Of a stretch of 64,000 bases of DNA, positions 1-64,000 are shown in pieces. Below the pieces are notes generated by a model. The model had not been told where the DNA came from. It was given only the letters and a program-made list of their open reading frames with translations, and made no database searches. Numbering within the stretch: position 1 is the first letter of the stretch; every line of letters starts with the position of its first letter. Both the position numbers and the translations under genes were made by a program. Origin of the DNA: Myxococcota bacterium (GTDB taxonomy: Bacteria > Myxococcota > JAJVIH01); assembly GCA_022072125.1 (NCBI GenBank), contig JAJVIH010000016.1, forward strand, positions 307,856 through 371,855, written 5' to 3'.

Positions 1-1687
1 TGACAAATCCGGCTTCGGCGGAGGGCGGCTCCAGCACGGGGCCTTTGGCGGGGACCATCTCCGGCGGCATCTGTCCGGCGGGGAGAGCATCCTGCACGAA
101 TGGTGTGGATACCGCCGCCTGGGAATGCACCATCACCGTGGTGCCGGATTCCGGAATCTCCTCCTCGCCAGACTCCGCCGGAACTTCGGCTTTGGTTTCC
201 CCGGGGGCTTCCGGGCTGGCGGCGAATTCCTCCGGCGCCGGGGGGGGCTGCGGAGAAGGCGGTGTTTCCATCCCCGCGGTCAGCGAGAGGATGGTCCGGT
301 CGTCCTCCGGCGCGGGTTCAACCACTGCTTCCTGGACCAGAACTGGCGCTTCTTCCACACGGAAGACCCGAGGCGGATGGCTCACCGTGGTGTCCGGAAT
401 GGATGGCGCGGCGTTCACCAGAGCCGCGAGTTCATTGCCGGAATCATCAGCCGGAGCCATTTTCTCCACTTGGGCGGCGGGCGGAGCATCCAGGCGCGTC
501 ATGGCGTCCGGGCTGGAATCGTGTCCGGTTTCACGGACCGCCGCCATCAACCGGCCAGCATCCTCCTCCGCGTCCGGCGGTTGCACGCTGGTATGCGCCT
601 CATGGGTGGGGGGAGGTCCCAACAACTCTTCCGGTGGTTCAAACATCACATCCGCGGCGGTGGCGGATTGGACCCCGGGCTGGGCGCCGGCCGGGCTGGC
701 GTCCAGGGTTTTCGCACCCTCCTGTTGTCCGCCGGGAAAGCTTTCCATCCGGCGGGAGACCGCCTCGATTCCATATTTGGAGGTGATGCGCTTGGGGGCG
801 TCGGGATCGGGCGGCGCGGTTTCGGGCTCCACCAGCTTCAGCATGGGACGCGAAACCATGCGGATGGGCGGTTCGGGGGGGAAGGCGTTGGGCGCCGCTT
901 CCTCCACCGGGACCGGTGCGGGCTCGACCCGGCGTTGCTCGCTGGAACGTCCCCTGGCCGGCTTCCCCGTGATGGCCGCGAGTTCATTGGTGATGGCCGC
1001 GGCCCGTTTCTCTTCGACCTGGGCGGTGGAGTCGGCTTGCTTCGCCACAATATCCAATTGCGCGCGCGGGTTGGTGTCCACGCTGTCATAGCGGATGCGG
1101 GGGTTGGTTTTGGGCCGGTCGGTGGGAATATCCGGACGATCGGGGTCTTCGCGCTCCTCCCGGGAATCATGGTCCTGCGACAAGCCGGGAAGGGCGGTTT
1201 CAGCCTGCAGTTTGGCCAGTTCCAGCTTTTTCAGCAGACTGGCGAAGCGCGGCGGCATGGGGGTCTCGTAGTACGCGGCCATGGCGGTGTGGATGCGAAC
1301 CTCCGGAACCACCACCGGGTGCAGGGTCATGGTCAGCAGATAACCGATCTCCTTGAGCAGGCCGGTATCCACCGGGTAGGCGGTGAGCACATAGAGGTCG
1401 CGGGCGCGCAGCCGGAACGGAACGATATTGTATTTTTCCGCCACCCGGCGCGGGAAGGCGCGCAGGGCGTATTTGTCCTTCTTCTCCAGGCTGGACAGGT
1501 TGACCACAGGCAGCCCTTCGACCTTGCACAGGGCCTCGTGCAGGGCTTCCTCCGACAACGAGCCGCTTTCAAGCAAAACCGTGTCCAGCGCCGCGCCGGT
1601 CAGGTTATGCCTCTCAACAGCGCGTTCCAGCACATCTGGCGCAACAAGCTTGTGCTTCAGCAGATATTCTTCAAGCCGTGAATCCAT
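1..1687 (-). CDS. MshEN (GspE/PilB N-terminal) domain protein with long disordered tail, 3' end missing
   Basis: This gene is absent from the ORF track because it runs off the left edge; reading the minus strand from ATG 1687 gives 562 open codons with no stop. Residues 1-150 (start MDSRLEEYLLKHKLV) look like the MshEN domain found at the N-terminus of type II secretion/type IV pilus ATPases, which can bind c-di-GMP. Beyond about residue 170 the chain is Pro/Glu/Ala-rich, low-complexity and probably disordered, with no Walker motifs in the visible part. It lies 54 bp downstream of the dihydroorotase gene on the same strand and may share its transcript. Whether an ATPase or another output domain follows is outside the window. 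The long + strand ORFs over it (45-1091, 125-1681) are composition shadows. Confidence 0.75.
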   Translation of the reverse strand, partial: MDSRLEEYLLKHKLVAPDVLERAVERHNLTGAALDTVLLESGSLSEEALHEALCKVEGLPVVNLSSLEKKDKYALRAFPRRVAEKYNIVPFRLRARDLYVLTAYPVDTGLLKEIGYLLTMTLHPVVVPEVRIHTAMAAYYETPMPPRFASLLKKLELAKLQAETALPGLSQDHDSREEREDPDRPDIPTDRPKTNPRIRYDSVDTNPRAQLDIVAKQADSTAQVEEKRAAAITNELAAITGKPARGRSSEQRRVEPAPVPVEEAAPNAFPPEPPIRMVSRPMLKLVEPETAPPDPDAPKRITSKYGIEAVSRRMESFPGGQQEGAKTLDASPAGAQPGVQSATAADVMFEPPEELLGPPPTHEAHTSVQPPDAEEDAGRLMAAVRETGHDSSPDAMTRLDAPPAAQVEKMAPADDSGNELAALVNAAPSIPDTTVSHPPRVFRVEEAPVLVQEAVVEPAPEDDRTILSLTAGMETPPSPQPPPAPEEFAASPEAPGETKAEVPAESGEEEIPESGTTVMVHSQAAVSTPFVQDALPAGQMPPEMVPAKGPVLEPPSAEAGFV

Positions 1688-1741
1688 TCAAATTCAAGCG
1701 GTAGGATAGCCGCTCAAGTTAATCATGGTGGGGCGATGGAA

Positions 1742-3079
1742 TCAAAATGAATCCTTTTGAAATTGCAATTCACCCGGACGATGGTCTGGCGCTACGATAA
1801 CCCCCCGGCGGGCGGTTTCCACTCCCATCACCCAGACCGCTTCGGGCTTGGGCGGCAGCACCCACCCCGTGAATGGCGACCATTTCACCTGGGTCAACAG
1901 GTCATCCACGGTCCATGGGCGGGCGGATTCCGTGGAAAGCAGGGCCATGTCGGCGTGATAGCCGGGCGCGATCCGTCCTTTTCCCTGAATGCGGAAGGTC
2001 TGACTGGGATTCCACGACATCAACTCCACCACCCGCTCCAGGGTCAGTTCGCCGGATCGCACCCGGTCCAGCATGAGAGGCAGGGAAGTATCCACCCCCG
2101 GCATGCCGGACGGGCATTTCCAGTAACCGCGCTGCTTCTCTTCCCTGGTGTGCGGAGCGTGGTCGGTGGCGACGGATCGCACCCGTCCATCGAGCAGGGC
2201 CTGCCACAGCCCTTTCTGATCGGCGGGGGAGCGCAAGGGCGGATTGACCTTGCCGAAATTGCCCAACCGGTCCAGGGCGGTGTCATTGAGAAACAAATGG
2301 TGGGGGCAGGCCTCGATAGTGACCGGGGCGGCGGGCCGGGACGCCAGCAGCGCCAGTTCCGCCAGGGTGGACAGATGACAGATATGGGCCGGGTGATTGT
2401 AGCGTTCCGCGAAAGCGGCGATTTTGCCTACCGCGATGACAGCGGCCTCCGGATCGCGGATTTGCCCATGGATATGGGGACTGTCCTCGCCGCGGGACTG
2501 AAACTCATCCGCCCGCTGGGAAATCCGTTTTTCATCCTCGGCATGAACGCTGATCATGACGCGGGTTTCCCGGAACAGCGCCTCCATGACCCCGTCGTCG
2601 TCCATCAGCAGGGAGCCGGTGGTCGAGCCCATGTAGATTTTGATTCCCGCCACATTTTCGGCGGCGGATAGCTGCTTGAGGGTTTCCAGGTTGTTTTTCG
2701 CCGCGCCGAGGAACAATCCGAAATTCGCCACGCTCAGCGACCGCGCGCGGCCGCGTTTTTTCAGCAGACTTTCCAGATCGGTTGTTGTGGGGGTGGTGTT
2801 GGGCATGTCCACCACGGAGGTGACTCCCGCCGAGACCGCGGCGGCGGGGCCGGTGGACCAGTTTTCCTTGTGGAGGGCTCCGGGATCCCGGAAATGCACG
2901 TGGGTGTCCACGCAGCCGGGAATCAGGAAGCGCCCGCCGCCGTCAACCTCATGGGCGCCGGGAGAGTGGATTCCCGCCTCGACCTTTTCGATTACCCCGT
3001 CCTTCGCCAGCACGTCGGCCTGGGTTCTTCCATCGTGGTTGACCACGACAACATCGCGGATCAGCAAATGGTTCTTCAT
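1742..3079 (-). CDS. pyrC: Dihydroorotase, class I amidohydrolase (445 aa)
   Basis: Predicted to cyclise N-carbamoyl-aspartate to dihydroorotate in pyrimidine synthesis. The metal-binding signature DTHVHFRDPG sits near residue 58, followed by the candidate lysine ligand in GIKIYMGS, a His in VHAED, a His in HICHLST and the catalytic Asp in ATDHAPHTREEK. This order and the length fit class I dihydroorotases; allantoinase or hydantoinase paralogues share the fold, so the substrate is by family resemblance. The ORF-track version starts at 3361, but its first 94 residues are a shadow of the upstream DUF3108 gene. ATG 3079 begins MKNHLLIRDV, lies 8 bp after the upstream stop and gives a normal amidohydrolase N-terminus. 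It is probably the middle gene of a three-gene operon. Confidence 0.88.
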   Translation of the reverse strand: MKNHLLIRDVVVVNHDGRTQADVLAKDGVIEKVEAGIHSPGAHEVDGGGRFLIPGCVDTHVHFRDPGALHKENWSTGPAAAVSAGVTSVVDMPNTTPTTTDLESLLKKRGRARSLSVANFGLFLGAAKNNLETLKQLSAAENVAGIKIYMGSTTGSLLMDDDGVMEALFRETRVMISVHAEDEKRISQRADEFQSRGEDSPHIHGQIRDPEAAVIAVGKIAAFAERYNHPAHICHLSTLAELALLASRPAAPVTIEACPHHLFLNDTALDRLGNFGKVNPPLRSPADQKGLWQALLDGRVRSVATDHAPHTREEKQRGYWKCPSGMPGVDTSLPLMLDRVRSGELTLERVVELMSWNPSQTFRIQGKGRIAPGYHADMALLSTESARPWTVDDLLTQVKWSPFTGWVLPPKPEAVWVMGVETARRGVIVAPDHRPGELQFQKDSF

Positions 3080-3087
3080 GGGAGCGC

Positions 3088-4104
3088 TCAATTGCCCGGC
3101 AAAAGCAGTTTGCAGGCGGGATTCGAGCCGGGGGGAGCCTCCCGGTAATCCTGCAACGTGGTGGTGACATTGCCCCACAGCATGGCGGTTTCGATCTTCA
3201 CCGGCAATTGCTTCTCGTCCTTGGTGATCCACAACTTCACCGGACGGTTGGGCGTGCTGATGTTGGTCTGCACCGCCATGCCTTCCACCTTCCAGGAATC
3301 GTGGATGCCGCTGAAAGTCTGCACCCGTTCGGAGCCTGTCACCTTGCCGCGCACCCGCCATTCCCCCAACCCGGCGATGAATTCGTAGCAGACCTCCAGT
3401 CCAGGCTTCAGGTCAATCAGACGGAAATGGTAGAATATGGCGATTCCGTCGCTCATGCGGGCGGGCATGGCTTCATCCTTGTGAAACTGGTTCTGGCCGC
3501 GGATATAATCGCCGGAATAGCGCCGGTTCTTGCGGTTGAACTCCACTTTTGTGACCTTGCGCTCGCCCACCTCGACCACGTCAGTCTCGTGTGTCACCGG
3601 AAGGATCGTATTCACGTCGAGAAACGTCAGGGTGTAGCCGTTGGTCGGCCGCAGCTTCATGAAGAAGCTGTTGGGTTTGGCGACCGCCTTCACCGGTATG
3701 ACCGGCGTCCCGTTTTTTTCTCCGGTTTTGCCGGTGCGCAGATCGGCGACGCCCGCATAAACGCCCAAGGCGTCCACCCGGTAGACCACTTTCTCTCCGG
3801 GGCCGAAGGGCAGACGATCCAGCCTGCGCATGGGCATCGGCGGACAGGGCTGGCGGAACGGGTCGTTTTTCCGCTCGTTTTCGATACGCTTCAGGCCGTC
3901 CGCCAGTTTGGTCCATGGCGATGGGGGGGTGAGCGCCGGTGAAGGCGGCCTGGACTTGCCTTTGCCTTGCGCCCATTCCCGCGCGCCGCGGTTCTCCGGC
4001 GCGGAACCCCGTTCATGGATGGCGCCGGGTGGGGAGGCGTCATGGGTGGAAGCGGAAGCGGCGAACGCCGCGAGCAGGATCACTCCTGACAATACGAACT
4101 TCAT
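3088..4104 (-). CDS. DUF3108 family secreted protein (338 aa)
   Basis: The N-terminus MKFVLSGVILLAAFAASAS is a clear Sec signal peptide, followed by a Pro-rich linker to about residue 85. The rest matches the DUF3108 pattern: FGPGEKVVYRVDALGVYAG, a conserved MKLRPTNGYTLTFLD segment, and a C-terminal PVKLWITKDEKQLPVKIE strand. The family has a lipocalin-like beta architecture in the cell envelope; its biochemical role is unknown. ATG 4104 is preferred over the TTG at 4113 used in the ORF track because it places the signal peptide at the terminus. The gene lies 8 bp upstream of pyrC and is probably the first gene of that operon. Confidence 0.85.
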   Translation of the reverse strand: MKFVLSGVILLAAFAASASTHDASPPGAIHERGSAPENRGAREWAQGKGKSRPPSPALTPPSPWTKLADGLKRIENERKNDPFRQPCPPMPMRRLDRLPFGPGEKVVYRVDALGVYAGVADLRTGKTGEKNGTPVIPVKAVAKPNSFFMKLRPTNGYTLTFLDVNTILPVTHETDVVEVGERKVTKVEFNRKNRRYSGDYIRGQNQFHKDEAMPARMSDGIAIFYHFRLIDLKPGLEVCYEFIAGLGEWRVRGKVTGSERVQTFSGIHDSWKVEGMAVQTNISTPNRPVKLWITKDEKQLPVKIETAMLWGNVTTTLQDYREAPPGSNPACKLLLPGN

Positions 4105-4297
4105 CGCCGCCAAACTAGCCCACCCGGTCCGGGATGGAAAGCGGGCGGACGGGAAGCCGTGACGAACCTTTCCGCATCGCCGCCGTCATGACGCGCCGGG
4201 TCAATGACCCTAAGGGTCGGAAATTGCAGTCGCATCCAAAAAACGCTTGCCCGGTGTTTTGATCTCTGGCAGCATTCCGTCGCTCCGGGTGCAATTT

Positions 4298-4306
4298 TGG
4301 TACAAT
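4298..4306 (+). promoter_or_regulatory. Extended -10 promoter element (TGG-TACAAT)
   Basis: TACAAT at 4301-4306 is preceded by TG one base away, the extended -10 arrangement; no good -35 lies 17-18 bp upstream. It is 47 bp before ATG 4354 of the ASH/FG-GAP gene. It argues against the ORF-track start at 4204, which lies upstream of it. Confidence 0.45.
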
Positions 4307-4353
4307 GCGGCTGTGGTTTGACGCCGCATTTCAACAACCGCCGTGGGACCCCC

Positions 4354-7300
4354 ATGAGACCCCGTTCCATCCGCTCCGTCCTTCTTTTCTGCCTGCTCAC
4401 CAGCGCCGCCGTTCAGAACTGCGATTGCGAGGAACAGGGGCCTTCTGAACTATCGGCCCGCACCCAGGTGGATTTGGGCGATGGCAAAAAGGTCACCCCC
4501 AAGCCGGACAGCGAGGATTTGGTGCTGGATTTCGGCACGGTGGAGATTGGCCAGGTGAAAAACCTCCGCTTCACCCTTTCCAACAACGGCAGCTTCGACC
4601 TGGAGTACGCCGGCCAGGGGCGGGGATTCGCCATTGATCCGAACACCCTCCGGGGCGAATTCAGCCTCGCCGCCGCCACGCCGCGATCCATCGCGCCCAA
4701 GCGCTCCGCGGAAATCGAGGTCAGCTACGCCCCCGCCGACGAAGGCGCGGACAGCGGCCTGCTGAATGTGAAATCCAACGACGATTCAGTTCCCCATTTC
4801 AAGATCAAGCTGATCGCCAACGGCATCAAGCCGCCCAAACCGGAAATCGAAGTCTGCGTCGAGAGCAAATGCAATGACGACGGCAAAAACGAACTGGTGA
4901 TTGATTTCGGCCGTATCGTTCCCGGCAAGGTGGAAGAGCGCAGTTTCACCGTCAAGAACCTGGGCGCCCGTGAACTGGAGGTGAGTTCCAGCTCCCTCGT
5001 GCAGATTGACCTGACCGGCAACGAAGCCGCGGCGGTGGAGTTCATCTTCATTGATCCGGTTCCCGCCAGCACGGACAAACTGGCTTCCTACGCGCTCAAG
5101 CCCGGGGAAATGAAGACCATCAAAATCGGTTACAAACCGGCGGATGGAGGCAAGGACACCGGCCGGGCGATCATTGAATCCAATGACATGCCGCCCGAAA
5201 ACGCCACCTCCAATCCTGAAAAACCGGTGTCCATCAAGCTCAACGCCGAAGGCGTGGCGCCCAAGATTTGTCCGGAAAACCTGACCATCGAATTTGGCGA
5301 CGTGAATGTCGGCGCCTCCAAAACCATCGAGGCGGAATTGTGCTCCTGCGGAACCGAACCGCTGACCATCAACTCCATCACCATGGAGACCGGCAGCCAG
5401 GACCTGACGGTGAAGGTCAAGGACCCGCTGCCCGCCGCAAACCTGGGTAACGGACAATGCGTCAAGGTGGATGTCACCTATACGCCCAAGGAAGTGGGCA
5501 CCGACGCGGGCAAGCTGAAGGTGGACTCCAACGACCCGCTGTCCGGCCAGGGATTCATTCCGGTCACCGGACGCGGCATTTTGGGCCCGCGCTGCATCCT
5601 GCGGGTGGCTCCGTCCGCCATGAATTTTGGCCTGGTGACCGTGGGCAAATCCGCCGATCGTCCGCTGGTGCTGACCAATGTGGGCGAGACCCTGTGCGAT
5701 GTCACCGCCGTTGCGGAGACCACCGGCAACGCCGCCTTTAAGTTGCCGTCTCCGCCCGCGCTGCCGATGACCATCAAGCCGGGCGATATCGTCGAGGTTC
5801 CGGTCCGCTGCGAACCCGCCCAGGCGGGCGAGCAGAAGGGCAATATTGATGTCACCAGCACCGACGCCACCGAAGCGGTCAAAAAAGTGCCCCTGGTGTG
5901 CAACCAGCCCGGCCCCCCGGACTGCAACCTGATCCCCATCCCGTCTCTGGCCAATTTCGGCGTCATCAAGGTGGGGACCTCGAAGGAACTGACCATCAGC
6001 GTCCAGAACACCGGCCAGAAGAACTGCGAAATCGTCGGTGCGGATTTGTCACCCAGTTCCGATCCGGAGTTCGTCATCATCGGTCCCAAGCCCAGCCGTT
6101 TCAATTCCATTGATCTGGCGACGGGGGCGACCTTCGACATGAAGGTCAAATACACCGCGCCCGCGCCCAAAAGCTCTCGCGGACAGGTGTTGTGGAATGT
6201 TTCGACCGGCCGCCTGGCTCAGACCAAGGTGGGCGCCATCACCGATCTGGCCGGAGCCGGCTCCGGTCCGCGTCTGTGCCTGAATCCCAAGACCGCCGAT
6301 TTCGGCGCCGTCGCCCTGGGCAGCCAGAAGGACGTGACGGTGGAGTTGCTGTCGTGCGGCACCGAAACCCTGCAATTGACCAATGTCTCGATTGGTCCGG
6401 GCAGCGACCCCCGCTTCAGCATCGCCGCGCCGCCCAAGGCGTCGTCCATTCCATCGGGACAACGGGATTCCATGGTGCTGCGGTTTGATTCGAAGGCGCC
6501 GCAGGGCATGGCGGCCGGCAAAACCCTGGTCAAGTCCAACGACGCCGCCAATCCCAACCAGGAAGTGCCGATGATCGCCCGCGCCGCCGCGCCCTGCGAT
6601 CTGGTGTGCGAACCCGCCCAGGTGGATTTTGGCAACGTCAATACCGGCCGGTCGGTCAGCCGGTTTGTCACCTGTGAAAACCGCGGCCTGAACGAGCGGC
6701 GCATCTCCTCGGTCAAACTCGACGCAGGCGCCCCAGATGTCCTGTTGAGCCACGCTCCCATGCCGGTGACGCTCAAAACGGGTGATTCGCTGCGCATCGA
6801 ACTGGTGTTTTCACCCACCAAGAAAGGCCCGCAAAAGGCCAACCTGATCGTGGACGCCGCGGGCGGCAAATGCCAGGCGCAGGTTTTCACCGCGCCCGTG
6901 CAGGGCACGGGGCAGGATTTCGTTTATCCAACCTGTCTGCCGCCCTCCACCTTCCAGCCGCAGACCAAATGGGAGTGGACCAACCAGGGCGCGCCCAATC
7001 CCCGATCGGCGGCTGTGTTCATGACGCCCATGGTGGCCCCGTTGCTCGACACCAACAGCGACGGTTCCGTCAATGAAAGCGACATTCCGGCGGTGTTCTT
7101 CTTCACCTATGACAAGGCGAAATTCCTGTCGAAGCTGGGCACCTTCGCCATCACCGAGCCGTTGGAAGGCACCCTGCGCGCCATCCGCGGCGACAATGGC
7201 AAAATGATCTGGTCGGCCACCGATCCGGCGTTGCAGTTCCTGTACGCGACTCACCCGGCGGTGGCGGATCTGGATGGCGACGGCCATGTGGAAATCATCG

Positions 7301-8430
7301 GCGTCAAGTTCACAAAGCTGCCGGGGAAGAAATGCACCCAGCCGCCGCTGAGCGCCTTCCCCGGCGACATGTGCGGCCAGTTCTCGCGCGGCACGCTGCT
7401 GGCCTTGACCCATGAAGGCAAACTCAAATGGGAAAGCGACGCCTTCGCGGGCAACGACAACGACGCTGAAAACATGAGCGCGGTGGCGGTCGCCGACCTC
7501 GACGCCGACGGCTTCCCCGAGGTCGTCTATTCCAACCACGTGTACGACTACAAGGGACGCCTCAAGTGGGTGGGACAGCGCGGACGCGGCAATGACTCCC
7601 ATGGCTCCTTTGTGTCCATCGCCGACCTGGATGGCGACGGCTTCCTTGAAGTGGTGGCCGGACAGACCGCGTACAAACATGATGGAACCGTTCTTTGGCA
7701 CCAGACCCGGGTGGGCGACGGCTACACGGCCATCGCCGACTTCGACAAGGACGGCGTTCCGGAGGTCATCAACCATGGCCTGCCGACCGGTAAGCTGACC
7801 ATGATGGATGGCAAGACGGGCAACGTGCGCTGGCAGGTGGATCACGGCGGCAACGGTTGCTGCCTGGTGAGCCCGACCATCGCCGATTACAACGGCGACG
7901 GCTTCCCCGAGATCGCCATCCCGGGCGGCAGCGACCCCCCCGCGGGCGGCGGCACGGGGGCGGCGGGACAGAACTACATCAACATGTTCGACCGCAACGG
8001 AAAGAAGATCTGGCGTTATCCGATCACGGAGACCACCGGCGCCGCGGTGCCCGCCGCTTTCGACTTTGAAGGCGACGGCGCCTACGAAATCATCTATGCC
8101 GACGAAGGCGATGTGCATGTGTTGCGCGGCGACGGCACCCGCATCTTCGTCGCCATGCGCGGCAGCGCCACCGGCTCCGATAACCCGGTCATCGTGGATA
8201 TTGACCGCGACAACCACGCGGACATCCTGCTGGCGATTGACGGCGGCGGTCAGGGTATCCGCGTGTACGCCAACACCAACAACAACTGGGTGTCCACCCG
8301 CAGCATCTGGAACCAGCACACCTACCAGGTCACGAACGTGAACGAGAACGGCAGCATCCCGCGGAAGGAGCCGCCGCACTGGCAGTCGTTCAACCTGTTC
8401 CGCGGCAACCCGCCCTATTGCTCCAAATAG
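4354..8430 (+). CDS. Large exported ASH-domain plus FG-GAP/VCBS repeat protein (1358 aa)
   Basis: ATG 4354 gives MRPRSIRSVLLFCLLTSAAV, an export signal followed by Cys residues that could be a non-canonical lipobox. From about residue 55 to 860 there are at least seven beta-sandwich repeats of the ASH/choice-of-anchor D type, each opening with a phrase such as LDFGTVEIGQ, IEFGDVNVGA or ADFGAVALGS. From about residue 960 to the end come FG-GAP/VCBS blade motifs with calcium-type DxDxDG loops (ADLDGDGHVEI, ADLDADGFPEV, ADYNGDGFPEI), predicted to form a beta-propeller. The final residues NPPYCSK recall Cys-ended envelope proteins of deltaproteobacteria. The role is probably adhesion or surface structure; no enzymatic motif is visible. 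A strong hairpin follows the stop codon. Confidence 0.82.
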   Translation: MRPRSIRSVLLFCLLTSAAVQNCDCEEQGPSELSARTQVDLGDGKKVTPKPDSEDLVLDFGTVEIGQVKNLRFTLSNNGSFDLEYAGQGRGFAIDPNTLRGEFSLAAATPRSIAPKRSAEIEVSYAPADEGADSGLLNVKSNDDSVPHFKIKLIANGIKPPKPEIEVCVESKCNDDGKNELVIDFGRIVPGKVEERSFTVKNLGARELEVSSSSLVQIDLTGNEAAAVEFIFIDPVPASTDKLASYALKPGEMKTIKIGYKPADGGKDTGRAIIESNDMPPENATSNPEKPVSIKLNAEGVAPKICPENLTIEFGDVNVGASKTIEAELCSCGTEPLTINSITMETGSQDLTVKVKDPLPAANLGNGQCVKVDVTYTPKEVGTDAGKLKVDSNDPLSGQGFIPVTGRGILGPRCILRVAPSAMNFGLVTVGKSADRPLVLTNVGETLCDVTAVAETTGNAAFKLPSPPALPMTIKPGDIVEVPVRCEPAQAGEQKGNIDVTSTDATEAVKKVPLVCNQPGPPDCNLIPIPSLANFGVIKVGTSKELTISVQNTGQKNCEIVGADLSPSSDPEFVIIGPKPSRFNSIDLATGATFDMKVKYTAPAPKSSRGQVLWNVSTGRLAQTKVGAITDLAGAGSGPRLCLNPKTADFGAVALGSQKDVTVELLSCGTETLQLTNVSIGPGSDPRFSIAAPPKASSIPSGQRDSMVLRFDSKAPQGMAAGKTLVKSNDAANPNQEVPMIARAAAPCDLVCEPAQVDFGNVNTGRSVSRFVTCENRGLNERRISSVKLDAGAPDVLLSHAPMPVTLKTGDSLRIELVFSPTKKGPQKANLIVDAAGGKCQAQVFTAPVQGTGQDFVYPTCLPPSTFQPQTKWEWTNQGAPNPRSAAVFMTPMVAPLLDTNSDGSVNESDIPAVFFFTYDKAKFLSKLGTFAITEPLEGTLRAIRGDNGKMIWSATDPALQFLYATHPAVADLDGDGHVEIIGVKFTKLPGKKCTQPPLSAFPGDMCGQFSRGTLLALTHEGKLKWESDAFAGNDNDAENMSAVAVADLDADGFPEVVYSNHVYDYKGRLKWVGQRGRGNDSHGSFVSIADLDGDGFLEVVAGQTAYKHDGTVLWHQTRVGDGYTAIADFDKDGVPEVINHGLPTGKLTMMDGKTGNVRWQVDHGGNGCCLVSPTIADYNGDGFPEIAIPGGSDPPAGGGTGAAGQNYINMFDRNGKKIWRYPITETTGAAVPAAFDFEGDGAYEIIYADEGDVHVLRGDGTRIFVAMRGSATGSDNPVIVDIDRDNHADILLAIDGGGQGIRVYANTNNNWVSTRSIWNQHTYQVTNVNENGSIPRKEPPHWQSFNLFRGNPPYCSK

Positions 8431-8467
8431 GGCCCCCGCGGGATCGAATACCCTCTCCAACACCACG

Positions 8468-8498
8468 CACCGCCCGGCGGATTATCCGCCGGGCGGTG
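8468..8498. terminator. Perfect 14-bp hairpin between convergent genes
   Basis: CACCGCCCGGCGGA and TCCGCCGGGCGGTG pair perfectly around a 3-base TTA loop. It lies 37 bp after the ASH/FG-GAP gene stop and about 100 bp after the end of the oppositely oriented GH3 gene, so it can serve both strands. There is no real U-tract on either side, which makes it a strong structure but an imperfect intrinsic terminator. Confidence 0.6.
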
Positions 8499-8601
8499 GT
8501 CTTCGTGGAACGGGAAATTGGTTTCCGGGATTGTTCCGGCCGCTGTTTCACCCGTGAAATCGTGATGATCCGCCCGGTGCGGAACGCATCATGGGGCGCG
8601 C

Positions 8602-10308
8602 CTACCCTTGCCATTCCAGTTCGCGCTCGATACCCAGGGACTGCAGCAAATCGCCTTGCCGGGCGAGGTGAGGCGGTTTCACATGGGCGTCTGGCGCTCC
8701 CCTGGACACCAGCCCGGCGCGATGGGCGGCGTAGGCTCCCGTTCGCAGAATGGCGAGCAGGGGAGGGCCCAAACGCAACGAATCCCGCTTGGCGGCGTAT
8801 TCCACATTGATCCTCCGCAGTTCGCGCTCGCAGCTTTCCAGCAGATCGCCGGCATGGTTGGAATCCCACGGGGAGGCGGGTTCGAAGGCGAATACGTAGC
8901 GCGGGGGTTCGGCCAGCCGCAGCCCCAGGGTGAAGCCGTTGGCGGCCAGCGATTCCTGTTGCAGGGCGGCGGTCATGGCTTCCACCGCCTGGGACTCGGT
9001 GATTTTTTCGCCGGTGATATTCAGCACGGCGCCCTTGTGGCGGAAGACAATCTGCGCTGCTCCGCTCCACGGTTCTCCCGCTTCCACCACATCATTGATG
9101 TCGTAGCGCGCCAGCCCGTTCGCCGAGGTGATGACGGCGAAATACCGGCGGCCGGGCTCCAGTTCATGGGCCAGGCAGGTGTTGGGAAATTCCGCGTTGG
9201 GGTTGGCCAGGCGCTCCTCTTCGGGAATGAACTCCAAAAACGCGCCGTGCAGGGCGATGGGAGCAAATGGGGTTCCAGCGGACATGGGAATGGAAAAGGT
9301 CCCTTCGCTGGCGGCGTACCCGTAGTCCATGATCGGCAATGGATCGAACCAGCGGTCAAACTGCTTGAGATAAAAATCCGCCGATCCCCCCGTCCAGCAC
9401 AGCAGACCGCACAGGCGCGGCCACACTTCGCCGGGGCGGACCACCCCCTGCCGCGCCAGTGACCGCTCCATGGCGGCGGCGGCGGCGGGCGCCTTGCGCA
9501 GGCGTTTGGCGAGCAGTTTGCCCAATCCGGTGCGGCCCTGAAACGCCGGGTGATATGTTCCATCGCGCAGGTCGCGGATGAGATCTGGACCGTGCTCCGT
9601 CAATTTGTTGCAGATCAGGACGATGGTGGAAGGGTTGATGGCGCCAATCGCCGAAACCTGTTCCTGCAACGACAGCCGCAGCAGGGCGTAGTAGCGGGCG
9701 GGATACTCCGGCTCCAGCCAGACCTCCGGCGGGATATGCTGGAAGGGAGCGGTGATCCGGTGCATGGCGCCGGAGGATAACGCCGCGGTGATGGATCCGT
9801 AGGGGACGCCGCCTTCCGTCACGCCGTCGCGGGCGGGGGACTGGATGCCCAGCATGCGTCCGCGGGCCACGCCCGGCATGGCTTGCGTCACCTGGCGCAT
9901 CCACACCTTGCGAACGCGCCGGAATTCATCCAGCGAGGCTTCCGTCACCGGGATCATCTTCGGTGTTCCCGTGGTTCCGGAGGTCCGCGCGAAAAACCGG
10001 ATGGGCTGGCTGACAATCACCGCGTTTTCGCCGCGGACGGCGCGCTGGATCCAGGGTTCCAGTCCCGCGTAACCGCGCACGGGAACCGCCTTGCGGAAAT
10101 CATCCGGATTGCGGATGGCGGCGAAACCATGCTCCCGCCCAAAGGCGGTGCTTTCATTCCCGCGTACAATGGCGAGCAATGATTCGGCTTGCGCCCGGGC
10201 GGGGTTCTCCACGGCGCGCAACCAGGCTTTCCAGCTTTTTGAAAACAGCAGCCTTCCCCCCGCTGCGATCCAGGGCAAGGGCATGCAGGTGAACAAGCGG
10301 TTGATCAT
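8602..10308 (-). CDS. GH3-family acyl-adenylating enzyme (568 aa)
   Basis: This is a bacterial member of the GH3 family (plant auxin/jasmonate amido synthetases), part of the ANL adenylating superfamily. The ATP-binding P-loop-like motif FARTSGTTGTPKMIPVT lies near residue 107, and further family motifs include IMDYGYAASEGTFSIP and RYDINDVVEAG. Family chemistry is adenylation of a carboxylate, then transfer to an amino group; the bacterial substrates are unknown. The start codon overlaps the kdsA stop by 4 bp (ATGA), so the two are translationally coupled. Coupling to Kdo synthesis raises the possibility of an envelope substrate, but that is inference. Length is normal for the family and no key residue is obviously missing. 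Confidence 0.82.
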   Translation of the reverse strand: MINRLFTCMPLPWIAAGGRLLFSKSWKAWLRAVENPARAQAESLLAIVRGNESTAFGREHGFAAIRNPDDFRKAVPVRGYAGLEPWIQRAVRGENAVIVSQPIRFFARTSGTTGTPKMIPVTEASLDEFRRVRKVWMRQVTQAMPGVARGRMLGIQSPARDGVTEGGVPYGSITAALSSGAMHRITAPFQHIPPEVWLEPEYPARYYALLRLSLQEQVSAIGAINPSTIVLICNKLTEHGPDLIRDLRDGTYHPAFQGRTGLGKLLAKRLRKAPAAAAAMERSLARQGVVRPGEVWPRLCGLLCWTGGSADFYLKQFDRWFDPLPIMDYGYAASEGTFSIPMSAGTPFAPIALHGAFLEFIPEEERLANPNAEFPNTCLAHELEPGRRYFAVITSANGLARYDINDVVEAGEPWSGAAQIVFRHKGAVLNITGEKITESQAVEAMTAALQQESLAANGFTLGLRLAEPPRYVFAFEPASPWDSNHAGDLLESCERELRRINVEYAAKRDSLRLGPPLLAILRTGAYAAHRAGLVSRGAPDAHVKPPHLARQGDLLQSLGIERELEWQG

Positions 10309-11123
10309 GAGTTGGCGCGGGCCGCGCGGGCGATGCGAAGGGCGCAGGTGATCAAGCGCTCGAACTGATCCAGCGGCAGGACGGTCAGGCGATCCGACAA
10401 GGCCTCATCGGGCCGATCATGGACCTCGGCGAAAATTCCATGCACCCCGATGGCCGCGGCGGCCCGCGCCAGCGGCAGAACGAACTCCCGCGAGCCGCCC
10501 GTGAACACGCCGCCGCTGGACGGGTGCTGCACCGAGTGGGTGGCGTCGAAGATCACTGGAACATTCATGCTCTTCATCACTTCGATGCAGCGGAAATCCA
10601 CCACCAGATCGCCATGGCCGAATGTGGTTCCCCGTTCGGTCAGCCACACGCGCTGGCAACCCGCCTCGCGCACCTTTTCGACCGCAGGCGCCATGGCCGC
10701 GGGGGGCATGAACTGGCCCTTTTTGATGTTGACGATGCGGGCGTGACGGCCCGCCGCCAGCAGCAGATCGGTCTGGCGGCACAGGAAGGCCGGAATCTGT
10801 ATGATATCCGCCACCGCGCCCACGGCGGCGCAGTCATCGTCGCGGTGGACATCGGTCAGGACCGGCAGTCCGGCGGTTTCCCGCACGCGGGAGAGGATCC
10901 GCAGTCCCTCCTTCAGGCCAGGACCCCGGAAGCTGGAAAGGCTGGTGCGATTCGCCTTGTCGTAGGACGCCTTGAAAATCAGCCGCGCGCCCGCGCCATG
11001 GGCGATTTCGCGCAGCACGGACGCCATGTGCAGGACATGAGCCTCCGATTCAATCACACAAGGCCCCGCGATGAAGAAAGGATCGCCCGGGGCGCCAATG
11101 TCGTGCAACCAGGAAAAATCCAT
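10305..11123 (-). CDS. kdsA: 3-deoxy-8-phosphooctulonate synthase (272 aa)
   Basis: KdsA condenses phosphoenolpyruvate with arabinose-5-phosphate to make Kdo-8-phosphate for the LPS inner core. Diagnostic segments are FFIAGPCVIES near residue 17, FKASYDKANRTS near 50, DIIQIPAFLCRQTDLL, NIKKGQFMPP and FDATHSVQHP. The Cys in AFLCRQTD is the position used as a metal ligand in some KdsA enzymes and is absent from the metal-free class only when replaced by Asn elsewhere, so metal class cannot be settled by eye. The gene overlaps the downstream GH3 gene by 4 bp. A possible CRP-type site lies about 110 bp upstream. Length is typical and the assignment is secure. Confidence 0.95.
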   Translation of the reverse strand: MDFSWLHDIGAPGDPFFIAGPCVIESEAHVLHMASVLREIAHGAGARLIFKASYDKANRTSLSSFRGPGLKEGLRILSRVRETAGLPVLTDVHRDDDCAAVGAVADIIQIPAFLCRQTDLLLAAGRHARIVNIKKGQFMPPAAMAPAVEKVREAGCQRVWLTERGTTFGHGDLVVDFRCIEVMKSMNVPVIFDATHSVQHPSSGGVFTGGSREFVLPLARAAAAIGVHGIFAEVHDRPDEALSDRLTVLPLDQFERLITCALRIARAARANS

Positions 11124-11595
11124 GGGGCGTTCAACCTGTCCGCGGGCCGGATATGCCCGTCAGTACTGGAACATCCGGGAAAAGAGAAGTGAACCAAACT
11201 TGGAGAAGATCATCACTGCCTAGTCCGCCGCAATATGATCGCGATCACAATGAACAGGCAATACGTTTTGGGAAAATCGCAAGGTGATTGTCCGTGGCGG
11301 ACGCCCTCCCTGGCGCGTTTGATGACCAGCGGAGCGATCAGCGCCCCCCGGAACAGGAATCAGACCCGGCGACAGCTTCATGGGGGTCTTGCCGGTGAAA
11401 TAGGGGGGCCGCCCGCCGGCAGCGGTGAACTGGGCGGCAGGCGGCGCCGGTTTCAGCGGCGGGAAAACCGCCGCCTCGAACCAGGGTTTGCGGGAAAGGC
11501 GGCGCTGCGCGCCACGGAAACGGGGGTCAGGCCATATCGCCGCGCATTTGGGGTGTTCCAGGACGGGAGCCGTTGCGGGCACATACGGCATGGGG
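11124..11595. other. Intergenic region between kinase gene end and kdsA start
   Basis: This 472-bp stretch lies between two minus-strand genes. The ORFs across it (11220-11612 minus, 11235-11609 plus, 11425-12000 plus) are compositionally poor and overlap neighbours, and I do not support them as genes. The only structured element seen is the palindrome at 11234-11249, with a weak TTGCCT / TCATAT promoter-like pair overlapping it on the minus strand. Confidence 0.5.
11234..11249 (-). promoter_or_regulatory. Possible CRP/FNR-type operator upstream of kdsA
   Basis: On the minus strand the sequence reads TGTGATCGCGATCATA: TGTGA-N6-TCAtA, one base off the CRP consensus TGTGA-N6-TCACA, with a perfect 12-bp core palindrome TGATCGCGATCA. 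It overlaps a weak promoter-like pair and sits about 110 bp before the kdsA start. No regulator gene of this family is in the window. Confidence 0.35.
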
Positions 11596-13281
11596 CTATT
11601 TCCGGATGACAATCACGCGGGTGCGCGCCGCAAGATCATGCAGGGCCGTACGCTCGGAAGTCACGAAGGCAACGATGTAGTTGGGTATGCCGGCGCAAAA
11701 AAAGTTGAGGAACATCCTCACCCCCGCCCGCACCCACGCCTGCCACGGTTCGATATCCGAACCGTTGGCTTTCACCACCTTGAGTCCAGTGGCCATTTTC
11801 CCCAGGGTTTGGCCCCGCATGTGCAAGAAGGCGCCCTCATAAACAAAGGGGATGAACCCCACGATGTAGGCTCTGGGATTGTCGCTGAACCAGTCCAACC
11901 CCATCATGGAAAGAAGGATGATCGAGGGAATCACCACCACGGCTCCATCCATGAAAATGGCGCCGGAACGCCTGCCGATGGTCGCCAGTTCGATCCCTGA
12001 TCCCTCCCCGATCCCCGCCTGGATTTCATGGGTGGCCACGGTCTTGCAGTTGTAGCAATAGGTCTTGCCCGCCAGAGAAACCATCTGGTTCGAGGTGAAG
12101 AGCAGGCCGCAGCGAGCGCATTGAATTTGATCGCCGCCGCCGGGCCGGACCCCGGGCTCGACAGATTGCGTGGGTGGTTGCTGCGGATATGGGGATTGCG
12201 GCTGAACCGGCGGGGTGAAAAATGGTTTGGACTCCCCGGGAGCCGCTGGCGGAGGAACGGGCCGGGCCGCCGGTTGAGCCGGATTTTCCAGCTTGCGTCC
12301 TGTCAGCGCTTCGTAGAACGCCGCCACGGAATCGTAACGCAGGAACATCGCCCCCTTGGTGGCCCGTTCGAATACATCCTGAAAATTGCGGGGCAAATCA
12401 GGCCTGCGGTGCGTGATGGAGTCAGGGCTGGTTCCCACGGGCAATCCGCCGGTGCACAATTCATAGAGGATCACGCCCGCGGAATAAATATCCGCACGGT
12501 GATCCGCTTTCCCGCCGCTCTGGAGTTGTTCCGGCGCGGCGTATTGGGGCTTGCCCATGGCGGCGCCTTCGCGGGTGAGGGGAGCGCCGCCGTCCGCGAG
12601 CGCTCGCGCGACGCCGAAATCCGTCAGCACCACCTGGCCATCGTTGCGGATGATGATGTTGTCCGGCGACAGGTCCCGGTGAATCACGCCGCGGCCATGG
12701 GCGAAAGCCAGGGCCTGGCAAATCCCCTGCAGGAATCCAGCGATCTCCCCCGCCTGCAGCGGCGCGCCCTGGCGGGAATCCAGCAGGCGGCGCAGGCTCT
12801 GGCCTTCCACCAGGTCCATGGTGAAATAGAGCAGCGGTTCCCGCCCGGTGTTGGCGTGCCCCAAATCATGCACGCGCACGATATTCGGGTGGCGCAAATC
12901 CTGCGTCAGCGTGACCTCCCGGATGAAGCGTTCGCGCGCCCGCGGGTTCTGGGTCAACGCCGGCTGCATCAGCTTGAGCGCCACGGGGATATTCCGGACC
13001 CGATCAAAGGCGGAATACACCACACCCATGCCGCCCTGGCCGAGTTGATCGCGGATTTCATATCGTCCATCAAAAATTTCGCCGGGATGAAAATCCACGT
13101 TCGCCGGATGTTGATCCGCCAGCGTGACCTGGGATGGCCCGGCCGGAGGCGGAGCCCTCATGGACGATTCCGGCGAGGGGCTGAACCCCCACGACTCCAC
13201 CGGCAACGCCGCACCGCAACGCGCGCAAAATGCGGAGCCGCCGGGATTGGGGTGCTGGCATCGGATGCAAGTGATATCCAT
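11596..13281 (-). CDS. Ser/Thr protein kinase with two zinc ribbons and C-terminal RDD membrane domain (561 aa)
   Basis: Residues 1-25 form a zinc ribbon (CIRC...CARC, Cys 5, 8, 19, 22). The kinase domain spans about 72-330: glycine loop GQGGMGVVYS, VAIK-type lysine in VALKLM (K103), catalytic HRDLSPDN (201-208), DFG at 221. Serine replaces the usual lysine in HRDLKPxN, a variant common in myxobacterial kinases. A Pro/Gln-rich linker (335-382) leads to a second four-Cys ribbon (CARCG...CYNC, about 388-412). The end (about 436-560) is an RDD domain with hydrophobic membrane segments and GQTLGKMATGLKVV. The kinase is therefore predicted to face the cytoplasm from the inner membrane. The substrate is unknown. 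The long + strand ORF 12028-14049 over it is a shadow apart from its last 111 codons. Confidence 0.9.
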   Translation of the reverse strand: MDITCIRCQHPNPGGSAFCARCGAALPVESWGFSPSPESSMRAPPPAGPSQVTLADQHPANVDFHPGEIFDGRYEIRDQLGQGGMGVVYSAFDRVRNIPVALKLMQPALTQNPRARERFIREVTLTQDLRHPNIVRVHDLGHANTGREPLLYFTMDLVEGQSLRRLLDSRQGAPLQAGEIAGFLQGICQALAFAHGRGVIHRDLSPDNIIIRNDGQVVLTDFGVARALADGGAPLTREGAAMGKPQYAAPEQLQSGGKADHRADIYSAGVILYELCTGGLPVGTSPDSITHRRPDLPRNFQDVFERATKGAMFLRYDSVAAFYEALTGRKLENPAQPAARPVPPPAAPGESKPFFTPPVQPQSPYPQQPPTQSVEPGVRPGGGDQIQCARCGLLFTSNQMVSLAGKTYCYNCKTVATHEIQAGIGEGSGIELATIGRRSGAIFMDGAVVVIPSIILLSMMGLDWFSDNPRAYIVGFIPFVYEGAFLHMRGQTLGKMATGLKVVKANGSDIEPWQAWVRAGVRMFLNFFCAGIPNYIVAFVTSERTALHDLAARTRVIVIRK

Positions 13282-13713
13282 CGGATTTGCGGGGAATCGT
13301 TGAGCAACGACTATACGGAGAGGGTCACAGCCCAGTCAAACGGTTCATGCGCTTCCCTCCGCTGGCCCCAGGTTTTGGTGAGCGGTTGGGCTTTGTTTTT
13401 CATGTACGATGTACGCGGATGCTTTCGTGCAACGGGTTTGCGGAATGCGATAGGAGACCAGGCGCGGTTTTGTGTGTATCCCCGCAAGTTGAAGCCTTCC
13501 CAACCTCCAAACCAGGGGGTCAAACTCCCGGATGGCATGCCGGCGGCGGAAAAGAGCCTTGCCACGGGGTGTTTCATCCTGTTCCGTTCCGTCTGGCGGA
13601 CAGACAGGAAGCAGCCGCCTGCACCGTGGTTGACCCCAGACTCACGGTCCGCCTTGACTTCGGAAGAGGCTCTGGTATGGAAAATACGGTTTACCGTCAA
13701 CACTGGGGAAGGT
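13282..13713. other. Intergenic region between divergent kinase and lipoprotein genes
   Basis: A 432-bp spacer between the minus-strand kinase start and the plus-strand small lipoprotein. The ORFs crossing it have no recognisable product. It should hold promoters for both genes; only a weak candidate for the plus gene was found (13654-13681). No repeat or RNA structure was recognised. Confidence 0.5.
13654..13681 (+). promoter_or_regulatory. Weak promoter candidate for small lipoprotein
   Basis: TTGACT at 13654-13659 and TATGGA at 13676-13681 are separated by 16 bp, about 33 bp before ATG 13714. The -35 is good and the -10 matches only half of the consensus. Confidence 0.25.
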
Positions 13714-14049
13714 ATGCGCCGGAAGGCTTGCATCTTTGTTGTTGTTGTGGGCGTCGCCGCCGCGCTGCAGGGTTGCGCCAACGCCTGCATGGATTTGCAG
13801 GAAACATACGACGCCTGCTTTGGCCCCAATAAATACAAACTCCCGGCTTTTTCCGGTGAAGGCGCCGACGCCCAGTGCAAATTGTGGAACGACCAGTTTG
13901 TCGCTGCTGTCGCGGCCAATCCGAAAATCTGCCCCAATGGAGAACTGCCCCTTTTGCCCACGGCGGTTCCCAACCTCCCGGATGCGGGCGGGGCGGGGGA
14001 TGGCTTTTTTGGCGGCGGTGGGCAGTCCCTTTCCAGCAGCAAGAAATAA
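13714..14049 (+). CDS. Small lipoprotein of unknown function (111 aa)
   Basis: Only the last 111 codons of the 673-aa ORF-track entry are real. ATG 13714 has a good ribosome binding site (GGGGAAGG) immediately upstream. The protein opens with MRRKACIFVVVVGVAAALQGC, a signal peptide with lipobox LQGC (Cys 21). The mature part has four further Cys residues (NACMD, DACFG, AQCKL, KICPN), suggesting two disulfides, then a Gly/Ser-rich tail. No family is recognised. The gene stands alone between a kinase gene and an oppositely oriented SRPBCC gene. Confidence 0.7.
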   Translation: MRRKACIFVVVVGVAAALQGCANACMDLQETYDACFGPNKYKLPAFSGEGADAQCKLWNDQFVAAVAANPKICPNGELPLLPTAVPNLPDAGGAGDGFFGGGGQSLSSSKK

Positions 14050-14272
14050 CACCAGCCGCCCGGCGTTCTTCGCCGCGGGTTCCTTCGATCTAAGGTTGAC
14101 TTTCAACTTCTGGAGATTTCCAGAGACGGCGGTATTCGCCCCTGGGGCCGGAACCATCTGGAGCGGGAGCCACAAGCCCCGGTGGTGAATCCGGAACGGA
14201 CTTCTTGGTTGGGGAGGCGATGCGAGCCCGGTTCACGCCGCGATATAGACAGGCTCCCTGTATGAAACCGGC

Positions 14273-14719
14273 TCAACCCTTCCGGTATTCGGACTCCACG
14301 AAGTTCTTGAAGTCCTGAAGATAGCGCATGGATTCCTTCCGGAAGGCCCCTGGCATGAGCCATCCGAACAACTTCATGAAGCCGCTGAAGCGAAATTCCT
14401 GTTCGGATACATAACGGGTTTTTCCGCCGGGGACCTCCTCAAACAGGTTGCGGACGGAATTCCACACCCCTTTAGCCTCGTAGACGCCGCTGAATTCGCG
14501 CGGCAAGTCGCGCACGGTAATGGTCTCCACCATTTCCATGCGGCGGCCGTTGGTCAGAAAAACCAGCTGGGATTTGGCGCCCGGTTGGCCTGGGGTTCCG
14601 CCGAGAGGGGTAAAACTTTGCAGGCCCTTCATCCACTTTTTCATGTTGTCCGGGTTATCGAACAGCGAGATGACCTTGTCGCGGGGGACATCAATGGTGA
14701 CTTCAACCTGGTATTTCAT
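14273..14719 (-). CDS. SRPBCC (START-like) domain protein (148 aa)
   Basis: The sequence from MKYQVEVTIDVPRDKVISLFDNPDNMKKWMKGL fits the polyketide cyclase/START-like SRPBCC fold: an N-terminal strand, the VPRDKVISLFDNPDN helix, and a C-terminal amphipathic helix (MRYLQDFKNFVESEY). These proteins bind hydrophobic ligands in a deep cavity; the ligand is unknown. ATG 14719 is chosen over the ORF-track start 14785 because GGAGG lies about 6 bp upstream and the domain begins at once. tRNA-Ser lies about 90 bp upstream on the same strand, so the two may share a transcript. Confidence 0.78.
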   Translation of the reverse strand: MKYQVEVTIDVPRDKVISLFDNPDNMKKWMKGLQSFTPLGGTPGQPGAKSQLVFLTNGRRMEMVETITVRDLPREFSGVYEAKGVWNSVRNLFEEVPGGKTRYVSEQEFRFSGFMKLFGWLMPGAFRKESMRYLQDFKNFVESEYRKG

Positions 14720-14807
14720 GCCGCCTCCAATCATATGTATATGCATGAAAAGAAATAGCGGCCCAGGAAAATTCTTGCAAGGCAATGGGGTGACGGCGCG
14801 GCATGAT

Positions 14808-14897
14808 TGGCGGAGGGGGTGGGATTCGAACCCACGGTACGGTTACCCGTACGACGGTTTTCAAGACCGTTGCCTTAAACCGCTCGGCCACCCCTCC
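14808..14897 (-). tRNA. tRNA-Ser (anticodon UGA), CCA encoded
   Basis: On the minus strand GGAGGGG pairs with CCCCTCC in the acceptor stem, followed by discriminator G and an encoded CCA. The anticodon loop CTTGAAA gives anticodon TGA. A long variable arm (GTACGGGTAACCGTAC) and the TTCGAAT T-loop are typical of class II serine tRNA. Including CCA it is 90 nt. Confidence 0.97.
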
Positions 14898-14907
14898 GCG
14901 CCAAGCC

Positions 14908-14936
14908 TGTATGCATCAATCCGCTGGGGGACTCAA
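14908..14936 (-). promoter_or_regulatory. Promoter candidate for tRNA-Ser
   Basis: On the minus strand TTGAGT (14931-14936) and CATACA (14908-14913) are separated by 17 bp, which places initiation a few bases before the tRNA 5' end at 14897. Confidence 0.4.
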
Positions 14937-15095
14937 GAAGACCGTACGTCCGGCGGTCTCCCCCGAAAAATCCCGTTTTGGCGTCCGGATTTCAGAACCA
15001 ATCCGCTGCTCATGCGTCTAAAACCGGGAGCCCGGCTGGCGCGGACGCCGGAATTTCCGTCCGGGAAACCGGGCTTTACCATTGTTCAACAGGTA

Positions 15096-15124
15096 TTGAC
15101 GGAAGGCCCGTTTTCGACTACAAT
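15096..15124 (+). promoter_or_regulatory. Strong sigma-70-type promoter of carD
   Basis: TTGACG (15096-15101), a 17-bp spacer and TACAAT (15119-15124) make a near-consensus housekeeping promoter. Initiation near 15131 would leave a leader of about 54 nt before ATG 15185. Confidence 0.75.
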
Positions 15125-15184
15125 GCATCGCCCAATACCTTGCCGGGGGGCAGGGGACAAGTCTAACTCACTGGAGAGTCACTG

Positions 15185-15703
15185 ATGTCCAGCTTTCGTT
15201 TCAAGATAGGCGACAAGGCGGTTTACCCGGCCCATGGCGTGGCGGAAGTCACCGGAATCGAGGAAAAGAATATCGGCGGCACCCGCCAGTCATTCTATGT
15301 CCTGCGCATCCTCGACAACGGCATGAAGATCATGATCCCCACCGACAGCGCCGGGAACGTGGGCCTGCGCGAGATCATCGGCAAGGAAGAGGTCCGCGAA
15401 GTCTACGAGATCCTGCGCGACCGCAAAATCTCGGTCAACAGCCAGACCTGGAATCGCCGCTACCGCGAGTACACCGAGAAGATCAAGACCGGATCGGTCT
15501 TTGAAATCGCCGAGGTGCTGCGTGACCTGTATATCCTCAAATTCACCAAGGATTTGTCCTTCGGCGAACGCAAGATGCTGGACACCGCCCGCAGCCTGCT
15601 GGTGCGCGAACTGGCCATCGCCAAACACTCCAAGGAAGAAATCATTGAAAAGGAGCTGATCGGCATCTTCCGGTCAGCGGCCAACGCATCCGCCGCGGCC
15701 TGA
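15185..15703 (+). CDS. carD: CarD/CdnL-family RNA polymerase-binding regulator (172 aa)
   Basis: The N-terminal RNA-polymerase-interaction (Tudor-like) domain is readable in FKIGDKAVYPAHGVAEVTGIE and YVLRILDNGMKIMIPTD (residues 1-65). The remainder is the helical DNA-binding domain (for example LRDLYILKFTKDLSFGERKMLDTARSLLVREL). Length fits CdnL-type proteins, which stabilise open complexes at rRNA and other promoters; the longer CarD with an HMGA tail is excluded. GGAGAG lies upstream of ATG 15185. The gene is monocistronic between a strong promoter and a hairpin terminator, consistent with constitutive high expression. Confidence 0.93.
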   Translation: MSSFRFKIGDKAVYPAHGVAEVTGIEEKNIGGTRQSFYVLRILDNGMKIMIPTDSAGNVGLREIIGKEEVREVYEILRDRKISVNSQTWNRRYREYTEKIKTGSVFEIAEVLRDLYILKFTKDLSFGERKMLDTARSLLVRELAIAKHSKEEIIEKELIGIFRSAANASAAA

Positions 15704-15723
15704 TTCTATTTCCGGGATTCTCG

Positions 15724-15770
15724 ACCGCCGTTCGTCACCCGCGAGGGGTGGCGCGCGGCGGTTGTGTTTT
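15724..15770 (+). terminator. Intrinsic terminator after carD
   Basis: An outer stem ACCGCCG/CGGCGGT encloses an inner CACCC/GGGTG stem and is followed by TGTGTTTT. It begins about 20 bp after the carD stop. Confidence 0.6.
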
Positions 15771-15828
15771 CACCGGAGATTCTTCCTGGACAAGCGCAAA
15801 CCAGGGGCCGGCGGCCGGGAAAGGCCCT

Positions 15829-17145
15829 TCACTCCGCATGTTGTTGCTGGCGGTGGATGGCGGCCGCTTCCACCTCGGCGATGGCGGTAAGCAAGTATTC
15901 GGCGATGATGCGGCGGTCCTGCCATGGTCCGGCGGTCTGGATATCGAAATGAAGGCGGTTGCCGGACGCCACCCAATCCACCCGGCTCCAGCGGTTGAAC
16001 AGGGTCAGGGTCCCCAGCACCACTGTCAGCATGCCAAACAGTTCAATCAACCAGGACGAGATCGCCGCTGGCGTCCGCGTCACCATGGCGTGAGCGGTGA
16101 TGTGGCGGATTTTCCAGCCGCCCGCCGCCGCGGAATCGGGCCAGGTCAGCAGCGGCGCGGACGAAGACGATCCATCGTGCGCAATGGGTTGGATCAGCAA
16201 CCGCCCGCCATCGAATTGGGCGCGCACCTCCAGCGCGCCATTGGCGCCCCGGCCCACGCCATCGGTCAGACCCAGTTCCACCGGCCGCCCCGAGGGTGTT
16301 TCAACCATGACCATTCCGCGCCATCCCTTCCATTGCCAGAACTCGCCTTCAATGGCGTTGGCCTTTCCCGGACCCAGAACCAGCGGAGTCTGCCCATGGG
16401 ACGAGTTCCACAACACGCGCAACTGCGTGAGCGAGCCGGAAGCGGCGGTCACCGGCGTGACATCCTCCCGCCGGGCTTGCAGTCCGCGCGCCAGCCGCGT
16501 GGGGAAATCCCCCTCCCAAGGAATGGTCCATGAAGTCCGGGTGGCGGTGTAGGCCGCGGAGGTCAGGAAGTACGTCTGGGGTTGAGCGGATTCCTCTCCC
16601 GTAACCGGTGACCAGATGCGCGTCTGCACTGATCCCGCGCGGGAAGAGGTCAGATTTTTCAGCGGCTGGCCCGGGTGAAGCAAATCAATCATCTCTTCGG
16701 TCAGGGGGCGGGAGCCGATATACCAGGCCGCGCACGACCAGATGAGCACCGATGCGGACAGCGCGGCGCTGGCGCGGATCAGTCCGGGGTGCCAGCCTTT
16801 TTCCGACCAGTGAACCTGGGTGTTTCCACCAAACTCCCCTTGGGAATAGCCCAAAAAATGCAACGCCCCGCGCATGCGCTCCCCGGGTTCGCGCAATTCG
16901 ATGACCACGGTGTCCCGCGCTGTCGTGAAACCCTCCGCGGACTCGCCCGCCTGTCCGCGCGCGCGCCAATGCAACAAGCCTTGAGCCGCCGCCCCCAGCA
17001 GGTTGACCTGCGCCACGCACAATAGCACCAGCGTGAGTTTGCCAAATTCCCCCACCGGCCCGGTCGGATCTTCCGCCAGCGTGAGCCAGGCCAGGATGAT
17101 CGCGGCCAGGATGGCGGGCAGGGGGTGAAGCAGAATCCGGATCAT
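15829..17145 (-). CDS. Membrane protein with large extracytoplasmic domain, possibly ResB-like (438 aa)
   Basis: No family is recognised with confidence. Hydrophobic segments occur at about residues 5-23 (LPAILAAIILAWLTLA), 33-55 (FGKLTLVLLCVAQVNLLGAA), 125-145 (ASAALSASVLIWSCAAWYI) and 380-400 (LIELFGMLTVVLGTLTLF), with a soluble stretch of about 230 residues between the third and fourth. That topology recalls ResB of cytochrome c maturation system II, but I see no decisive motif. ATG 17145 (MIRILLHPLPA) is chosen over the ORF-track start because it overlaps the upstream stop by 4 bp. It is translationally coupled to the 285-aa membrane protein. Confidence 0.6.
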   Translation of the reverse strand: MIRILLHPLPAILAAIILAWLTLAEDPTGPVGEFGKLTLVLLCVAQVNLLGAAAQGLLHWRARGQAGESAEGFTTARDTVVIELREPGERMRGALHFLGYSQGEFGGNTQVHWSEKGWHPGLIRASAALSASVLIWSCAAWYIGSRPLTEEMIDLLHPGQPLKNLTSSRAGSVQTRIWSPVTGEESAQPQTYFLTSAAYTATRTSWTIPWEGDFPTRLARGLQARREDVTPVTAASGSLTQLRVLWNSSHGQTPLVLGPGKANAIEGEFWQWKGWRGMVMVETPSGRPVELGLTDGVGRGANGALEVRAQFDGGRLLIQPIAHDGSSSSAPLLTWPDSAAAGGWKIRHITAHAMVTRTPAAISSWLIELFGMLTVVLGTLTLFNRWSRVDWVASGNRLHFDIQTAGPWQDRRIIAEYLLTAIAEVEAAAIHRQQQHAE

Positions 17146-17999
17146 GGGGCCGCCAGCACTCCCAGCGCGGTGAATCCAGCCATCGCCGAGGCGCCGGCGG
17201 GCAACCATCCATACCGGTAGCGCGGATCCAGAAAGGCGAAGACCGGCGTCCAGGCCACGCAGGCCAGGGGAAGCGCGCGCAGGCGCATGGAGGGAACCTC
17301 CGCCAGGAAAGGCAGTTGACCGCGCACTTCGCCGCCCAGCAGCAGCGCCGCCGCAAGCAGCAGGAGCAACGCCGCCCAGCGTTGCATGCGGGCGTTGTTC
17401 AGCCGGAGCCAGCGCAGGTGTTCTTCCGCGGGGTTTTGTTGCGAAGAGTCCTGGGGAGCCAGGGCCGAGAAAAACGCCAGCATTCCCTCATTGGAGCCGG
17501 CCCGCCAGGCCATGGTGACGCGCCGGCTGATCCACCCGATTTCCAGCGCGCAGCAGGTAAAGCAGACCCCGGCGCCCAGCGTCAGCGAGGCGGACAACAA
17601 CGCCCCATTTCCATCCAGGTCCGGCCAGGGATTCGCCGCCAGCCCAGGGATCAGAAAACAGGCCGCCGCCACCGCCATCACGCCAGTCAGGGTGGCGTCT
17701 TCCTGCAGGCGGCGTTTGAGCAACAACCAAGCCACTCCCGCCGCCAGGGTCGCGGTCAGCAGGCGATCATGGGCGGTGAATAATGGGACGCCGCCCGCGA
17801 TCAATCCGCGGACGATCATCACCAATCCATGAGCGATGATGCAAATGCGATGAATCCACGAGGCCCGGTCCTTGTGATCGGCGGAACGGGTGATCATGGC
17901 CTGCAGCGACAGGCCAAAAACCACCACATAGCCCAGGATCAGGGCGGACCACAGGCGCAACTCCACGCCCAGCACCGCGGAAATATCGTCTGGATTCAT
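17142..17999 (-). CDS. Polytopic inner-membrane protein of unknown function (285 aa)
   Basis: From ATG 17999 (MNPDDISAVLGVELRLW) about seven hydrophobic helices can be read, for example SALILGYVVVFGLSLQAM, LLTATLAAGVAWLLL, LTGVMAVAAACFLIPGLA and WAALLLLLAAALLLGGE. Two His residues near the second helix (HRICIIAHG) could be cofactor ligands, but the tryptophan-rich CcsA/ResC signature is absent. The first 32 residues of the ORF-track entry lie upstream of any plausible start. The partner gene overlaps by 4 bp, so they probably form a two-component membrane complex, transcribed divergently from the MoxR operon. Confidence 0.6.
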   Translation of the reverse strand: MNPDDISAVLGVELRLWSALILGYVVVFGLSLQAMITRSADHKDRASWIHRICIIAHGLVMIVRGLIAGGVPLFTAHDRLLTATLAAGVAWLLLKRRLQEDATLTGVMAVAAACFLIPGLAANPWPDLDGNGALLSASLTLGAGVCFTCCALEIGWISRRVTMAWRAGSNEGMLAFFSALAPQDSSQQNPAEEHLRWLRLNNARMQRWAALLLLLAAALLLGGEVRGQLPFLAEVPSMRLRALPLACVAWTPVFAFLDPRYRYGWLPAGASAMAGFTALGVLAAP

Positions 18000-18023
18000 G
18001 GCTGAACCGGAAGGGCGGGCTGC

Positions 18024-18051
18024 TTGACAGCAACGGGACATCCCGTAGATT
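18024..18051 (+). promoter_or_regulatory. Promoter with internal palindromic operator, MoxR operon
   Basis: TTGACA (18024-18029), a 16-bp spacer and TAGATT (18046-18051) form a good promoter 72 bp before ATG 18123. The spacer contains a perfect inverted repeat ACGGGA-CA-TCCCGT (18033-18046) that touches the first -10 base. A bound repressor would block polymerase, or a MerR-type activator could remodel the spacer. Confidence 0.55.
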
Positions 18052-18122
18052 GGCAAACCGCGCGGGAATCTAAAGCAGGCCCTGGCGCCGCGCAAATCAA
18101 CCCGTCCAGGGCGGCGGCGGTT

Positions 18123-18974
18123 ATGTCAACGGATTTCAATCAGTTTCGCGGCACCTCCACTTATATTGTCAATGAAGCCCTGCGCAACGCCGTCAATGTG
18201 GCGATCGCCCTGCAGCGTCCGCTGCTCATCAAGGGCGAGCCTGGCACCGGAAAGACCCTGCTGGCGTACAACGTGGCGTCGGCGCTCAACAAGCCCCTGA
18301 TCACCTGGAACATCAAGTCCACCACCCGCGCGCAGGATGGCCTGTATCTCTATGACACCGTGCAGCGCCTCAACGACAGCCGGTTCGGCGGCGGCGATGT
18401 GGGCGACATCGAGCATTATATCAAGCTTGGTCCGCTGGGCCGCGCCTTCGACGCCGTCGATCAGCATGTGGTGCTGATCGACGAGATTGACAAGGCCGAT
18501 CTGGAGTTTCCCAACGACCTGTTGCACGAACTCGACATGATGTCGTTCACCATTCTGGAGACCCGGCGGGTGGTGAAGGCGAAACACCGGCCGATTGTCA
18601 TCATCACTTCCAACAATGAAAAGGAACTGCCGGACGCCTTCCTGCGCCGCTGCATTTTCCATTTCATCGAATTTCCAACCCAGCAACTGATGGAGGAGAT
18701 CGTCCGCGTCCACCATCCGGACCTGGAAGAGGCCCTGATGAAGCAGGTGCTGCTGAAATTTTACTGGCTGCGTTCCCTCGATGAACTGCGCAAGCGCCCC
18801 TCGACCAGCGAGTTGGTGGACTGGATCACCGCCCTGCTGCGCTCGGGCATGGACGCCGCCGCGTTGGAGAAGGAATTTCCGCACCTGGGTTCCCTGCTGA
18901 AGAAGGAGCAGGATTTGCTGCTGGTCGAGCATCACCTGCGGCGCGGCGCCCGCGTTCCAGGCTTCCGGTCCTGA
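18123..18974 (+). CDS. MoxR-type AAA+ ATPase (283 aa)
   Basis: This is an AAA+ ATPase of the MoxR/AAA_5 type. Walker A is GEPGTGKT (near residue 33), Walker B VVLIDEID (near 118), followed by sensor-1 IITSNNEKELPDAFLRRC with the arginine finger region, and a C-terminal helical lid (STSELVDWITALL). Family members are chaperone-like ATPases that usually sit beside a von Willebrand A-domain gene; none is present here. Start ATG 18123 is set by the promoter: the ORF-track start at 18024 is the -35 element itself. The stop overlaps the next ATG by one base (TGATG), so it is coupled to the CWC gene. Confidence 0.88.
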   Translation: MSTDFNQFRGTSTYIVNEALRNAVNVAIALQRPLLIKGEPGTGKTLLAYNVASALNKPLITWNIKSTTRAQDGLYLYDTVQRLNDSRFGGGDVGDIEHYIKLGPLGRAFDAVDQHVVLIDEIDKADLEFPNDLLHELDMMSFTILETRRVVKAKHRPIVIITSNNEKELPDAFLRRCIFHFIEFPTQQLMEEIVRVHHPDLEEALMKQVLLKFYWLRSLDELRKRPSTSELVDWITALLRSGMDAAALEKEFPHLGSLLKKEQDLLLVEHHLRRGARVPGFRS

Positions 18975-19180
18975 TGGATGCGCCCGGCGATCTCCGGTGC
19001 GAACGCTGCGGCGCCATATTCCATTGCGGCGCGGCGGCGGGAGACGCGCGGTGCTGGTGTTTTGAACTGCCGCCCGTATTGCCGGCCCCGCCGGGGACCC
19101 GGTGCTTGTGCCCTGCCTGCCTGCGTGAGGAAATCGCCCGCCAGGGCTCCGCCGCTCCCGATCCGCTTTCCAGAAAATAA
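18974..19180 (+). CDS. Cysteine-rich CWC-family small protein (68 aa)
   Basis: Eight Cys residues occur in the order CxxC (9, 12), C18, CWC (27-29), then CLCxxC (44-49), the pattern of the cysteine-rich CWC family. The CWCF-ELPP segment and final LCPACL are characteristic. A zinc-binding role is likely from the Cys spacing, but no function is established for the family. It starts inside the MoxR stop codon and ends 119 bp before the Dam methylase, so it probably belongs to the same transcript. Confidence 0.8.
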   Translation: MDAPGDLRCERCGAIFHCGAAAGDARCWCFELPPVLPAPPGTRCLCPACLREEIARQGSAAPDPLSRK

Positions 19181-19299
19181 ACCGGGACCTGCCCCCCCGC
19201 CCAACTCCGGCGAATCCCGTTTGCTCTGCATAACCGGGGTACGGGGAGGGGCCGCCTCCGGCATGGACGCGGCAAGCGGAAACCTGATAGGCACGGCCC

Positions 19300-20148
19300 A
19301 TGTCCGCGGGAGACCTCCAGCCGCTCAAGCCACGGCGTCCGCCCAGGCCGGGAAGTTCTGTTCCGCCGCCAGCGGATGCCCCGCCGCCGCTGAAATGGGC
19401 GGGCGGCAAACGCTGGCTGATTCCCGAACTGACCAAACTGTGGGAACCATATTCCCGCCACCGCCTGGTGGAGCCTTTCTGCGGCGGATTGGGGGTGGCG
19501 CTGTCATTGCGTCCGGAGCGCCTGCTCGCCAATGACATCAATCCGCACCTGATCCACTTCTACCGCAGCCTGCAGAAGGGGTTGAAGATATCCTTCGCCA
19601 TGGAGAACGACGCGGAACTGTTCTATCGCCACCGCGATCGGTTCAACGCATTGATCGCCCAGGGGAAATCTGATTCGGGCGAGGCGGCGGGCCTGTTCTA
19701 TTACCTGAACCGGACCGGCTACAACGGGCTGTGCCGTTTCAACAGCAAAGGCGTCTTCAATGTGCCTTTCGGCCAGTACAAAACCATCAATTACCAGCGG
19801 GATTTCAGCGCCTACAAAGCGGTGTTGAAGCACTGGGAATTCACCTGCGGACAGTTTGATTCGATGGAGATTAACGGGCAGGATTTTGTCTACGCCGATC
19901 CGCCCTATGACGTGCCGTTCACCTCCTATTCCAGCAAGATGTTTCTGTGGGAGGATCAGGTCCGTCTGGCCGAATGGCTGGCGCGGCTGACCTGCCCGGT
20001 GGCGGCGTCCAACCAGGCGACGGAGCGGATTATTCTACTCTACCGGAAGCTTGGTTTCCACATCAGAACCCTGCAGGCGCCGCGCCGCATCAACTCCACC
20101 GGCGATCGCACCCCCGCCCGCGAAATACTGGCCGTGAGGAACCTGTGA
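19300..20148 (+). CDS. Dam-family DNA adenine-N6 methyltransferase (282 aa)
   Basis: Motifs of the Dam/DpnM class appear in order: KWAGGK (residues 32-37), EPFCGGLGV (motif I, SAM binding, near 58), ANDINPHL, a FYYLNRTGYNGLCRFNSKG block, and catalytic DPPY (200-203). Relatives methylate adenine, usually within GATC, but the target here is not proven. About 30 Pro-rich residues precede the first motif. It overlaps the downstream nuclease-like gene by 4 bp (GTGA), which argues that it is the modification half of a restriction-modification pair and not an orphan regulatory methylase. Confidence 0.9.
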   Translation: MSAGDLQPLKPRRPPRPGSSVPPPADAPPPLKWAGGKRWLIPELTKLWEPYSRHRLVEPFCGGLGVALSLRPERLLANDINPHLIHFYRSLQKGLKISFAMENDAELFYRHRDRFNALIAQGKSDSGEAAGLFYYLNRTGYNGLCRFNSKGVFNVPFGQYKTINYQRDFSAYKAVLKHWEFTCGQFDSMEINGQDFVYADPPYDVPFTSYSSKMFLWEDQVRLAEWLARLTCPVAASNQATERIILLYRKLGFHIRTLQAPRRINSTGDRTPAREILAVRNL

Positions 20149-20573
20149 ACCACCGCGTCCGCGACACCAAAACCGGCCAGGTAATGGAGGCCATGGTCCA
20201 CCAGGCGCTGCAGATGGGCGGCTACTGGATGCAAACCCAACTCGATGTGGGTTGCCGTCCGGGCGGCAAGCGCCACAAGGTGGATGCGCTGGCTTCCTCG
20301 CCGCGGAGCGGCCAGTTCCTGGTGTCGCTGAAATGGCAACAAACCCCGGGCACGGTGGAACAGAAGATACCCTTCGAGGTGATTTCGCTGATCAAGGCGC
20401 TGAATGATCACCCGGAATATGCGCGGGCCTACCTGGTGCTGGGCGGAGAAGGCTGGACGCTGCGCGACTTCTTCACCGGCGGCGGACTGACGCCCTATCT
20501 TCACGGCGGCGAGCGGGTGCGCATCATCACGCTGGAGCAGTTCATCATGCGCGCCAACCGCCACGAGCTTTGA
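20145..20573 (+). CDS. PD-(D/E)XK-like nuclease, probable restriction enzyme (142 aa)
   Basis: The true start is GTG 20145, overlapping the methylase stop by 4 bp; the ORF-track entry from 19947 adds 66 shadow residues. The fold suggestion rests on E15 in an N-terminal helix (GQVMEAMVHQAL), D47 in HKVDAL, and K63 in LVSLKWQ on the next strand, the spacing of a PD-(D/E)XK core. Serine occupies the usual D/E before the lysine, so the acidic residue may have migrated or the protein may be a divergent member. At 142 aa it is short, likely a dimeric cutter. Partnership with the methylase gives the function by context, not by a diagnostic motif. Confidence 0.62.
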   Translation: MNHRVRDTKTGQVMEAMVHQALQMGGYWMQTQLDVGCRPGGKRHKVDALASSPRSGQFLVSLKWQQTPGTVEQKIPFEVISLIKALNDHPEYARAYLVLGGEGWTLRDFFTGGGLTPYLHGGERVRIITLEQFIMRANRHEL

Positions 20574-20750
20574 GAGGTGGTCCCGCCTCCCGCTGTCCGG
20601 CGGAAGGACTGGCGTTGACGCGGAGCGGATGCCGATCGCCCCCGCGCGATCCGGCGCGTTCATTCATGCGGCCGGCAAGGCCGGTGTGATTGGAACTTCA
20701 GGCGCCGCCATGGTATGCCTTTTCCGGGTCACGCAGGGAGTGAGGCAATC

Positions 20751-21620
20751 ATGGGTTTGAATCGCCGATGGCCTTTGTTGGCGCTGTTGTTGGCCCTTAG
20801 CTCCTGCCAGGGTTCAAAGCCTCCGCCAACTGGACCCGGCGGCATTGTCAACGATTTTGGCGCCACGGGTGACGCCGGGCCGTCTCCGGCGGCAGCCCCC
20901 GGCGGAGGAAAAACCCACGACGCCGCCGATGACAGTGAAAGCGCCGATGGCGGCGCGGGCTTGGCCAACGACGCCGGGCCTGCCGCTCCCAACGCCGACG
21001 CCCAAGCCGGGGATAGCGCCCGGCCGCCGGACGCCGGGGAGCCCGCTGGTTGTCCGGAACGCGATGGCGCTCCCGCGACCGGAGTCTCCATCGCCGGGGA
21101 GTATTACCTGGCAGGCACGCTGATCGCCCAGGGCGAATTGGAGAAAAAACTCAGCCCGGAGCGGCATATCTCCCTGTTTGAGTTTGAAGTCCGCCTGTTT
21201 CAGGACAAGCCATTTGGCGGCGGCAAGGTCATGCTGGCCGGCGCGCTGGATGATCGTTTCCGCGATGCGCAAAGGGATGTCGAGTTCTCAGCCGTTCCAG
21301 TGGCCGAAGACGGTTCGTTCACCCTGGAACTCCCGGGCGTGAGCATCTCACCCGATGGACCGTTCCAGTTGATGAAAACCGAGGTGCTGGCCAACCTGAC
21401 CATCACCGGCGTGATCCGGGGAGAGGACTGTCTCAACGGCAAGATCACCGTGGATATCCCCACGCCGGACTACCGCGATGAAGGGTTGAAGGGGCTCAAG
21501 GCGCAGTGGAAGGGTTCGTTTTACGCCTCGCTGCGCCAGCGCCTCACCCTGGCGGATAAAGATCGCGGCATGTGCGACGGCTGCTCCGTTCCCGACGCCG
21601 ACGCCGGCGCCGCCGATTAG
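20751..21620 (+). CDS. Lipoprotein with acidic low-complexity linker (289 aa)
   Basis: ATG 20751 is preceded by GGGAGTGAGG and gives MGLNRRWPLLALLLALSSC, a lipoprotein signal with Cys 19. Residues 20-115 are Asp/Ala/Gly/Pro-rich and probably a flexible stalk. The rest (about 120-275) looks like a beta-rich domain (GEYYLAGTLIAQGELE, DGSFTLELPGVSI, NLTITGVIRGEDCLNGKI) without a recognised family. It ends with the acidic Cys-containing tail MCDGCSVPDADAG. It may be an envelope protein with a surface-exposed ligand domain. An intrinsic terminator follows 160 bp downstream. Confidence 0.72.
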   Translation: MGLNRRWPLLALLLALSSCQGSKPPPTGPGGIVNDFGATGDAGPSPAAAPGGGKTHDAADDSESADGGAGLANDAGPAAPNADAQAGDSARPPDAGEPAGCPERDGAPATGVSIAGEYYLAGTLIAQGELEKKLSPERHISLFEFEVRLFQDKPFGGGKVMLAGALDDRFRDAQRDVEFSAVPVAEDGSFTLELPGVSISPDGPFQLMKTEVLANLTITGVIRGEDCLNGKITVDIPTPDYRDEGLKGLKAQWKGSFYASLRQRLTLADKDRGMCDGCSVPDADAGAAD

Positions 21621-21783
21621 CGGCGCCCGCACGCTGTTCCGCCCCGCAGCAGCTTCAAACCCGGCTCAGCGCGGTCTCCCATCGCCATGGCGTTTTCTCC
21701 GCGGCGCGTTGCGCCGGGGAGCCGGAACCTTTTCCCCCGCCCTTGCCGGCGGTTTCATCGCACATGGTTTGATGTTTTTGACA

Positions 21784-21805
21784 ATGGCGCCCGCGCCATT
21801 TTTTT
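21784..21805 (+). terminator. Rho-independent terminator upstream of second kinase
   Basis: ATGGCGC-CC-GCGCCAT forms a perfect 7-bp stem directly followed by seven T residues. It is the most canonical intrinsic terminator in the window. It isolates the lipoprotein gene from the kinase gene that starts 35 bp later. Confidence 0.75.
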
Positions 21806-21839
21806 GGGATGCCCAGCGCCCGGCTATACCCTTGGCCCC

Positions 21840-23063
21840 ATGAGCGGGATGCAACATCTCTCATCTACCACGCCCGGCTGCGCACCCTCGCCTGAACGCG
21901 ATGCGCGCTATCAGCGTTGCCCCAACTGCAACCGTCCCAACGATGTATCCACCTGCGCGGAAGGCCAGAAGATCACCTGCCGCGAGTGCGGGGTCCGTTT
22001 TTCGGTGGATTCCGCCACCGCCGCGCGCACGCCCACCCCGCCGCCCGACCTGCTGCGCAGTCCGCATACCGCCAAACTGCCAGCGTTCCGCATATCCGGA
22101 TACCGCATCAAGGGCGTGATCGGGCAGGGCGGCATGGGGGTGATTTACCTGGCGGAGCAGGAATCCCTCTCCCGCGATGTCGCCATCAAGGTGCTGGCGG
22201 AAAAATGGGCCGGGCAGGAGGTCATTCTGCAGCGTTTTCACCGCGAGGCGGCGGCGCTGGCCAACCTGCGGCACCCCAACATCATCACCATCATTGACAA
22301 GGGCGAGTCCATGGGCCAGCCCTGGTTCGTGATGGAATACATCAAAGGCAAGAGCCTGCGCGATCTGATTGATCGCGGGCCGCTCAACCTGACCGACTGG
22401 GAATCCATCATCATCCAGATTTGCCGGTCGCTGGAGCACGCCCACGCCCACGCCGTGGTGCACCGGGACATCAAACCGGAAAATATTCTCATTGATCATA
22501 TGGGCAATGTGAAACTGGCCGACTTCGGTCTTGCGGCCTTGGTGGACCCCCAGCGTGCGACCGACAACATGACGCGCAGCCAGGTCGCCATGGGCACCTT
22601 CAATTACATGGCTCCGGAGCAGCGCCGCAACGCCAAGACCGTGGACCGCCGCGCCGATGTCTACTCACTGGGTGTGGTCATGTACGAAATGTTGACCGGT
22701 TTTCTGCCAGAGCGGGAATACCGGCCTCCTTCCACCGTCAATCCGCAGGTTCCGCCCGCGATTGACGACGTGATCGCCCGCTGCCTCGCCACCGATCCGG
22801 ACGGACGCTTTGAAACCGCCCAGAAACTCAAGGAAGCTGTCCGCGCCGCCTGCTCCCGGCTGAAAATCTCCGGCGTTCCACGCTCCAACCCGGAAGCTCC
22901 CGGAACGCCCCCAGCCGAGGCGCGCCCGGAAATCCGGCGGCGGCTCAATGGCCGGCGCTCCCGGCCCATCATGGCGGAGCGGCGGGTGCAGGCCGCCGTG
23001 CTGGCCACCGCCGTGCTGATGACCTTTTCCACTATCGTCTTGCTGCTCGTCCGGGCGGTCTGA
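21840..23063 (+). CDS. Ser/Thr protein kinase with zinc ribbon and C-terminal membrane anchor (407 aa)
   Basis: Residues 24-55 hold a zinc-ribbon-like CPNC...CREC. The kinase domain runs from about 88 to 350: GQGGMGVIYLA, VAIKVLA (K117), HRDIKPENIL (208-217), DFG (228-230), GTFNYMAPEQ. Here HRDIKPEN retains the catalytic lysine, unlike the other two kinases in the window. A basic linker leads to one C-terminal membrane helix (VLATAVLMTFSTIVLLLV), with almost no extracytoplasmic part. Start 21840 is preferred to 21687, which lies upstream of a terminator. TATACC at 21825-21830 would start transcription almost at the ATG, so the mRNA may be leaderless; ATG 21849 is an alternative. Confidence 0.88.
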   Translation: MSGMQHLSSTTPGCAPSPERDARYQRCPNCNRPNDVSTCAEGQKITCRECGVRFSVDSATAARTPTPPPDLLRSPHTAKLPAFRISGYRIKGVIGQGGMGVIYLAEQESLSRDVAIKVLAEKWAGQEVILQRFHREAAALANLRHPNIITIIDKGESMGQPWFVMEYIKGKSLRDLIDRGPLNLTDWESIIIQICRSLEHAHAHAVVHRDIKPENILIDHMGNVKLADFGLAALVDPQRATDNMTRSQVAMGTFNYMAPEQRRNAKTVDRRADVYSLGVVMYEMLTGFLPEREYRPPSTVNPQVPPAIDDVIARCLATDPDGRFETAQKLKEAVRAACSRLKISGVPRSNPEAPGTPPAEARPEIRRRLNGRRSRPIMAERRVQAAVLATAVLMTFSTIVLLLVRAV

Positions 23064-23250
23064 TCCCCCGGCCAATCCCTCGCATTTCTCCCGTCCGGAT
23101 TGTCCGCGCCGGCGCTGGACAATCCGCGCCAGCAGGGTGGTTTTCCGCGCAAACGGACGCTCAAAACCGCGGGATTGCGCTTGCCTCCCCCAGAGTATTT
23201 GATTTAACCTGCTCTTTTATTATGGAGATCATCCTCTCCAGGATTGCATA

Positions 23251-24537
23251 ATGCTCGATAGCGGCGGCGCCATTCAGGGCCAGAAGTTCGGCAAATACAT
23301 GCTCATCGATCGCATCGCGGTCGGCGGGATGGCCGAGATATTTCTGGCGCGCCAGGAAGGTATTGATGGTTTCGAGCGCCCTGCCGTCATCAAGCGCATC
23401 CGCCCGCATCTCTCGAACCAGCCGGGCTTCATCAAGATGTTCCTGAATGAAGCCAAGATCGCCGCCCAGCTCAACCACCCCAACGTCTGCCAGATTTACG
23501 ATTTGGGCCGCATCGGCGACTCCTATTTCCTCTCCATGGAGTTCATCCATGGCCGGGACATGAGCCGCATCATTCCCAAGGCCAAGAAGAAAAATATTCC
23601 CTTTCCCATGGAGTACGCCCTGCGCATCGCCGAGGAGGTTTGCCAGGGACTCCACCACGCCCACAGCAAAACCGACGCCTATGGCAATCCGCTCAATATC
23701 GTTCACCGCGATGTTTCCCCGGAAAACGTGCAGGTGTCGTTTGACGGCCATGTGAAGATGCTCGATTTCGGCATCGCCAAGGCCCAGGGTTCCCTGTCGG
23801 AAACCAAGGCGGGAGAGATCAAGGGCAAGCTCTCCTACCTGTCGCCGGAACAGTGCAAGGGCCTGGCGCTGGACCACCGCAGCGACGTGTTTGGCGTGGG
23901 CGCCATGCTCTATGAATGGCTGACCGGCTACAAGCTGTTCAAGGGAGAAAGCGATCTCGAGGTCATCAACAACATCATTGACGGGAAGATTTACCCGCCC
24001 AGCTATTTCAAGGCGTCCATCCCCGAGCCGGTGGAGCGAATCGCCATGAAATCGCTGGAGAAGGACCGGGAGAAACGCTACCAGTCCGCGTGGGAGATGC
24101 ACCAGGAAATTGAGGCGTTCCTCAAGAGCCACACCTTCTATCCCACCAATATGCATCTCTCCAACTTCATGAAACAGCTTTTCAAGGATGAACTGGAGAA
24201 GGAGCAGAAACGCTACGCCGAACTGACCGAGGCCGCGCGCCGGCTGGGGCGTAACAGCGTGGTGGACATGGAGGCCGTGCCGGACGACAACTCGTCGCAC
24301 CAGACGGACACCTTTCCCGCGCGGCGGGAAGGATCCCGCCCAGGGGGAGGATCGGAAACTCCCCAGAACCGGCAGGTGCATCTGTCCGGCACGATAGACG
24401 GCGGTGGGGGCAAACTGCTCAAGCTGGCCATCACCAACGCGGAGTTCGACAAGTTGAAGGCGATGGCGGAGAAGAACAACACCAAGGTCACCGAACTGGT
24501 GAAGGATATTCTGCGTCATTACCTGAAGTACCAGTGA
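23251..24537 (+). CDS. Ser/Thr protein kinase with C-terminal ribbon-helix-helix-like domain (428 aa)
   Basis: The kinase domain covers residues 15-290: divergent glycine loop AVGGMAEIFLA, VIK lysine (K48), HRDVSPEN (152-159), DFG (172-174), LSYLSPEQ. HRDVSPEN replaces the catalytic-loop lysine by serine, as in many myxobacterial kinases. After a disordered linker (about 340-385) the last 40 residues, KLLKLAITNAEFDKLKAMAEKNNTKVTELVKDILRHYL read in parts, follow the strand-helix-turn-helix pattern of CopG/Arc ribbon-helix-helix proteins. There is no membrane segment, so a cytoplasmic kinase able to dimerise and perhaps bind DNA is implied. The fold assignment of the tail is by pattern only. 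It may be monocistronic. Confidence 0.88.
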   Translation: MLDSGGAIQGQKFGKYMLIDRIAVGGMAEIFLARQEGIDGFERPAVIKRIRPHLSNQPGFIKMFLNEAKIAAQLNHPNVCQIYDLGRIGDSYFLSMEFIHGRDMSRIIPKAKKKNIPFPMEYALRIAEEVCQGLHHAHSKTDAYGNPLNIVHRDVSPENVQVSFDGHVKMLDFGIAKAQGSLSETKAGEIKGKLSYLSPEQCKGLALDHRSDVFGVGAMLYEWLTGYKLFKGESDLEVINNIIDGKIYPPSYFKASIPEPVERIAMKSLEKDREKRYQSAWEMHQEIEAFLKSHTFYPTNMHLSNFMKQLFKDELEKEQKRYAELTEAARRLGRNSVVDMEAVPDDNSSHQTDTFPARREGSRPGGGSETPQNRQVHLSGTIDGGGGKLLKLAITNAEFDKLKAMAEKNNTKVTELVKDILRHYLKYQ

Positions 24538-24849
24538 ATCTGCGGCGCGGGAGTTGGGCGGCGGTTTCCCGGCAATCCGCCGGATTTGCGGAATCCGGCG
24601 TCTTTGCGTTGCATCACATGCGGAAGAAATCAGCCGTCAATGGTGAATTGGTCCATCCTTGCGTATCAGGATGTATCCCCCCACTCGCGGAACATGGCCG
24701 GTGTCTTTCCGGCGCCCCCGAAACGCCATTTTCTTCCAGCCAGCCTCTTGACCCTGCGGAAACGCACCCCATATACTATTGCATTCCAATGCCTGCCTTG
24801 GGTTTACTGGCGAGAGTGAGCGGAAGCAGGCTGTAACCGGATCAACCCG
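24538..24849. other. Intergenic region upstream of grpE
   Basis: A 312-bp spacer. ORFs 24534-24836 and 24586-24819 have no protein-like character. It holds the grpE promoter at 24748-24777. I see no CIRCE element and no clear sigma-32-type promoter. Confidence 0.55.
24748..24777 (+). promoter_or_regulatory. Promoter of grpE-dnaK
   Basis: TTGACC (24748-24753), an 18-bp spacer and TATACT (24772-24777) form a housekeeping-type promoter about 70 bp before ATG 24850. The heat-shock unit seems to be driven, at least partly, by the vegetative sigma factor. Confidence 0.65.
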
Positions 24850-25872
24850 ATGGATTCAGATCGTCCCATGAGCAATCCGGATAAAAAAAAGCCCGTCAGT
24901 ATTGAGCAAGCCATGGCCGAGGCCCTGGCCAGCGTCGAACGTATCGAACGCGAAAGTTCAGGCGAACAGGAAGGCGTTGATCTTGACATTGGCGCGGAAA
25001 CTGAAAATCATGCCGCCGAACTGAAAAAACTCCGCGAAGAGATTGACGCCCTGCGCCGCCAGTCCGACGAGGCCCAGGAAAAGATGCTGCGGGTGGCTGC
25101 TGAATACGACAACTACCGCAAACGCATGATCAAGGAACGCTCCGAGATCATGAAATACGCAGGCGAAGGTCTGCTGCGTGAACTGCTGCCCTCTCTCGAT
25201 AACCTGAAGCGGGCCCTGCAGTTTGCTCCGTCGGGGGATGAAAGCAAGGAGTTTGTCAAGGGTATCGTCATGGTGTCCCGCATGGTGCATGAGGCCATCG
25301 CCCGGTTTGGCGCGGAAGGGTTCGAATCCAAGGGGAAACCCTTCAACCCCGAGCGGCACGAGGCGCTGCAACATGTGTTTTCCGCCGATGTTCCGGCGGG
25401 GGCCATCATCGAGGAAATGGAGTCCGGTTATTTGTTCAAGGATCGTTTGCTGAGACCGGCCAAGGTGCTGGTGTCCCGCGGGCCGGCCCCGGCGCCGAAA
25501 CCGGCGGATCCGCCGGTGGCGGAAGCGCCGCCGGCCGCTGAACACCGTCCATCTGGCGGGGCGGACAGCGTGGAATCGCCCGGCAAACCGGCGTCCGGCT
25601 CCATGGCCGCTGGACCGGCCAGGCCCGCCACGGCTCCCGCGCAAGAGGTTGAGCAAACCGTGGCCGCGCCGGAGCCGGCGGCGGAGGGCAAGCCTGCCGC
25701 GGAAGCAGCGGCGGGGTCCGGCATGGAAAATCCGGGGGGAGAGAACGGGCCAAAGGCGCCATGGGAAGAGGCGCCGGGGGTTTCTGAAATAGCAAGGTCT
25801 GGGGGCGCCGGGGAAAGCGGCGGGGATGGTGATGGCGCGGATAGCGAGACTTCGACAAAGGATGCCAAATAA
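24850..25872 (+). CDS. grpE: GrpE nucleotide exchange factor with unusual C-terminal extension (340 aa)
   Basis: GrpE releases ADP from DnaK. The long dimerisation coiled coil spans about residues 50-100 (ELKKLREEIDALRRQSDEAQEKMLRVAAEYDNYRKR region) and the beta-domain about 140-205, with the family signature NPERHEALQHV and LRPAKVLVS. Canonical GrpE is about 190-210 residues and ends here near residue 210. This protein adds about 130 residues rich in Pro, Ala, Gly and Glu with no recognised fold. The extension is in frame, uninterrupted and of normal codon use, so it is not an obvious artefact. ATG 24868 is an alternative start. dnaK follows after 60 bp. Confidence 0.9.
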   Translation: MDSDRPMSNPDKKKPVSIEQAMAEALASVERIERESSGEQEGVDLDIGAETENHAAELKKLREEIDALRRQSDEAQEKMLRVAAEYDNYRKRMIKERSEIMKYAGEGLLRELLPSLDNLKRALQFAPSGDESKEFVKGIVMVSRMVHEAIARFGAEGFESKGKPFNPERHEALQHVFSADVPAGAIIEEMESGYLFKDRLLRPAKVLVSRGPAPAPKPADPPVAEAPPAAEHRPSGGADSVESPGKPASGSMAAGPARPATAPAQEVEQTVAAPEPAAEGKPAAEAAAGSGMENPGGENGPKAPWEEAPGVSEIARSGGAGESGGDGDGADSETSTKDAK

Positions 25873-25932
25873 AGTACAGAAACAGGGGGCGCGGCGCTAA
25901 ATCCACGGCGTGTCCGCGAAGCGGGAGCGTTT

Positions 25933-27747
<1,815 letters not shown>

Positions 27748-27764
27748 TTTCTTCCTCCAAACGC

Positions 27765-27793
27765 TTGACCGGAATACCCCGCGCTGCTATACC
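27765..27793 (+). promoter_or_regulatory. Promoter of the tRNA-Lys/tRNA-Glu operon
   Basis: TTGACC (27765-27770), a 17-bp spacer and TATACC (27788-27793). Initiation would fall about 30 bp before the tRNA-Lys 5' end. Confidence 0.7.
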
Positions 27794-27828
27794 GCGCGAG
27801 CTTTTCGGGAGCCTTCCCCGCCTGTCAG

Positions 27829-27904
27829 GAGGCGCTAGCTCAGCCGGTAGAGCAACGGTCTTTTAAGCCGTGGGTCCTGGGTTCGACTCCCAGGCGCCTC
27901 ACCA
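27829..27904 (+). tRNA. tRNA-Lys (anticodon UUU), CCA encoded
   Basis: GAGGCGC pairs with GCGCCTC, discriminator A then encoded CCA. The anticodon loop CTTTTAA reads TTT. D-loop (TAGCTCAGCCGGTAGAGC) and T-loop (GGTTCGACTCC) are canonical. Length is 76 nt. Confidence 0.97.
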
Positions 27905-27911
27905 CTTACGC

Positions 27912-27987
27912 GACCCCATCGTCTAGAGGCCCAGGACATCGGCCTTTCACGCCGGTAACGCGGGTTCGAATCCCGCTGGGGTCGCCA
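27912..27987 (+). tRNA. tRNA-Glu (anticodon UUC), CCA encoded
   Basis: GACCCCA pairs with TGGGGTC, discriminator G then encoded CCA. The anticodon loop CTTTCAC reads TTC; CGTCTAGAGGCCCAGGACA is a typical glutamate D-arm. It lies 7 bp after tRNA-Lys and is followed at once by a run of seven T residues. Confidence 0.97.
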
Positions 27988-28019
27988 TTTTTTTGTCTGG
28001 AACCCGGAATAAACCCGGT

Positions 28020-29090
28020 TCAGACGTCCAGCGGAAGGCCCTTCTCCAGCAACCTTTCCCACCGTTCGGCCACGGCCGGAGAGGGGTGGGCTTCAGCCGC
28101 CCGCCGCAGCAGGCGCCGGTGACCCTCAACCCGTCCGCGTTCCAGGGCGGCGCGGATTTCCCCCGCCAGCATTTCCGCCGAAAGCTCCTCGACGATCCCC
28201 GGCAGCCCGTGGGCGGCGAAAAGTTCCGCCACGCCGCAGCGCGAACTGATCACGGCCGGAACGCCGCACGCCAGCGCTTCCAGCGGGGCGTTGCCGAAGG
28301 CCTCGTAACGGGAAGGCAGCACCAGCACATCCGCGGCTTGCAGGAGTTCCAACATGCCGGTGCGTTCGCCGGCGCGAACCGTGCGCAGGCCATGCAGGGA
28401 TACTTTGCGCTGGCGGGAGGCGGTCAATCCGGCGGTGATCAGCACCGGGCGGGGCGACAACAAACGCAGCGCGTCCGCGAGCAGATCCAGGCCCTTGCGG
28501 ATCGGGTCGCCGCCCACAAACAGCGCCACCGGTTCCCGATCGGAAACCCCCAGGATACCGCGGACGCGGGCGCGTTCTTCCTTGTCAGGCGGGACAAAAC
28601 GCAGGGAGTCCACGCCATTGGGTATGACGGCGATGCGGCTGGCGGGAACGCCAGCGTCTTCCAGTTCGCGCGCGCCGCGCCTGGACAACGCCGCCACGCC
28701 GCGCAGGCGCGGATGGTTCAGGATATCCTCTTCCAGGCGGGCGATGGCCTCGTCGCGGGCTTTCCAGGGTGAACCACAGGCGTGGATATTCTCCCGGTGC
28801 AGGCCGCCGCCCGCGCGAAACCAATGGGCGCCGGGAACGCGGGAAAAGCTGACGGCGATGGCTTCCGGCATCCTCGCCAGTTGATCCTCCAGCCGTTTCT
28901 GCAAGGGAATCTGTTTCAACCGATCCCGCCAGCGTGTCTTTCCGGCCCAGGCTGGCGCCCCGGCGGCGATGTGTCCGGCCAGGATGATCACTTCGTGTCC
29001 GCGGACGTGCAGGCCGTGGGCCAATTCCCACGCCTTTCCTTCGACGCCGCCGGCGGGCTGGAAGCGCCGGACCACCAGGATGATCTTCAT
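28020..29090 (-). CDS. GT4-family glycosyltransferase (356 aa)
   Basis: A GT-B fold enzyme of the GT4 (glycogen-synthase-like) family. The N-terminal Rossmann half opens MKIILVVRRFQPAGGVEGKAWELA; the donor-binding half has FVGGDPIRKGLDLLADAL and the EX7E-type region SRYEAFGNAPLEALACGVPAV. It probably transfers a nucleotide-activated sugar to the LPS core, given its position as last gene of the LPS operon; neither donor nor acceptor can be read from sequence. ATG 29090 overlaps the GT2 stop by 4 bp; the ORF-track start at 29240 adds 50 shadow residues. Confidence 0.88.
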   Translation of the reverse strand: MKIILVVRRFQPAGGVEGKAWELAHGLHVRGHEVIILAGHIAAGAPAWAGKTRWRDRLKQIPLQKRLEDQLARMPEAIAVSFSRVPGAHWFRAGGGLHRENIHACGSPWKARDEAIARLEEDILNHPRLRGVAALSRRGARELEDAGVPASRIAVIPNGVDSLRFVPPDKEERARVRGILGVSDREPVALFVGGDPIRKGLDLLADALRLLSPRPVLITAGLTASRQRKVSLHGLRTVRAGERTGMLELLQAADVLVLPSRYEAFGNAPLEALACGVPAVISSRCGVAELFAAHGLPGIVEELSAEMLAGEIRAALERGRVEGHRRLLRRAAEAHPSPAVAERWERLLEKGLPLDV

Positions 29091-29830
29091 TCCGTATCTG
29101 GCCCGCCCTTGCGCAGCCAATGGTATTTCCAGCGGGTTTCCGCGGCCGCCAGCCGCGCGTAGGAAAAACCGTCGGCGCCGGAGAGAACCCACCCGTCCGC
29201 CAGCAGGACCTTGAAATACTTCCAGGCGGGGCGCAGCCATTCATCGGCGGCGGTGGCGCGCTGGCCCCGGTTGCGCATGGCCATGGCGGACAGCCGGGCA
29301 TAGCGCATGGCGCGTTTTTCGTATTCTACCCAGTCGCCGAAACTGTGGTGCAGCACTGGATGGCGGAAAGCGTTCACCGGCCCGTCAGTCAGCAGGCGAT
29401 CATGGGGCTCATGGCTGGTGTCGTAAAGCGCGGAGCCGCGCCGGAAAAGGCGGACATGATACTCCCGCCGCCAGCGGCGCAAGACGGTTCCGTTCCGGAG
29501 GGTGACGAAGGCGATGCGCCACGCCGGCGCGGCGGCGAGATCGGTTCGCGCGATTTCCGCCGCCAACTCCGGGCTGAGTTCCTCATCCGCGTCGAGGTTC
29601 AGCACATAATCGCCCCGGCAGCATTCGAGACCGGCCTGTTTCTGGCGGTTGGTTCCATCGTAAGGGCGGCGGATGACGCGCGCCCCGGCCTCTTCCAGCA
29701 GGCGGAGGGTGCCGTCGCTGGAGCCGCCGTCCACCGCCACGATTTCGTCCGCCACGCCGCGAACCGATTGCAGCGCCCGCCCGATGCGGCGTTCTTCGTT
29801 CTGGCAGATGATGAGCAGGGACAGCCTCAT
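29087..29830 (-). CDS. GT2-family glycosyltransferase, WaaE-like (247 aa)
   Basis: GT-A fold enzyme: MRLSLLIICQNEERRIGRAL opens the nucleotide-binding region, VDGGSSDGT follows, and NLDADEEL supplies the DXD-type metal motif near residue 79. The length and the long C-terminal helical part (FKVLLADGWVLSGADGFSYA) resemble WaaE/KdtX enzymes that add a glucose to the heptose of the inner core. Four-base overlaps with both neighbours show tight translational coupling inside the LPS operon. Confidence 0.85.
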   Translation of the reverse strand: MRLSLLIICQNEERRIGRALQSVRGVADEIVAVDGGSSDGTLRLLEEAGARVIRRPYDGTNRQKQAGLECCRGDYVLNLDADEELSPELAAEIARTDLAAAPAWRIAFVTLRNGTVLRRWRREYHVRLFRRGSALYDTSHEPHDRLLTDGPVNAFRHPVLHHSFGDWVEYEKRAMRYARLSAMAMRNRGQRATAADEWLRPAWKYFKVLLADGWVLSGADGFSYARLAAAETRWKYHWLRKGGPDTE

Positions 29831-30312
29831 CGCAGCCGCTCCGCCAGTTGGGTGGATGAATGGGTCTTGGCGTCGCCCGCGATCACGATGCGCGCGCCGA
29901 TCTCCGCGATCACCTGGCGTTCGGGGAGTTGTTCCGGCGTGTAATCCGTTCCCTTGATCACCACATGGGGGCGCAGCAGGCGGATGATGCCGGCGGCGGT
30001 ATCTTCCGCGAACCAGGTGACATGGCTGACGCAGCGCAACCCCGCCAGCACCTCCATGCGTTCGGCGAGAGGGTGAACGGGCCTGCCCGGTCCCTTGGAG
30101 CGGCGCACCGACTCATCGCTGTTGACGGCGAGAATAAGCACGTCCGCGTGGCGCGCTCCTTCTTCCAGGCAACGGATATGCCCCACGTGCAGGATGTCGA
30201 AACAGCCGTTGGCGAGCCCGATGGTTTGTCCCTGCTGGCGTAGCGCGGCGAGGAGATTCGCCAGTTCCTCCGGCGGCTGGATGCGCGGGATATTTGCGGA
30301 AAGCTGACTCAT
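29827..30312 (-). CDS. rfaE2: Heptose-1-phosphate adenylyltransferase (161 aa)
   Basis: The cytidylyltransferase-like signature LANGCFDILHVGHIRCLEEG (near residue 34) and RPVHPLAERMEVLAGL, IKGTDYTPEQLPE match the C-terminal half of bifunctional HldE, here a separate protein. It adenylylates D-glycero-beta-D-manno-heptose-1-phosphate to ADP-heptose, the substrate of the heptosyltransferase upstream. It is 87 bp after the PfkB-kinase gene and overlaps the GT2 gene by 4 bp. Confidence 0.92.
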   Translation of the reverse strand: MSQLSANIPRIQPPEELANLLAALRQQGQTIGLANGCFDILHVGHIRCLEEGARHADVLILAVNSDESVRRSKGPGRPVHPLAERMEVLAGLRCVSHVTWFAEDTAAGIIRLLRPHVVIKGTDYTPEQLPERQVIAEIGARIVIAGDAKTHSSTQLAERLR

Positions 30313-30399
30313 GCGGTTGTTGGTGCTCCCCTCACCGGCGCAGGCGGCCCGGGGACCGGGAACTCCGCGAAATGACGGAAATCTTCCACAAACATCCTT

Positions 30400-31341
30400 T
30401 CAAACAGGTCTGGCGCCGTCTTCCGGACGCCAGAGCACCGTGCCGGGACGTTGCACCGCGCGTGAGGTGATCTCCGCCGCGAAACGCAGGGCCTCGCGCA
30501 GCGGCGCGCCAGCCACGCGCGCGCTGAAAGCCGCCGCCAGGGCCACATCGCCGGCGCCCACATCGCTCACCGCCCGGACGGGATGGGTTTCCATGTGTTC
30601 CGTCTCTTCCCGCGCGTGAATGATGGCGAAGCCGCGCGCGCCCAGCGTGACCACGATCTCCTCCGGTCCGGCGGGGCGGCGGACACGGCGTCGCAATCGC
30701 CCCTGGCCGTCCCAGATGGATTCGCCGGTCAGCTTCCGCCATTCGTTTTCATTGGGCATGATGAGAGTGCAGGGCGGGTAGGCGCCCAGGTGATGGCGGC
30801 TGTCCACCGCAACTGGAACGCCGCGATCCATCAGTTCGCCGCACAGGTTGATCCAGCGCTCCGGCGGCGCGCCGGGAGGGTGGTGATCCACCACGATGCA
30901 GGCGGCGGGAGTTCCGGGAAGGATGGCGGACCAGTCGAGCGGTCCCACGGAAATTTGTTCCGGGCGTTCATCACGGCGTTCCATCACACGGATTGCTTTC
31001 GAGGCGGCGTCCACCCCCACCACACGCCGGGCTGTCCACGGCGGTTGCGGCGGTTCGTCCGTGTAAAGCAGTTCCACGCCATCCAGTTCGAGCAGGCGGA
31101 CCAGTTCCGCGCCGGGCCCGCCAGGGGGCGGACACACGAACCAGGTACGTACGCCCAGCAAGGCCAGTTGCTGGGCCACATGGGCGGCGGCGCCCGGCGC
31201 GGCTGCGGGCATATCCGCCAGTTCGCGCGCGGCGTCCGGCGTGGGGGTCCAGATATCCAGCATCGGCGTGCCCGTGATCAACCAGGGCTGGCCGCTTTGG
31301 CTCGCGATCGCCTTCAACCAGTCTTGCAAGCCGCCGTTCAT
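30400..31341 (-). CDS. PfkB-family kinase, divergent HldE/RfaE1-like (313 aa)
   Basis: The PfkB/ribokinase fold is supported by the C-terminal signature SDVGAGDVALAAAF, whose GAGD holds the catalytic Asp, and by LIMPNENEWRKLTG. Context (next to rfaE2 in an LPS operon) and the segment TARRVVGVDAASKAIRVMERRDE suggest heptose-7-phosphate kinase, the RfaE1 half of HldE. The N-terminus (ITGTPMLDIW, APGAAAHVAQQLALLG) is a diverged form of the usual GDxMLDRY and GGAANVA motifs. Substrate is therefore inferred. ATG 31341 overlaps the lpxL stop by 4 bp. Confidence 0.75.
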   Translation of the reverse strand: MNGGLQDWLKAIASQSGQPWLITGTPMLDIWTPTPDAARELADMPAAAPGAAAHVAQQLALLGVRTWFVCPPPGGPGAELVRLLELDGVELLYTDEPPQPPWTARRVVGVDAASKAIRVMERRDERPEQISVGPLDWSAILPGTPAACIVVDHHPPGAPPERWINLCGELMDRGVPVAVDSRHHLGAYPPCTLIMPNENEWRKLTGESIWDGQGRLRRRVRRPAGPEEIVVTLGARGFAIIHAREETEHMETHPVRAVSDVGAGDVALAAAFSARVAGAPLREALRFAAEITSRAVQRPGTVLWRPEDGARPV

Positions 31342-32222
31342 GAGGGAAGTTCCGTGTCCGGCTTCACTTTCCAGCGCCGGTGCAACCATAACCACTGGTC
31401 CGGGTGTTGTCGAACGATGGACTCGATAACCTGGGCGAACAGCGCGGTGTTGGCGGCGACAAAACGAGCCCGATCCTGGCTTTCCACCAGTTGCAGGGCG
31501 GGCATCACCACGGCGCGGTAGCGTCCCGGGGCTTCATACAGGCAATAGGCGGGCAGCACCGGCGCGCCGGTCATCCACGCCAGACGTGCGAGTCCGCTGC
31601 TGGTGGCGGCGGGCCGGCCGAAAAAGGGAGTGATTACGCCGTCTCTGCCGGGCGCGTGCTGGTCGAGGATATACCCCACGGCTTCATTGCGTTTGAGGGC
31701 CGCCGTCAGTTCGCGGGCCGCCTGGCCGCCCCGCGACACCAGCCGGAGACCGAAGCGGGCGCGGGTTTCCATCCAGAAGCGATCCACGGCGGCTGATTTC
31801 AGGCGGCGGGTGACAATGGTCAGCGGCGAGCCGCGCGCGGCCTGGGCGCAGCAAAACAGATCCCAATGGCCGATGTGCAGGGTCAGCACCAGCACGCCGC
31901 GTCCGAGCGCGCGCGCGTTTTCGTAATGCTCCAGCCCTTCCGTCGCGACAAGATCGGTGATTTGCCCGCGATCCATGGTGGAAAGTTTGAGCATGGTGAA
32001 GGCCGATCGGGCGGTGTTACGGATGCATTCCCTGGCGATGGCGTTTGTTTGTTCACTGTCCAGGTTTTCGCCAAAGGCCTCGCGCAACTGGCGTTTCACC
32101 AGCCCGCGCCGGATGGGGACAAGGTAAAACCACGCCCAGCCGATGATTTCGCCGATCTTTTCCGCGCTGGACCAGGGGAGCAGGGCCAAAACCCGCGCCG
32201 TCAATTCAAGGAGGAGCCGCAT
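31338..32222 (-). CDS. lpxL: Lipid A acyltransferase, LpxL/HtrB family (294 aa)
   Basis: This inner-membrane enzyme adds a secondary acyl chain to Kdo-lipid A. The catalytic HxxxxD motif is HIGHWD near residue 117, in the context GRGVLVLTLHIGHWDLF. Other conserved parts are VTRRLKSAAVDRFW, AVGYILDQHAP and the terminal QWLWLHRRWK. The N-terminal hydrophobic stretch (ALLPWSSAEKIGEIIGWAWFYL) is the usual membrane anchor. LpxL and LpxM cannot be separated by eye. It overlaps lpxK by 17 bp and the PfkB gene by 4 bp. Confidence 0.9.
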   Translation of the reverse strand: MRLLLELTARVLALLPWSSAEKIGEIIGWAWFYLVPIRRGLVKRQLREAFGENLDSEQTNAIARECIRNTARSAFTMLKLSTMDRGQITDLVATEGLEHYENARALGRGVLVLTLHIGHWDLFCCAQAARGSPLTIVTRRLKSAAVDRFWMETRARFGLRLVSRGGQAARELTAALKRNEAVGYILDQHAPGRDGVITPFFGRPAATSSGLARLAWMTGAPVLPAYCLYEAPGRYRAVVMPALQLVESQDRARFVAANTALFAQVIESIVRQHPDQWLWLHRRWKVKPDTELPS

Positions 32223-33297
32223 GGAATCCGGAGAAGCCCGGCAGCGCGCGCACCGCCGCTAGCAACCAGGTTCCGCCCGCCGTGCAGACGAGCCGGGTCC
32301 GCGCCACGCGCGCCTGCTGGCGCAGGGGGGAAGACGGCGAGATGCGCGCCGCGTCCTTGGCGGTGGTGATCAGCAGGGCGCCTTCATGCCGCTGGAGCGC
32401 CCGGAGTATTTTCCGTTCGCCGCCGCCCGCGTACCGGTGATGATCCGCGTACCAGAGGGTCTCCGCCACTTCACCCCCCAGGTGTTCGATGGCGCGCTGG
32501 AAACGCCCGGGGCTTGCGATCCCGGCGAATAGCACGCAGCGTTTCCCCCGCAGATCCTCCGGCGCAAGAACGGCGCCAGGACCCATGGGTTCGATAGCGG
32601 TGATCCGCCGCTCCAGCATGGCCATGCGCGGCCCGTCATGGCTGAAGGGGATATTCAGGCCGCGTTCTGGATCGCGCGCCGGTTCGCCGTCGCTGATGAA
32701 GCAGATCAGCGGCAGGGCGCGCAGCCGTTCGGGCGGCTCGCGCAACGGACCGGCGGGGAAGCGTTTTCCGTTGCCCACGGGTTGCCGCGCCGGCAGCGCC
32801 ACCGCGTGCATGTCACAAATGAGTCCGCGGCTTTGCAGGCTGTCATCGAAGAGGATCAAATCCGGCTTTGCTCCGCTGTCCATCAATAGCCGGACCCCTT
32901 CCTTGCGCTTGGCCGCGCAGACGATCCGCCACTGCGGATGTTGGCGCTTGAGCATCAGCGGCTCATCCCCCGCGCGGGAGGAATCCATGTTGGTCTCCAC
33001 CTCCAGGACGGCGCTGTCTTCATCGTCGCGGCCATAGCCGCGGGTGACCACGGCGACCCGCCGGCCCGCGCCGGAGACCCATTCGCCGAAGTATTCCACC
33101 AGCGGGGTTTTGCCGGCCCCTCCCGCCCAGATGGAGCCCACCCCGAGCAGCGCCGCGCGCGTGTCCGGACGTTCCGCCGCCGCCCGATCTTCCGCGAGGA
33201 CGCGGTCAACCAACGATCCGGTCAGGCGCGCGAAAGGCTCCAGCAGACGGGAGGCCGGGCCATCACGCAGCATCCAGGGTTGAGGAAAACGGATCAT
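32206..33297 (-). CDS. lpxK: Tetraacyldisaccharide 4'-kinase (363 aa)
   Basis: LpxK phosphorylates the 4' position of the lipid A disaccharide. Its Walker A variant is GSIWAGGAGKTPLVEY near residue 53, followed by VAVVTRGYGR, then FDDSLQSRGL (usually DDGFQ; here S replaces the residue that is normally Gly, and L replaces Phe), and late FAGIASPGRF. Length is typical. It starts 4 bp inside the heptosyltransferase gene and overlaps lpxL by 17 bp. Confidence 0.92.
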   Translation of the reverse strand: MIRFPQPWMLRDGPASRLLEPFARLTGSLVDRVLAEDRAAAERPDTRAALLGVGSIWAGGAGKTPLVEYFGEWVSGAGRRVAVVTRGYGRDDEDSAVLEVETNMDSSRAGDEPLMLKRQHPQWRIVCAAKRKEGVRLLMDSGAKPDLILFDDSLQSRGLICDMHAVALPARQPVGNGKRFPAGPLREPPERLRALPLICFISDGEPARDPERGLNIPFSHDGPRMAMLERRITAIEPMGPGAVLAPEDLRGKRCVLFAGIASPGRFQRAIEHLGGEVAETLWYADHHRYAGGGERKILRALQRHEGALLITTAKDAARISPSSPLRQQARVARTRLVCTAGGTWLLAAVRALPGFSGFHAAPP

Positions 33298-34328
33298 GCA
33301 AAACTATCCAGCGCCTTCAACACCCGTTCCGGAGTGAGTTCGCGCATACACCGGTGGTGGTCCAGGGGACATCCGGCGCCGCCGAGGTTAGAGCACGGCT
33401 GGCAGGGCAAATCCAGATGGAGGACATGGTGATCCGGACCGCGGGGCGCCCAGCGCTCGACGGGAGTCGGTCCGAACAACCCCACGGTGGGTACGCCGCA
33501 GGCCGCGGCCAGATGCAGCGGACCGGAATCGGCGCTGATCACCCGTTTCGCGCACCGGATCAGGGCCGCCAATTCCCCGGTGTCCATGCCGCCGGCGGCG
33601 GGCAGCAGGGACAGTCCGGAAAGCCTCCGCAATTCTTCCGCCATCGCCTCTTCTCCGGGACCATGGAGCAGAACCGCTGGAACGCCCTGCCGGTCCAGGG
33701 CGTGGAACAGTTCCGCCGCGTGTTCCAGCGGCCATGCCTTGCTGGAACGGCTGGCGTGAGGATGAAGCGCCACGAATCCCCCGGGGGGAAGCGCGTGAGC
33801 CTTCATAAATCGCAAGGCGGCAGCCGCGGCGTCGCGGCTTTCCCATACCGCCAGGGGGAAGCGATCGGCCCGCGCACCGGCGGATTCCGGCGCCCAGTCC
33901 GGCGGAAGCGCATCAAAATACCAGTCCGCCTGCCAGACATGGCGGAAGACACGGGGAAAACCCGTCAGTTCGCGGAGGGCGTCCAGCGCGCCGCGCTTGC
34001 GGAAAACCCCATGAATCCCAGGCTTTAGCCGTCTTGCAAATAGGCGGGTGGAGAGTTTGCCTTGGAGATCCACAACCGCCAGGGGTTGGCCGCTGGGACG
34101 CCATGCCGCCCGATCCTCCCAGGCGATGGATTCGATTCCCGGCGCCGTCGCGAACAGGGGCAGCAGGGCCCGGCTGGTCATGAGGGTCAACCTGCCGTCC
34201 GGAAACCATGCCCGCAGCGCCTGCAACAAGGGCGTGGCCAGCACCACATCCCCCAGCCGGCCGCAACGGATGAGCAGGGTATGTCCAGGCGCGGCCCGGC
34301 TGGCGGATTGGATGTGGGGCGGCTCCAT
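33294..34328 (-). CDS. ADP-heptose:LPS heptosyltransferase, GT9 family (344 aa)
   Basis: Family GT9 signature: LLIRCGRLGDVVLATPLLQALRAWFP at the N-terminus, VALHPHASRSSKAWPLEHAAELF in the middle, and donor-site SADSGPLHLAAACGVPTVGLFGPT. It transfers heptose from ADP-heptose to the Kdo region of LPS. Four Cys plus His near the end (LPCQPCSNLGGAGCPLDHHRCM) match the Cys-rich C-terminus seen in many GT9 proteins. ATG 34328 is chosen; the 97 upstream residues in the ORF track are not protein-like. First gene of the seven-gene LPS operon. WaaC, WaaF or WaaQ type is not resolved. Confidence 0.9.
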   Translation of the reverse strand: MEPPHIQSASRAAPGHTLLIRCGRLGDVVLATPLLQALRAWFPDGRLTLMTSRALLPLFATAPGIESIAWEDRAAWRPSGQPLAVVDLQGKLSTRLFARRLKPGIHGVFRKRGALDALRELTGFPRVFRHVWQADWYFDALPPDWAPESAGARADRFPLAVWESRDAAAAALRFMKAHALPPGGFVALHPHASRSSKAWPLEHAAELFHALDRQGVPAVLLHGPGEEAMAEELRRLSGLSLLPAAGGMDTGELAALIRCAKRVISADSGPLHLAAACGVPTVGLFGPTPVERWAPRGPDHHVLHLDLPCQPCSNLGGAGCPLDHHRCMRELTPERVLKALDSFA

Positions 34329-34497
34329 GACCCATGTGTAACATTTCCAGACCCCATGTGAGAAAGCTCCAATCTTCAATTGACCCGTGAAAATGAATAT
34401 GGGACTCTGGATCGGGCAAATGACCGATGCCATCGCGGCGTGTCCGCGGCGGTGCGGAAGTTTTGCCCAAGCAGCAACATCACCTGACGGGGACCTT

Positions 34498-35544
34498 ATG
34501 AGCAGCGCCGCCCATGATCGCAAGGAACGAGTAGACTGGTTACTGTCCATTCCCTTCATTCTGATGCACCTGGTTCCGCTGGCCATGTTCTGGCTTGACT
34601 TCACCTGGGTGGACATCACGATCGCGGTGGCGCTCTATTATGTCCGGATGTTCTTCGTCACCGGCGGATATCACCGGTACTTCGCCCACCGGGGTTACAA
34701 GCTGAAGCGCTGGGCCCAGTTCCTGATGGCCTTCGGCGCCCAGACCTCGGCGCAAAAAGGCGCGCTGTGGTGGGCGGGCCATCACCGTCATCACCACAAG
34801 TTCAGCGACACCCCGGAAGACATCCACACCCCCAAGAAGGGGTTGCTGTGGAGCCATATCACCTGGATCATGTCCTAAAAATACCAGGAAACGCCGTTTC
34901 ATCTGATCAAGGATTTCGCCAAATACCCGGAGTTGGTGTTTCTCAATAAATGGCACTGGCTTCCGCCCTTCGCCCTGGCGATCGCCTGCTTCGCCATTGG
35001 CGGCTGGACGGGACTCGTGGTCTGGTTCTTCTTTTCGACCGTGTTGCTGTTCCACGGAACCTTTCTGGTCAATTCGCTGGCCCATATTGTCGGGCAGCGC
35101 CGTTATGTCACCACCGACACCAGCCGCAACTCGTTCATGATCACCTTTTTCACCCTGGGCGAGGGATGGCACAACAACCACCATCACTACGCGCCCAGCG
35201 CCCGCAATGGCTTTTACTGGTGGGAAATTGACATCACTTACTATGTCATCCGGCTTCTCGAACTGGTTGGGGTGGCCTACGACGTGCGCGGCGTGCCGAA
35301 GCATATCATGGAGCGCAACCGCGTGCGCGACGGCCATTTCGACGTGGGTCTGTTCGGCAACTGGCAGCAGAAGGCGGCCCAGGCCCGGCAGCACGCGGAA
35401 GACTTGCGCAAGCAGGCGGGCGAGTTCGCTGAGGAACTCATGGAGTCCACCCGCAAATCCGCCGGCGAGATTGTCGAGAATACCCGCAAATCCGCTGAAG
35501 AACTGGTCATCCTCAGCAAGGGCCCGATGGGCGTCAAGGAATAA
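34498..35544 (+). pseudogene. Acyl-CoA (stearoyl-CoA type) desaturase interrupted by in-frame TAA
   Basis: The reading frame from ATG 34498 encodes a membrane delta-9 type fatty acyl desaturase: histidine box 1 HRYFAH (59-64), box 2 HHRHHH (95-100), membrane helices around them, then after codon 126 (ITWIMS) a TAA at 34876-34878. The same frame continues (KYQETPFHLIKDFAKYPEL) with two more helices and box 3 HNNHHH near codon 226. Homology is continuous across the stop, so a single substitution, not an indel, is the cause. Without readthrough the 126-aa product lacks the third box and cannot be active. The last 60 residues form an amphipathic helical repeat (STRKSAGEIVENTRKSAEEL). Sequencing error is possible. 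Confidence 0.85.
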
Positions 35545-35987
35545 TGACCGAAGGCTGGCGGAAGGGCCTCGCGGTGGGCTCCCTGTTGGCAACCTTCGCC
35601 GCGTTGACCATCGCCGCCGTCCATCATATCCGCTCCTCCCTCGCGTGGGATGAATACCGGTACCTGCAAATCCAGGCGGCCAGCCAGGCGCCTGCGGCCC
35701 CCCAAACGCTGGTTCCCGCCGTGAGCCCCGCGCAGGCCGCGGTTCCCGCGGCGGCTGGCGGCCGCGCGCCGAGGCGTTCGTCCGTCATCCCGGCCGCGGA
35801 CCCGGTTTTCCAACCCGGCGGATACGATGGCAAGGTTTACGCCACCATGCGGGGAAAGACTTTTCACCGTCCCAGCTGTCCTGTGCTTCATGGCGCGGAC
35901 GAATCGCGTCTCCGCGAATTTCCGTCTCCCCGCAACGCCATGGTATTTCAACTGGAGCCATGCGAACGCTGTCATCCGGAACCCTGA
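35544..35987 (+). CDS. Membrane-anchored protein with His/Cys metal-site-like domain (147 aa)
   Basis: An N-terminal membrane helix (LAVGSLLATFAALTIAAVHHI) and an Ala/Pro-rich linker lead to a small C-terminal domain: GKVYATMRGKTFHRPSCPVL...EPCERCHPEP. The HxxxC...CxxCH arrangement resembles the short metal-binding motif found at the ends of many exported bacterial proteins (Ada-like zinc site). The function is unknown. The ATG shares one base with the desaturase stop codon and the gene's 3' end overlaps the VanX-like gene by 28 bp, so it belongs to a tight cluster. Confidence 0.7.
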   Translation: MTEGWRKGLAVGSLLATFAALTIAAVHHIRSSLAWDEYRYLQIQAASQAPAAPQTLVPAVSPAQAAVPAAAGGRAPRRSSVIPAADPVFQPGGYDGKVYATMRGKTFHRPSCPVLHGADESRLREFPSPRNAMVFQLEPCERCHPEP

Positions 35988-36685
35988 TCACCGCGGCTCT
36001 TGCGGCTTGCTGGCCGGCCTGGGACAACCCGGCTCTCGCCCAACCCCGATCAGATGTCATGGAACCGTCCGCAGCCACCGCCGTCCGGCGTGATTCTCCT
36101 CCCGTGATCAGCGATCCGGCGGATCCGCGCGTGCGCCTGGTGGACGCCGGGGCGGCGATTCCCCACGCCAGGCTGGATGTACGTTACGCGACCGCCAACA
36201 ACTTCACCGGAAAGACGCTGTACCCGATCGCCCGCTGTCTGTTGCGCAAGGAAGCGGTGGAAAAACTCAAACTGGCGGCGCAACGGCTTTACAAGCAGGG
36301 AATTGGCGTGGTGCTGCACGATTGCTACCGGCCCCATTCGATTCAATGGAAGCTGTGGGACGTGATTCCGAAGGAGGGCTACGTGGCCAACCCGCGCAAG
36401 GGTTCGGTGCATAACCGCGGTTGTGCGGTGGACCTGTCGCTCTATGATTTATCCACCGGAAAAACCCTTGAAATGCCGTCGGAGTACGACGAATTCAACC
36501 GGAAGGCGTGGCATTCCTGGAAGAACGCTCCCGCCCTCCAGTTGCGCAACCGTGAAGTCCTGCGCGCAGCCATGACCCAGGCGGGATTCCGGGCCAATCC
36601 CATGGAATGGTGGCATTACGAACTTCCCCGGGCGGGCCGTTACCCGCTGCTGGATGTGCCCCTCGACGCGCGCGTGGCGGAATAG
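35960..36685 (+). CDS. Exported D-Ala-D-Ala dipeptidase, VanX family (241 aa)
   Basis: Peptidase family M15D: zinc motif SVHNRGCAVDLS (SxHxxGxAxD) and C-terminal EWWHYE carry the His/Asp ligands and the catalytic Glu. LDVRYATANNFTGKTLY and VVLHDCYRPHSIQWKLW are further family segments. An N-terminal signal (TLITAALAAC or ALAQP cleavage) sends it to the periplasm, unlike the cytoplasmic resistance enzyme VanX. No vanH or vanA is nearby, so peptide recycling or wall turnover is more likely than glycopeptide resistance. It overlaps the preceding gene by 28 bp. Confidence 0.88.
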   Translation: MRTLSSGTLITAALAACWPAWDNPALAQPRSDVMEPSAATAVRRDSPPVISDPADPRVRLVDAGAAIPHARLDVRYATANNFTGKTLYPIARCLLRKEAVEKLKLAAQRLYKQGIGVVLHDCYRPHSIQWKLWDVIPKEGYVANPRKGSVHNRGCAVDLSLYDLSTGKTLEMPSEYDEFNRKAWHSWKNAPALQLRNREVLRAAMTQAGFRANPMEWWHYELPRAGRYPLLDVPLDARVAE

Positions 36686-36827
36686 CCTGATCACCTGGAG
36701 CGGATGGAGCCGCCCGCCGCGCGCTTCAACGCCGCCATCTCCCCCCGGACATTGCGAACCTCACCCCGCCGTGGAGCGGGAGATTTCTGTCTTTGGTTGA
36801 GCCATGCGGCTTGAATCAGCATGAAAA

Positions 36828-36855
36828 CCACCCCTTGCCGCGACGCAAGGGGTGG
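36828..36855. terminator. 11-bp perfect hairpin after the VanX-like gene
   Basis: CCACCCCTTGC and GCAAGGGGTGG pair around CGCGAC, 140 bp after the VanX-like stop. A TTTT run follows on the minus strand only. Terminator for the upstream cluster or a leader structure; orientation uncertain. Confidence 0.4.
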
Positions 36856-36979
36856 CGAAGTTCCGGTGCGATGCGGCTGGGGCGGGATGGGGTGATTTTC
36901 CTTCTTCCGGATATCAAACGCCTTGGGAGGTCCGGAGCAAAATTGCCTGCGGGACAAAGGCTCATTACGATCCGGCTGC

Positions 36980-39433
36980 GTGACTCATCCAGACCCATCC
37001 CGCGGCGCCGCGGCCGCGATTTTGTTGTTCGTCCTTTTCGTGACGGCGGGGGGAACCATGCCGCCAGCACGGGCGGTCAACGGCGGCGGTCCGGCCACCG
37101 CGGCGGCGATTGACGCGCCGCCCATTCCGCCGCCAGACGAAGCGGAGGAGGAAGCGGGGGCCGCGTTTCCGTCTCCGGATGTTCTCACCTCTTCCGCGCC
37201 GCCCATGGCGAGCCGCGAATGGTTCAACTGGGGCGCGCCATTCAACCGCGCCCTGGATACGTTCCATCGCGGCGAACATGAAGCGGCGCTCCGGGAATTC
37301 GATCAACTGGCGGCCGCCGCGAAAGATCCGGTCATGATGTCGCGGGCGCGCCTGATGGCTGGCCGCGCCCTGCTGGAGTTGGAGCGTCCGCGCGAGGCGC
37401 TGGCGCGTTTCGAGGCCTGCGACATTCGCGAGTATCACCTCGCGGATGTATGCGGCTGGTCGCGCGTCCACGCCGGATTTCTCCTGCGCGACTGGGCGGC
37501 GGCGCTGGACGCGGCGGACCGCTTCCTGCGCGAGCGCCCCCGCAGCCGCTTTTTCCGGCGGACGCAATTCAAGCGCGCGGACATCCTGTACGCCAGCGGA
37601 CGCCTCCATGAAGCGCTGGAGTCCTACACCCGGCTGATCAAACGCCATCCGGCGTCGGAATTCAGCGATGCGGCGCGCTTCACAGTCGCCGATATCCTGC
37701 TGGAGTTGGGCCGGCAGGAAGAGGCTTCGCGCGCCTTCTGGACGTTGTGGACCGATTATCCGACGTCCGTGTATGCGCCGCGCGCGGCCAATCGTCTGCG
37801 CGAACTCCGGGACGCGCCAGTCAAGCCGGGCGCGAAAGAGCGTTTGAGACGGGCCATCCGCTTTGAAGCGGCGCGCTGGCGAAAATCGGCCTACCTGGAA
37901 TACACCTCGCTGATTGATCGCCTGAAGTCCGGATCGGATGAATACGAAAACGTCCAACTCAAGCGCGCCAAATACCTGTTCGCGGAGAAGGAGAACGATT
38001 CCGCGCTGGGCCTTTTCAACCACCTCGCGGAAAGCTCGAAGCGCGATGACATCCGCGCCGATGCGCTGCTGCACGTGGCGAGAATCCGCGCGCGCACCGG
38101 TCCGGCGGAAGACACCGCGGCGGCCTACCTGGAAATCGTCCGCCAGTTCCCCAAATCCCCTATCGCGGGCCGGGCGCTCTACATGGCCGGCTGGACCTGG
38201 TACGACAGCGGCGAGTATCGCAGGGCGATCCCATATTACGAACGGCTGGTGAAGGAATACCCCCGCTACGAGGAGATGGACGAAGCCTTGTGGCAGTTGG
38301 GGTGGAACCACTGGCTGCTGGGCGCCTGGAACAAGGCCGAGGGCGCCTTCCGCAAACTGGCGAGCGGTTACCCGGGGACGGAGAGCGGAGCGCGCGGCCG
38401 TTATTTCCTGGCGCGCGCGCTGATGAAGCAGAACCGCAGGGAGGCCGCGATTTTCGAGTTGCGCCGCCTGCCCCTGGACGCCGCCGCCAGCTACTATAGC
38501 GTGCTGGCGGTGGGACAACTCAACGCCCTGAATACGCCGGCTTCGCTGATGGCCGACGCCATGCGTCCGGATTACGATCAGATGCGCGATGGCCTGCGTG
38601 AGGCGCTGACGGCTAACCTGGATCCGGCTGGTCTGGAATCCGTCTTCGGTGATCCGGAGAGCCTGGCCGCCTTCCGCCGCGCCGCCGAATTGCTGGGCCT
38701 GGGCTTCTATGACGACGCCGTCGAGGAATTGCACGCGGTGCGGCGGGATCGCAACAGCAACCCGCGGCTGATTGTGGCCCTGGCCCGCATGCAGGCCCTT
38801 GCCGGGGATTTTCACGGCATGTTCCAGATCGCAAGGATGCGCTTCGCGGGCGAACTGGAGCGCGAACTTCATCCCGGCAACCTGGATGTTTTCCGTCTGG
38901 CTTGGCCGGAGGCGTTTCCCGCCGAGGTCAAAAAACACGCGGGAGAATATGGCGTGGATACCTCCCTGGTGCTCGCCATCATGCGCGAGGAGAGCACCTT
39001 CCGCCCCCGGGTGCGTTCGCCGGTGAACGCCATCGGGCTGATGCAAATCATGCCCTACACCGGCCGCCGCATCGCCGCGCTGTTGCGGGCCGGTGATTAT
39101 GAGACCGGACAACTGGCCATGCCGCAGGTCAGCATCCGTTTTGGCGCATGGTATCTGTCGCAGTTGTTATACAAGTACCACGGCAACCCCGTGCTGGCGG
39201 CGGCGGCCTATAACGCGGGCCCGCGCGCGGCGGATCGCTGGCTGAGCCGCCATGGTCATATGGACATGGACGAATTCGTGGAGATGATCGGCTATCTCGA
39301 AACCCGCAATTACGTGAAGCGGGTCATTCGCAGCATGGCCATGTACCAGGTGCTTTATTCAGGCAGTTCGACGCTGACCGCCGCGCCGCTTTCCCGTCCA
39401 CCCGCGCCGCCGCGCTCCAACATCAACTGGTGA
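36980..39433 (+). CDS. Soluble lytic transglycosylase with TPR region (817 aa)
   Basis: The C-terminal 170 residues are a Slt70-type catalytic domain: EYGVDTSLVLAIMREESTFRPRV holds the catalytic Glu (REES), then AIGLMQIMPYTGR and AAAYNAGPRAADRWL. It cleaves peptidoglycan to anhydromuropeptides. Residues about 80-600 are helical TPR-like repeats (for example ALREFDQLAAAAKDPVMMSRA, AAAYLEIVRQFPKSPIAGRAL), the ring-forming part of Slt70-like enzymes. GTG 36980 gives a reasonable Sec signal (AAAAILLFVLFVTAGG); TTG 36923 in the ORF track is an alternative start and neither has a clear ribosome site. It is 1 bp before the next gene. Confidence 0.88.
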   Translation: MTHPDPSRGAAAAILLFVLFVTAGGTMPPARAVNGGGPATAAAIDAPPIPPPDEAEEEAGAAFPSPDVLTSSAPPMASREWFNWGAPFNRALDTFHRGEHEAALREFDQLAAAAKDPVMMSRARLMAGRALLELERPREALARFEACDIREYHLADVCGWSRVHAGFLLRDWAAALDAADRFLRERPRSRFFRRTQFKRADILYASGRLHEALESYTRLIKRHPASEFSDAARFTVADILLELGRQEEASRAFWTLWTDYPTSVYAPRAANRLRELRDAPVKPGAKERLRRAIRFEAARWRKSAYLEYTSLIDRLKSGSDEYENVQLKRAKYLFAEKENDSALGLFNHLAESSKRDDIRADALLHVARIRARTGPAEDTAAAYLEIVRQFPKSPIAGRALYMAGWTWYDSGEYRRAIPYYERLVKEYPRYEEMDEALWQLGWNHWLLGAWNKAEGAFRKLASGYPGTESGARGRYFLARALMKQNRREAAIFELRRLPLDAAASYYSVLAVGQLNALNTPASLMADAMRPDYDQMRDGLREALTANLDPAGLESVFGDPESLAAFRRAAELLGLGFYDDAVEELHAVRRDRNSNPRLIVALARMQALAGDFHGMFQIARMRFAGELERELHPGNLDVFRLAWPEAFPAEVKKHAGEYGVDTSLVLAIMREESTFRPRVRSPVNAIGLMQIMPYTGRRIAALLRAGDYETGQLAMPQVSIRFGAWYLSQLLYKYHGNPVLAAAAYNAGPRAADRWLSRHGHMDMDEFVEMIGYLETRNYVKRVIRSMAMYQVLYSGSSTLTAAPLSRPPAPPRSNINW

Positions 39434-39434
39434 C

Positions 39435-39839
39435 ATGCCGCTGCCGGAATACCATTCGCCAGCCGATCCGGTGGCGGCGCTGCCGCGCTGGGGCGTGCGC
39501 ATCAGCGGGACGATGGCCGGGTTCATGGTTTCCGCGCTGCTGGCCTACGCCAACTACCGTGCCGGCTGGACCACCGAGTTCACCCCTTACGGTCCATACT
39601 GGCTTTTGGCCGCCATGATGTTCGCCTCGGCCGCCTATTTGCCTTTCCACCTGAGGCGCGGATTGCTGGCGGCGCTGGGTTTCGGGGCGGCCGTTTGTCT
39701 GGTGATGCTGGCCGGAGTGATTGCAGTGGTGAAATGGGATGCGGCCTCCGCGGCTCCCCGTGCCGGCTGGGGGGCTATTCTGCTCTGGCTGTGTTTCGCC
39801 GCGATTCTGTGGATGACCCGTCCCCGCCGCCGCTGGTAA
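39435..39839 (+). CDS. Small polytopic membrane protein (134 aa)
   Basis: Four hydrophobic segments: MAGFMVSALLAYANYRAG, YWLLAAMMFASAAYLPF, LLAALGFGAAVCLVMLAGVIAVV and GAILLWLCFAAILWM, with a basic C-terminus. No family is recognised. It starts one base after the transglycosylase stop codon, so it is presumably cotranslated and may have an envelope role. Confidence 0.65.
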   Translation: MPLPEYHSPADPVAALPRWGVRISGTMAGFMVSALLAYANYRAGWTTEFTPYGPYWLLAAMMFASAAYLPFHLRRGLLAALGFGAAVCLVMLAGVIAVVKWDAASAAPRAGWGAILLWLCFAAILWMTRPRRRW

Positions 39840-39961
39840 GCGCGCGGAGATTCCCCTGTTCGCCGTCCTCGTGGGAATTTTCCCGCCGCCGCGAGGCGCA
39901 TCGGGGATCGGATTGACGCGGCGTCAAAAGGACTATCGCCGCCGGGAGAGGTCTTTCGTGA

Positions 39962-40699
39962 TCAGCCAAGCGGGTCGGGGCGATTGCGCGCCGGCGCGGT
40001 GAAGGTGTGAATGCCGCATTCCACCTTGCCCTGGCCGCTCCAGCGCCCATCCCGTTCGTTGGCGTTTTCATCCACCGGACGGGTGCAATGAGTGCATCCG
40101 ATGCTTTTGTAACCCTGATCATGCAGGGTGTTGTAGGGCAGGTTGTTGTCCAGGATGTATTTCCACACCTGCTTGCGGTTCCAGTTGGCCAGCGGATTCA
40201 GCTTGATCAGCGAATGTCCCGAAGGCGTGACGGTCAGTTCCAGGATCGGCGTATTCTGGCGGGAAGGTCCCTGGTCGCGCCGCACGCCGTTTATCCAGCC
40301 GTCCATGTTTTGGATATGGGCTTCCAGCGGCGCCACCTTGCGAAGCTGGCAACATTGGTCGGGATCCCGTTCCCACAGCCGCGCGCCGTATTGTTCCTCC
40401 TGCTGGCCTGGGGTCAGCGCGGGCTTGACGGAGGTGACGGGCACGCCCATTTCCGTCTCCACCCGTTCCTTGAGCTTCAGGGTTTCGGGGAACAGAAAAT
40501 CCGTATCCAGGGTGAACACTTTCGGCGAAGGGGTGATTTGCTTCGCCATGTGAATGATGACAATGCCCGACGGGCCCAGCGACGTGCCGATTTCCACCCG
40601 TTCCAGGCGCTCATACGCCCACTTCAGTATCTCCAGCGGCGCGGCCTTTTCGAGGGATTGTGACAATGCATCAATTTCTTCGACGCCATAGGTTATCAT
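39962..40699 (-). CDS. cysH: Assimilatory adenylyl-sulfate (APS) reductase (245 aa)
   Basis: CysH family. It has the four-Cys [4Fe-4S] pattern of bacterial APS reductases: DQCCQLRKV (C116, C117) and IGCTHC (C202, C205), plus the catalytic Cys in KVECGIH (C228). TLDTDFLFPETL and ERDGRWSGQGK are family landmarks. Cluster cysteines favour APS over PAPS as substrate. The enzyme reduces APS to sulfite with thioredoxin. No other sulfur-assimilation gene is adjacent. A recognisable promoter lies 48 bp upstream. Confidence 0.93.
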   Translation of the reverse strand: MITYGVEEIDALSQSLEKAAPLEILKWAYERLERVEIGTSLGPSGIVIIHMAKQITPSPKVFTLDTDFLFPETLKLKERVETEMGVPVTSVKPALTPGQQEEQYGARLWERDPDQCCQLRKVAPLEAHIQNMDGWINGVRRDQGPSRQNTPILELTVTPSGHSLIKLNPLANWNRKQVWKYILDNNLPYNTLHDQGYKSIGCTHCTRPVDENANERDGRWSGQGKVECGIHTFTAPARNRPDPLG

Positions 40700-40746
40700 G
40701 ACAAAAACTCCATGGATGGCGGCGGGCCATCCGCGCCTTGTCCATG

Positions 40747-40776
40747 GTTATATTCTCCCGGGACGCGCCGCGCCAA
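40747..40776 (-). promoter_or_regulatory. Promoter of the APS reductase gene
   Basis: On the minus strand TTGGCG (40771-40776), an 18-bp spacer and TATAAC (40747-40752), about 48 bp before ATG 40699. Confidence 0.5.
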
Positions 40777-40788
40777 CCGGGCGGCTTT

Positions 40789-41469
40789 TTATGGACGCGC
40801 CGCGCCCCCGGCGGTCGCCGGGACCGCCGCCGCCGGAGGGGTCGCGCTGGCGGCGGGTGTGGCGGACTGCGCCTGAAAATCAATCCCCTTGGATTTCAGG
40901 ATGCTTTCGATTTTTTTGCGGACGTCATCATCGTACAGAAATATCTGTACGCGCTTGCGGAAGGAAAGCATCAGGGTGGTTTGCGGATCCACCCACTGGG
41001 TTTCAAACAGTCCGCCAACACCCGTGCGCTTGAGCGAGTAGTTGGTTTTGCTGGGCGCGCCTGAACCGATGGTTTTGTTGAACTCCTCTTCCAGTTTGAG
41101 CGCCCAGGCCATATTGCCCTGCAGGTCGCCATCGGGCAGTTCATAGGCCAGCGCGAAGAGCTTTCCCTCGAACAGCTTGGCCTGTGTGGCCGGCGTTTTG
41201 CCCGCGTACTCCAGCCTCTGCCATGTGAGGGTTTCGGTTTCGCGATCGGTATCCCGGGTGGTTTCCTGGGGTTCGCCCGCGGCCTTGACGATCTCTTCCC
41301 GGGTCATCCCCAGCTTGATGGCCCCCAGGGAGCGCGAAACCGTGAACGGCTTGGCCTCGCTGGGCTTTTCCGCCCCTGGTCCCGGCTTGTTGTCACAGGC
41401 GGCGAGGGCCAGGGAGAATATCAACAGGGAGAGCGCCGCCATCCGGCGGAGTAAGGACCGGTTTTTCAT
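40789..41469 (-). CDS. Lipoprotein with SmpA/OmlA-like segment (226 aa)
   Basis: ATG 41469 gives MKNRSLLRRMAALSLLIFSLALAAC, a lipoprotein signal with Cys 25; the 75 upstream residues of the ORF entry are spurious. The stretch SLGAIKLGMTREEIVKAAGEPQET resembles the LGMT...V...LG-P helix found in SmpA/OmlA and related envelope lipoproteins. The remainder is charged and ends in an Ala/Pro-rich tail. The function is unknown. It lies divergent to the TolQ-ExbD operon and upstream of cysH. Confidence 0.72.
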   Translation of the reverse strand: MKNRSLLRRMAALSLLIFSLALAACDNKPGPGAEKPSEAKPFTVSRSLGAIKLGMTREEIVKAAGEPQETTRDTDRETETLTWQRLEYAGKTPATQAKLFEGKLFALAYELPDGDLQGNMAWALKLEEEFNKTIGSGAPSKTNYSLKRTGVGGLFETQWVDPQTTLMLSFRKRVQIFLYDDDVRKKIESILKSKGIDFQAQSATPAASATPPAAAVPATAGGAARP

Positions 41470-41761
41470 ATGCGAACCTTTTGTGGTGGGACAAGGCGTA
41501 TCCCAGGGCCGGGCTGAAAACGGCGGAACTATATCGGCGGCGCCCTGGTGCGGCAAATAGACGGCGGAGTTGCGGTATGCGGCTTCGCGCCGGGCGCCGC
41601 CGTATGACCGGCGCGCCGGGATGGGATTGCCCGGATCACGGCCCTGGAGTGGGGAGGGCCGTTTTTCCGCCCCGTGGAATGGATTGGACGCCATATTGGG
41701 CGTGGGCGTTTGATCTGTATGACGTCCGCCACTTGTCCGATGTTTTCCACGAAATGGAGTA

Positions 41762-41790
41762 TTGACGCTCCATAACCGCTATGCTAGCGT
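41762..41790 (+). promoter_or_regulatory. Promoter candidate of the tolQ-exbD-exbD operon
   Basis: TTGACG (41762-41767), 17-bp spacer, TAGCGT (41785-41790). The ORF-track start of the TolQ gene at 41762 is this -35 element, supporting ATG 41897. The -10 is weak. Confidence 0.4.
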
Positions 41791-41896
41791 CCGCGCACTT
41801 TGCTTCCAGAAGCCGCTGGCTCTCGTACCACGCGATGCGTGCGGCTTGGCATTGTCCACGACTCAACTGATTCCGGTATCCCCCAGGGAGAAGACA

Positions 41897-42535
41897 ATGA
41901 TTCACGCGATTAAGGAACTGTACAACATCGGCTCCATGGAACTCTGGTTCCAGCTTGGCGTGTCGGTGTTCGCTCTGGCCGTCATCATCGAGCGCATTGT
42001 GGTGCTCTATTTCCGCAGCTCCCTCGACCCGAAGAAGTTCTTCCAAGAGGTTCAGAAGCGCGTGATGAGCGGCAACGTGGATGACGCCATCCGGATGTGC
42101 GGCTCGGCGCCTATCGCCAAGGTGGTGAAGGCCGGGCTGCTGAAGTCTGAATTCCGTGTGATTGACATCGAGCAAGCGATGGACGAGGCCAGCCTGGAAG
42201 CGATTCCCGAGTTGGAGAAGCGTCTGCCCTACCTGGCCATGGCGTCCAACGCCGCCGTGCTCATCGGCCTGCTGGGCACCATTGAAGGCATGATCCAGTG
42301 CTTCGCCGCGGTGGCCGGCGCGGATCCCGCCAAGAAATCCGCGATTCTGTCGAAGGGCATCTCGGTCGCCATGAACGCGACCGCGCTGGGTCTGATGATC
42401 GCCATCCCCTGCATCGTGGTGCATTCCTTCCTGAGCGCCAAGAGCGTTCACCTGGTCGAAGACATCAAGGTGACCAGCGCGGCGGTGGTCAACCTGTTCC
42501 GCATCAAGAAGGCGGAAGAAGAGGCCGAACTGTAG
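41897..42535 (+). CDS. MotA/TolQ/ExbB proton channel family protein (212 aa)
   Basis: Three membrane helices: residues about 15-35 (WFQLGVSVFALAVIIERIVVL), 110-135 (MASNAAVLIGLLGTIEGMI) and 155-180 (SVAMNATALGLMIAIPCIVVHSF). The GLLGTIEGMI and ATALGLMIAIPCIVVH segments are TolQ/ExbB signatures. It forms the stator of a proton-driven motor with ExbD/TolR partners, two of which follow. AGGGAG lies upstream of ATG 41897. The order TolQ-ExbD-ExbD resembles aglRQS of Myxococcus gliding motility; no TonB, TolA, TolB or Pal is adjacent. Confidence 0.88.
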   Translation: MIHAIKELYNIGSMELWFQLGVSVFALAVIIERIVVLYFRSSLDPKKFFQEVQKRVMSGNVDDAIRMCGSAPIAKVVKAGLLKSEFRVIDIEQAMDEASLEAIPELEKRLPYLAMASNAAVLIGLLGTIEGMIQCFAAVAGADPAKKSAILSKGISVAMNATALGLMIAIPCIVVHSFLSAKSVHLVEDIKVTSAAVVNLFRIKKAEEEAEL

Positions 42536-42586
42536 AATTCGCCCGCGGCAAGTTGAACCCCCAATCCATTCGAGGAGACAACCCCC

Positions 42587-43192
42587 ATGGGCGGTGCGGC
42601 AGAAGAAGGCGATCCAAAAAAGGGGACAGTGCATGTCAACGTCATTCCGATGATTGACATGCTCATCCTCCTGCTGGTGTTCCAGCTCACCAATTTCGCC
42701 ACATCCACGTTTGAAGACGCGGCGGACATCCTTGCGGCCATGCCTTCCTACGGGCAAAGCCCCAGCGAGGAAGAGCCCCCGCCAGACGCCGAGGACAAAA
42801 TTCAGTCGCTCACCATCATGGTCAGCAAGCTGAGCGAAGCCGAACTGGAAGCGACGGTGAATTACACCACCACGCTGAGCGGCGCCGGATCGCTGGGGCC
42901 CTTCAAGATTCCGGCGGAGTTCGACCAGAACAACGAGATGTACACCATCCTGTACGCCGAACTGACCAACGAACTCTACGAACTCAAGAAGAATTACCCA
43001 ACCCACAAGTCCGCCATCATTCGCGTGGATCGCAACATCCGCTATGAGTTCATTGTGCAACTCATGGACGCGGTGCGGCAGAAAACCACCACGGTGGGCG
43101 AGGGAGCCGAGCGCAAGGTGACGGAAATCGAAGAGTTGTTTCCGCAGATTTCCATCACCGATACCGGCCGCGACACTTCCGAGGATAGCTGA
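42587..43192 (+). CDS. ExbD/TolR-family protein, first copy (201 aa)
   Basis: A short cytoplasmic N-terminus, then VNVIPMIDMLILLLVFQLTNF: the TolR/ExbD membrane helix with its conserved proton-carrying Asp (PMID). The periplasmic domain is about 150 residues, longer than classic TolR, with an acidic Pro-rich insert (PSEEEPPPDAEDK) and a C-terminal region KSAIIRVDRNIRYEFIVQLMDAVR typical of the family. It follows the TolQ gene by 51 bp. With the second ExbD copy it likely forms a heteromeric plug in the motor. Confidence 0.88.
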   Translation: MGGAAEEGDPKKGTVHVNVIPMIDMLILLLVFQLTNFATSTFEDAADILAAMPSYGQSPSEEEPPPDAEDKIQSLTIMVSKLSEAELEATVNYTTTLSGAGSLGPFKIPAEFDQNNEMYTILYAELTNELYELKKNYPTHKSAIIRVDRNIRYEFIVQLMDAVRQKTTTVGEGAERKVTEIEELFPQISITDTGRDTSEDS

Positions 43193-43227
43193 CGTCAGGG
43201 ACGCCCTGATTCAACCGGATACCCCGC

Positions 43228-43785
43228 ATGATTTTTGGCCGTCATAAAAAGCACCAGTTCGAGACCAAGAAACTCGGCACGGTCAACGTCAACGTCATTC
43301 CGATGATTGACCTGCTGCTGGTCATCAACGTCTTCCTGCTGATGAACAACGCGGTCTCCTCTCAGGCGATGTATCAGTCGCCGGACCTGCAGGTTCCCAA
43401 GTCGTTTTCAGTGGAGCCTGCCGTCTACAAGTCGGAGATCGCGGTCACCCAGAATGCCCTGCACGTGCAGGGCAAGGTGGTTGAGCCCAATATGCAGGAG
43501 TACGTAGACACCGACACCCCCGAACTGCCCCGCCTGGCCGAAGCGCTGGAGTCGCTGCGGCTGGACCTGGAGAGCAAGGGCGAGCGTCCGGTGGGCGAGG
43601 ATGGCAATCCGCAATTCGAGGTGACCATCCGCTCGGACCGCAATGTCTCGTTCAAACTGCTGCAGAAGGTCATGGCCACCTGCAATGCCCATGGATTCAC
43701 CAAAATGCATTTCGCGGTGAACAGCCTGGGCAGCGTCAAGGGCGAAGGTGGTGGAGAAGGGGCTGCTCCTCCCGCCAATCCATAA
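43228..43785 (+). CDS. ExbD/TolR-family protein, second copy (185 aa)
   Basis: Same design as the preceding gene: VNVNVIPMIDLLLVINVFLLMNN includes the conserved PMID Asp, and the periplasmic part ends with the family strand FEVTIRSDRNVSFKLLQKVM...GFTKMHFAVN. Sequence identity to the first copy is low outside the membrane helix, so the copies have probably specialised. A Gly/Glu/Pro tail closes the protein. A hairpin terminator follows 21 bp after the stop. Confidence 0.88.
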   Translation: MIFGRHKKHQFETKKLGTVNVNVIPMIDLLLVINVFLLMNNAVSSQAMYQSPDLQVPKSFSVEPAVYKSEIAVTQNALHVQGKVVEPNMQEYVDTDTPELPRLAEALESLRLDLESKGERPVGEDGNPQFEVTIRSDRNVSFKLLQKVMATCNAHGFTKMHFAVNSLGSVKGEGGGEGAAPPANP

Positions 43786-43806
43786 TCCCGCGATATTCTT
43801 CAGCTA

Positions 43807-43838
43807 TCAGGCCGCCCGCAAGGCGGCCTGATGTGTTT
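43807..43838 (+). terminator. Terminator of the tolQ-exbD-exbD operon
   Basis: TCAGGCCGCC-CGCAA-GGCGGCCTGA, a perfect 10-bp stem, followed by TGTGTTT. Confidence 0.7.
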
Positions 43839-44096
43839 CCGGGGCTGCTGACTGAATGCGGGTCGTGAAACCCTTGGCTGGGAAGCGCGTCCTTTCCGGA
43901 TATGGGTTTCTTGCCGGTTCATTCGCAATCCGTCACGGGTTGCGACGGATATTCGCTCCATGCCCGCCAGGAAGTCCCCGCCGCTGCCTTGCAGCAGTGG
44001 AGGTCCGCCCCGCGCAAAGACCCGGAATCGCCGCGCTTTTTCATTCAGGCTCCCCGGTTTGAACGATCACGGGCGAGAGGCGGCGCGCAGGGCGGG

Positions 44097-44125
44097 CCGC
44101 ACCCCGGCTGAAAGCCGGGGTGCGG
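44097..44125. repeat. Perfect 13-bp inverted repeat
   Basis: CCGCACCCCGGCT-GAA-AGCCGGGGTGCGG, with a 3-base loop. It lies about 160 bp past the end of the Cys-rich lipoprotein gene on its strand and has no U-tract. It may be a secondary terminator or a structured RNA element. Confidence 0.5.
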
Positions 44126-44242
44126 CGGACTCCAGAATCGAACCTGGGTGATGGAGAACGGGCTGGGGGCGTGAACCCAAGTGGAGTGATCGCGGGATCG
44201 CCTCCAGATGGTTTTTGCTCGACTCCGGCTCGTTTGTTCCAG

Positions 44243-44274
44243 CAGGGGAATGGATGGAAACATCCATTCCCCTG
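44243..44274 (-). terminator. Perfect 14-bp hairpin after the Cys-rich lipoprotein gene
   Basis: CAGGGGAATGGATG-GAAA-CATCCATTCCCCTG, perfect, with a GAAA loop on the + strand and TTTC on the minus strand. It begins 8 bp after the minus-strand stop codon at 44283. No U-tract follows, so it may protect the mRNA 3' end as well as terminate. Confidence 0.55.
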
Positions 44275-44282
44275 GATGCGAT

Positions 44283-46433
44283 CTACGGTCCGCTGGTGAA
44301 TTTGATCGGCGCGGTTCCTTTCGGAATCGCCACGAAATCGCGGGCGATGATCTGCGTCGAGCAGGGACCGTCAAAGTACGAAGCCACCTTGGCGGTATAC
44401 TCCTTGCCGTCACAGAACAGAATCTCCGTGATGTAGGCGTCGCCGGCGCAGCCATTGCCCGCGCGCAGGATGCCCACCACCATTTCCGTGTCGAAATTCA
44501 CGGACGGCGGCGGATTCTTCCCAGCGCAGACTTTTTTGTACACGTCGTTCCATTCGGTGGGGGTGCGCGCCACGTAATCCCCGTTGTTGGAGAGGTTGGT
44601 GCAGCCCTCCAACTTCAGTGATCGCAAGGTCTGTATCTTGCAGGTGGGCGTGCCCGGTTTGCATTTGCACTCCTGGCAGCCGGTGCTGGAGACATTGAAC
44701 CCGCCGGGGCAGCTCAATTCCTCGCAGTTGAGCGGCTGGCAGGGAGCGGGCAGGCATTCGCAGAGCGGACATCCAAACTCGTCCAGCTTGTTGCCATTGG
44801 GGCAGAAGATGCCGCAGACGGGGCCGCATTGCGGGCCAAAGCACCGGGTGATGGCCTTGCGCATCACATCGGGTTTGTCAGCAACCAAACGCGCCACCTC
44901 ATACTGGTAACGGAAGCCGTTGACGCCGAAGCTGCCTGGTCCGCGCTTCACGCCTTCAAAGGAAATCCAGGCCATCCTCATGCCCTTGTCGAAGGGCGGG
45001 CTGACCCAGGTCGGTTCGCGTCCCAGCGGCCACACCAGATCGGCGACATCCCGGCCGCCAAAGATGGCGTCGCACGAGATATTGGATTCGCTCATCTGGG
45101 CGAAGTAACCAAAGCCGCCGAAATCCGCGGTGATCCAGACGCCTTCAAAGGTTCCTTTTTCTTCCTTGATGGGAGTGCAGGCGCAGGATTCGCAGCCGCG
45201 GCGATCCACCTCGCAGGTCAGTGTCTCGTTCTTGGCGCAGGTGGGACGGGTCACCACCGGACAGGATGCCGGCTGGCAGTAACATTCCTTGCATTCGGTG
45301 GTGGGGTTGGTGTTGCACACCAGCCGGGTTCCTGGCCCGCAGGTGGTTGGCGGCGGCGGACAAGGAACCTTGACGCAACTGCACGCAGGGCAATCCCCCG
45401 GGCGATCGTAACATTCCAGGTACTGCCCCTTGGAGCAGGCTGGCGGCTGGGGACAGACCTTGCACTGGCAGTAGTTGCAGCCATCCTTGGAGTTGTAATT
45501 GCAGACGGGGGTTTCGCCGCGCCGGCAGACGGGGTTGTCCGGGCAGATATTGCCGCAGGAGCAATAGGTGCAGCCGTCTGGTCCCTGATAGCAGGAGCCG
45601 GGAGAGCCCGGCGGGCAGGGGGCGATGGGGGGGCACTTCACCGGTTCGCAGGTACAGACCGAACAGCCGTTTTGATCCAGCGAACACACCCGGTTGCTAT
45701 TGGGCGGGCACGCGGGAACAGGCTTGCATTCAGGCGGCTGGCAGATACAGGCGGGACAACGTTCGCCCGGACGGGTTCCGGTCACGCAACCCGGTTTGCA
45801 TGCGACGGGGGGGCATTCCTCGCGGCACGCACAGATCGTGCAACCATCGGGTCCGTTGCGGCATTCCGGAATGGAATTGGGCGGACAATCCGGCTGCGGC
45901 GGGCACTCGACCGGTTCGCATTTACAGATGGGGCAACCGTTGACGTCGTTCCCGCTACACACCGAACGGGTTCCCGCCGGACAAGCGACGGCGCCGCATG
46001 CGACTGGAACATCTCCCGGTCCGCCATCGGGAACCGCGACACAGGAACATACCGGACACCCCTGAGGGTCCCGGCCGGAACAGTCAGGGCGCGATCCAGA
46101 CGGGCACGCTTGGCCGATTTCCGGACAGGCTTCTGGCACGCAGTCGCAGCTTTCGCAGCCATTTTGATCGAGGATGCAGAATTTTCGCGTCCCTGGCTGG
46201 CACTGGACTTCCTTCATTGGACAGACAACCGGCCCATCGCCGGGAATGCCGCCATCCGGAACGGCGCCGTCGCTGGGAGTTGCGCCATCGGAGGTTCCGC
46301 CCGCGTCTCCGGCGTCTCCGCCGGGGGAATTGGGATCATCCCCTTGCCGTTCAAATCCGCTGGAGCAGGATGCCAAAGTCAGCGCGGCCAACAACAAACC
46401 CGCGCGCGCCAGACGCCAATCGTAACCGGACAT
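44283..46433 (-). CDS. Cys-rich lipoprotein with about 13 antistasin-like repeats (716 aa)
   Basis: ATG 46433 gives MSGYDWRLARAGLLLAALTLASC, a lipobox with Cys 23; an Asp/Gly/Pro stalk follows. About eleven tandem units of 28-36 residues come next, each close to CPPxxxCxPGxxxxCxxDxxGCxxCxC, for example PGTRKFCILDQNGCESCDC and PNSNRVCSLDQNGCSVCTC. This Cys order is that of antistasin-type inhibitor domains. A globular domain of about 125 residues without Cys repeats interrupts (KGTFEGVWITADFGGFGYFA), then two more units, then a C-terminal domain with a DTEMVVGILRAGNGC segment. Surface exposure and many disulfides are likely. Protease inhibition, adhesion or carbohydrate binding are possible; none is shown. 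Promoter and terminator are both visible. Confidence 0.8.
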   Translation of the reverse strand: MSGYDWRLARAGLLLAALTLASCSSGFERQGDDPNSPGGDAGDAGGTSDGATPSDGAVPDGGIPGDGPVVCPMKEVQCQPGTRKFCILDQNGCESCDCVPEACPEIGQACPSGSRPDCSGRDPQGCPVCSCVAVPDGGPGDVPVACGAVACPAGTRSVCSGNDVNGCPICKCEPVECPPQPDCPPNSIPECRNGPDGCTICACREECPPVACKPGCVTGTRPGERCPACICQPPECKPVPACPPNSNRVCSLDQNGCSVCTCEPVKCPPIAPCPPGSPGSCYQGPDGCTYCSCGNICPDNPVCRRGETPVCNYNSKDGCNYCQCKVCPQPPACSKGQYLECYDRPGDCPACSCVKVPCPPPPTTCGPGTRLVCNTNPTTECKECYCQPASCPVVTRPTCAKNETLTCEVDRRGCESCACTPIKEEKGTFEGVWITADFGGFGYFAQMSESNISCDAIFGGRDVADLVWPLGREPTWVSPPFDKGMRMAWISFEGVKRGPGSFGVNGFRYQYEVARLVADKPDVMRKAITRCFGPQCGPVCGIFCPNGNKLDEFGCPLCECLPAPCQPLNCEELSCPGGFNVSSTGCQECKCKPGTPTCKIQTLRSLKLEGCTNLSNNGDYVARTPTEWNDVYKKVCAGKNPPPSVNFDTEMVVGILRAGNGCAGDAYITEILFCDGKEYTAKVASYFDGPCSTQIIARDFVAIPKGTAPIKFTSGP

Positions 46434-46466
46434 GATATCCCCCGTGGGAGACTGGACCCCGCGCCC

Positions 46467-46496
46467 ACTATAGGCAATCTGATTGTAAACATGCAA
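46467..46496 (-). promoter_or_regulatory. Promoter of the Cys-rich lipoprotein gene
   Basis: On the minus strand TTGCAT (46491-46496), an 18-bp spacer and TATAGT (46467-46472), about 34 bp before ATG 46433. The ORF-track start at 46523 lies upstream of it. Confidence 0.55.
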
Positions 46497-46628
46497 GCGG
46501 ACAGGAAACCGCTTCATCGCCATTCACCACCCGGAACGGCGCGGGAAACGGAGTGCGGCCGTGGACATTTGCCAATCTTGATGGAGGGCGTTCTTGACCC
46601 AGGGGGCGGCGTGCGCGAGCCTGCGGTC

Positions 46629-46982
46629 ATGGCGAATCCGTGCTCCATCGCATTGGTTTTGGCGTTGGCTGGTTTGTCCTGTTTACCGGCTTTGGCCGCC
46701 CCCGGCGACGGCTATCAATATATCTATACCTACACGGATGCTTCCGGCGGGCAGGTGGTCACCGATGATCCCCGCTCCATCCCCAAGGATGGGAAAGACA
46801 TTCGCGTCACCCGTTTCCGCAAGAATGAAGACGGCGCCACCGCCATCCAGTCCGGCGATCAGATTTTCCGGGCGGACGCCGTTCCATCCACGGTCTCTCC
46901 AGCGGCGGAGCCCAGGACGGCTCCGGCGCCGCGGCCCGATCCGCCTTCTCCCAAATCCAGCGGCAAAAAGAAGAAGCCCTGA
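46629..46982 (+). CDS. Exported DUF4124-like small protein (117 aa)
   Basis: Only the final part of ORF 44829-46982 is coding. ATG 46629 gives MANPCSIALVLALAGLSCLPALAA, a signal peptide, and then YQYIYTYTDASGGQVVTDDPRSIP, which has the aromatic-strand and D-P pattern of DUF4124. The tail is Pro/Ser/Lys-rich (ending KSSGKKKKP) and could bind anionic wall or LPS material. ATG 46579 is a possible upstream start. The function is unknown. Confidence 0.65.
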   Translation: MANPCSIALVLALAGLSCLPALAAPGDGYQYIYTYTDASGGQVVTDDPRSIPKDGKDIRVTRFRKNEDGATAIQSGDQIFRADAVPSTVSPAAEPRTAPAPRPDPPSPKSSGKKKKP

Positions 46983-47035
46983 GGCCGCGGACAGGAAGAA
47001 CCTCATTCCCGCGTACGCGGAGCAGACTCTTCATA

Positions 47036-47070
47036 CAAACAAAAATCCCGCCGTCCGGAAGACGGCGGGA
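47036..47070 (-). terminator. Intrinsic terminator of the aldolase gene
   Basis: TCCCGCCGTC and GACGGCGGGA form a perfect 10-bp stem at 47046-47070; on the minus strand it is followed by TTTTTGTTTG. It lies 24 bp past the aldolase stop codon and could also act on the + strand gene. Confidence 0.75.
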
Positions 47071-47093
47071 ATATGGTTGGGGCTTGAACCGGT

Positions 47094-48053
47094 TTAGCGG
47101 ATCTTGCCAGCGAAAGCGGGCAGGGGACCCGGCGATTCGTCGAGCAGGTCCTGCAGTTTCCTGGTGATGGCCAGGGCGTCGGGCTTCTTCCGCTTCCACA
47201 TGTTGCGGCCGAAGATGAATCCAAAGCAGCCCGCTTTTACGCAGGTGGTCGCTTTATGCACCACGTCGTCTTCGCCAGTTTCGGAGCCGCCGGAGAACAG
47301 CACGGGAATCCCCTGGGCGGCCTCGACCACGCGGCGGGTGCGCTCAAACTCGGCCTGATCCGCCGGCATGGCCTGGAAATCCTTCTCCAGTTTGCGGAAG
47401 TAGGAGGGAATCTTGCTGTTGTCGAGGTAAGCCGCTTCGCCCGCCTTGGGCTGATTGGCCTTGATCACCGAGGCGCCCATTTCCATCGCCATGCGGGTCG
47501 CCGACTCCACCGCGTAGGTCGAGTCACGGCCGCCCTTGGCGTCAATCGCGTCGCCGCGCGGATAGGCCCACACGATCAGCGGCATCCCATATTCTTCGCA
47601 CTTCTTGCGCAGGGCGGATAACTGGGCGATGTCCTGGTCCTGCCGCGGCGAGCCGTAATACAGCGTGTATCCCACGCCCACGGCGCCCAGGCGCACGGCG
47701 TCTTCGATATATCCGGTGTAGGTGCTGAAGGCGTCCTTGTCCGAAGGAATGCTGGTCTTGCCATTGAGCTTGATGATGAGCGGAACCGCGCCGTCGTATT
47801 GGGACCAGTAACGCTGCGACAGCCCATAATGAACGGCGACGGCGCTGTACTGGCCTTCCACGCCCAGATCCATGATGTAATTGGGATTGGCGGCGTCGGA
47901 TTCGGCCTCGCGGTGGCGGGCGTCATGCTCCACGAACTGGTCATAGGGTAGAATCAGCGACGTGCCGTTGGCGCGCACGATCTGGCGCAACCGGGTGATT
48001 TCGCCGGTGGAGAAATGACAGTGGCGGAAGAAACGCAGAATATCCTGGGCCAT
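47094..48053 (-). CDS. fbaB: Class I fructose-bisphosphate aldolase, FbaB/DhnA type (319 aa)
   Basis: A Schiff-base aldolase of the archaeal/DhnA type, unrelated to the zinc class II enzymes. Landmarks are LILPYDQFVEHDARH near residue 30, VPLIIKLNGKTSIP, GAVGVGYTLYYGSP, PLIVWAYPRGDA and ASVIKANQPK with a candidate Schiff-base Lys, plus the phosphate-binding IPVLFSGGSE and GCFGFIFGRN. It cleaves or forms fructose-1,6-bisphosphate in glycolysis/gluconeogenesis. ATG 48053 (AGGACA upstream) replaces the ORF-track start 48203, which lies upstream of the promoter. Monocistronic, with promoter and terminator visible. Confidence 0.92.
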   Translation of the reverse strand: MAQDILRFFRHCHFSTGEITRLRQIVRANGTSLILPYDQFVEHDARHREAESDAANPNYIMDLGVEGQYSAVAVHYGLSQRYWSQYDGAVPLIIKLNGKTSIPSDKDAFSTYTGYIEDAVRLGAVGVGYTLYYGSPRQDQDIAQLSALRKKCEEYGMPLIVWAYPRGDAIDAKGGRDSTYAVESATRMAMEMGASVIKANQPKAGEAAYLDNSKIPSYFRKLEKDFQAMPADQAEFERTRRVVEAAQGIPVLFSGGSETGEDDVVHKATTCVKAGCFGFIFGRNMWKRKKPDALAITRKLQDLLDESPGPLPAFAGKIR

Positions 48054-48113
48054 GGGTTTGTCCTGTAATGAAAAGCGGCCGGTGAGGGCCAGCCGGTCGA
48101 ATTGCGGAGAAAC

Positions 48114-48142
48114 AAGATAGCAGAAAACCGGTTCGATGTCCA
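48114..48142 (-). promoter_or_regulatory. Promoter of the aldolase gene
   Basis: On the minus strand TGGACA (48137-48142), a 17-bp spacer and TATCTT (48114-48119), about 60 bp before ATG 48053. Confidence 0.6.
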
Positions 48143-48477
48143 CGCATGGGAACCGGGGCGCTGACCTGCTGGCGGATGCGCGGCGTCCAGCCATGAAACC
48201 CAAACTCCGGAAACGGGGCCGGAGAAGGGACTTCCGGAGAAAGAAGAAGTTGTCACGGCGCTGGAGGAAATCCTGGCGAAACGGGGCATGGCGAAAGCGG
48301 AGATTGAACGGTGGAAGAAGGATTGCGAGGCGCCGCCGGCCGCGGCCATTCCCGGGTGTGTCTGCCTGATACCTGAGCGGGCGGCGGAAATGATGAACGC
48401 GTCAATGTGCTTACAACGATTGGAGTTCATGCCGCACGCCAGATCGGAAGAACCGTGCTCCCGATCACAAAAAGCAG

Positions 48478-48505
48478 TTGCCAGCGTGCGCCGCTTTGTT
48501 ACAAT
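48478..48505 (+). promoter_or_regulatory. Promoter of the small charged protein gene
   Basis: TTGCCA (48478-48483), a 16-bp spacer and TACAAT (48500-48505), 45 bp before ATG 48550. The TTG used as start in the ORF track is the -35 element. Confidence 0.6.
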
Positions 48506-48549
48506 GTCTTCCAGCCGTTCCTGAGTGGGTCCTGAAGTCGAGGAAAACC

Positions 48550-48885
48550 ATGAGCAAAAAAGACAAAGAGAAGTTGGATAAAGCCGAAAAGAAGGATTCC
48601 AAGGCCATCAAACTGCCCACAGGCGCCCATCAGGCCGCCGTGCCGGACGATATTGAAGATGCCGCCAGGCAAACCGGCGAAAATGTGCGCCCCACCAGCG
48701 GCATCTTTCCCATCAATTCCGCCGCGAACATGGGCGAGTCCAACGTGGGCCGCAGCATCAAGAAACGGCCTTCGACCCTGGCGGGCGTCTCCCTCGACGA
48801 CTGGCTGGTCAGCGACGAAAAGGTCAAGGAATGGGCTGACAAGCCGGTGGATGACACGCCAACCGGCCAGGACAAGAAAAAGTAA
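48550..48885 (+). CDS. Small highly charged cytoplasmic protein (111 aa)
   Basis: ATG 48550 (GAGG 7 bp upstream) gives MSKKDKEKLDKAEKKDSKAI, a Lys/Asp/Glu-rich start with no signal peptide. The middle (TSGIFPINSAANMGESNVGRSIKKRPSTLAGVSLDDWL) looks more ordered; the end is again charged (PTGQDKKK). No family is recognised. It has its own promoter and stands alone between divergent and convergent neighbours, which supports it being a real gene. Confidence 0.6.
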   Translation: MSKKDKEKLDKAEKKDSKAIKLPTGAHQAAVPDDIEDAARQTGENVRPTSGIFPINSAANMGESNVGRSIKKRPSTLAGVSLDDWLVSDEKVKEWADKPVDDTPTGQDKKK

Positions 48886-48938
48886 ACCGGAGTTGCGGCC
48901 GAAGCCGCTTGTGACGCGCGGTCCCTGGCCGCGGGGAC

Positions 48939-50831
48939 TCACTTCCGGTCAAAATGCGGGAAGACCTTGTCTTCGAAGACCTTCTGCAGTGCGGGGTCGA
49001 GTTTGGCCACGCGGTCTGCATAATCCTCGCGCACGGGAATATGGTAGCCATGGTCCCGCTTCTGCACCGGCGGCATCCATGCGGTGTGCAGCGAGAAGGT
49101 CATGTCGAAATCCGGATGCCCCAGGCGGCAGAGGGGACCTTGCGCCAGGTTGGCGGCGTCGAAAATCCATAGTTCGTCGCCCGAGGATTTGGGATTGCTT
49201 TTGTCGTCCGACACCATGACCATCATGATGTAGCCCTGATTGGAGGCGGCCGCGCCGCGTTTGGGCGCGAACAGCGGCGACAACCCCGCGCGGCCGGCGG
49301 GGAAGCGGTAGCCATCGGCGATTTTCATTTCGCGGGCGTCCAGCCGCACGATGGAAGCGGGCTGGCGTATGTCTTTCATCCGCTCCACGGGGATCTTGCG
49401 GTAGGGATATTTGGCGTACATGTCCCATAGGCGTTGGGTCAGGGTCTCCGGCGTTTGACCGGCGCACAGCCAGTACAGGTTTTCCATGCGCGGTCCGGGC
49501 TGGAAATCGCGGTGGGTGTACAGCGCCACGCCCCAGGTCCAGTCTTCGTCCGTGAGATGCAGGCTCTCAAGAACCTTGCCGCTTTCGCCGTCAATCACAT
49601 GGCGTCCCATCGTGTTGATGTCCATGCCCGCGCCCATGACGCCGAGGATCTCGCGCCGCGGCGAGCCGCCGCCCACCAGGGTGTCGCTGGCGCGCAGCCA
49701 TTCAGACGGATCGGTGGCGGGGATATGTCCCATGTGCAGGGTGATTTTGCCGTCCGGATTGTCGTAATCAGCCAGGAAATGGGCGGCTTCGCGTTCCAGC
49801 ACCACTTTGCGGGCGGTGACCTTGCCGCCGCCCGTTTTCAGGTCGCGGCGGGCGAGAATATAGAGCACGCAGTCCGGGGACTGGGGTTTGGATTTCTCCG
49901 GATCAAAAAGCTGTTCGCCCTCGGCGTAGAACGCTGTGTCCATCAGGATGACATAATCCCGGGTGACGGCGAACTGGTGCGCGGTCTGGCGAATGCCCAG
50001 GCCCGCGCCTTCCGGTGAGACCAGCGTGTGCAGTTCCACGGGGCCGTCGCCACGCCAGCGCACCACATGGACAAAGGGTGTTCCGCCGACCAGATCGCCG
50101 CCGTAGTTGACGCTGAACACCTCCCCCGTGTGTTCGTCGTAATAGGGATGGGCGCTGGTCATGATGAGTTTGAATGGCCCGTTTATCACGGTCAGGTTAT
50201 CGGGCAGCGCGCCCGTCCACTCCCTGTTCCAGCCCATGGGCGTGGCCAACTCCAGCGAAACCGGATCAATTTCGTAGGGACGTCCGGCGTCGAAGGTGGC
50301 CATCAGCCGCTTGCCCATGGGCAGAAAGGCGGTGTTGACCTGGTTGCGCGCGCCCAGGATGGAAGACACCCGCGCCATCGCCACGGTGCGGAAACCCGCC
50401 TCCTCGCCCATGGTCGCCTGGTCCGCGTAGTAGCAGGGGGTGCGCATCAGCCGCGAACGGAAGGCCAGTTTATTGTCCTCGAAGTCCAGGCGGTAGACCA
50501 TGCCGTCGCCGTTGAAGACCGGGGAGCCATCGCCCAGCGGGATCGCGCTGATGATGAAACCGTGGCCCAGGATGTCCGTGGGCATCTTGCCGCTGAGAAC
50601 GTGCAGGTTGATATCCAGTTCCTTGCTGTTGGCGCGCCCCAGGGATGCGGGCATGCGCGCGGGCAGTTCTGGTCCGGTATCGGCCAGGACCGCCGCGGGC
50701 GAGGCTCCGCCATCGGCGGCGAGGCCTGCATCCGCCGATGGGGAAGAATCCGCGCAGCCAGGGAGAAAACGGGAAGCAGCGCCGGCGGCGAGGCCGGCGC
50801 CCAGGTGATGGATAAAAGTACGGCGATCCAT
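48939..50831 (-). CDS. Carotenoid oxygenase (RPE65/CCD family), Tat-type lipoprotein signal (630 aa)
   Basis: Non-haem iron dioxygenase of the carotenoid cleavage family, a seven-blade propeller. The four iron-ligand His can be placed in TSAHPYYDEHTGEVF, TAHQFAVTRDYVILMD, LHMGHIPATD and FSLHTAWMPP. The terminus MDRRTFIHHLGAGLAAGAASRFLPGC combines a twin-arginine motif with a lipobox (LPGC), so it is probably exported folded and lipid-anchored. Substrate may be a carotenoid, stilbene or lignin-type alkene; sequence alone does not say. No carotenoid gene is nearby. At 630 residues it is longer than typical members, partly from an Ala/Asp-rich stalk. Confidence 0.88.
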   Translation of the reverse strand: MDRRTFIHHLGAGLAAGAASRFLPGCADSSPSADAGLAADGGASPAAVLADTGPELPARMPASLGRANSKELDINLHVLSGKMPTDILGHGFIISAIPLGDGSPVFNGDGMVYRLDFEDNKLAFRSRLMRTPCYYADQATMGEEAGFRTVAMARVSSILGARNQVNTAFLPMGKRLMATFDAGRPYEIDPVSLELATPMGWNREWTGALPDNLTVINGPFKLIMTSAHPYYDEHTGEVFSVNYGGDLVGGTPFVHVVRWRGDGPVELHTLVSPEGAGLGIRQTAHQFAVTRDYVILMDTAFYAEGEQLFDPEKSKPQSPDCVLYILARRDLKTGGGKVTARKVVLEREAAHFLADYDNPDGKITLHMGHIPATDPSEWLRASDTLVGGGSPRREILGVMGAGMDINTMGRHVIDGESGKVLESLHLTDEDWTWGVALYTHRDFQPGPRMENLYWLCAGQTPETLTQRLWDMYAKYPYRKIPVERMKDIRQPASIVRLDAREMKIADGYRFPAGRAGLSPLFAPKRGAAASNQGYIMMVMVSDDKSNPKSSGDELWIFDAANLAQGPLCRLGHPDFDMTFSLHTAWMPPVQKRDHGYHIPVREDYADRVAKLDPALQKVFEDKVFPHFDRK

Positions 50832-51024
50832 ATGCGTAAGCGTACCCGCTGTTGATGGTGATGGGAGCCGGACCTTACCCGCAGGATTTGTTTCCAGGCA
50901 AGCAGCAGCGGCATTCTCTCATACGTGAGGGAAGGAATCCGCCGGCATGGCCGCCGTGGCGATCACTGAACTGGAGCCCTCGTATCAGGATGCGGGATAT
51001 TGCAGCCGGGTGGAAATGGGGAAG

Positions 51025-51444
51025 TTATCCCGCTTCGGCGGTTTTTTTCAGATCGTGGGCGAAGTCATCAAAAGCTGGTTGCAGGTCCGGAATGGATTTG
51101 GTGATCAGCGGCGCCATCAGGCCGGTAAACTCCTCGCGCATGCTGAAATCAACGGCTCCGCCTTTGGGCGTCAATGTGAAGGTGCGTTCGCCCTTGAACA
51201 GGCCCAGCGGCATGCCTCCTGTCCAGACCATGCATTTTTCCGGTTCGAGCAGGGTCACTTTCACCGGAAAGGCGCGCCCGGGGCTGATTTTGGCGAAGAT
51301 CTTGATGGTGCTTCCAGGGGTGATGACTCCCTCCACCTTGTCCACGGTCGTGTTCCAGGCTGGGTAGGCGGCGGCGTCCGTCAACAGGCGCCAAATGCGC
51401 TGCGCGGGGGCGTTGATGGTGATGTTGGTGGCGAAAGCTTTCAT
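51025..51444 (-). CDS. SRPBCC domain protein, CoxG-like (139 aa)
   Basis: MKAFATNITINAPAQRIWRLLTDAAAYPAWN opens a typical SRPBCC/CoxG-type fold, with LEPEKCMVWTGGMPLGLFKGERTFTL and a C-terminal helix (IPDLQPAFDDFAHDLKKTAE). Members bind hydrophobic molecules; the ligand is unknown. No CO dehydrogenase genes are nearby, so the CoxG label means fold only. TCCTGGTGAGG-like spacing upstream (AGGAGAATGC on the minus strand) supports ATG 51444. It may be cotranscribed with the carotenoid oxygenase 193 bp further on. Confidence 0.8.
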   Translation of the reverse strand: MKAFATNITINAPAQRIWRLLTDAAAYPAWNTTVDKVEGVITPGSTIKIFAKISPGRAFPVKVTLLEPEKCMVWTGGMPLGLFKGERTFTLTPKGGAVDFSMREEFTGLMAPLITKSIPDLQPAFDDFAHDLKKTAEAG

Positions 51445-51673
51445 GCATTCTCCTGGTGAGGCGGCTGGTGAGCCATGGATATACGTATTTCCGGCGCCCG
51501 GTCACCCGTATGGGTGAAATTGTTTTTCCGGGCGGCAAAACATTCCTTCGCGCGGGAGTTTCAGCCACAAGCCGCGGTCTGCTTCTGGAATCGAAACCCC
51601 TTCCCTGAATGCGCCCTTCGTGGCGTCCCCAGCCGCAATCCCGAGGCCAATCGCCAGAAAAGCTGTTCCAGGG

Positions 51674-52366
51674 TCATTTTTTTCTTGTCCCTCCCGCGCC
51701 CAACTCCGCCGCTAACCATTGGTGAACGGGAAGCAGGTCGCGGAGCCGTTCCACACACCACCCGGTCAATCCGGGCTGCGTCAGAAGTTTTTTGGGCATG
51801 GGCTCGCCAAACCGGATTTGAAAACAGTTCCTGCGCAACAGATCCGCGCGCGGGTGATCATCGCTCCATGGGGATGGCGTACGTTTGAGTTGGTCCCCGG
51901 CGACCTCCACTCCATGCCTGGAATGCGCCTTGAACACGGCTTCAATCGCCCGTGATAACGCTTCCCCACGGGGGCCCGCGACGGCTTGACGCCAACGGCT
52001 CCGTGTTTCTGGTGTAAACATGGCGCCGCTGGCGAATCCGGCGGAATCGCCAGCGATCCGGATCCACAATGTGGGCGCGGTTTTTTTGTCCGGACCCGCC
52101 CAAGCCGTCAGGAGAAGATGGTCTTTGTAACGGGGCGATCCAGGCGCGGCGAAACGCAAATCCGTGTGGAGGGGCGATACCGAACCGCGCGGAATCACGG
52201 TGAGTCCGGCGTCCAGCACTCCGGCCACATCCTGAATCAGCGCCGCGCCGGGTTTGAAAAGTCCGGAAGACAACAAATCCTTCTGTTCCGCATATTGGGC
52301 TGGATCAAATTTAGGCAGGGACGGCAGAAGCGCCAGCGCGGCGGGATTGAAACCTGGAAACGCCAT
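51674..52366 (-). CDS. DUF2461 family protein (230 aa)
   Basis: Recognised by the order of conserved pieces: LHTDLRFAAPGSPRYKDHLLLTAW, then LWIRIAGDSAGFASGAMFTPE, then HPRADLLRRNCFQIRF. These correspond to the R-x-D-x-RF...YK, G-x-G...P and HPR-x-x-LL positions of DUF2461. The family is cytoplasmic with no established function. This member has somewhat shortened spacing at its start compared with the usual FLxxLxxNNxxxWF opening. No operon partner. Confidence 0.75.
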   Translation of the reverse strand: MAFPGFNPAALALLPSLPKFDPAQYAEQKDLLSSGLFKPGAALIQDVAGVLDAGLTVIPRGSVSPLHTDLRFAAPGSPRYKDHLLLTAWAGPDKKTAPTLWIRIAGDSAGFASGAMFTPETRSRWRQAVAGPRGEALSRAIEAVFKAHSRHGVEVAGDQLKRTPSPWSDDHPRADLLRRNCFQIRFGEPMPKKLLTQPGLTGWCVERLRDLLPVHQWLAAELGAGGTRKK

Positions 52367-52871
52367 GAAAACCTTCCCCCGCGACCTTCTGGCGGCAGTG
52401 TGAAGATGATTGAATGCACATGCATTATTGCCAGAGTCATCCGCGGAGGCAAGCAGCGCCCCATGAAGAACTTACGGTTCTCCTCTTCATATTCATACGC
52501 CGTTTTACACCTCTTCTTCTTGTTCTCAGTCCGTGGACCTCGCTTCCAGCGCGTAGCGCCGGGGTCTCTCCATCGCATGCGCACGATATGAGAGCCGTCC
52601 ATCATCCCATCCCCGTTGCTTGCGTTGCAGGCGACAGGGCGAGGTTCGCGGAAGCCTGCTCCCATTGCCCAATTCCGGTTCCGGGTGTCCGCCTGCCTTC
52701 ACATCCCGGCCAACCCCGCCGGGCCGGAGGTGAACACGCCCTGGCGCGGGGATGGCGAATTCCGTCCGCTCTTCAAAACCGGGAGCGGAGAGAGCCTGGG
52801 AAGACCCCCTGCTTGACCTGGAGAAAGCGCCCTCCTTACACTGATGCAGGCGCAACATGCGGGAGTGAACC
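52367..52871. other. Intergenic region between DUF2461 and NfeD-like genes
   Basis: A 505-bp divergent spacer, locally less GC-rich than its surroundings. No ORF in it is protein-like. It contains a 14-base palindrome AATGCACATGCATT (52413-52426), 47 bp upstream of the DUF2461 gene, and the NfeD promoter at 52813-52842. Confidence 0.5.
52813..52842 (+). promoter_or_regulatory. Promoter of the NfeD-like gene
   Basis: TTGACC (52813-52818), an 18-bp spacer and TACACT (52837-52842), 30 bp before ATG 52872. Confidence 0.65.
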
Positions 52872-53462
52872 ATGAATGATATCAGTCTTTACTGGGTCAT
52901 CGCCCTGGCGAGCTCTGTGCTGTTTGGCATCAAGCTGTTTCTCGCCTTGGTGGGTATTGGAGACGGCGACGCCCATGACATGGGCTTTGAACACGCCGAT
53001 GGGGATGGTGCGGTCCACCAGTCCGCCTCCCCTCATCTGTCATCGGAAGCGGCGTTTACCCTCATTTCGTTGCAGTCCATCCTGGCCTTTTTGATGGGCG
53101 CCGGATGGACCGGCCTGGCCGCCCGCAAGGAATGGGAGTTGGGTCCGGGTCTCGCGGCCCTGACAGCCTTTGTGATTGGCTTCCTCATGATGCTTCTGGC
53201 CTCCTACCTGGCTTGGGTCTTGCGCAAGCTGACCAAATCGCCGCCTTTTGATCCCAAAACCGCCGTTGGGCAGGTGGGCAAGGTGTACCTGACCGTGCCG
53301 GCGAAGGGCGGCGGTTTTGGACAGGTGGAAGTGCTGGTCTCGGGCCGCAAGCGCATCATCAACGCCATGAGTTCCGGCGGTGAGATTGGTTCATTCAAAG
53401 AGGTGCGCGTGCTGGAAGTGCATGATGGTCCCACGCTGGTGGTGGAGCCGTTGGGCGTCTGA
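52872..53462 (+). CDS. NfeD/YuaF-like membrane protein with OB-fold domain (196 aa)
   Basis: Three hydrophobic segments (LYWVIALASSVLFGIKLFLALVG, LISLQSILAFLMGAGWTGLAA, LGPGLAALTAFVIGFLMMLLASYLAWVL) precede a soluble beta-rich domain: GQVGKVYLTVPAKGGGFGQVEVLVSGRKR...VRVLEVHDGPTLVVEPL. That layout fits short NfeD/YuaF proteins, which partner with flotillins in membrane microdomains. No flotillin gene is adjacent, so the partner must be elsewhere. Its own promoter lies 30 bp upstream. Confidence 0.75.
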   Translation: MNDISLYWVIALASSVLFGIKLFLALVGIGDGDAHDMGFEHADGDGAVHQSASPHLSSEAAFTLISLQSILAFLMGAGWTGLAARKEWELGPGLAALTAFVIGFLMMLLASYLAWVLRKLTKSPPFDPKTAVGQVGKVYLTVPAKGGGFGQVEVLVSGRKRIINAMSSGGEIGSFKEVRVLEVHDGPTLVVEPLGV

Positions 53463-53684
53463 CTTCCGTTGACACCCGGAGACCGCCGTGCCATCACGAA
53501 ACACTGTGGAGACACGGCTTGACCTGAAAACAACGCCCCGGCCCGTGGACGTCCCGCGCGGGCCTGTCTCTTGTTGCGCCAGCGCGCGAGTTGCGGCGCC
53601 CAGGAATCAATCCCGCACCGTTATCACGCGGCGATCCCCGCCATACGGAGAGTTCCGCGGGCAAGCGCCAAGGCGGAACTGACC

Positions 53685-55010
53685 ATGGCCCTGCATCTGT
53701 TTGAAGCGGTTGGCGTCGAACTGGAATACATGATCGTCCAGCGCGGCACGCTGGATGTCATTCCCATCGCCGATCAGCTTCTCAAGGCGGAGGCGGGGCG
53801 CATCACCAGCAGTGTGGAGCGCGGTGAGATCGCCTGGTCCAACGAATTGACCGCCCACCAGCTTGAAATGAAGACCAACGGACCCGCGGCGTCTTTCCGG
53901 GGGTTGGGCGCCAGGTTCCTCGACAATGTGCGTTACGCCAACGGTCTCCTGGAGCCCATGAACGCCCGGCTGTTGTCCACCGGCATGCATCCGTGGATGA
54001 ATCCCTTGACCCAGACGAAGCTTTGGCCCCACGAACACCACGAGACGTACCAGGCCATCCATCGTATTTTCAATTGTCGCGGACATGGCTGGGCCAACCT
54101 CCAGAGCGCGCAACTGAATCTTCCCTTCGCCGGTGATGATGAATTCGCCCGCCTGCACGCCGCGGTCCGGGTGCTGTTGCCGGTATTGCCGGCCTTGTCG
54201 GCCAGTTCTCCGGTATTTGAAGGCCGCATGACATACTGGATGGACAATCGCATGCGGTTCTATCGCGGCAAATCGGCGCGGGCGCCTTTTGCGGCGGGGA
54301 TGCTGATTCCCGAGCCGGTGGCCAGCCAGCAAGAATATATGGATGTGATCCTGCGCCGCATTTGGGATGACCTGGCGCCGCACGATCCCACCGGTGTGTT
54401 GCGCCATGAATTTCTCAATATGCGCGCTGCTATCGCCCGTTTCGATCGCATGGCGATTGAGATCCGCGTGTTGGATGCGCAGGAGAATCCGCTGGCCGAC
54501 ATGGTGATTCTGGAACTGGTCACCCGGACGCTGAAGCTGCTCGCCGCCGAGACCTGGACGAGCATACGCATGATGAACCGGACCGACACCGCGCGGCTGG
54601 CGGCCATTCTGTTTGATTGCATTGATCAGACCGACGGGCTGGTGGTGCAGGACGCCGCTTACCTGGGCCTGTTCGGAGTGACCGGACGGGATCGCATGCT
54701 GGTCAGCGAATTGTGGCGAATCCTCGCCCCGCTGGCCTGGCCTGAAGCGGAGCGAACGGAGTCCGAAAACCAGATTCTGGGCGTCATCCTCCAGGGATGC
54801 TGCGGCAGGAGAATTCAGCGGATCTGCCAGACGGCGGAGCCCTGGTTTGGCGCGCGCGATGAATGGGGAATTCTTGATCCAAAACGTTACCGCCTGATGC
54901 TCAATCGCGTATATGCTCGCATGGCGGATTGCCTGCATGAGGGAAAACTGCTTGAAGAGGGCGGCGTGGATGCTTGGCTGGGCGCCCGCGGAGGCGAGGT
55001 GGTTGGATAA
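53685..55010 (+). CDS. GCS2-family carboxylate-amine (glutamate-cysteine) ligase (441 aa)
   Basis: EAVGVELEYMIVQRGTLDV at the start and SNELTAHQLEMKTNGP correspond to the ATP/substrate motifs of the GCS2 glutamate-cysteine ligase family, to which YbdK belongs. HPWMNPLTQTKLWPHEHHETYQAIHRIF, NLQSAQLNLPF and MTYWMDNRMRFYRG are further conserved blocks. It probably joins a carboxylate to an amine using ATP, with gamma-glutamylcysteine as the likely product; a different acceptor cannot be excluded. ATG 53685 replaces the ORF-track start. glpA follows 47 bp later on the same strand. Confidence 0.82.
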   Translation: MALHLFEAVGVELEYMIVQRGTLDVIPIADQLLKAEAGRITSSVERGEIAWSNELTAHQLEMKTNGPAASFRGLGARFLDNVRYANGLLEPMNARLLSTGMHPWMNPLTQTKLWPHEHHETYQAIHRIFNCRGHGWANLQSAQLNLPFAGDDEFARLHAAVRVLLPVLPALSASSPVFEGRMTYWMDNRMRFYRGKSARAPFAAGMLIPEPVASQQEYMDVILRRIWDDLAPHDPTGVLRHEFLNMRAAIARFDRMAIEIRVLDAQENPLADMVILELVTRTLKLLAAETWTSIRMMNRTDTARLAAILFDCIDQTDGLVVQDAAYLGLFGVTGRDRMLVSELWRILAPLAWPEAERTESENQILGVILQGCCGRRIQRICQTAEPWFGARDEWGILDPKRYRLMLNRVYARMADCLHEGKLLEEGGVDAWLGARGGEVVG

Positions 55011-55057
55011 CCAAAGGCGCCAGGCTTGCGAAACGCCGGCGCCGGTCAACCGGATAC

Positions 55058-56761
55058 ATGGGGATGCAACTTCACCAGGAATATGATGTCGCAATCATCG
55101 GCGGCGGCGTGAACGGAACCGGGATCGCCCGCGACTGCGCCATGCGCGGCCTCAAGACCATTCTGATCGAAAAAAAGGATTTGGCCTCTGGGGCTTCCGG
55201 CGCCAATTCCGGCATGATCCATGGCGGCATCCGCTACCTTCAGCACGACGCCAACACAACCCGGCTGTCGTGCATAGACTCCGGATATATCCAGAAAATC
55301 GCCCCGCATCTGCTGTTCCGCGTGCCATTCATGTTTCCGATTCCCGGGGGAGTGGGCGCCGGGCGGGTCAAACAGCGGTTGCTCCTGCCCGCCGTCGAGG
55401 CCTATTTCGCGGCTTATGACAAATATTCGGCGCTCAAAAACGGCATGCCGCATACCCGTTTGTCCGCAGGAGAAGCCTACACGCTGGAGCCGCGTCTGGC
55501 GCGGGGCATGATCGGCGCCGTCACCACCGATGAGTGGGGAACCGATCCGTTCCGGCTGTGCGTCGCCAATGCGATTTCCGCGAGGGAACATGGCGCGGAT
55601 ATTCTGGTGCACACCGAGGTGCGGGGGCTGATGACCGGCGAGCACGGACGTTGCGAAGGCCTGAAGGTTCGTGACGCGCTGACCGGCGAATGCCGGGAGA
55701 TCAGGGCGCGGGTGACCTTCTGCGCAGTGGGTCCATGGACCCCGCGCATGATGCGGCGCTTTGGCGATGTCGAGGTGAAACTGCGCCCAGGGAAAGGGAT
55801 TCACCTGGTGTATGACCGCCGCGTCGTTAATCATGCGGTGATCGCCTACGCGGTGGATGGCCGGCAGGTGTTCATCATGCCCCATGAAAACGGCGCCATT
55901 CTGGGAACCACCGATGATGACTATTACGGCGATCCCGACGAGGTGAAGGGCACGCGCGACGAGGTGGAATACCTCCTGCAGGCGGTGGAGCAGGTGATCC
56001 CCTCCATCCGCCAGCACCGGGTGACGCGCGTGATGGCCGGGGTGCGGCCCACCCTCCATGAATACGGCAAGAACGAAGACGCTCTGAGCCGTTCGCACCG
56101 CATTCTGGATCACGCCGGCGACGGGCGTCCCGGTTTGTTGTCGGTGGCGGGCGGAAAACTCGCCTCCTACCGGGAACTGTCCCAGGAGGCCGCCGACGAG
56201 ATTTGCAGGCAGCTTGGGGTGGAGCGGGCGTGCCGGACGCACCTCGAAAAACTCCCTGGCGGCGATGACGCGCCGCCGCCTTCCGAACTGGGACGGGAGT
56301 TCCATCTGCCGGCCAATGTGGTGGAGCGCGTGATTTACCGCCATGGGTCGCGCGCCCGCGATGTGCTGGCTCTCACGCGCGAGGACAAACGCAACCGCGC
56401 GCTGGTGTGCGAATGCGAACCGGTGACGGAAGGGGAGTTGCGCTACTCCATCCGCCATGAGTTCGTCCGCAGGTTGACCGACGTGCGCAAGCGCACCCGC
56501 TGCGCTATGGGATCCTGCCAGGGATGCAACTGCATCGCCCGCGCCGGACAGATATTCGCCGAAGAGCGCGGGCTGCGGCCAGAGGAATCGCGGATCGAGA
56601 TCATCGGCCTGTTGCAGGAGCGGTGGAAGGGGAAATCGGTCGCGCTCGGCGGGCCGCAACTGGCGGTGGAGGAGATCAATCAGGCGATCCATTTCGGCCT
56701 GGGCGGCATGAACCCGGGAGAACGCGCCCGCGCCGCCGGTTCGGGAGAGCCCAGAACATGA
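55058..56761 (+). CDS. glpA: Glycerol-3-phosphate dehydrogenase, anaerobic subunit A (567 aa)
   Basis: FAD-dependent G3P oxidation to dihydroxyacetone phosphate. The N-terminal dinucleotide fold is YDVAIIGGGVNGTGIARDCAMRG; KKDLASGASGANSGMIHGGIRYL is the GlpA/GlpD flavin signature. The C-terminal 90 residues carry a Cys-rich BFD-like region (CECEPVTEGELRY...CAMGSCQGCNC) that separates GlpA from the aerobic GlpD. ATG 55058 is chosen over 54974; ATG 55064 is possible. It overlaps glpB by 4 bp (ATGA). Confidence 0.92.
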   Translation: MGMQLHQEYDVAIIGGGVNGTGIARDCAMRGLKTILIEKKDLASGASGANSGMIHGGIRYLQHDANTTRLSCIDSGYIQKIAPHLLFRVPFMFPIPGGVGAGRVKQRLLLPAVEAYFAAYDKYSALKNGMPHTRLSAGEAYTLEPRLARGMIGAVTTDEWGTDPFRLCVANAISAREHGADILVHTEVRGLMTGEHGRCEGLKVRDALTGECREIRARVTFCAVGPWTPRMMRRFGDVEVKLRPGKGIHLVYDRRVVNHAVIAYAVDGRQVFIMPHENGAILGTTDDDYYGDPDEVKGTRDEVEYLLQAVEQVIPSIRQHRVTRVMAGVRPTLHEYGKNEDALSRSHRILDHAGDGRPGLLSVAGGKLASYRELSQEAADEICRQLGVERACRTHLEKLPGGDDAPPPSELGREFHLPANVVERVIYRHGSRARDVLALTREDKRNRALVCECEPVTEGELRYSIRHEFVRRLTDVRKRTRCAMGSCQGCNCIARAGQIFAEERGLRPEESRIEIIGLLQERWKGKSVALGGPQLAVEEINQAIHFGLGGMNPGERARAAGSGEPRT

Positions 56762-58116
56762 GCCTCGCCGCTCTTCAATTCCCGCCTCGCCGCGAGCGTG
56801 AACTGGACGGCGTGGCCGAGTGCGATGTGCTGGTGATCGGCGGGGGCCTGGCGGGCGCCATGGCCGCACTTTCCGCGCGGGAGCAAAGCGCCAGCGTGAT
56901 TGTCGTGCGCCCGGCGGCGGCGGCTTCGCGCATGTGGTCGGGCGCGGTGGATGTCGCATCCGGCTGGCTGCCTCCTCCCTGTCCGTTCAGCGAGGCGCCT
57001 TCCATCGGAAGCAACCTGCGCCATATCCTCCGGCATTTTCCGTGGCATCCCTACGTGCGGATTGGTGAAGCGGAGAAAGACCTGCCCGCGGCGCTGGAAT
57101 TCGCCGCCCGGGAGTTGCCGCAATTGGGTTTTCCGGCGGTGAATCTGGATGAAAGCAACGGGATCTTCGCCAGCACGGCGGGCGGATGGAAATCCTCGGC
57201 GTTCGCGGCGCGTCCGGCGGCGGCGGGAGACTTGCGCTCGCGGACGGACAGCAAGGTCTGCATTGCTGGATTTTCCAACTGGCCATCCTGCGACGCCCCT
57301 CAACTTGCCGCGATGTTGCAGGCCGCCATCCGCGCCGCCAACCCGGGTTGCCGTTTCGAGGCCGCCGCCGCGGATCTCGGCGAATGGCCGGAACAGGATG
57401 ATCCCTCCTGGCGCACCCCGCGTTACCTGGCCGCCATGCTGGACGCCAACCGCCAGGACTGGCTGCCCCGCTGGGCGGAAAAGCTGAACGCCCAGACGCG
57501 CGACGCCTCGCTGCTGTTGTTGCCGCCGTTGATGGGTACGAAAGGCGCGGATGTCTGTGAGGAGTTGTCTTCGCTGACGGGAAAACCCTGCGCGGAGTTG
57601 CTGAGCCGTCCACCCTCGATTTTCGGCGAGCGATTGCACGAGGCGCTGGAATCGGCGCTGGAATCCAGGGGGGTGCGCATCTACCGGGACCGCGCTGGAG
57701 GCTTCCTGAAGAAGGGAGACCGGTTGGAGGCCATCGTGTGCGACAATGGCGAGGTGAAGGCCCGGATGGTGGTGCTCGCCCATGGAAAATTCGCTTCGGG
57801 CGGCCTGGTGCGCGACAGCGAGTTCAGCGAAAGCGTGTTCAATCTGCCCCTGTTTGTGCGCGGCGAACCGGTGGGCTACCGGTTACCCGAAGAGTTTTTG
57901 TCGCCCCAGGTGGGCGGGGAACACCTGATATTCGAGATGGGCGTCAAGACCGACACATCGGGCCGTCCGCTGGATGAAGATGATCGCGTGATCTGGTCCA
58001 ATCTTGTTGCGTGCGGGTCATGTCTGATGGGGTATAGTCAGACACTGGGGATCAGCGGCGCGGGTGCGGCGATCTATAGCGGATGGCGCGCCGGCCGGAT
58101 CGCGGCGGCGGGCTAG
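56758..58116 (+). CDS. glpB: Anaerobic glycerol-3-phosphate dehydrogenase subunit B (452 aa)
   Basis: Flavoprotein of the GlpB family: CDVLVIGGGLAGAMAALSAREQ near residue 22, the GAVDVASGWLP segment, LLLPPLMGTKGADVCEEL, and C-terminal VACGSCLMGYSQTLGISGAGAAIYSG. It works with GlpA in passing electrons to the membrane. In enteric bacteria GlpC, an iron-sulfur anchor subunit, completes the complex; here the next gene is a giant surface protein and no glpC is seen. ATG 56758 overlaps the glpA stop by 4 bp. Confidence 0.9.
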   Translation: MSLAALQFPPRRERELDGVAECDVLVIGGGLAGAMAALSAREQSASVIVVRPAAAASRMWSGAVDVASGWLPPPCPFSEAPSIGSNLRHILRHFPWHPYVRIGEAEKDLPAALEFAARELPQLGFPAVNLDESNGIFASTAGGWKSSAFAARPAAAGDLRSRTDSKVCIAGFSNWPSCDAPQLAAMLQAAIRAANPGCRFEAAAADLGEWPEQDDPSWRTPRYLAAMLDANRQDWLPRWAEKLNAQTRDASLLLLPPLMGTKGADVCEELSSLTGKPCAELLSRPPSIFGERLHEALESALESRGVRIYRDRAGGFLKKGDRLEAIVCDNGEVKARMVVLAHGKFASGGLVRDSEFSESVFNLPLFVRGEPVGYRLPEEFLSPQVGGEHLIFEMGVKTDTSGRPLDEDDRVIWSNLVACGSCLMGYSQTLGISGAGAAIYSGWRAGRIAAAG

Positions 58117-58200
58117 CAGGCAAAAGCGCATGGCGGCCCGCCCCAGGCGGCATGGACACAAGGCTCAACTTCTGCCCGGAATTGACTGAACCAACGGACT

Positions 58201-61200
58201 GTGAAGGCTGCAGGCGACACTTCTCAGCGGATATTCCGGGCGGCGGGCTCGCTGGCCGGGCTTCTGTTCTTGTGGTTGTTCCCCGCCGCGGCGCTGGCGA
58301 TCGTCGAAGGAACTCCGCCCGCGCAGATTGATTCGTTCTCCCTGTTCGGATCGCTGACCACGACCGGCAACACGCTGATGGAAATCTGTTCGAGCGATCC
58401 GCGTGTCAATTGCACGCTGTTGCCGTTCAGCGAAGGCCTGATTCGCGGCGTTCCGCCCGACGCGGAAGTGAAAAAAGCCTATATCTGGTGGTCCGGATCC
58501 ATCGAGGGGTTTCCGGATAACAACGCCGACCTGACCCTGCCGGACGGCAGCGTGGCGCGCGATCTCCCTGGAGACACCTGTCTGACCGCCAGCGCCCTGG
58601 GCGGATTTTTCTATTGCCGGAAGGATGTCACCGATCTGATCCGGGCGTTGGGGGTGAACCGCGTCAACGGCGCCTACCGCGTGGGCAATGTGCGCGCCCG
58701 TCCGGGGTACTGTCCGGACCAGCTTCCGCCCAATCCGCCGCGTCCCTTTGATCCCAACTGCCAGGCCCGTTACGCCGCCTGGTCCATGGCCATCGTGTGG
58801 TCCTCGCCCAGCGCCGCCGTCAACCGCAACATCATTCTGTACGACGGATTTTACCACCTGGATGAAAACGAAGATTCCCCAGGCATTGCTCCGCCGTTCA
58901 CCATTGGCGGATTCGTGGTGGGCAATCCGGCCAGGGCCGAGTTCACTTTCTTTGGACTCGAAGGCGATAAACAGCTTGGAGTGCCCCCGCAGGACAATCC
59001 CAATGATCCGGGGGGCTACTGTCCCACTTGCGAGGACTTCATCAAGTTCAACGGACAGCGGCTGAGCAACGAGACCAATCCGCCGGGCAATATCTGGAAT
59101 TCCACATTGCCGGATGGTTCGACCGGCCTGGGCGTGGACATTGACGCTTTCAATGTCGGCGCCGGAGGGCTCAATCTGGTGCGTCCGGGCGACACCACGG
59201 CGACCATTCAGCCCGGGGTCGGCGATGGCGTGGTCCCGACGCCCCAGGGCGGCGGCGGCGAATCGGTATTTCTGGGCTGGATGTCCTTCGCCACCGATTC
59301 GATTGCGCCTAATTTCCGGCGCAGCCTGACGCGCAAAAGCGTGGACCGGCTCAAGGCGGCCGTTGGCGAGACGCTGACCTACACCATTGTGGCCGCCAAC
59401 GAGGGCACCGCGCCCGCCACCAATGTAGTGGTCCGGGATAGCATTCCCACCGGAACATCCTACCTGCCCAATTCAACCGTGACCGACTGCGGCGTCAACG
59501 CCCGCGACGTGGGGGGAACCAGCGCCCTGGTCAATGGCCTGAACCTGGGAACGCTCAATTTCGTGGGAAATAATTCCTGCACCATTCAGTTCCGGGTGCG
59601 CATCAACCCCGGCGCGCAGCAGGGCTCGTTCATTGAAAACCGCGCCTCCATCACCGCCAAGGAGACCGAGCCCACCAACACCAACACCGTGCGCACGCTC
59701 ATCGAGGCGCCGCGCATCGCCCCGCCGGAAAAAAAGGCGGTCAACGTCAGCGGCGGTCAGGTCAAACCCAACGATGAAATCCGCTACATCATCACCCTGC
59801 GCAACCAGGGCGATCAGGAAGCGCGCGATCTGGTGTTGCGCGACGAAATCCCGCTTCACCTGAACCTGCTGGATGTATTCGCCCCATCTGGACAGGTGAC
59901 CACGGCGGGCCGTTCCATCCTGGTCACCGGCATTGTGATCCCGGCCAATTCCAGCATCCAGATCACCATCCGCGCGCGCGTGGATACGCCCGCCGAATTC
60001 GCCCAGAAAGAGCCCGGCGCGGTGATGAACGGCTATCCATTGAGTAACCAGGCGTATGTGGAGGGTGAGGCGCTGCGCGAGCCGCTGCCATCGGATGATC
60101 CCGATACCCAGGCGCCGCTGGATCCCACCATCGTGCGGATTGTCACCGCCGACGGGCCGAACCTGACCGCTTCCACCAAGACCGTGAACGTGGGCAGCGG
60201 CGCCCGTGTTCCGCCGGGAACAGTGGTCCTCTACACGCTGACAGTCCGCAACGCCGGCAATCAGACCGCCAACAACGTCCGCCTGCGCGACACCATCGCC
60301 AATGACTCCGGTCTGGAGATTGTGGAAGCGCTCAATGGCGGAACCGTGACCAATGTTCCCGGAGGGCGGCGCATCGAGTGGAATACCGGCAACCTGGCGC
60401 CCGGCGCGTCCGCCGCCGCCGTGCAGTTCCGCGCGCGCGTATCCGCCACCGCGGCCAACGGCAAGGCGATTCTGAATCAGGGCTTCATCAGCTTCGACGG
60501 AAACCCGAACGCCATCGGCACGGATGATCCGGCGACCCCGGCGCAGGGTGACCCGACCGTGATTTTTTCCGACGCACGCCCGGATTTCTCCACCTCGCGC
60601 AAGGAAGTCTCCGGAGCGCCGGGGGGCGTGGCCAATCCGGGCGACGTGGTGAATTTCACCATCACCGTGCGCAACACCGGCAATGGCCCGGCGTCGTCGC
60701 TGGTGATCACCGATGTGGTGGATGCGGGCCTGTCCAATATCACGAATATCACGCCCGCGGGACGCGGAACCTGGGATGCGCAGCGCCGCGTCATCACCTG
60801 GAATTTTGATTCGCTGGGTCTGGCGCCGGAAACTCTGACCCTGGGTTTCAGCGCCACCATCCGCCCGCCGGACAATCCGGAATCGGTCATCCGCAACAAG
60901 GCGCTGATCCGCTCGCAAAACTCGCCGGACAGCGAAACCAACGAAGTGGTGATCCGGGTGGCGGACCGCGCTTTCCTCGATGATTCAACCAAGACGGTGG
61001 AAGATGTGGACGGCGACGGCGTCTACAACCCCGGAGATGTGATCCAGTACCGCATCACCGTGGTCAACTCCGGCCGCACCTCCGCGCGCAACGTGGTGGT
61101 GCGCGACACGCTTGATTCGCGCCTGTTCAACATCAGCGCGCCCGGCGGCGCCGTCACGGCGAACACCGCCGTTTTTAACTTGGGGACGCTGGCGCCGGGC

Positions 61201-64000
61201 GATCGCCGGAGCGTGACCATCCGCGCGACCATCAGCGAGGGGGCTCCAAATGGAGCCGGGATTCCCAACCAGGCGGTGATCGAAAGCCCCGATCTCACGC
61301 GCCCCGTGCTGACCGACGATCCCGTCACTCAGCAGGATAACGATCCCACGATCATCCAGGTTTCCGCCCAGCCTTCCTTCCTCGCGAGCGTCAAACTGGC
61401 GGAGGATCTGAACGGCGGGCGCCTCCAGCCGGGGGATATTCTGCGCTATACGATTGTGCTGCGGAATTCCGGCGACTCTCCGGCGTCGAATGTCACGATC
61501 AGCGACCTGGTGGCGGAGGAACTGACCAATGTGCAGCCGCTGGATGGCGGGCGTTTTGACGCGCCCAGCCGGACCCTGACGTGGAGCCACAACGACATTC
61601 CCTCCCTGAAATCGCTTCCGCCCCAGAACGCGGGCGGCGTCGAACTGCAGTTCCGCTTCACCGCGCAGGTGCGCAACAACGTCCGCAATGGTACGCGCAT
61701 CGAGAACCAGGCGGAAATCTGGTCCGCGGAGATTCCCCGTGATCGGGCGCATAAAACCGATGATCCCAACAAGCCGGGTCCGCCGCAGGATCCCACGGTG
61801 GTGACGGTGATCAGCGGCGGCGATCTGTCCGCCAGCACCAAGCGCGTGGAGTTCGCCAACGGAGCGCCCGCCACGGAAGTACGTCCGGGGGACCGTGTTG
61901 TTTACGTGGTGACGATCATCAACTCCGGCACGGGTCCGCTCTCCAACCTGCGTATCGAAGACCCGCTCGACCAGAGTCTCGGCGTGGATCCCGCGGATAT
62001 CGGCCAGGGCGGCCGTATCGAGAACCGCACCATCATCTGGGACGCCCAGGGCTTGCCGCGTCTGTCGAACGTGGGGCCGGGCGACATCATCGAACTCCGT
62101 TTCACCGCCGTTGTCCGGCCGCCCAGCGCCAGCGCATCCAGCATCGCCAACACGGCGATCGTCAACGCGGGCGGGCTGGCCGATCCGCATCCGGTGGAGT
62201 CGCCGCCGCTGAAACTGGTGTCGCCCGACCTGTCAACCAGTACGAAGACAGTCACCCTGGCGGATGGAACGCCATTGCCGGAAGGCGCCATCGTGCGTCC
62301 GGGAGATGAACTGAAATACTCCATCACGCTGGTCAATACAGGCACGGCGGCGGCGGAAAATATCTCCGTCCGGGATGCGGTCCGCATGGAGTTTCTGGAA
62401 AATATCCGTCCGGGCGAGGGAGGAAACATTCCCGGTCCCGATCCCGCCGTGATTGTGTGGGACAGCGGCTCCACGCCGGGCCTGCGCAACGGTTTGCCGC
62501 CGAATGGCGCGCCCGTTGTGCTCATTTTCACGGCGCGCGTGAAGGACGGCGCGCCCAATGGGACGGAAATCCCCAACCAGGCGGAGATTCAGGTCCGCGG
62601 TTTTGATAAGCCTGTCCTGACCGATGATCCGCGCACGCCGGACGCCGGTGACGCCACGCGCGTGGTGGTCCGCTTCGCCGATCTTTCCAACGCAACCAAG
62701 ACCGTCGAGGACATCAACGGCGGCAAGCCCGCGCCGGGCGACGTGCTGCGTTATTCCATCCGGTTCCGCAACACCGGTACAACGCCCATCCGCAACATCG
62801 CCGTTGAAGACGCGATATCGAAGGACCTGGAAGAGGTAAAGCCGGAACGCGGAGGCGTGGTGGATGGCGATATCCTCCGGTACAACGCGATCACCAATCC
62901 GGAACTGGCGGAATTGCGTCCCGGGCAGGAAGTGGTTCTGGTCTTCACCGCGCGCATCCGCCGCACCGCCGCCGACCGCGCGCGCATTTCCAACCAGGCC
63001 GTGATCCGCGGCGAGGGAATGCGGGAGTCGCGCACGGATGATCCCACCACGCCGAATATCCAGGGCGACGCCACGGTGGTCGAGGTGACGGCGGCGGCCG
63101 ATCTCAACGCCAGCCCCAAGACCTATACGGACGCGAACGCCGGCGAGGTGACGCCGGGCGATCAACTGACTTTTGTCATCATCGCAAGAAACCGCGGAGA
63201 CGCGCCCGCGCGCAATGTGGTGGTGCGCGATGAACTGGACATGAACCTGCTGACGGATATCCAGCCGGGAGCAGGCCGCATGGAAGGAAACGTGATTCGC
63301 TGGGATGCGGCCGGCAATCCAGCGCTGGCGGAAATTCCTCCCGGCGGAGAGGTGTTGTTGTCATTCGGCGCGCGCGTGAAGCCGGGAACGCCCAACGGGT
63401 CCAAAATCCGCAACCAGGCGCTGCTCAACGCCGCCGGTTTCGCCGAGCCCGCCCGCACCGACTGGCCTGAAACGCCCGTTGTGGGCGATCCGGTCGTGAT
63501 CACGGTGGTGGATGCGCCAAGTTTCACGTCGAGCACCAAGGAAGCGCTGGATGTGAATGGAGGCGATCTGCAACCCGGGGATGTGCTGCGTTATATCATC
63601 CGCGTGCGCAACACCGGCAGCCGCGCGGATCGGGAAGTACGGGTGATTGATTCCGTGCCGCGCGGAACTTCGTATGCCGCGGGCAGCGTCACGCTGAACG
63701 GCGAACGTGTCGCCGATGGCGAAAACGGAGCGTTTCCCCTGCAGGAAGGACTGCTGGTCCGCTCTCCGCGATCCGCGAACGCCGGCGAAGTGATTCCCGA
63801 TGACGGCCAGGCGCCGGAAGACGAAATCGCGGTGGTCGCCTTCGACGTGCGCATCAATCTGGAGACTCCGGACGGAACAGTGATCCGCAACCAGGCGCTG
63901 GTGCGCGGCGTGGAAAGCCAGGCCAGAACCGACAATCCGCTGACTCCCGCGATCAAGGGCGATGCGACGGTGGTGGTGGTGGGCCGCGGCGCACCACCAC
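58201..64000 (+). CDS. Giant exported DUF11-repeat surface protein, 3' end missing (over 1930 aa)
   Basis: No stop codon occurs in this frame from 58201 to the window end, so the ORF track omits it. Start GTG 58201 is forced: an in-frame TGA lies 18 bp upstream. Residues 1-33 are a signal peptide (SLAGLLFLWLFPAAALA). Residues about 40-365 form a globular domain with several Cys (AYIWWSGSIEGFPDNNADL, SMAIVWSSPSAAVNRNIILYDGF). From about residue 375 come DUF11 repeats, at least eleven, each of about 125-145 residues with a phrase like KTVEDxNGGxxxPGDxLxYxIxxRNTG and ending near NQAxIxxxxxxxxxTDDP. Such chains form long Ig-like stalks on cell surfaces. An adhesin or sheath role is likely; export route and anchor lie beyond the window. 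Confidence 0.85.
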   Translation, partial: MKAAGDTSQRIFRAAGSLAGLLFLWLFPAAALAIVEGTPPAQIDSFSLFGSLTTTGNTLMEICSSDPRVNCTLLPFSEGLIRGVPPDAEVKKAYIWWSGSIEGFPDNNADLTLPDGSVARDLPGDTCLTASALGGFFYCRKDVTDLIRALGVNRVNGAYRVGNVRARPGYCPDQLPPNPPRPFDPNCQARYAAWSMAIVWSSPSAAVNRNIILYDGFYHLDENEDSPGIAPPFTIGGFVVGNPARAEFTFFGLEGDKQLGVPPQDNPNDPGGYCPTCEDFIKFNGQRLSNETNPPGNIWNSTLPDGSTGLGVDIDAFNVGAGGLNLVRPGDTTATIQPGVGDGVVPTPQGGGGESVFLGWMSFATDSIAPNFRRSLTRKSVDRLKAAVGETLTYTIVAANEGTAPATNVVVRDSIPTGTSYLPNSTVTDCGVNARDVGGTSALVNGLNLGTLNFVGNNSCTIQFRVRINPGAQQGSFIENRASITAKETEPTNTNTVRTLIEAPRIAPPEKKAVNVSGGQVKPNDEIRYIITLRNQGDQEARDLVLRDEIPLHLNLLDVFAPSGQVTTAGRSILVTGIVIPANSSIQITIRARVDTPAEFAQKEPGAVMNGYPLSNQAYVEGEALREPLPSDDPDTQAPLDPTIVRIVTADGPNLTASTKTVNVGSGARVPPGTVVLYTLTVRNAGNQTANNVRLRDTIANDSGLEIVEALNGGTVTNVPGGRRIEWNTGNLAPGASAAAVQFRARVSATAANGKAILNQGFISFDGNPNAIGTDDPATPAQGDPTVIFSDARPDFSTSRKEVSGAPGGVANPGDVVNFTITVRNTGNGPASSLVITDVVDAGLSNITNITPAGRGTWDAQRRVITWNFDSLGLAPETLTLGFSATIRPPDNPESVIRNKALIRSQNSPDSETNEVVIRVADRAFLDDSTKTVEDVDGDGVYNPGDVIQYRITVVNSGRTSARNVVVRDTLDSRLFNISAPGGAVTANTAVFNLGTLAPGDRRSVTIRATISEGAPNGAGIPNQAVIESPDLTRPVLTDDPVTQQDNDPTIIQVSAQPSFLASVKLAEDLNGGRLQPGDILRYTIVLRNSGDSPASNVTISDLVAEELTNVQPLDGGRFDAPSRTLTWSHNDIPSLKSLPPQNAGGVELQFRFTAQVRNNVRNGTRIENQAEIWSAEIPRDRAHKTDDPNKPGPPQDPTVVTVISGGDLSASTKRVEFANGAPATEVRPGDRVVYVVTIINSGTGPLSNLRIEDPLDQSLGVDPADIGQGGRIENRTIIWDAQGLPRLSNVGPGDIIELRFTAVVRPPSASASSIANTAIVNAGGLADPHPVESPPLKLVSPDLSTSTKTVTLADGTPLPEGAIVRPGDELKYSITLVNTGTAAAENISVRDAVRMEFLENIRPGEGGNIPGPDPAVIVWDSGSTPGLRNGLPPNGAPVVLIFTARVKDGAPNGTEIPNQAEIQVRGFDKPVLTDDPRTPDAGDATRVVVRFADLSNATKTVEDINGGKPAPGDVLRYSIRFRNTGTTPIRNIAVEDAISKDLEEVKPERGGVVDGDILRYNAITNPELAELRPGQEVVLVFTARIRRTAADRARISNQAVIRGEGMRESRTDDPTTPNIQGDATVVEVTAAADLNASPKTYTDANAGEVTPGDQLTFVIIARNRGDAPARNVVVRDELDMNLLTDIQPGAGRMEGNVIRWDAAGNPALAEIPPGGEVLLSFGARVKPGTPNGSKIRNQALLNAAGFAEPARTDWPETPVVGDPVVITVVDAPSFTSSTKEALDVNGGDLQPGDVLRYIIRVRNTGSRADREVRVIDSVPRGTSYAAGSVTLNGERVADGENGAFPLQEGLLVRSPRSANAGEVIPDDGQAPEDEIAVVAFDVRINLETPDGTVIRNQALVRGVESQARTDNPLTPAIKGDATVVVVGRGAPP
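59325..64000 (+). repeat. Tandem DUF11 repeat array within the giant protein
   Basis: Repeat starts can be seen near 59331, 59731, 60165, 60577, 60960, 61370, 61825, 62229, 62680, 63100 and 63520, a spacing of about 380-450 bp. The repeats are diverged at DNA level but keep the same protein pattern; the antisense ORFs at 59473-60918, 60985-62190 and 62233-63165 are shadows of this regular composition. Confidence 0.75.

Follow-up and report, generated by a model that had tools for sequence, protein, structure and literature searches.

A Myxococcota-wide soluble Ser/Thr kinase clade, very probably that of Pkn14, carries a C-terminal tail of predicted ribbon-helix-helix fold

Background

Pkn14 of Myxococcus xanthus reportedly acts as a restraint on MrpC, which plays a key regulatory part in the entry into fruiting-body development. 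Among enzymes that carry a ribbon-helix-helix (RHH) domain is PutA of Escherichia coli, where this domain is N-terminal and binds DNA, and the repressors CopG and Arc are stand-alone DNA-binding proteins of the same beta-alpha-alpha fold. Pkn14 (MXAN_5116; PMC7694542) is cytoplasmic, is phosphorylated by the membrane kinase Pkn8 and phosphorylates MrpC (PMC6213207), and the mrpC gene has the locus tag MXAN5125 (PMC3509222). In RHH repressors one face of the strand enters the major groove while the loop and the start of helix 2 approach the DNA backbone; a myxobacterial example is CdbA of M. xanthus, which stands alone, binds both DNA and c-di-GMP, and presents K8, S10 and Y12 on its strand face (PMC7156744).

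Here we report on a 428-residue kinase encoded in a 64,000-nucleotide stretch of Myxococcota DNA (referred to as the window, i.e. the whole stretch analysed). Hanks-type kinases, RHH domains and enzyme-RHH fusions (PutA) were already known, as probably was Pkn14 itself; new are the fold of the kinase's C-terminal tail, the presence of this tail in every orthologue examined and the loss of its DNA face. In the open-access literature, outside which most subscription journals lie, we found no description of an RHH domain on a Hanks-type kinase or on Pkn14, nor in that literature any description of the assembly or activation of a soluble Pkn14-like kinase.

Results and discussion

A soluble Hanks-type Ser/Thr kinase with an intact catalytic domain

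The gene and the parts of its product that precede the tail are as follows.

23251..24537, + strand: whole gene, encoding a 428-aa soluble Hanks-type Ser/Thr kinase (open reading frame and translation, ATG start; reciprocal best hit)
23284..24129, + strand: kinase domain, residues 12-293 (Pfam 1.8e-34, invariant columns, model)
24130..24255, + strand: conserved helical extension after the C-lobe (HLSNFxKQLFxDE), residues 294-335 (model and identity)
24259..24408, + strand: disordered linker, residues 337-386 (pLDDT and alignment)

The Pfam Pkinase profile matches residues 22-278 (1.8e-34), with HRDVSPEN at 152-159 and DFG at 172-174. When the window protein was aligned with 36 orthologues, K48, E67, D154, N159 and D172 were invariant, and T185 in the activation segment was nearly so. 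In the AlphaFold model of the full-length protein the kinase domain has pLDDT values mostly above 85, with the exception of the activation loop. Hence the complete kinase domain noted in a preliminary description of this DNA is indeed intact, and by sequence criteria, with Lys, Glu, HRD, Asn and DFG all in place, the protein qualifies as a Hanks-type (eukaryotic-like) Ser/Thr kinase. The extension that follows the C-lobe is modelled as two helices, 300-310 and 312-335, and its residues 294-330 show a mean pairwise identity of 47% among the orthologues. The linker, which the same description had taken to be disordered, has pLDDT below 50 over residues 336-386, and in the orthologue alignment its mean identity is 15% with 34% gaps; the span corresponding to residues 318-388 varies between 30 and 95 residues in length across the orthologues.

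The tail is predicted to be an RHH domain

24409..24534, + strand: C-terminal ribbon-helix-helix domain, residues 387-428 (RHH_1 in orthologues, AlphaFold, Foldseek)
24415..24432, + strand: predicted ribbon strand LLKLAI (columns 5-10 of alignment A1)

On its own the window tail gives a sub-threshold RHH_1 match (E 0.027-0.044), and other small families likewise stay below threshold, so the single sequence is insufficient to settle the fold. Taken with the orthologues, the match goes beyond chance: among 33 distinct orthologous tails, 18 match the Pfam RHH_1 profile (best 2.5e-9) and nine match FitA-like RHH, and a blind RHH_1 search of 17 genomes placed the kinase tails of four of them (G029, G003, G009 and G019) above the Pfam curated cut-off. 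Profile matches in the PDB included ParG, AvtR, CopG and NikR at 0.002-0.13. The TALE proteins that topped these matches (1e-15) were dismissed as an artefact of many weak repeat matches.

Modelled alone with AlphaFold, the tail adopts an RHH-type fold at a pLDDT of 93.6, and residues ~391-428 reach 91-96 in the full-length model. The layout is an extended strand (389-394) and two helices (396-408 and 413-427). In the strand of the window protein L390, L392 and I394 point inward, and L389, K391 and A393 form the face that touches DNA in RHH repressors. Alignment A1 has only hydrophobic residues in strand columns 6, 8 and 10, and its core positions are hydrophobic throughout. Foldseek returned RHH proteins for nearly all of the 50 best PDB matches listed (TM up to 0.91, 0.7 Å rmsd), including PutA, CopG, ParG, Arc, NikR, TacA, ParD, AtaR and CdbA. 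The corresponding E-values are weak (0.16 or worse) because the domain comprises only 44 residues, and the weight is therefore placed on the consistency of the match list together with the sequence matches. PutA, likewise an enzyme with an RHH domain, has the top TM-score among the listed matches (0.90-0.91 at 0.7 Å) but is a different enzyme, and in the window kinase the RHH domain is C-terminal and its DNA-face residues are not conserved. CdbA, although a myxobacterial RHH protein, matches the tail less well (TMq 0.63) than CopG or PutA and differs in standing alone.

Sequence matches and modelling thus agree on a predicted RHH fold, i.e. a short strand with alternating core residues followed by two helices, and the earlier view of the tail of this cytoplasmic kinase as a domain of the CopG/Arc/MetJ type is borne out. 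That the tail might instead be a plain coiled coil, be disordered or be missing from close homologues was checked, and none of this was found.

The tailed kinases form one clade across the Myxococcota

Orthologues were searched for in 58 genomes of the same phylum. Most families have one clearly separated best match per genome, with the tailed group scoring about 431-532 bits and other kinases at most 355; one tailed member at 361 bits is truncated by its contig. The architecture seen in the window recurs in all 36 extracted orthologues, each ending in the same ungapped block of ~42 residues that follows a linker whose length varies greatly, and in 43 of the best 80 named loci from a scan of genome contigs (42 detected by HMM and the diverged L112 by eye). 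The other 37 of these 80 loci lack the tail and are more distant kinases, most of them 600-1000 aa long, and in a tree of the kinase domains from the 80 loci a single branch with support 100/100 splits tailed from tailless. Among the matches listed, the labels of the tailed loci read Myxococcota, Deltaproteobacteria or unclassified in nearly every case. Two loci, L109 and L115, bear the label Pseudomonadota, perhaps in error, and are nested within Myxococcota rows.

A search with the tail only gave a match (E <=1e-4) in 134 of the 174 genomes with a completeness of 85% or more, and nearly all matches in these 134 genomes fall in one open frame of ~360-750 codons per genome, with a few in short stand-alone ORFs; the kinase domain was confirmed in part of the matching frames. 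Strong tail matches were absent from G035 (family f13) and, in this search, from most other f13 genomes, and the best kinase matches of the f13 genomes in the 58-genome search are at paralogue level only. Judged from these searches, the tailed kinases are a Myxococcota-wide, essentially single-copy clade of cytoplasmic Ser/Thr kinases. Identity among orthologues is 26% for the tail vs 67% for the kinase domain, and the low value for the tail indicates that what is retained is the fold and not a specific surface.

The clade very probably includes Pkn14, while MrpC appears to be a lineage-specific substrate

The window protein and its Myxococcus-type orthologue are reciprocal best hits (470.6 bits vs 290.8 for the next kinase of the window genome), fall in one supported clade, and the latter gene has the position relative to mrpC that is expected of pkn14. 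Specifically, the orthologue of G053, a Myxococcus-type genome of family f8, is located nine genes (some of them ORFs tallied by position) from an mrpA-mrpB-mrpC-like trio, which is the spacing between MXAN_5116 and MXAN_5125. Through this orthologue, gene order and locus tags make it very probable that the clade of the window kinase includes Pkn14 of Myxococcus. The mrpC-like gene encodes a CRP-family protein of 248 aa with a TTSS run near its N-terminus, and a TTSS motif has been reported for MrpC (PMC7643160). The distance from kinase to mrpC-like gene is 9-16 kb in the other f8 genomes compared and, in G049, which carries an apparent insert beside the kinase gene, about 24 kb. In that genome a stretch of ~8.5 kb with lower third-position G+C (L158; G049:C1, about 6305500-6314000) lies just upstream of the Pkn14-type gene, and that it is missing at this spot in G053 suggests a genome-specific insertion.

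The window kinase thus resembles Pkn14 in being a soluble Hanks-type kinase whose Myxococcus-type orthologue shares the mrpC spacing, but differs in its genomic setting. Within the genome sample, MrpC-like proteins that exceed 50% identity occur in f8 and G051 (53%) only, and no close MrpC was found in the window genome, which has only generic CRP-family proteins that are about 26% identical along part of the sequence. MrpC is therefore not the substrate shared by the clade, was rejected as a candidate for the ancestral substrate, and is probably not a substrate of a kinase such as that in the window. With the kinase in most families and MrpC in f8 and G051, MrpC looks like a lineage-specific substrate. 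One f8 genome, G047, retains a 95%-identical MrpC but has no kinase closer to the window protein than paralogue level, which suggests that the Pkn14-type kinase has been lost there.

Upstream region and gene neighbourhood

23096..23126, no strand assigned: perfect 10-bp inverted repeat CGGATTGTCC-N11-GGACAATCCG, in the gap that separates the window gene from the kinase gene before it

The inverted repeat is unique in the genome and starts 33 bases past the stop of the preceding gene, in an intergenic gap of 187 bp (23064-23250); the region around it folds better than most of its shuffled versions (z -2.3). The repeat is equally likely to be a hairpin at the end of the preceding gene or an operator. 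Five GGATTG/CAATCC hexamers lie within about 190 bp upstream of the gene, the last of which starts ten bases ahead of the start codon; since a 200-bp stretch with five copies exists somewhere in the window for each of 32 different hexamers, this cluster is unconvincing as an operator. Inspection by eye revealed no conserved palindrome or operator upstream of the Myxococcaceae orthologues.

The gene directly upstream (21687-23063, + strand) encodes a second Hanks kinase, whose N-terminal segment contains cysteine and whose C-terminal end is hydrophobic. Since Pkn14 is reportedly phosphorylated by the membrane kinase Pkn8, a functional pairing of the two neighbouring kinases is, by analogy, conceivable. 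The upstream kinase was rejected as a conserved activator, its best matches in six genomes being ~45% identical, like ordinary paralogues. A kinase ORF is also present just upstream of the orthologue in G018 (L066).

Directly downstream, at 24850-27747, are genes for a GrpE with a long C-terminal extension and then DnaK, a further point in which the window locus differs from that of Pkn14. A conserved kinase-grpE-dnaK module (cf. the grpS-sglK region of M. xanthus) was ruled out, since the arrangement occurs at no orthologous locus. The neighbours of the orthologues, named by eye, vary: truA is close downstream in Myxococcaceae, and an amidohydrolase gene is upstream in several other families. 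We found no conserved small partner gene adjoining the kinase across families.

The strand face of most tails lacks the DNA-binding signature

A small number of basic residues on the strand may suffice for some RHH domains to bind DNA, and the contacts of RHH domains with DNA co-evolve with their operators, so variability of the face taken alone is compatible with DNA binding. The controls for the kinase tails were 23 stand-alone RHH_1 domains of this phylum, a set biased toward typical RHH domains as it was collected by the Pfam profile; the groove-facing positions, columns 5, 7 and 9 of alignment A1, were assigned by analogy with known RHH structures. Across 64 distinct tails the mean entropy is 2.35 bits for the strand face, 1.83 for the other surface and 0.41 for the core, which makes the strand face the most variable of the surface groups compared. 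It is devoid of K/R in 53 of the 64 tails vs three of the 23 controls, and its positive charge is lower in the kinase tails (Mann-Whitney p 4e-7, a rough value because rows within both sets are related). Acidic residues at columns 5 and 9 are commoner in the kinase tails than in the controls, proline at column 9 is found in 8/33 vs 0/23, and an acid at column 30, the N-terminus of helix 2, in 16/33 (48%) vs 1/23. Pkn14-type tails typically have L/M/T-A-P on the face, and the window tail has L389-K391-A393 and a net charge of +3 over 38 aligned residues. A subset of tails has Arg there (e.g. ERR, ERK), and individual members may differ. The conserved surface of the 64 tails lies in K/R24 (84%), D/E35, K/R42 (97%) and an aromatic residue at column 43 (88%), with columns 42-43 at the C-terminal end of helix 2.

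The family as a whole thus fails to show the signature of DNA-binding RHH domains, that is, a polar or basic strand face and a phosphate-contacting N-terminus of helix 2. In contrast to CopG and Arc, which share the fold, most kinase tails lack basic strand-face residues.

Possible roles of the tail

We consider it moderately probable that the tail, carried on a flexible tether, serves for constitutive dimerisation, pairing two kinases and aiding their activation without binding DNA. Two chains would intertwine through the beta-ribbon and the alpha2 helices, as the RHH fold implies for the tail, and this pairing would hold the two kinase domains close. Such proximity could make it easier for the kinases to trans-autophosphorylate their activation loops, which carry the nearly invariant T185, and paired kinases might engage oligomeric substrates, e.g. 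transcription factors, bivalently. Both the homodimer and its promotion of activation are projected from the modelled fold. A core that is kept hydrophobic while the linker varies between 30 and 95 residues is as expected of a tethered dimeriser. It is also conceivable, if unlikely, that the tail is a docking module that pairs with another protein, be it a second RHH protein, a substrate or a regulator, instead of or in addition to itself, and so sets the choice of substrate. The most conserved non-core columns (24, 35, 42 and 43) lie outside the strand face, RHH antitoxins, represented in the structural matches by TacA, ParD and AtaR, bind a partner protein as well, and with close MrpC-like proteins limited to f8 and G051 the other families would need other partners. 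The lack of a conserved small partner gene beside the kinase across families weighs against docking, and the role of columns 42-43 may be no more than to stabilise the RHH dimer.

The preliminary description had proposed that the kinase could dimerise and sit on DNA through its tail; dimerisation follows from the fold, but the part concerning DNA lacks support, given the variable face and its loss of basic residues relative to the controls. An RHH tail that binds operator DNA and places the kinase at promoters, perhaps its own, where it would phosphorylate DNA-bound regulators or repress directly, is accordingly a reading to which we give little credence. The fold is of the DNA-binding type and the closest structural matches listed include the enzyme-RHH fusion PutA; moreover, the probable best-studied member of the family has a transcription factor as substrate (PMC6213207), the window gene follows a unique inverted repeat and the five hexamers, and a few tails, with K391 and the net positive charge of the window tail as a case in point, do have Arg or Lys on the face. 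These points are set against a face charge far below that of the control RHH domains, the acid at the N-terminus of helix 2 and a strand face that is the least conserved surface group, as well as the lack of a palindrome conserved by eye among Myxococcaceae; with neighbours that differ between families, a common regulated target is not evident. Overall, DNA binding by the tail is not supported, and we infer that the tail does not bind DNA.

Conclusions

That the Myxococcota have a near-universal class of kinases whose own RHH dimer sits at specific DNA sites, phosphorylating regulators on promoters, appears very doubtful; if true, a Hanks kinase would phosphorylate regulators in place on promoters, and the class would be one previously unreported. 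An RHH fold on an enzyme need not imply DNA binding, and caution is warranted in reading it so. The kinase has been kept across much of the phylum, far beyond the distribution of MrpC, and the RHH tail on every orthologue examined suggests a simple and testable mechanism, tail-driven dimerisation.
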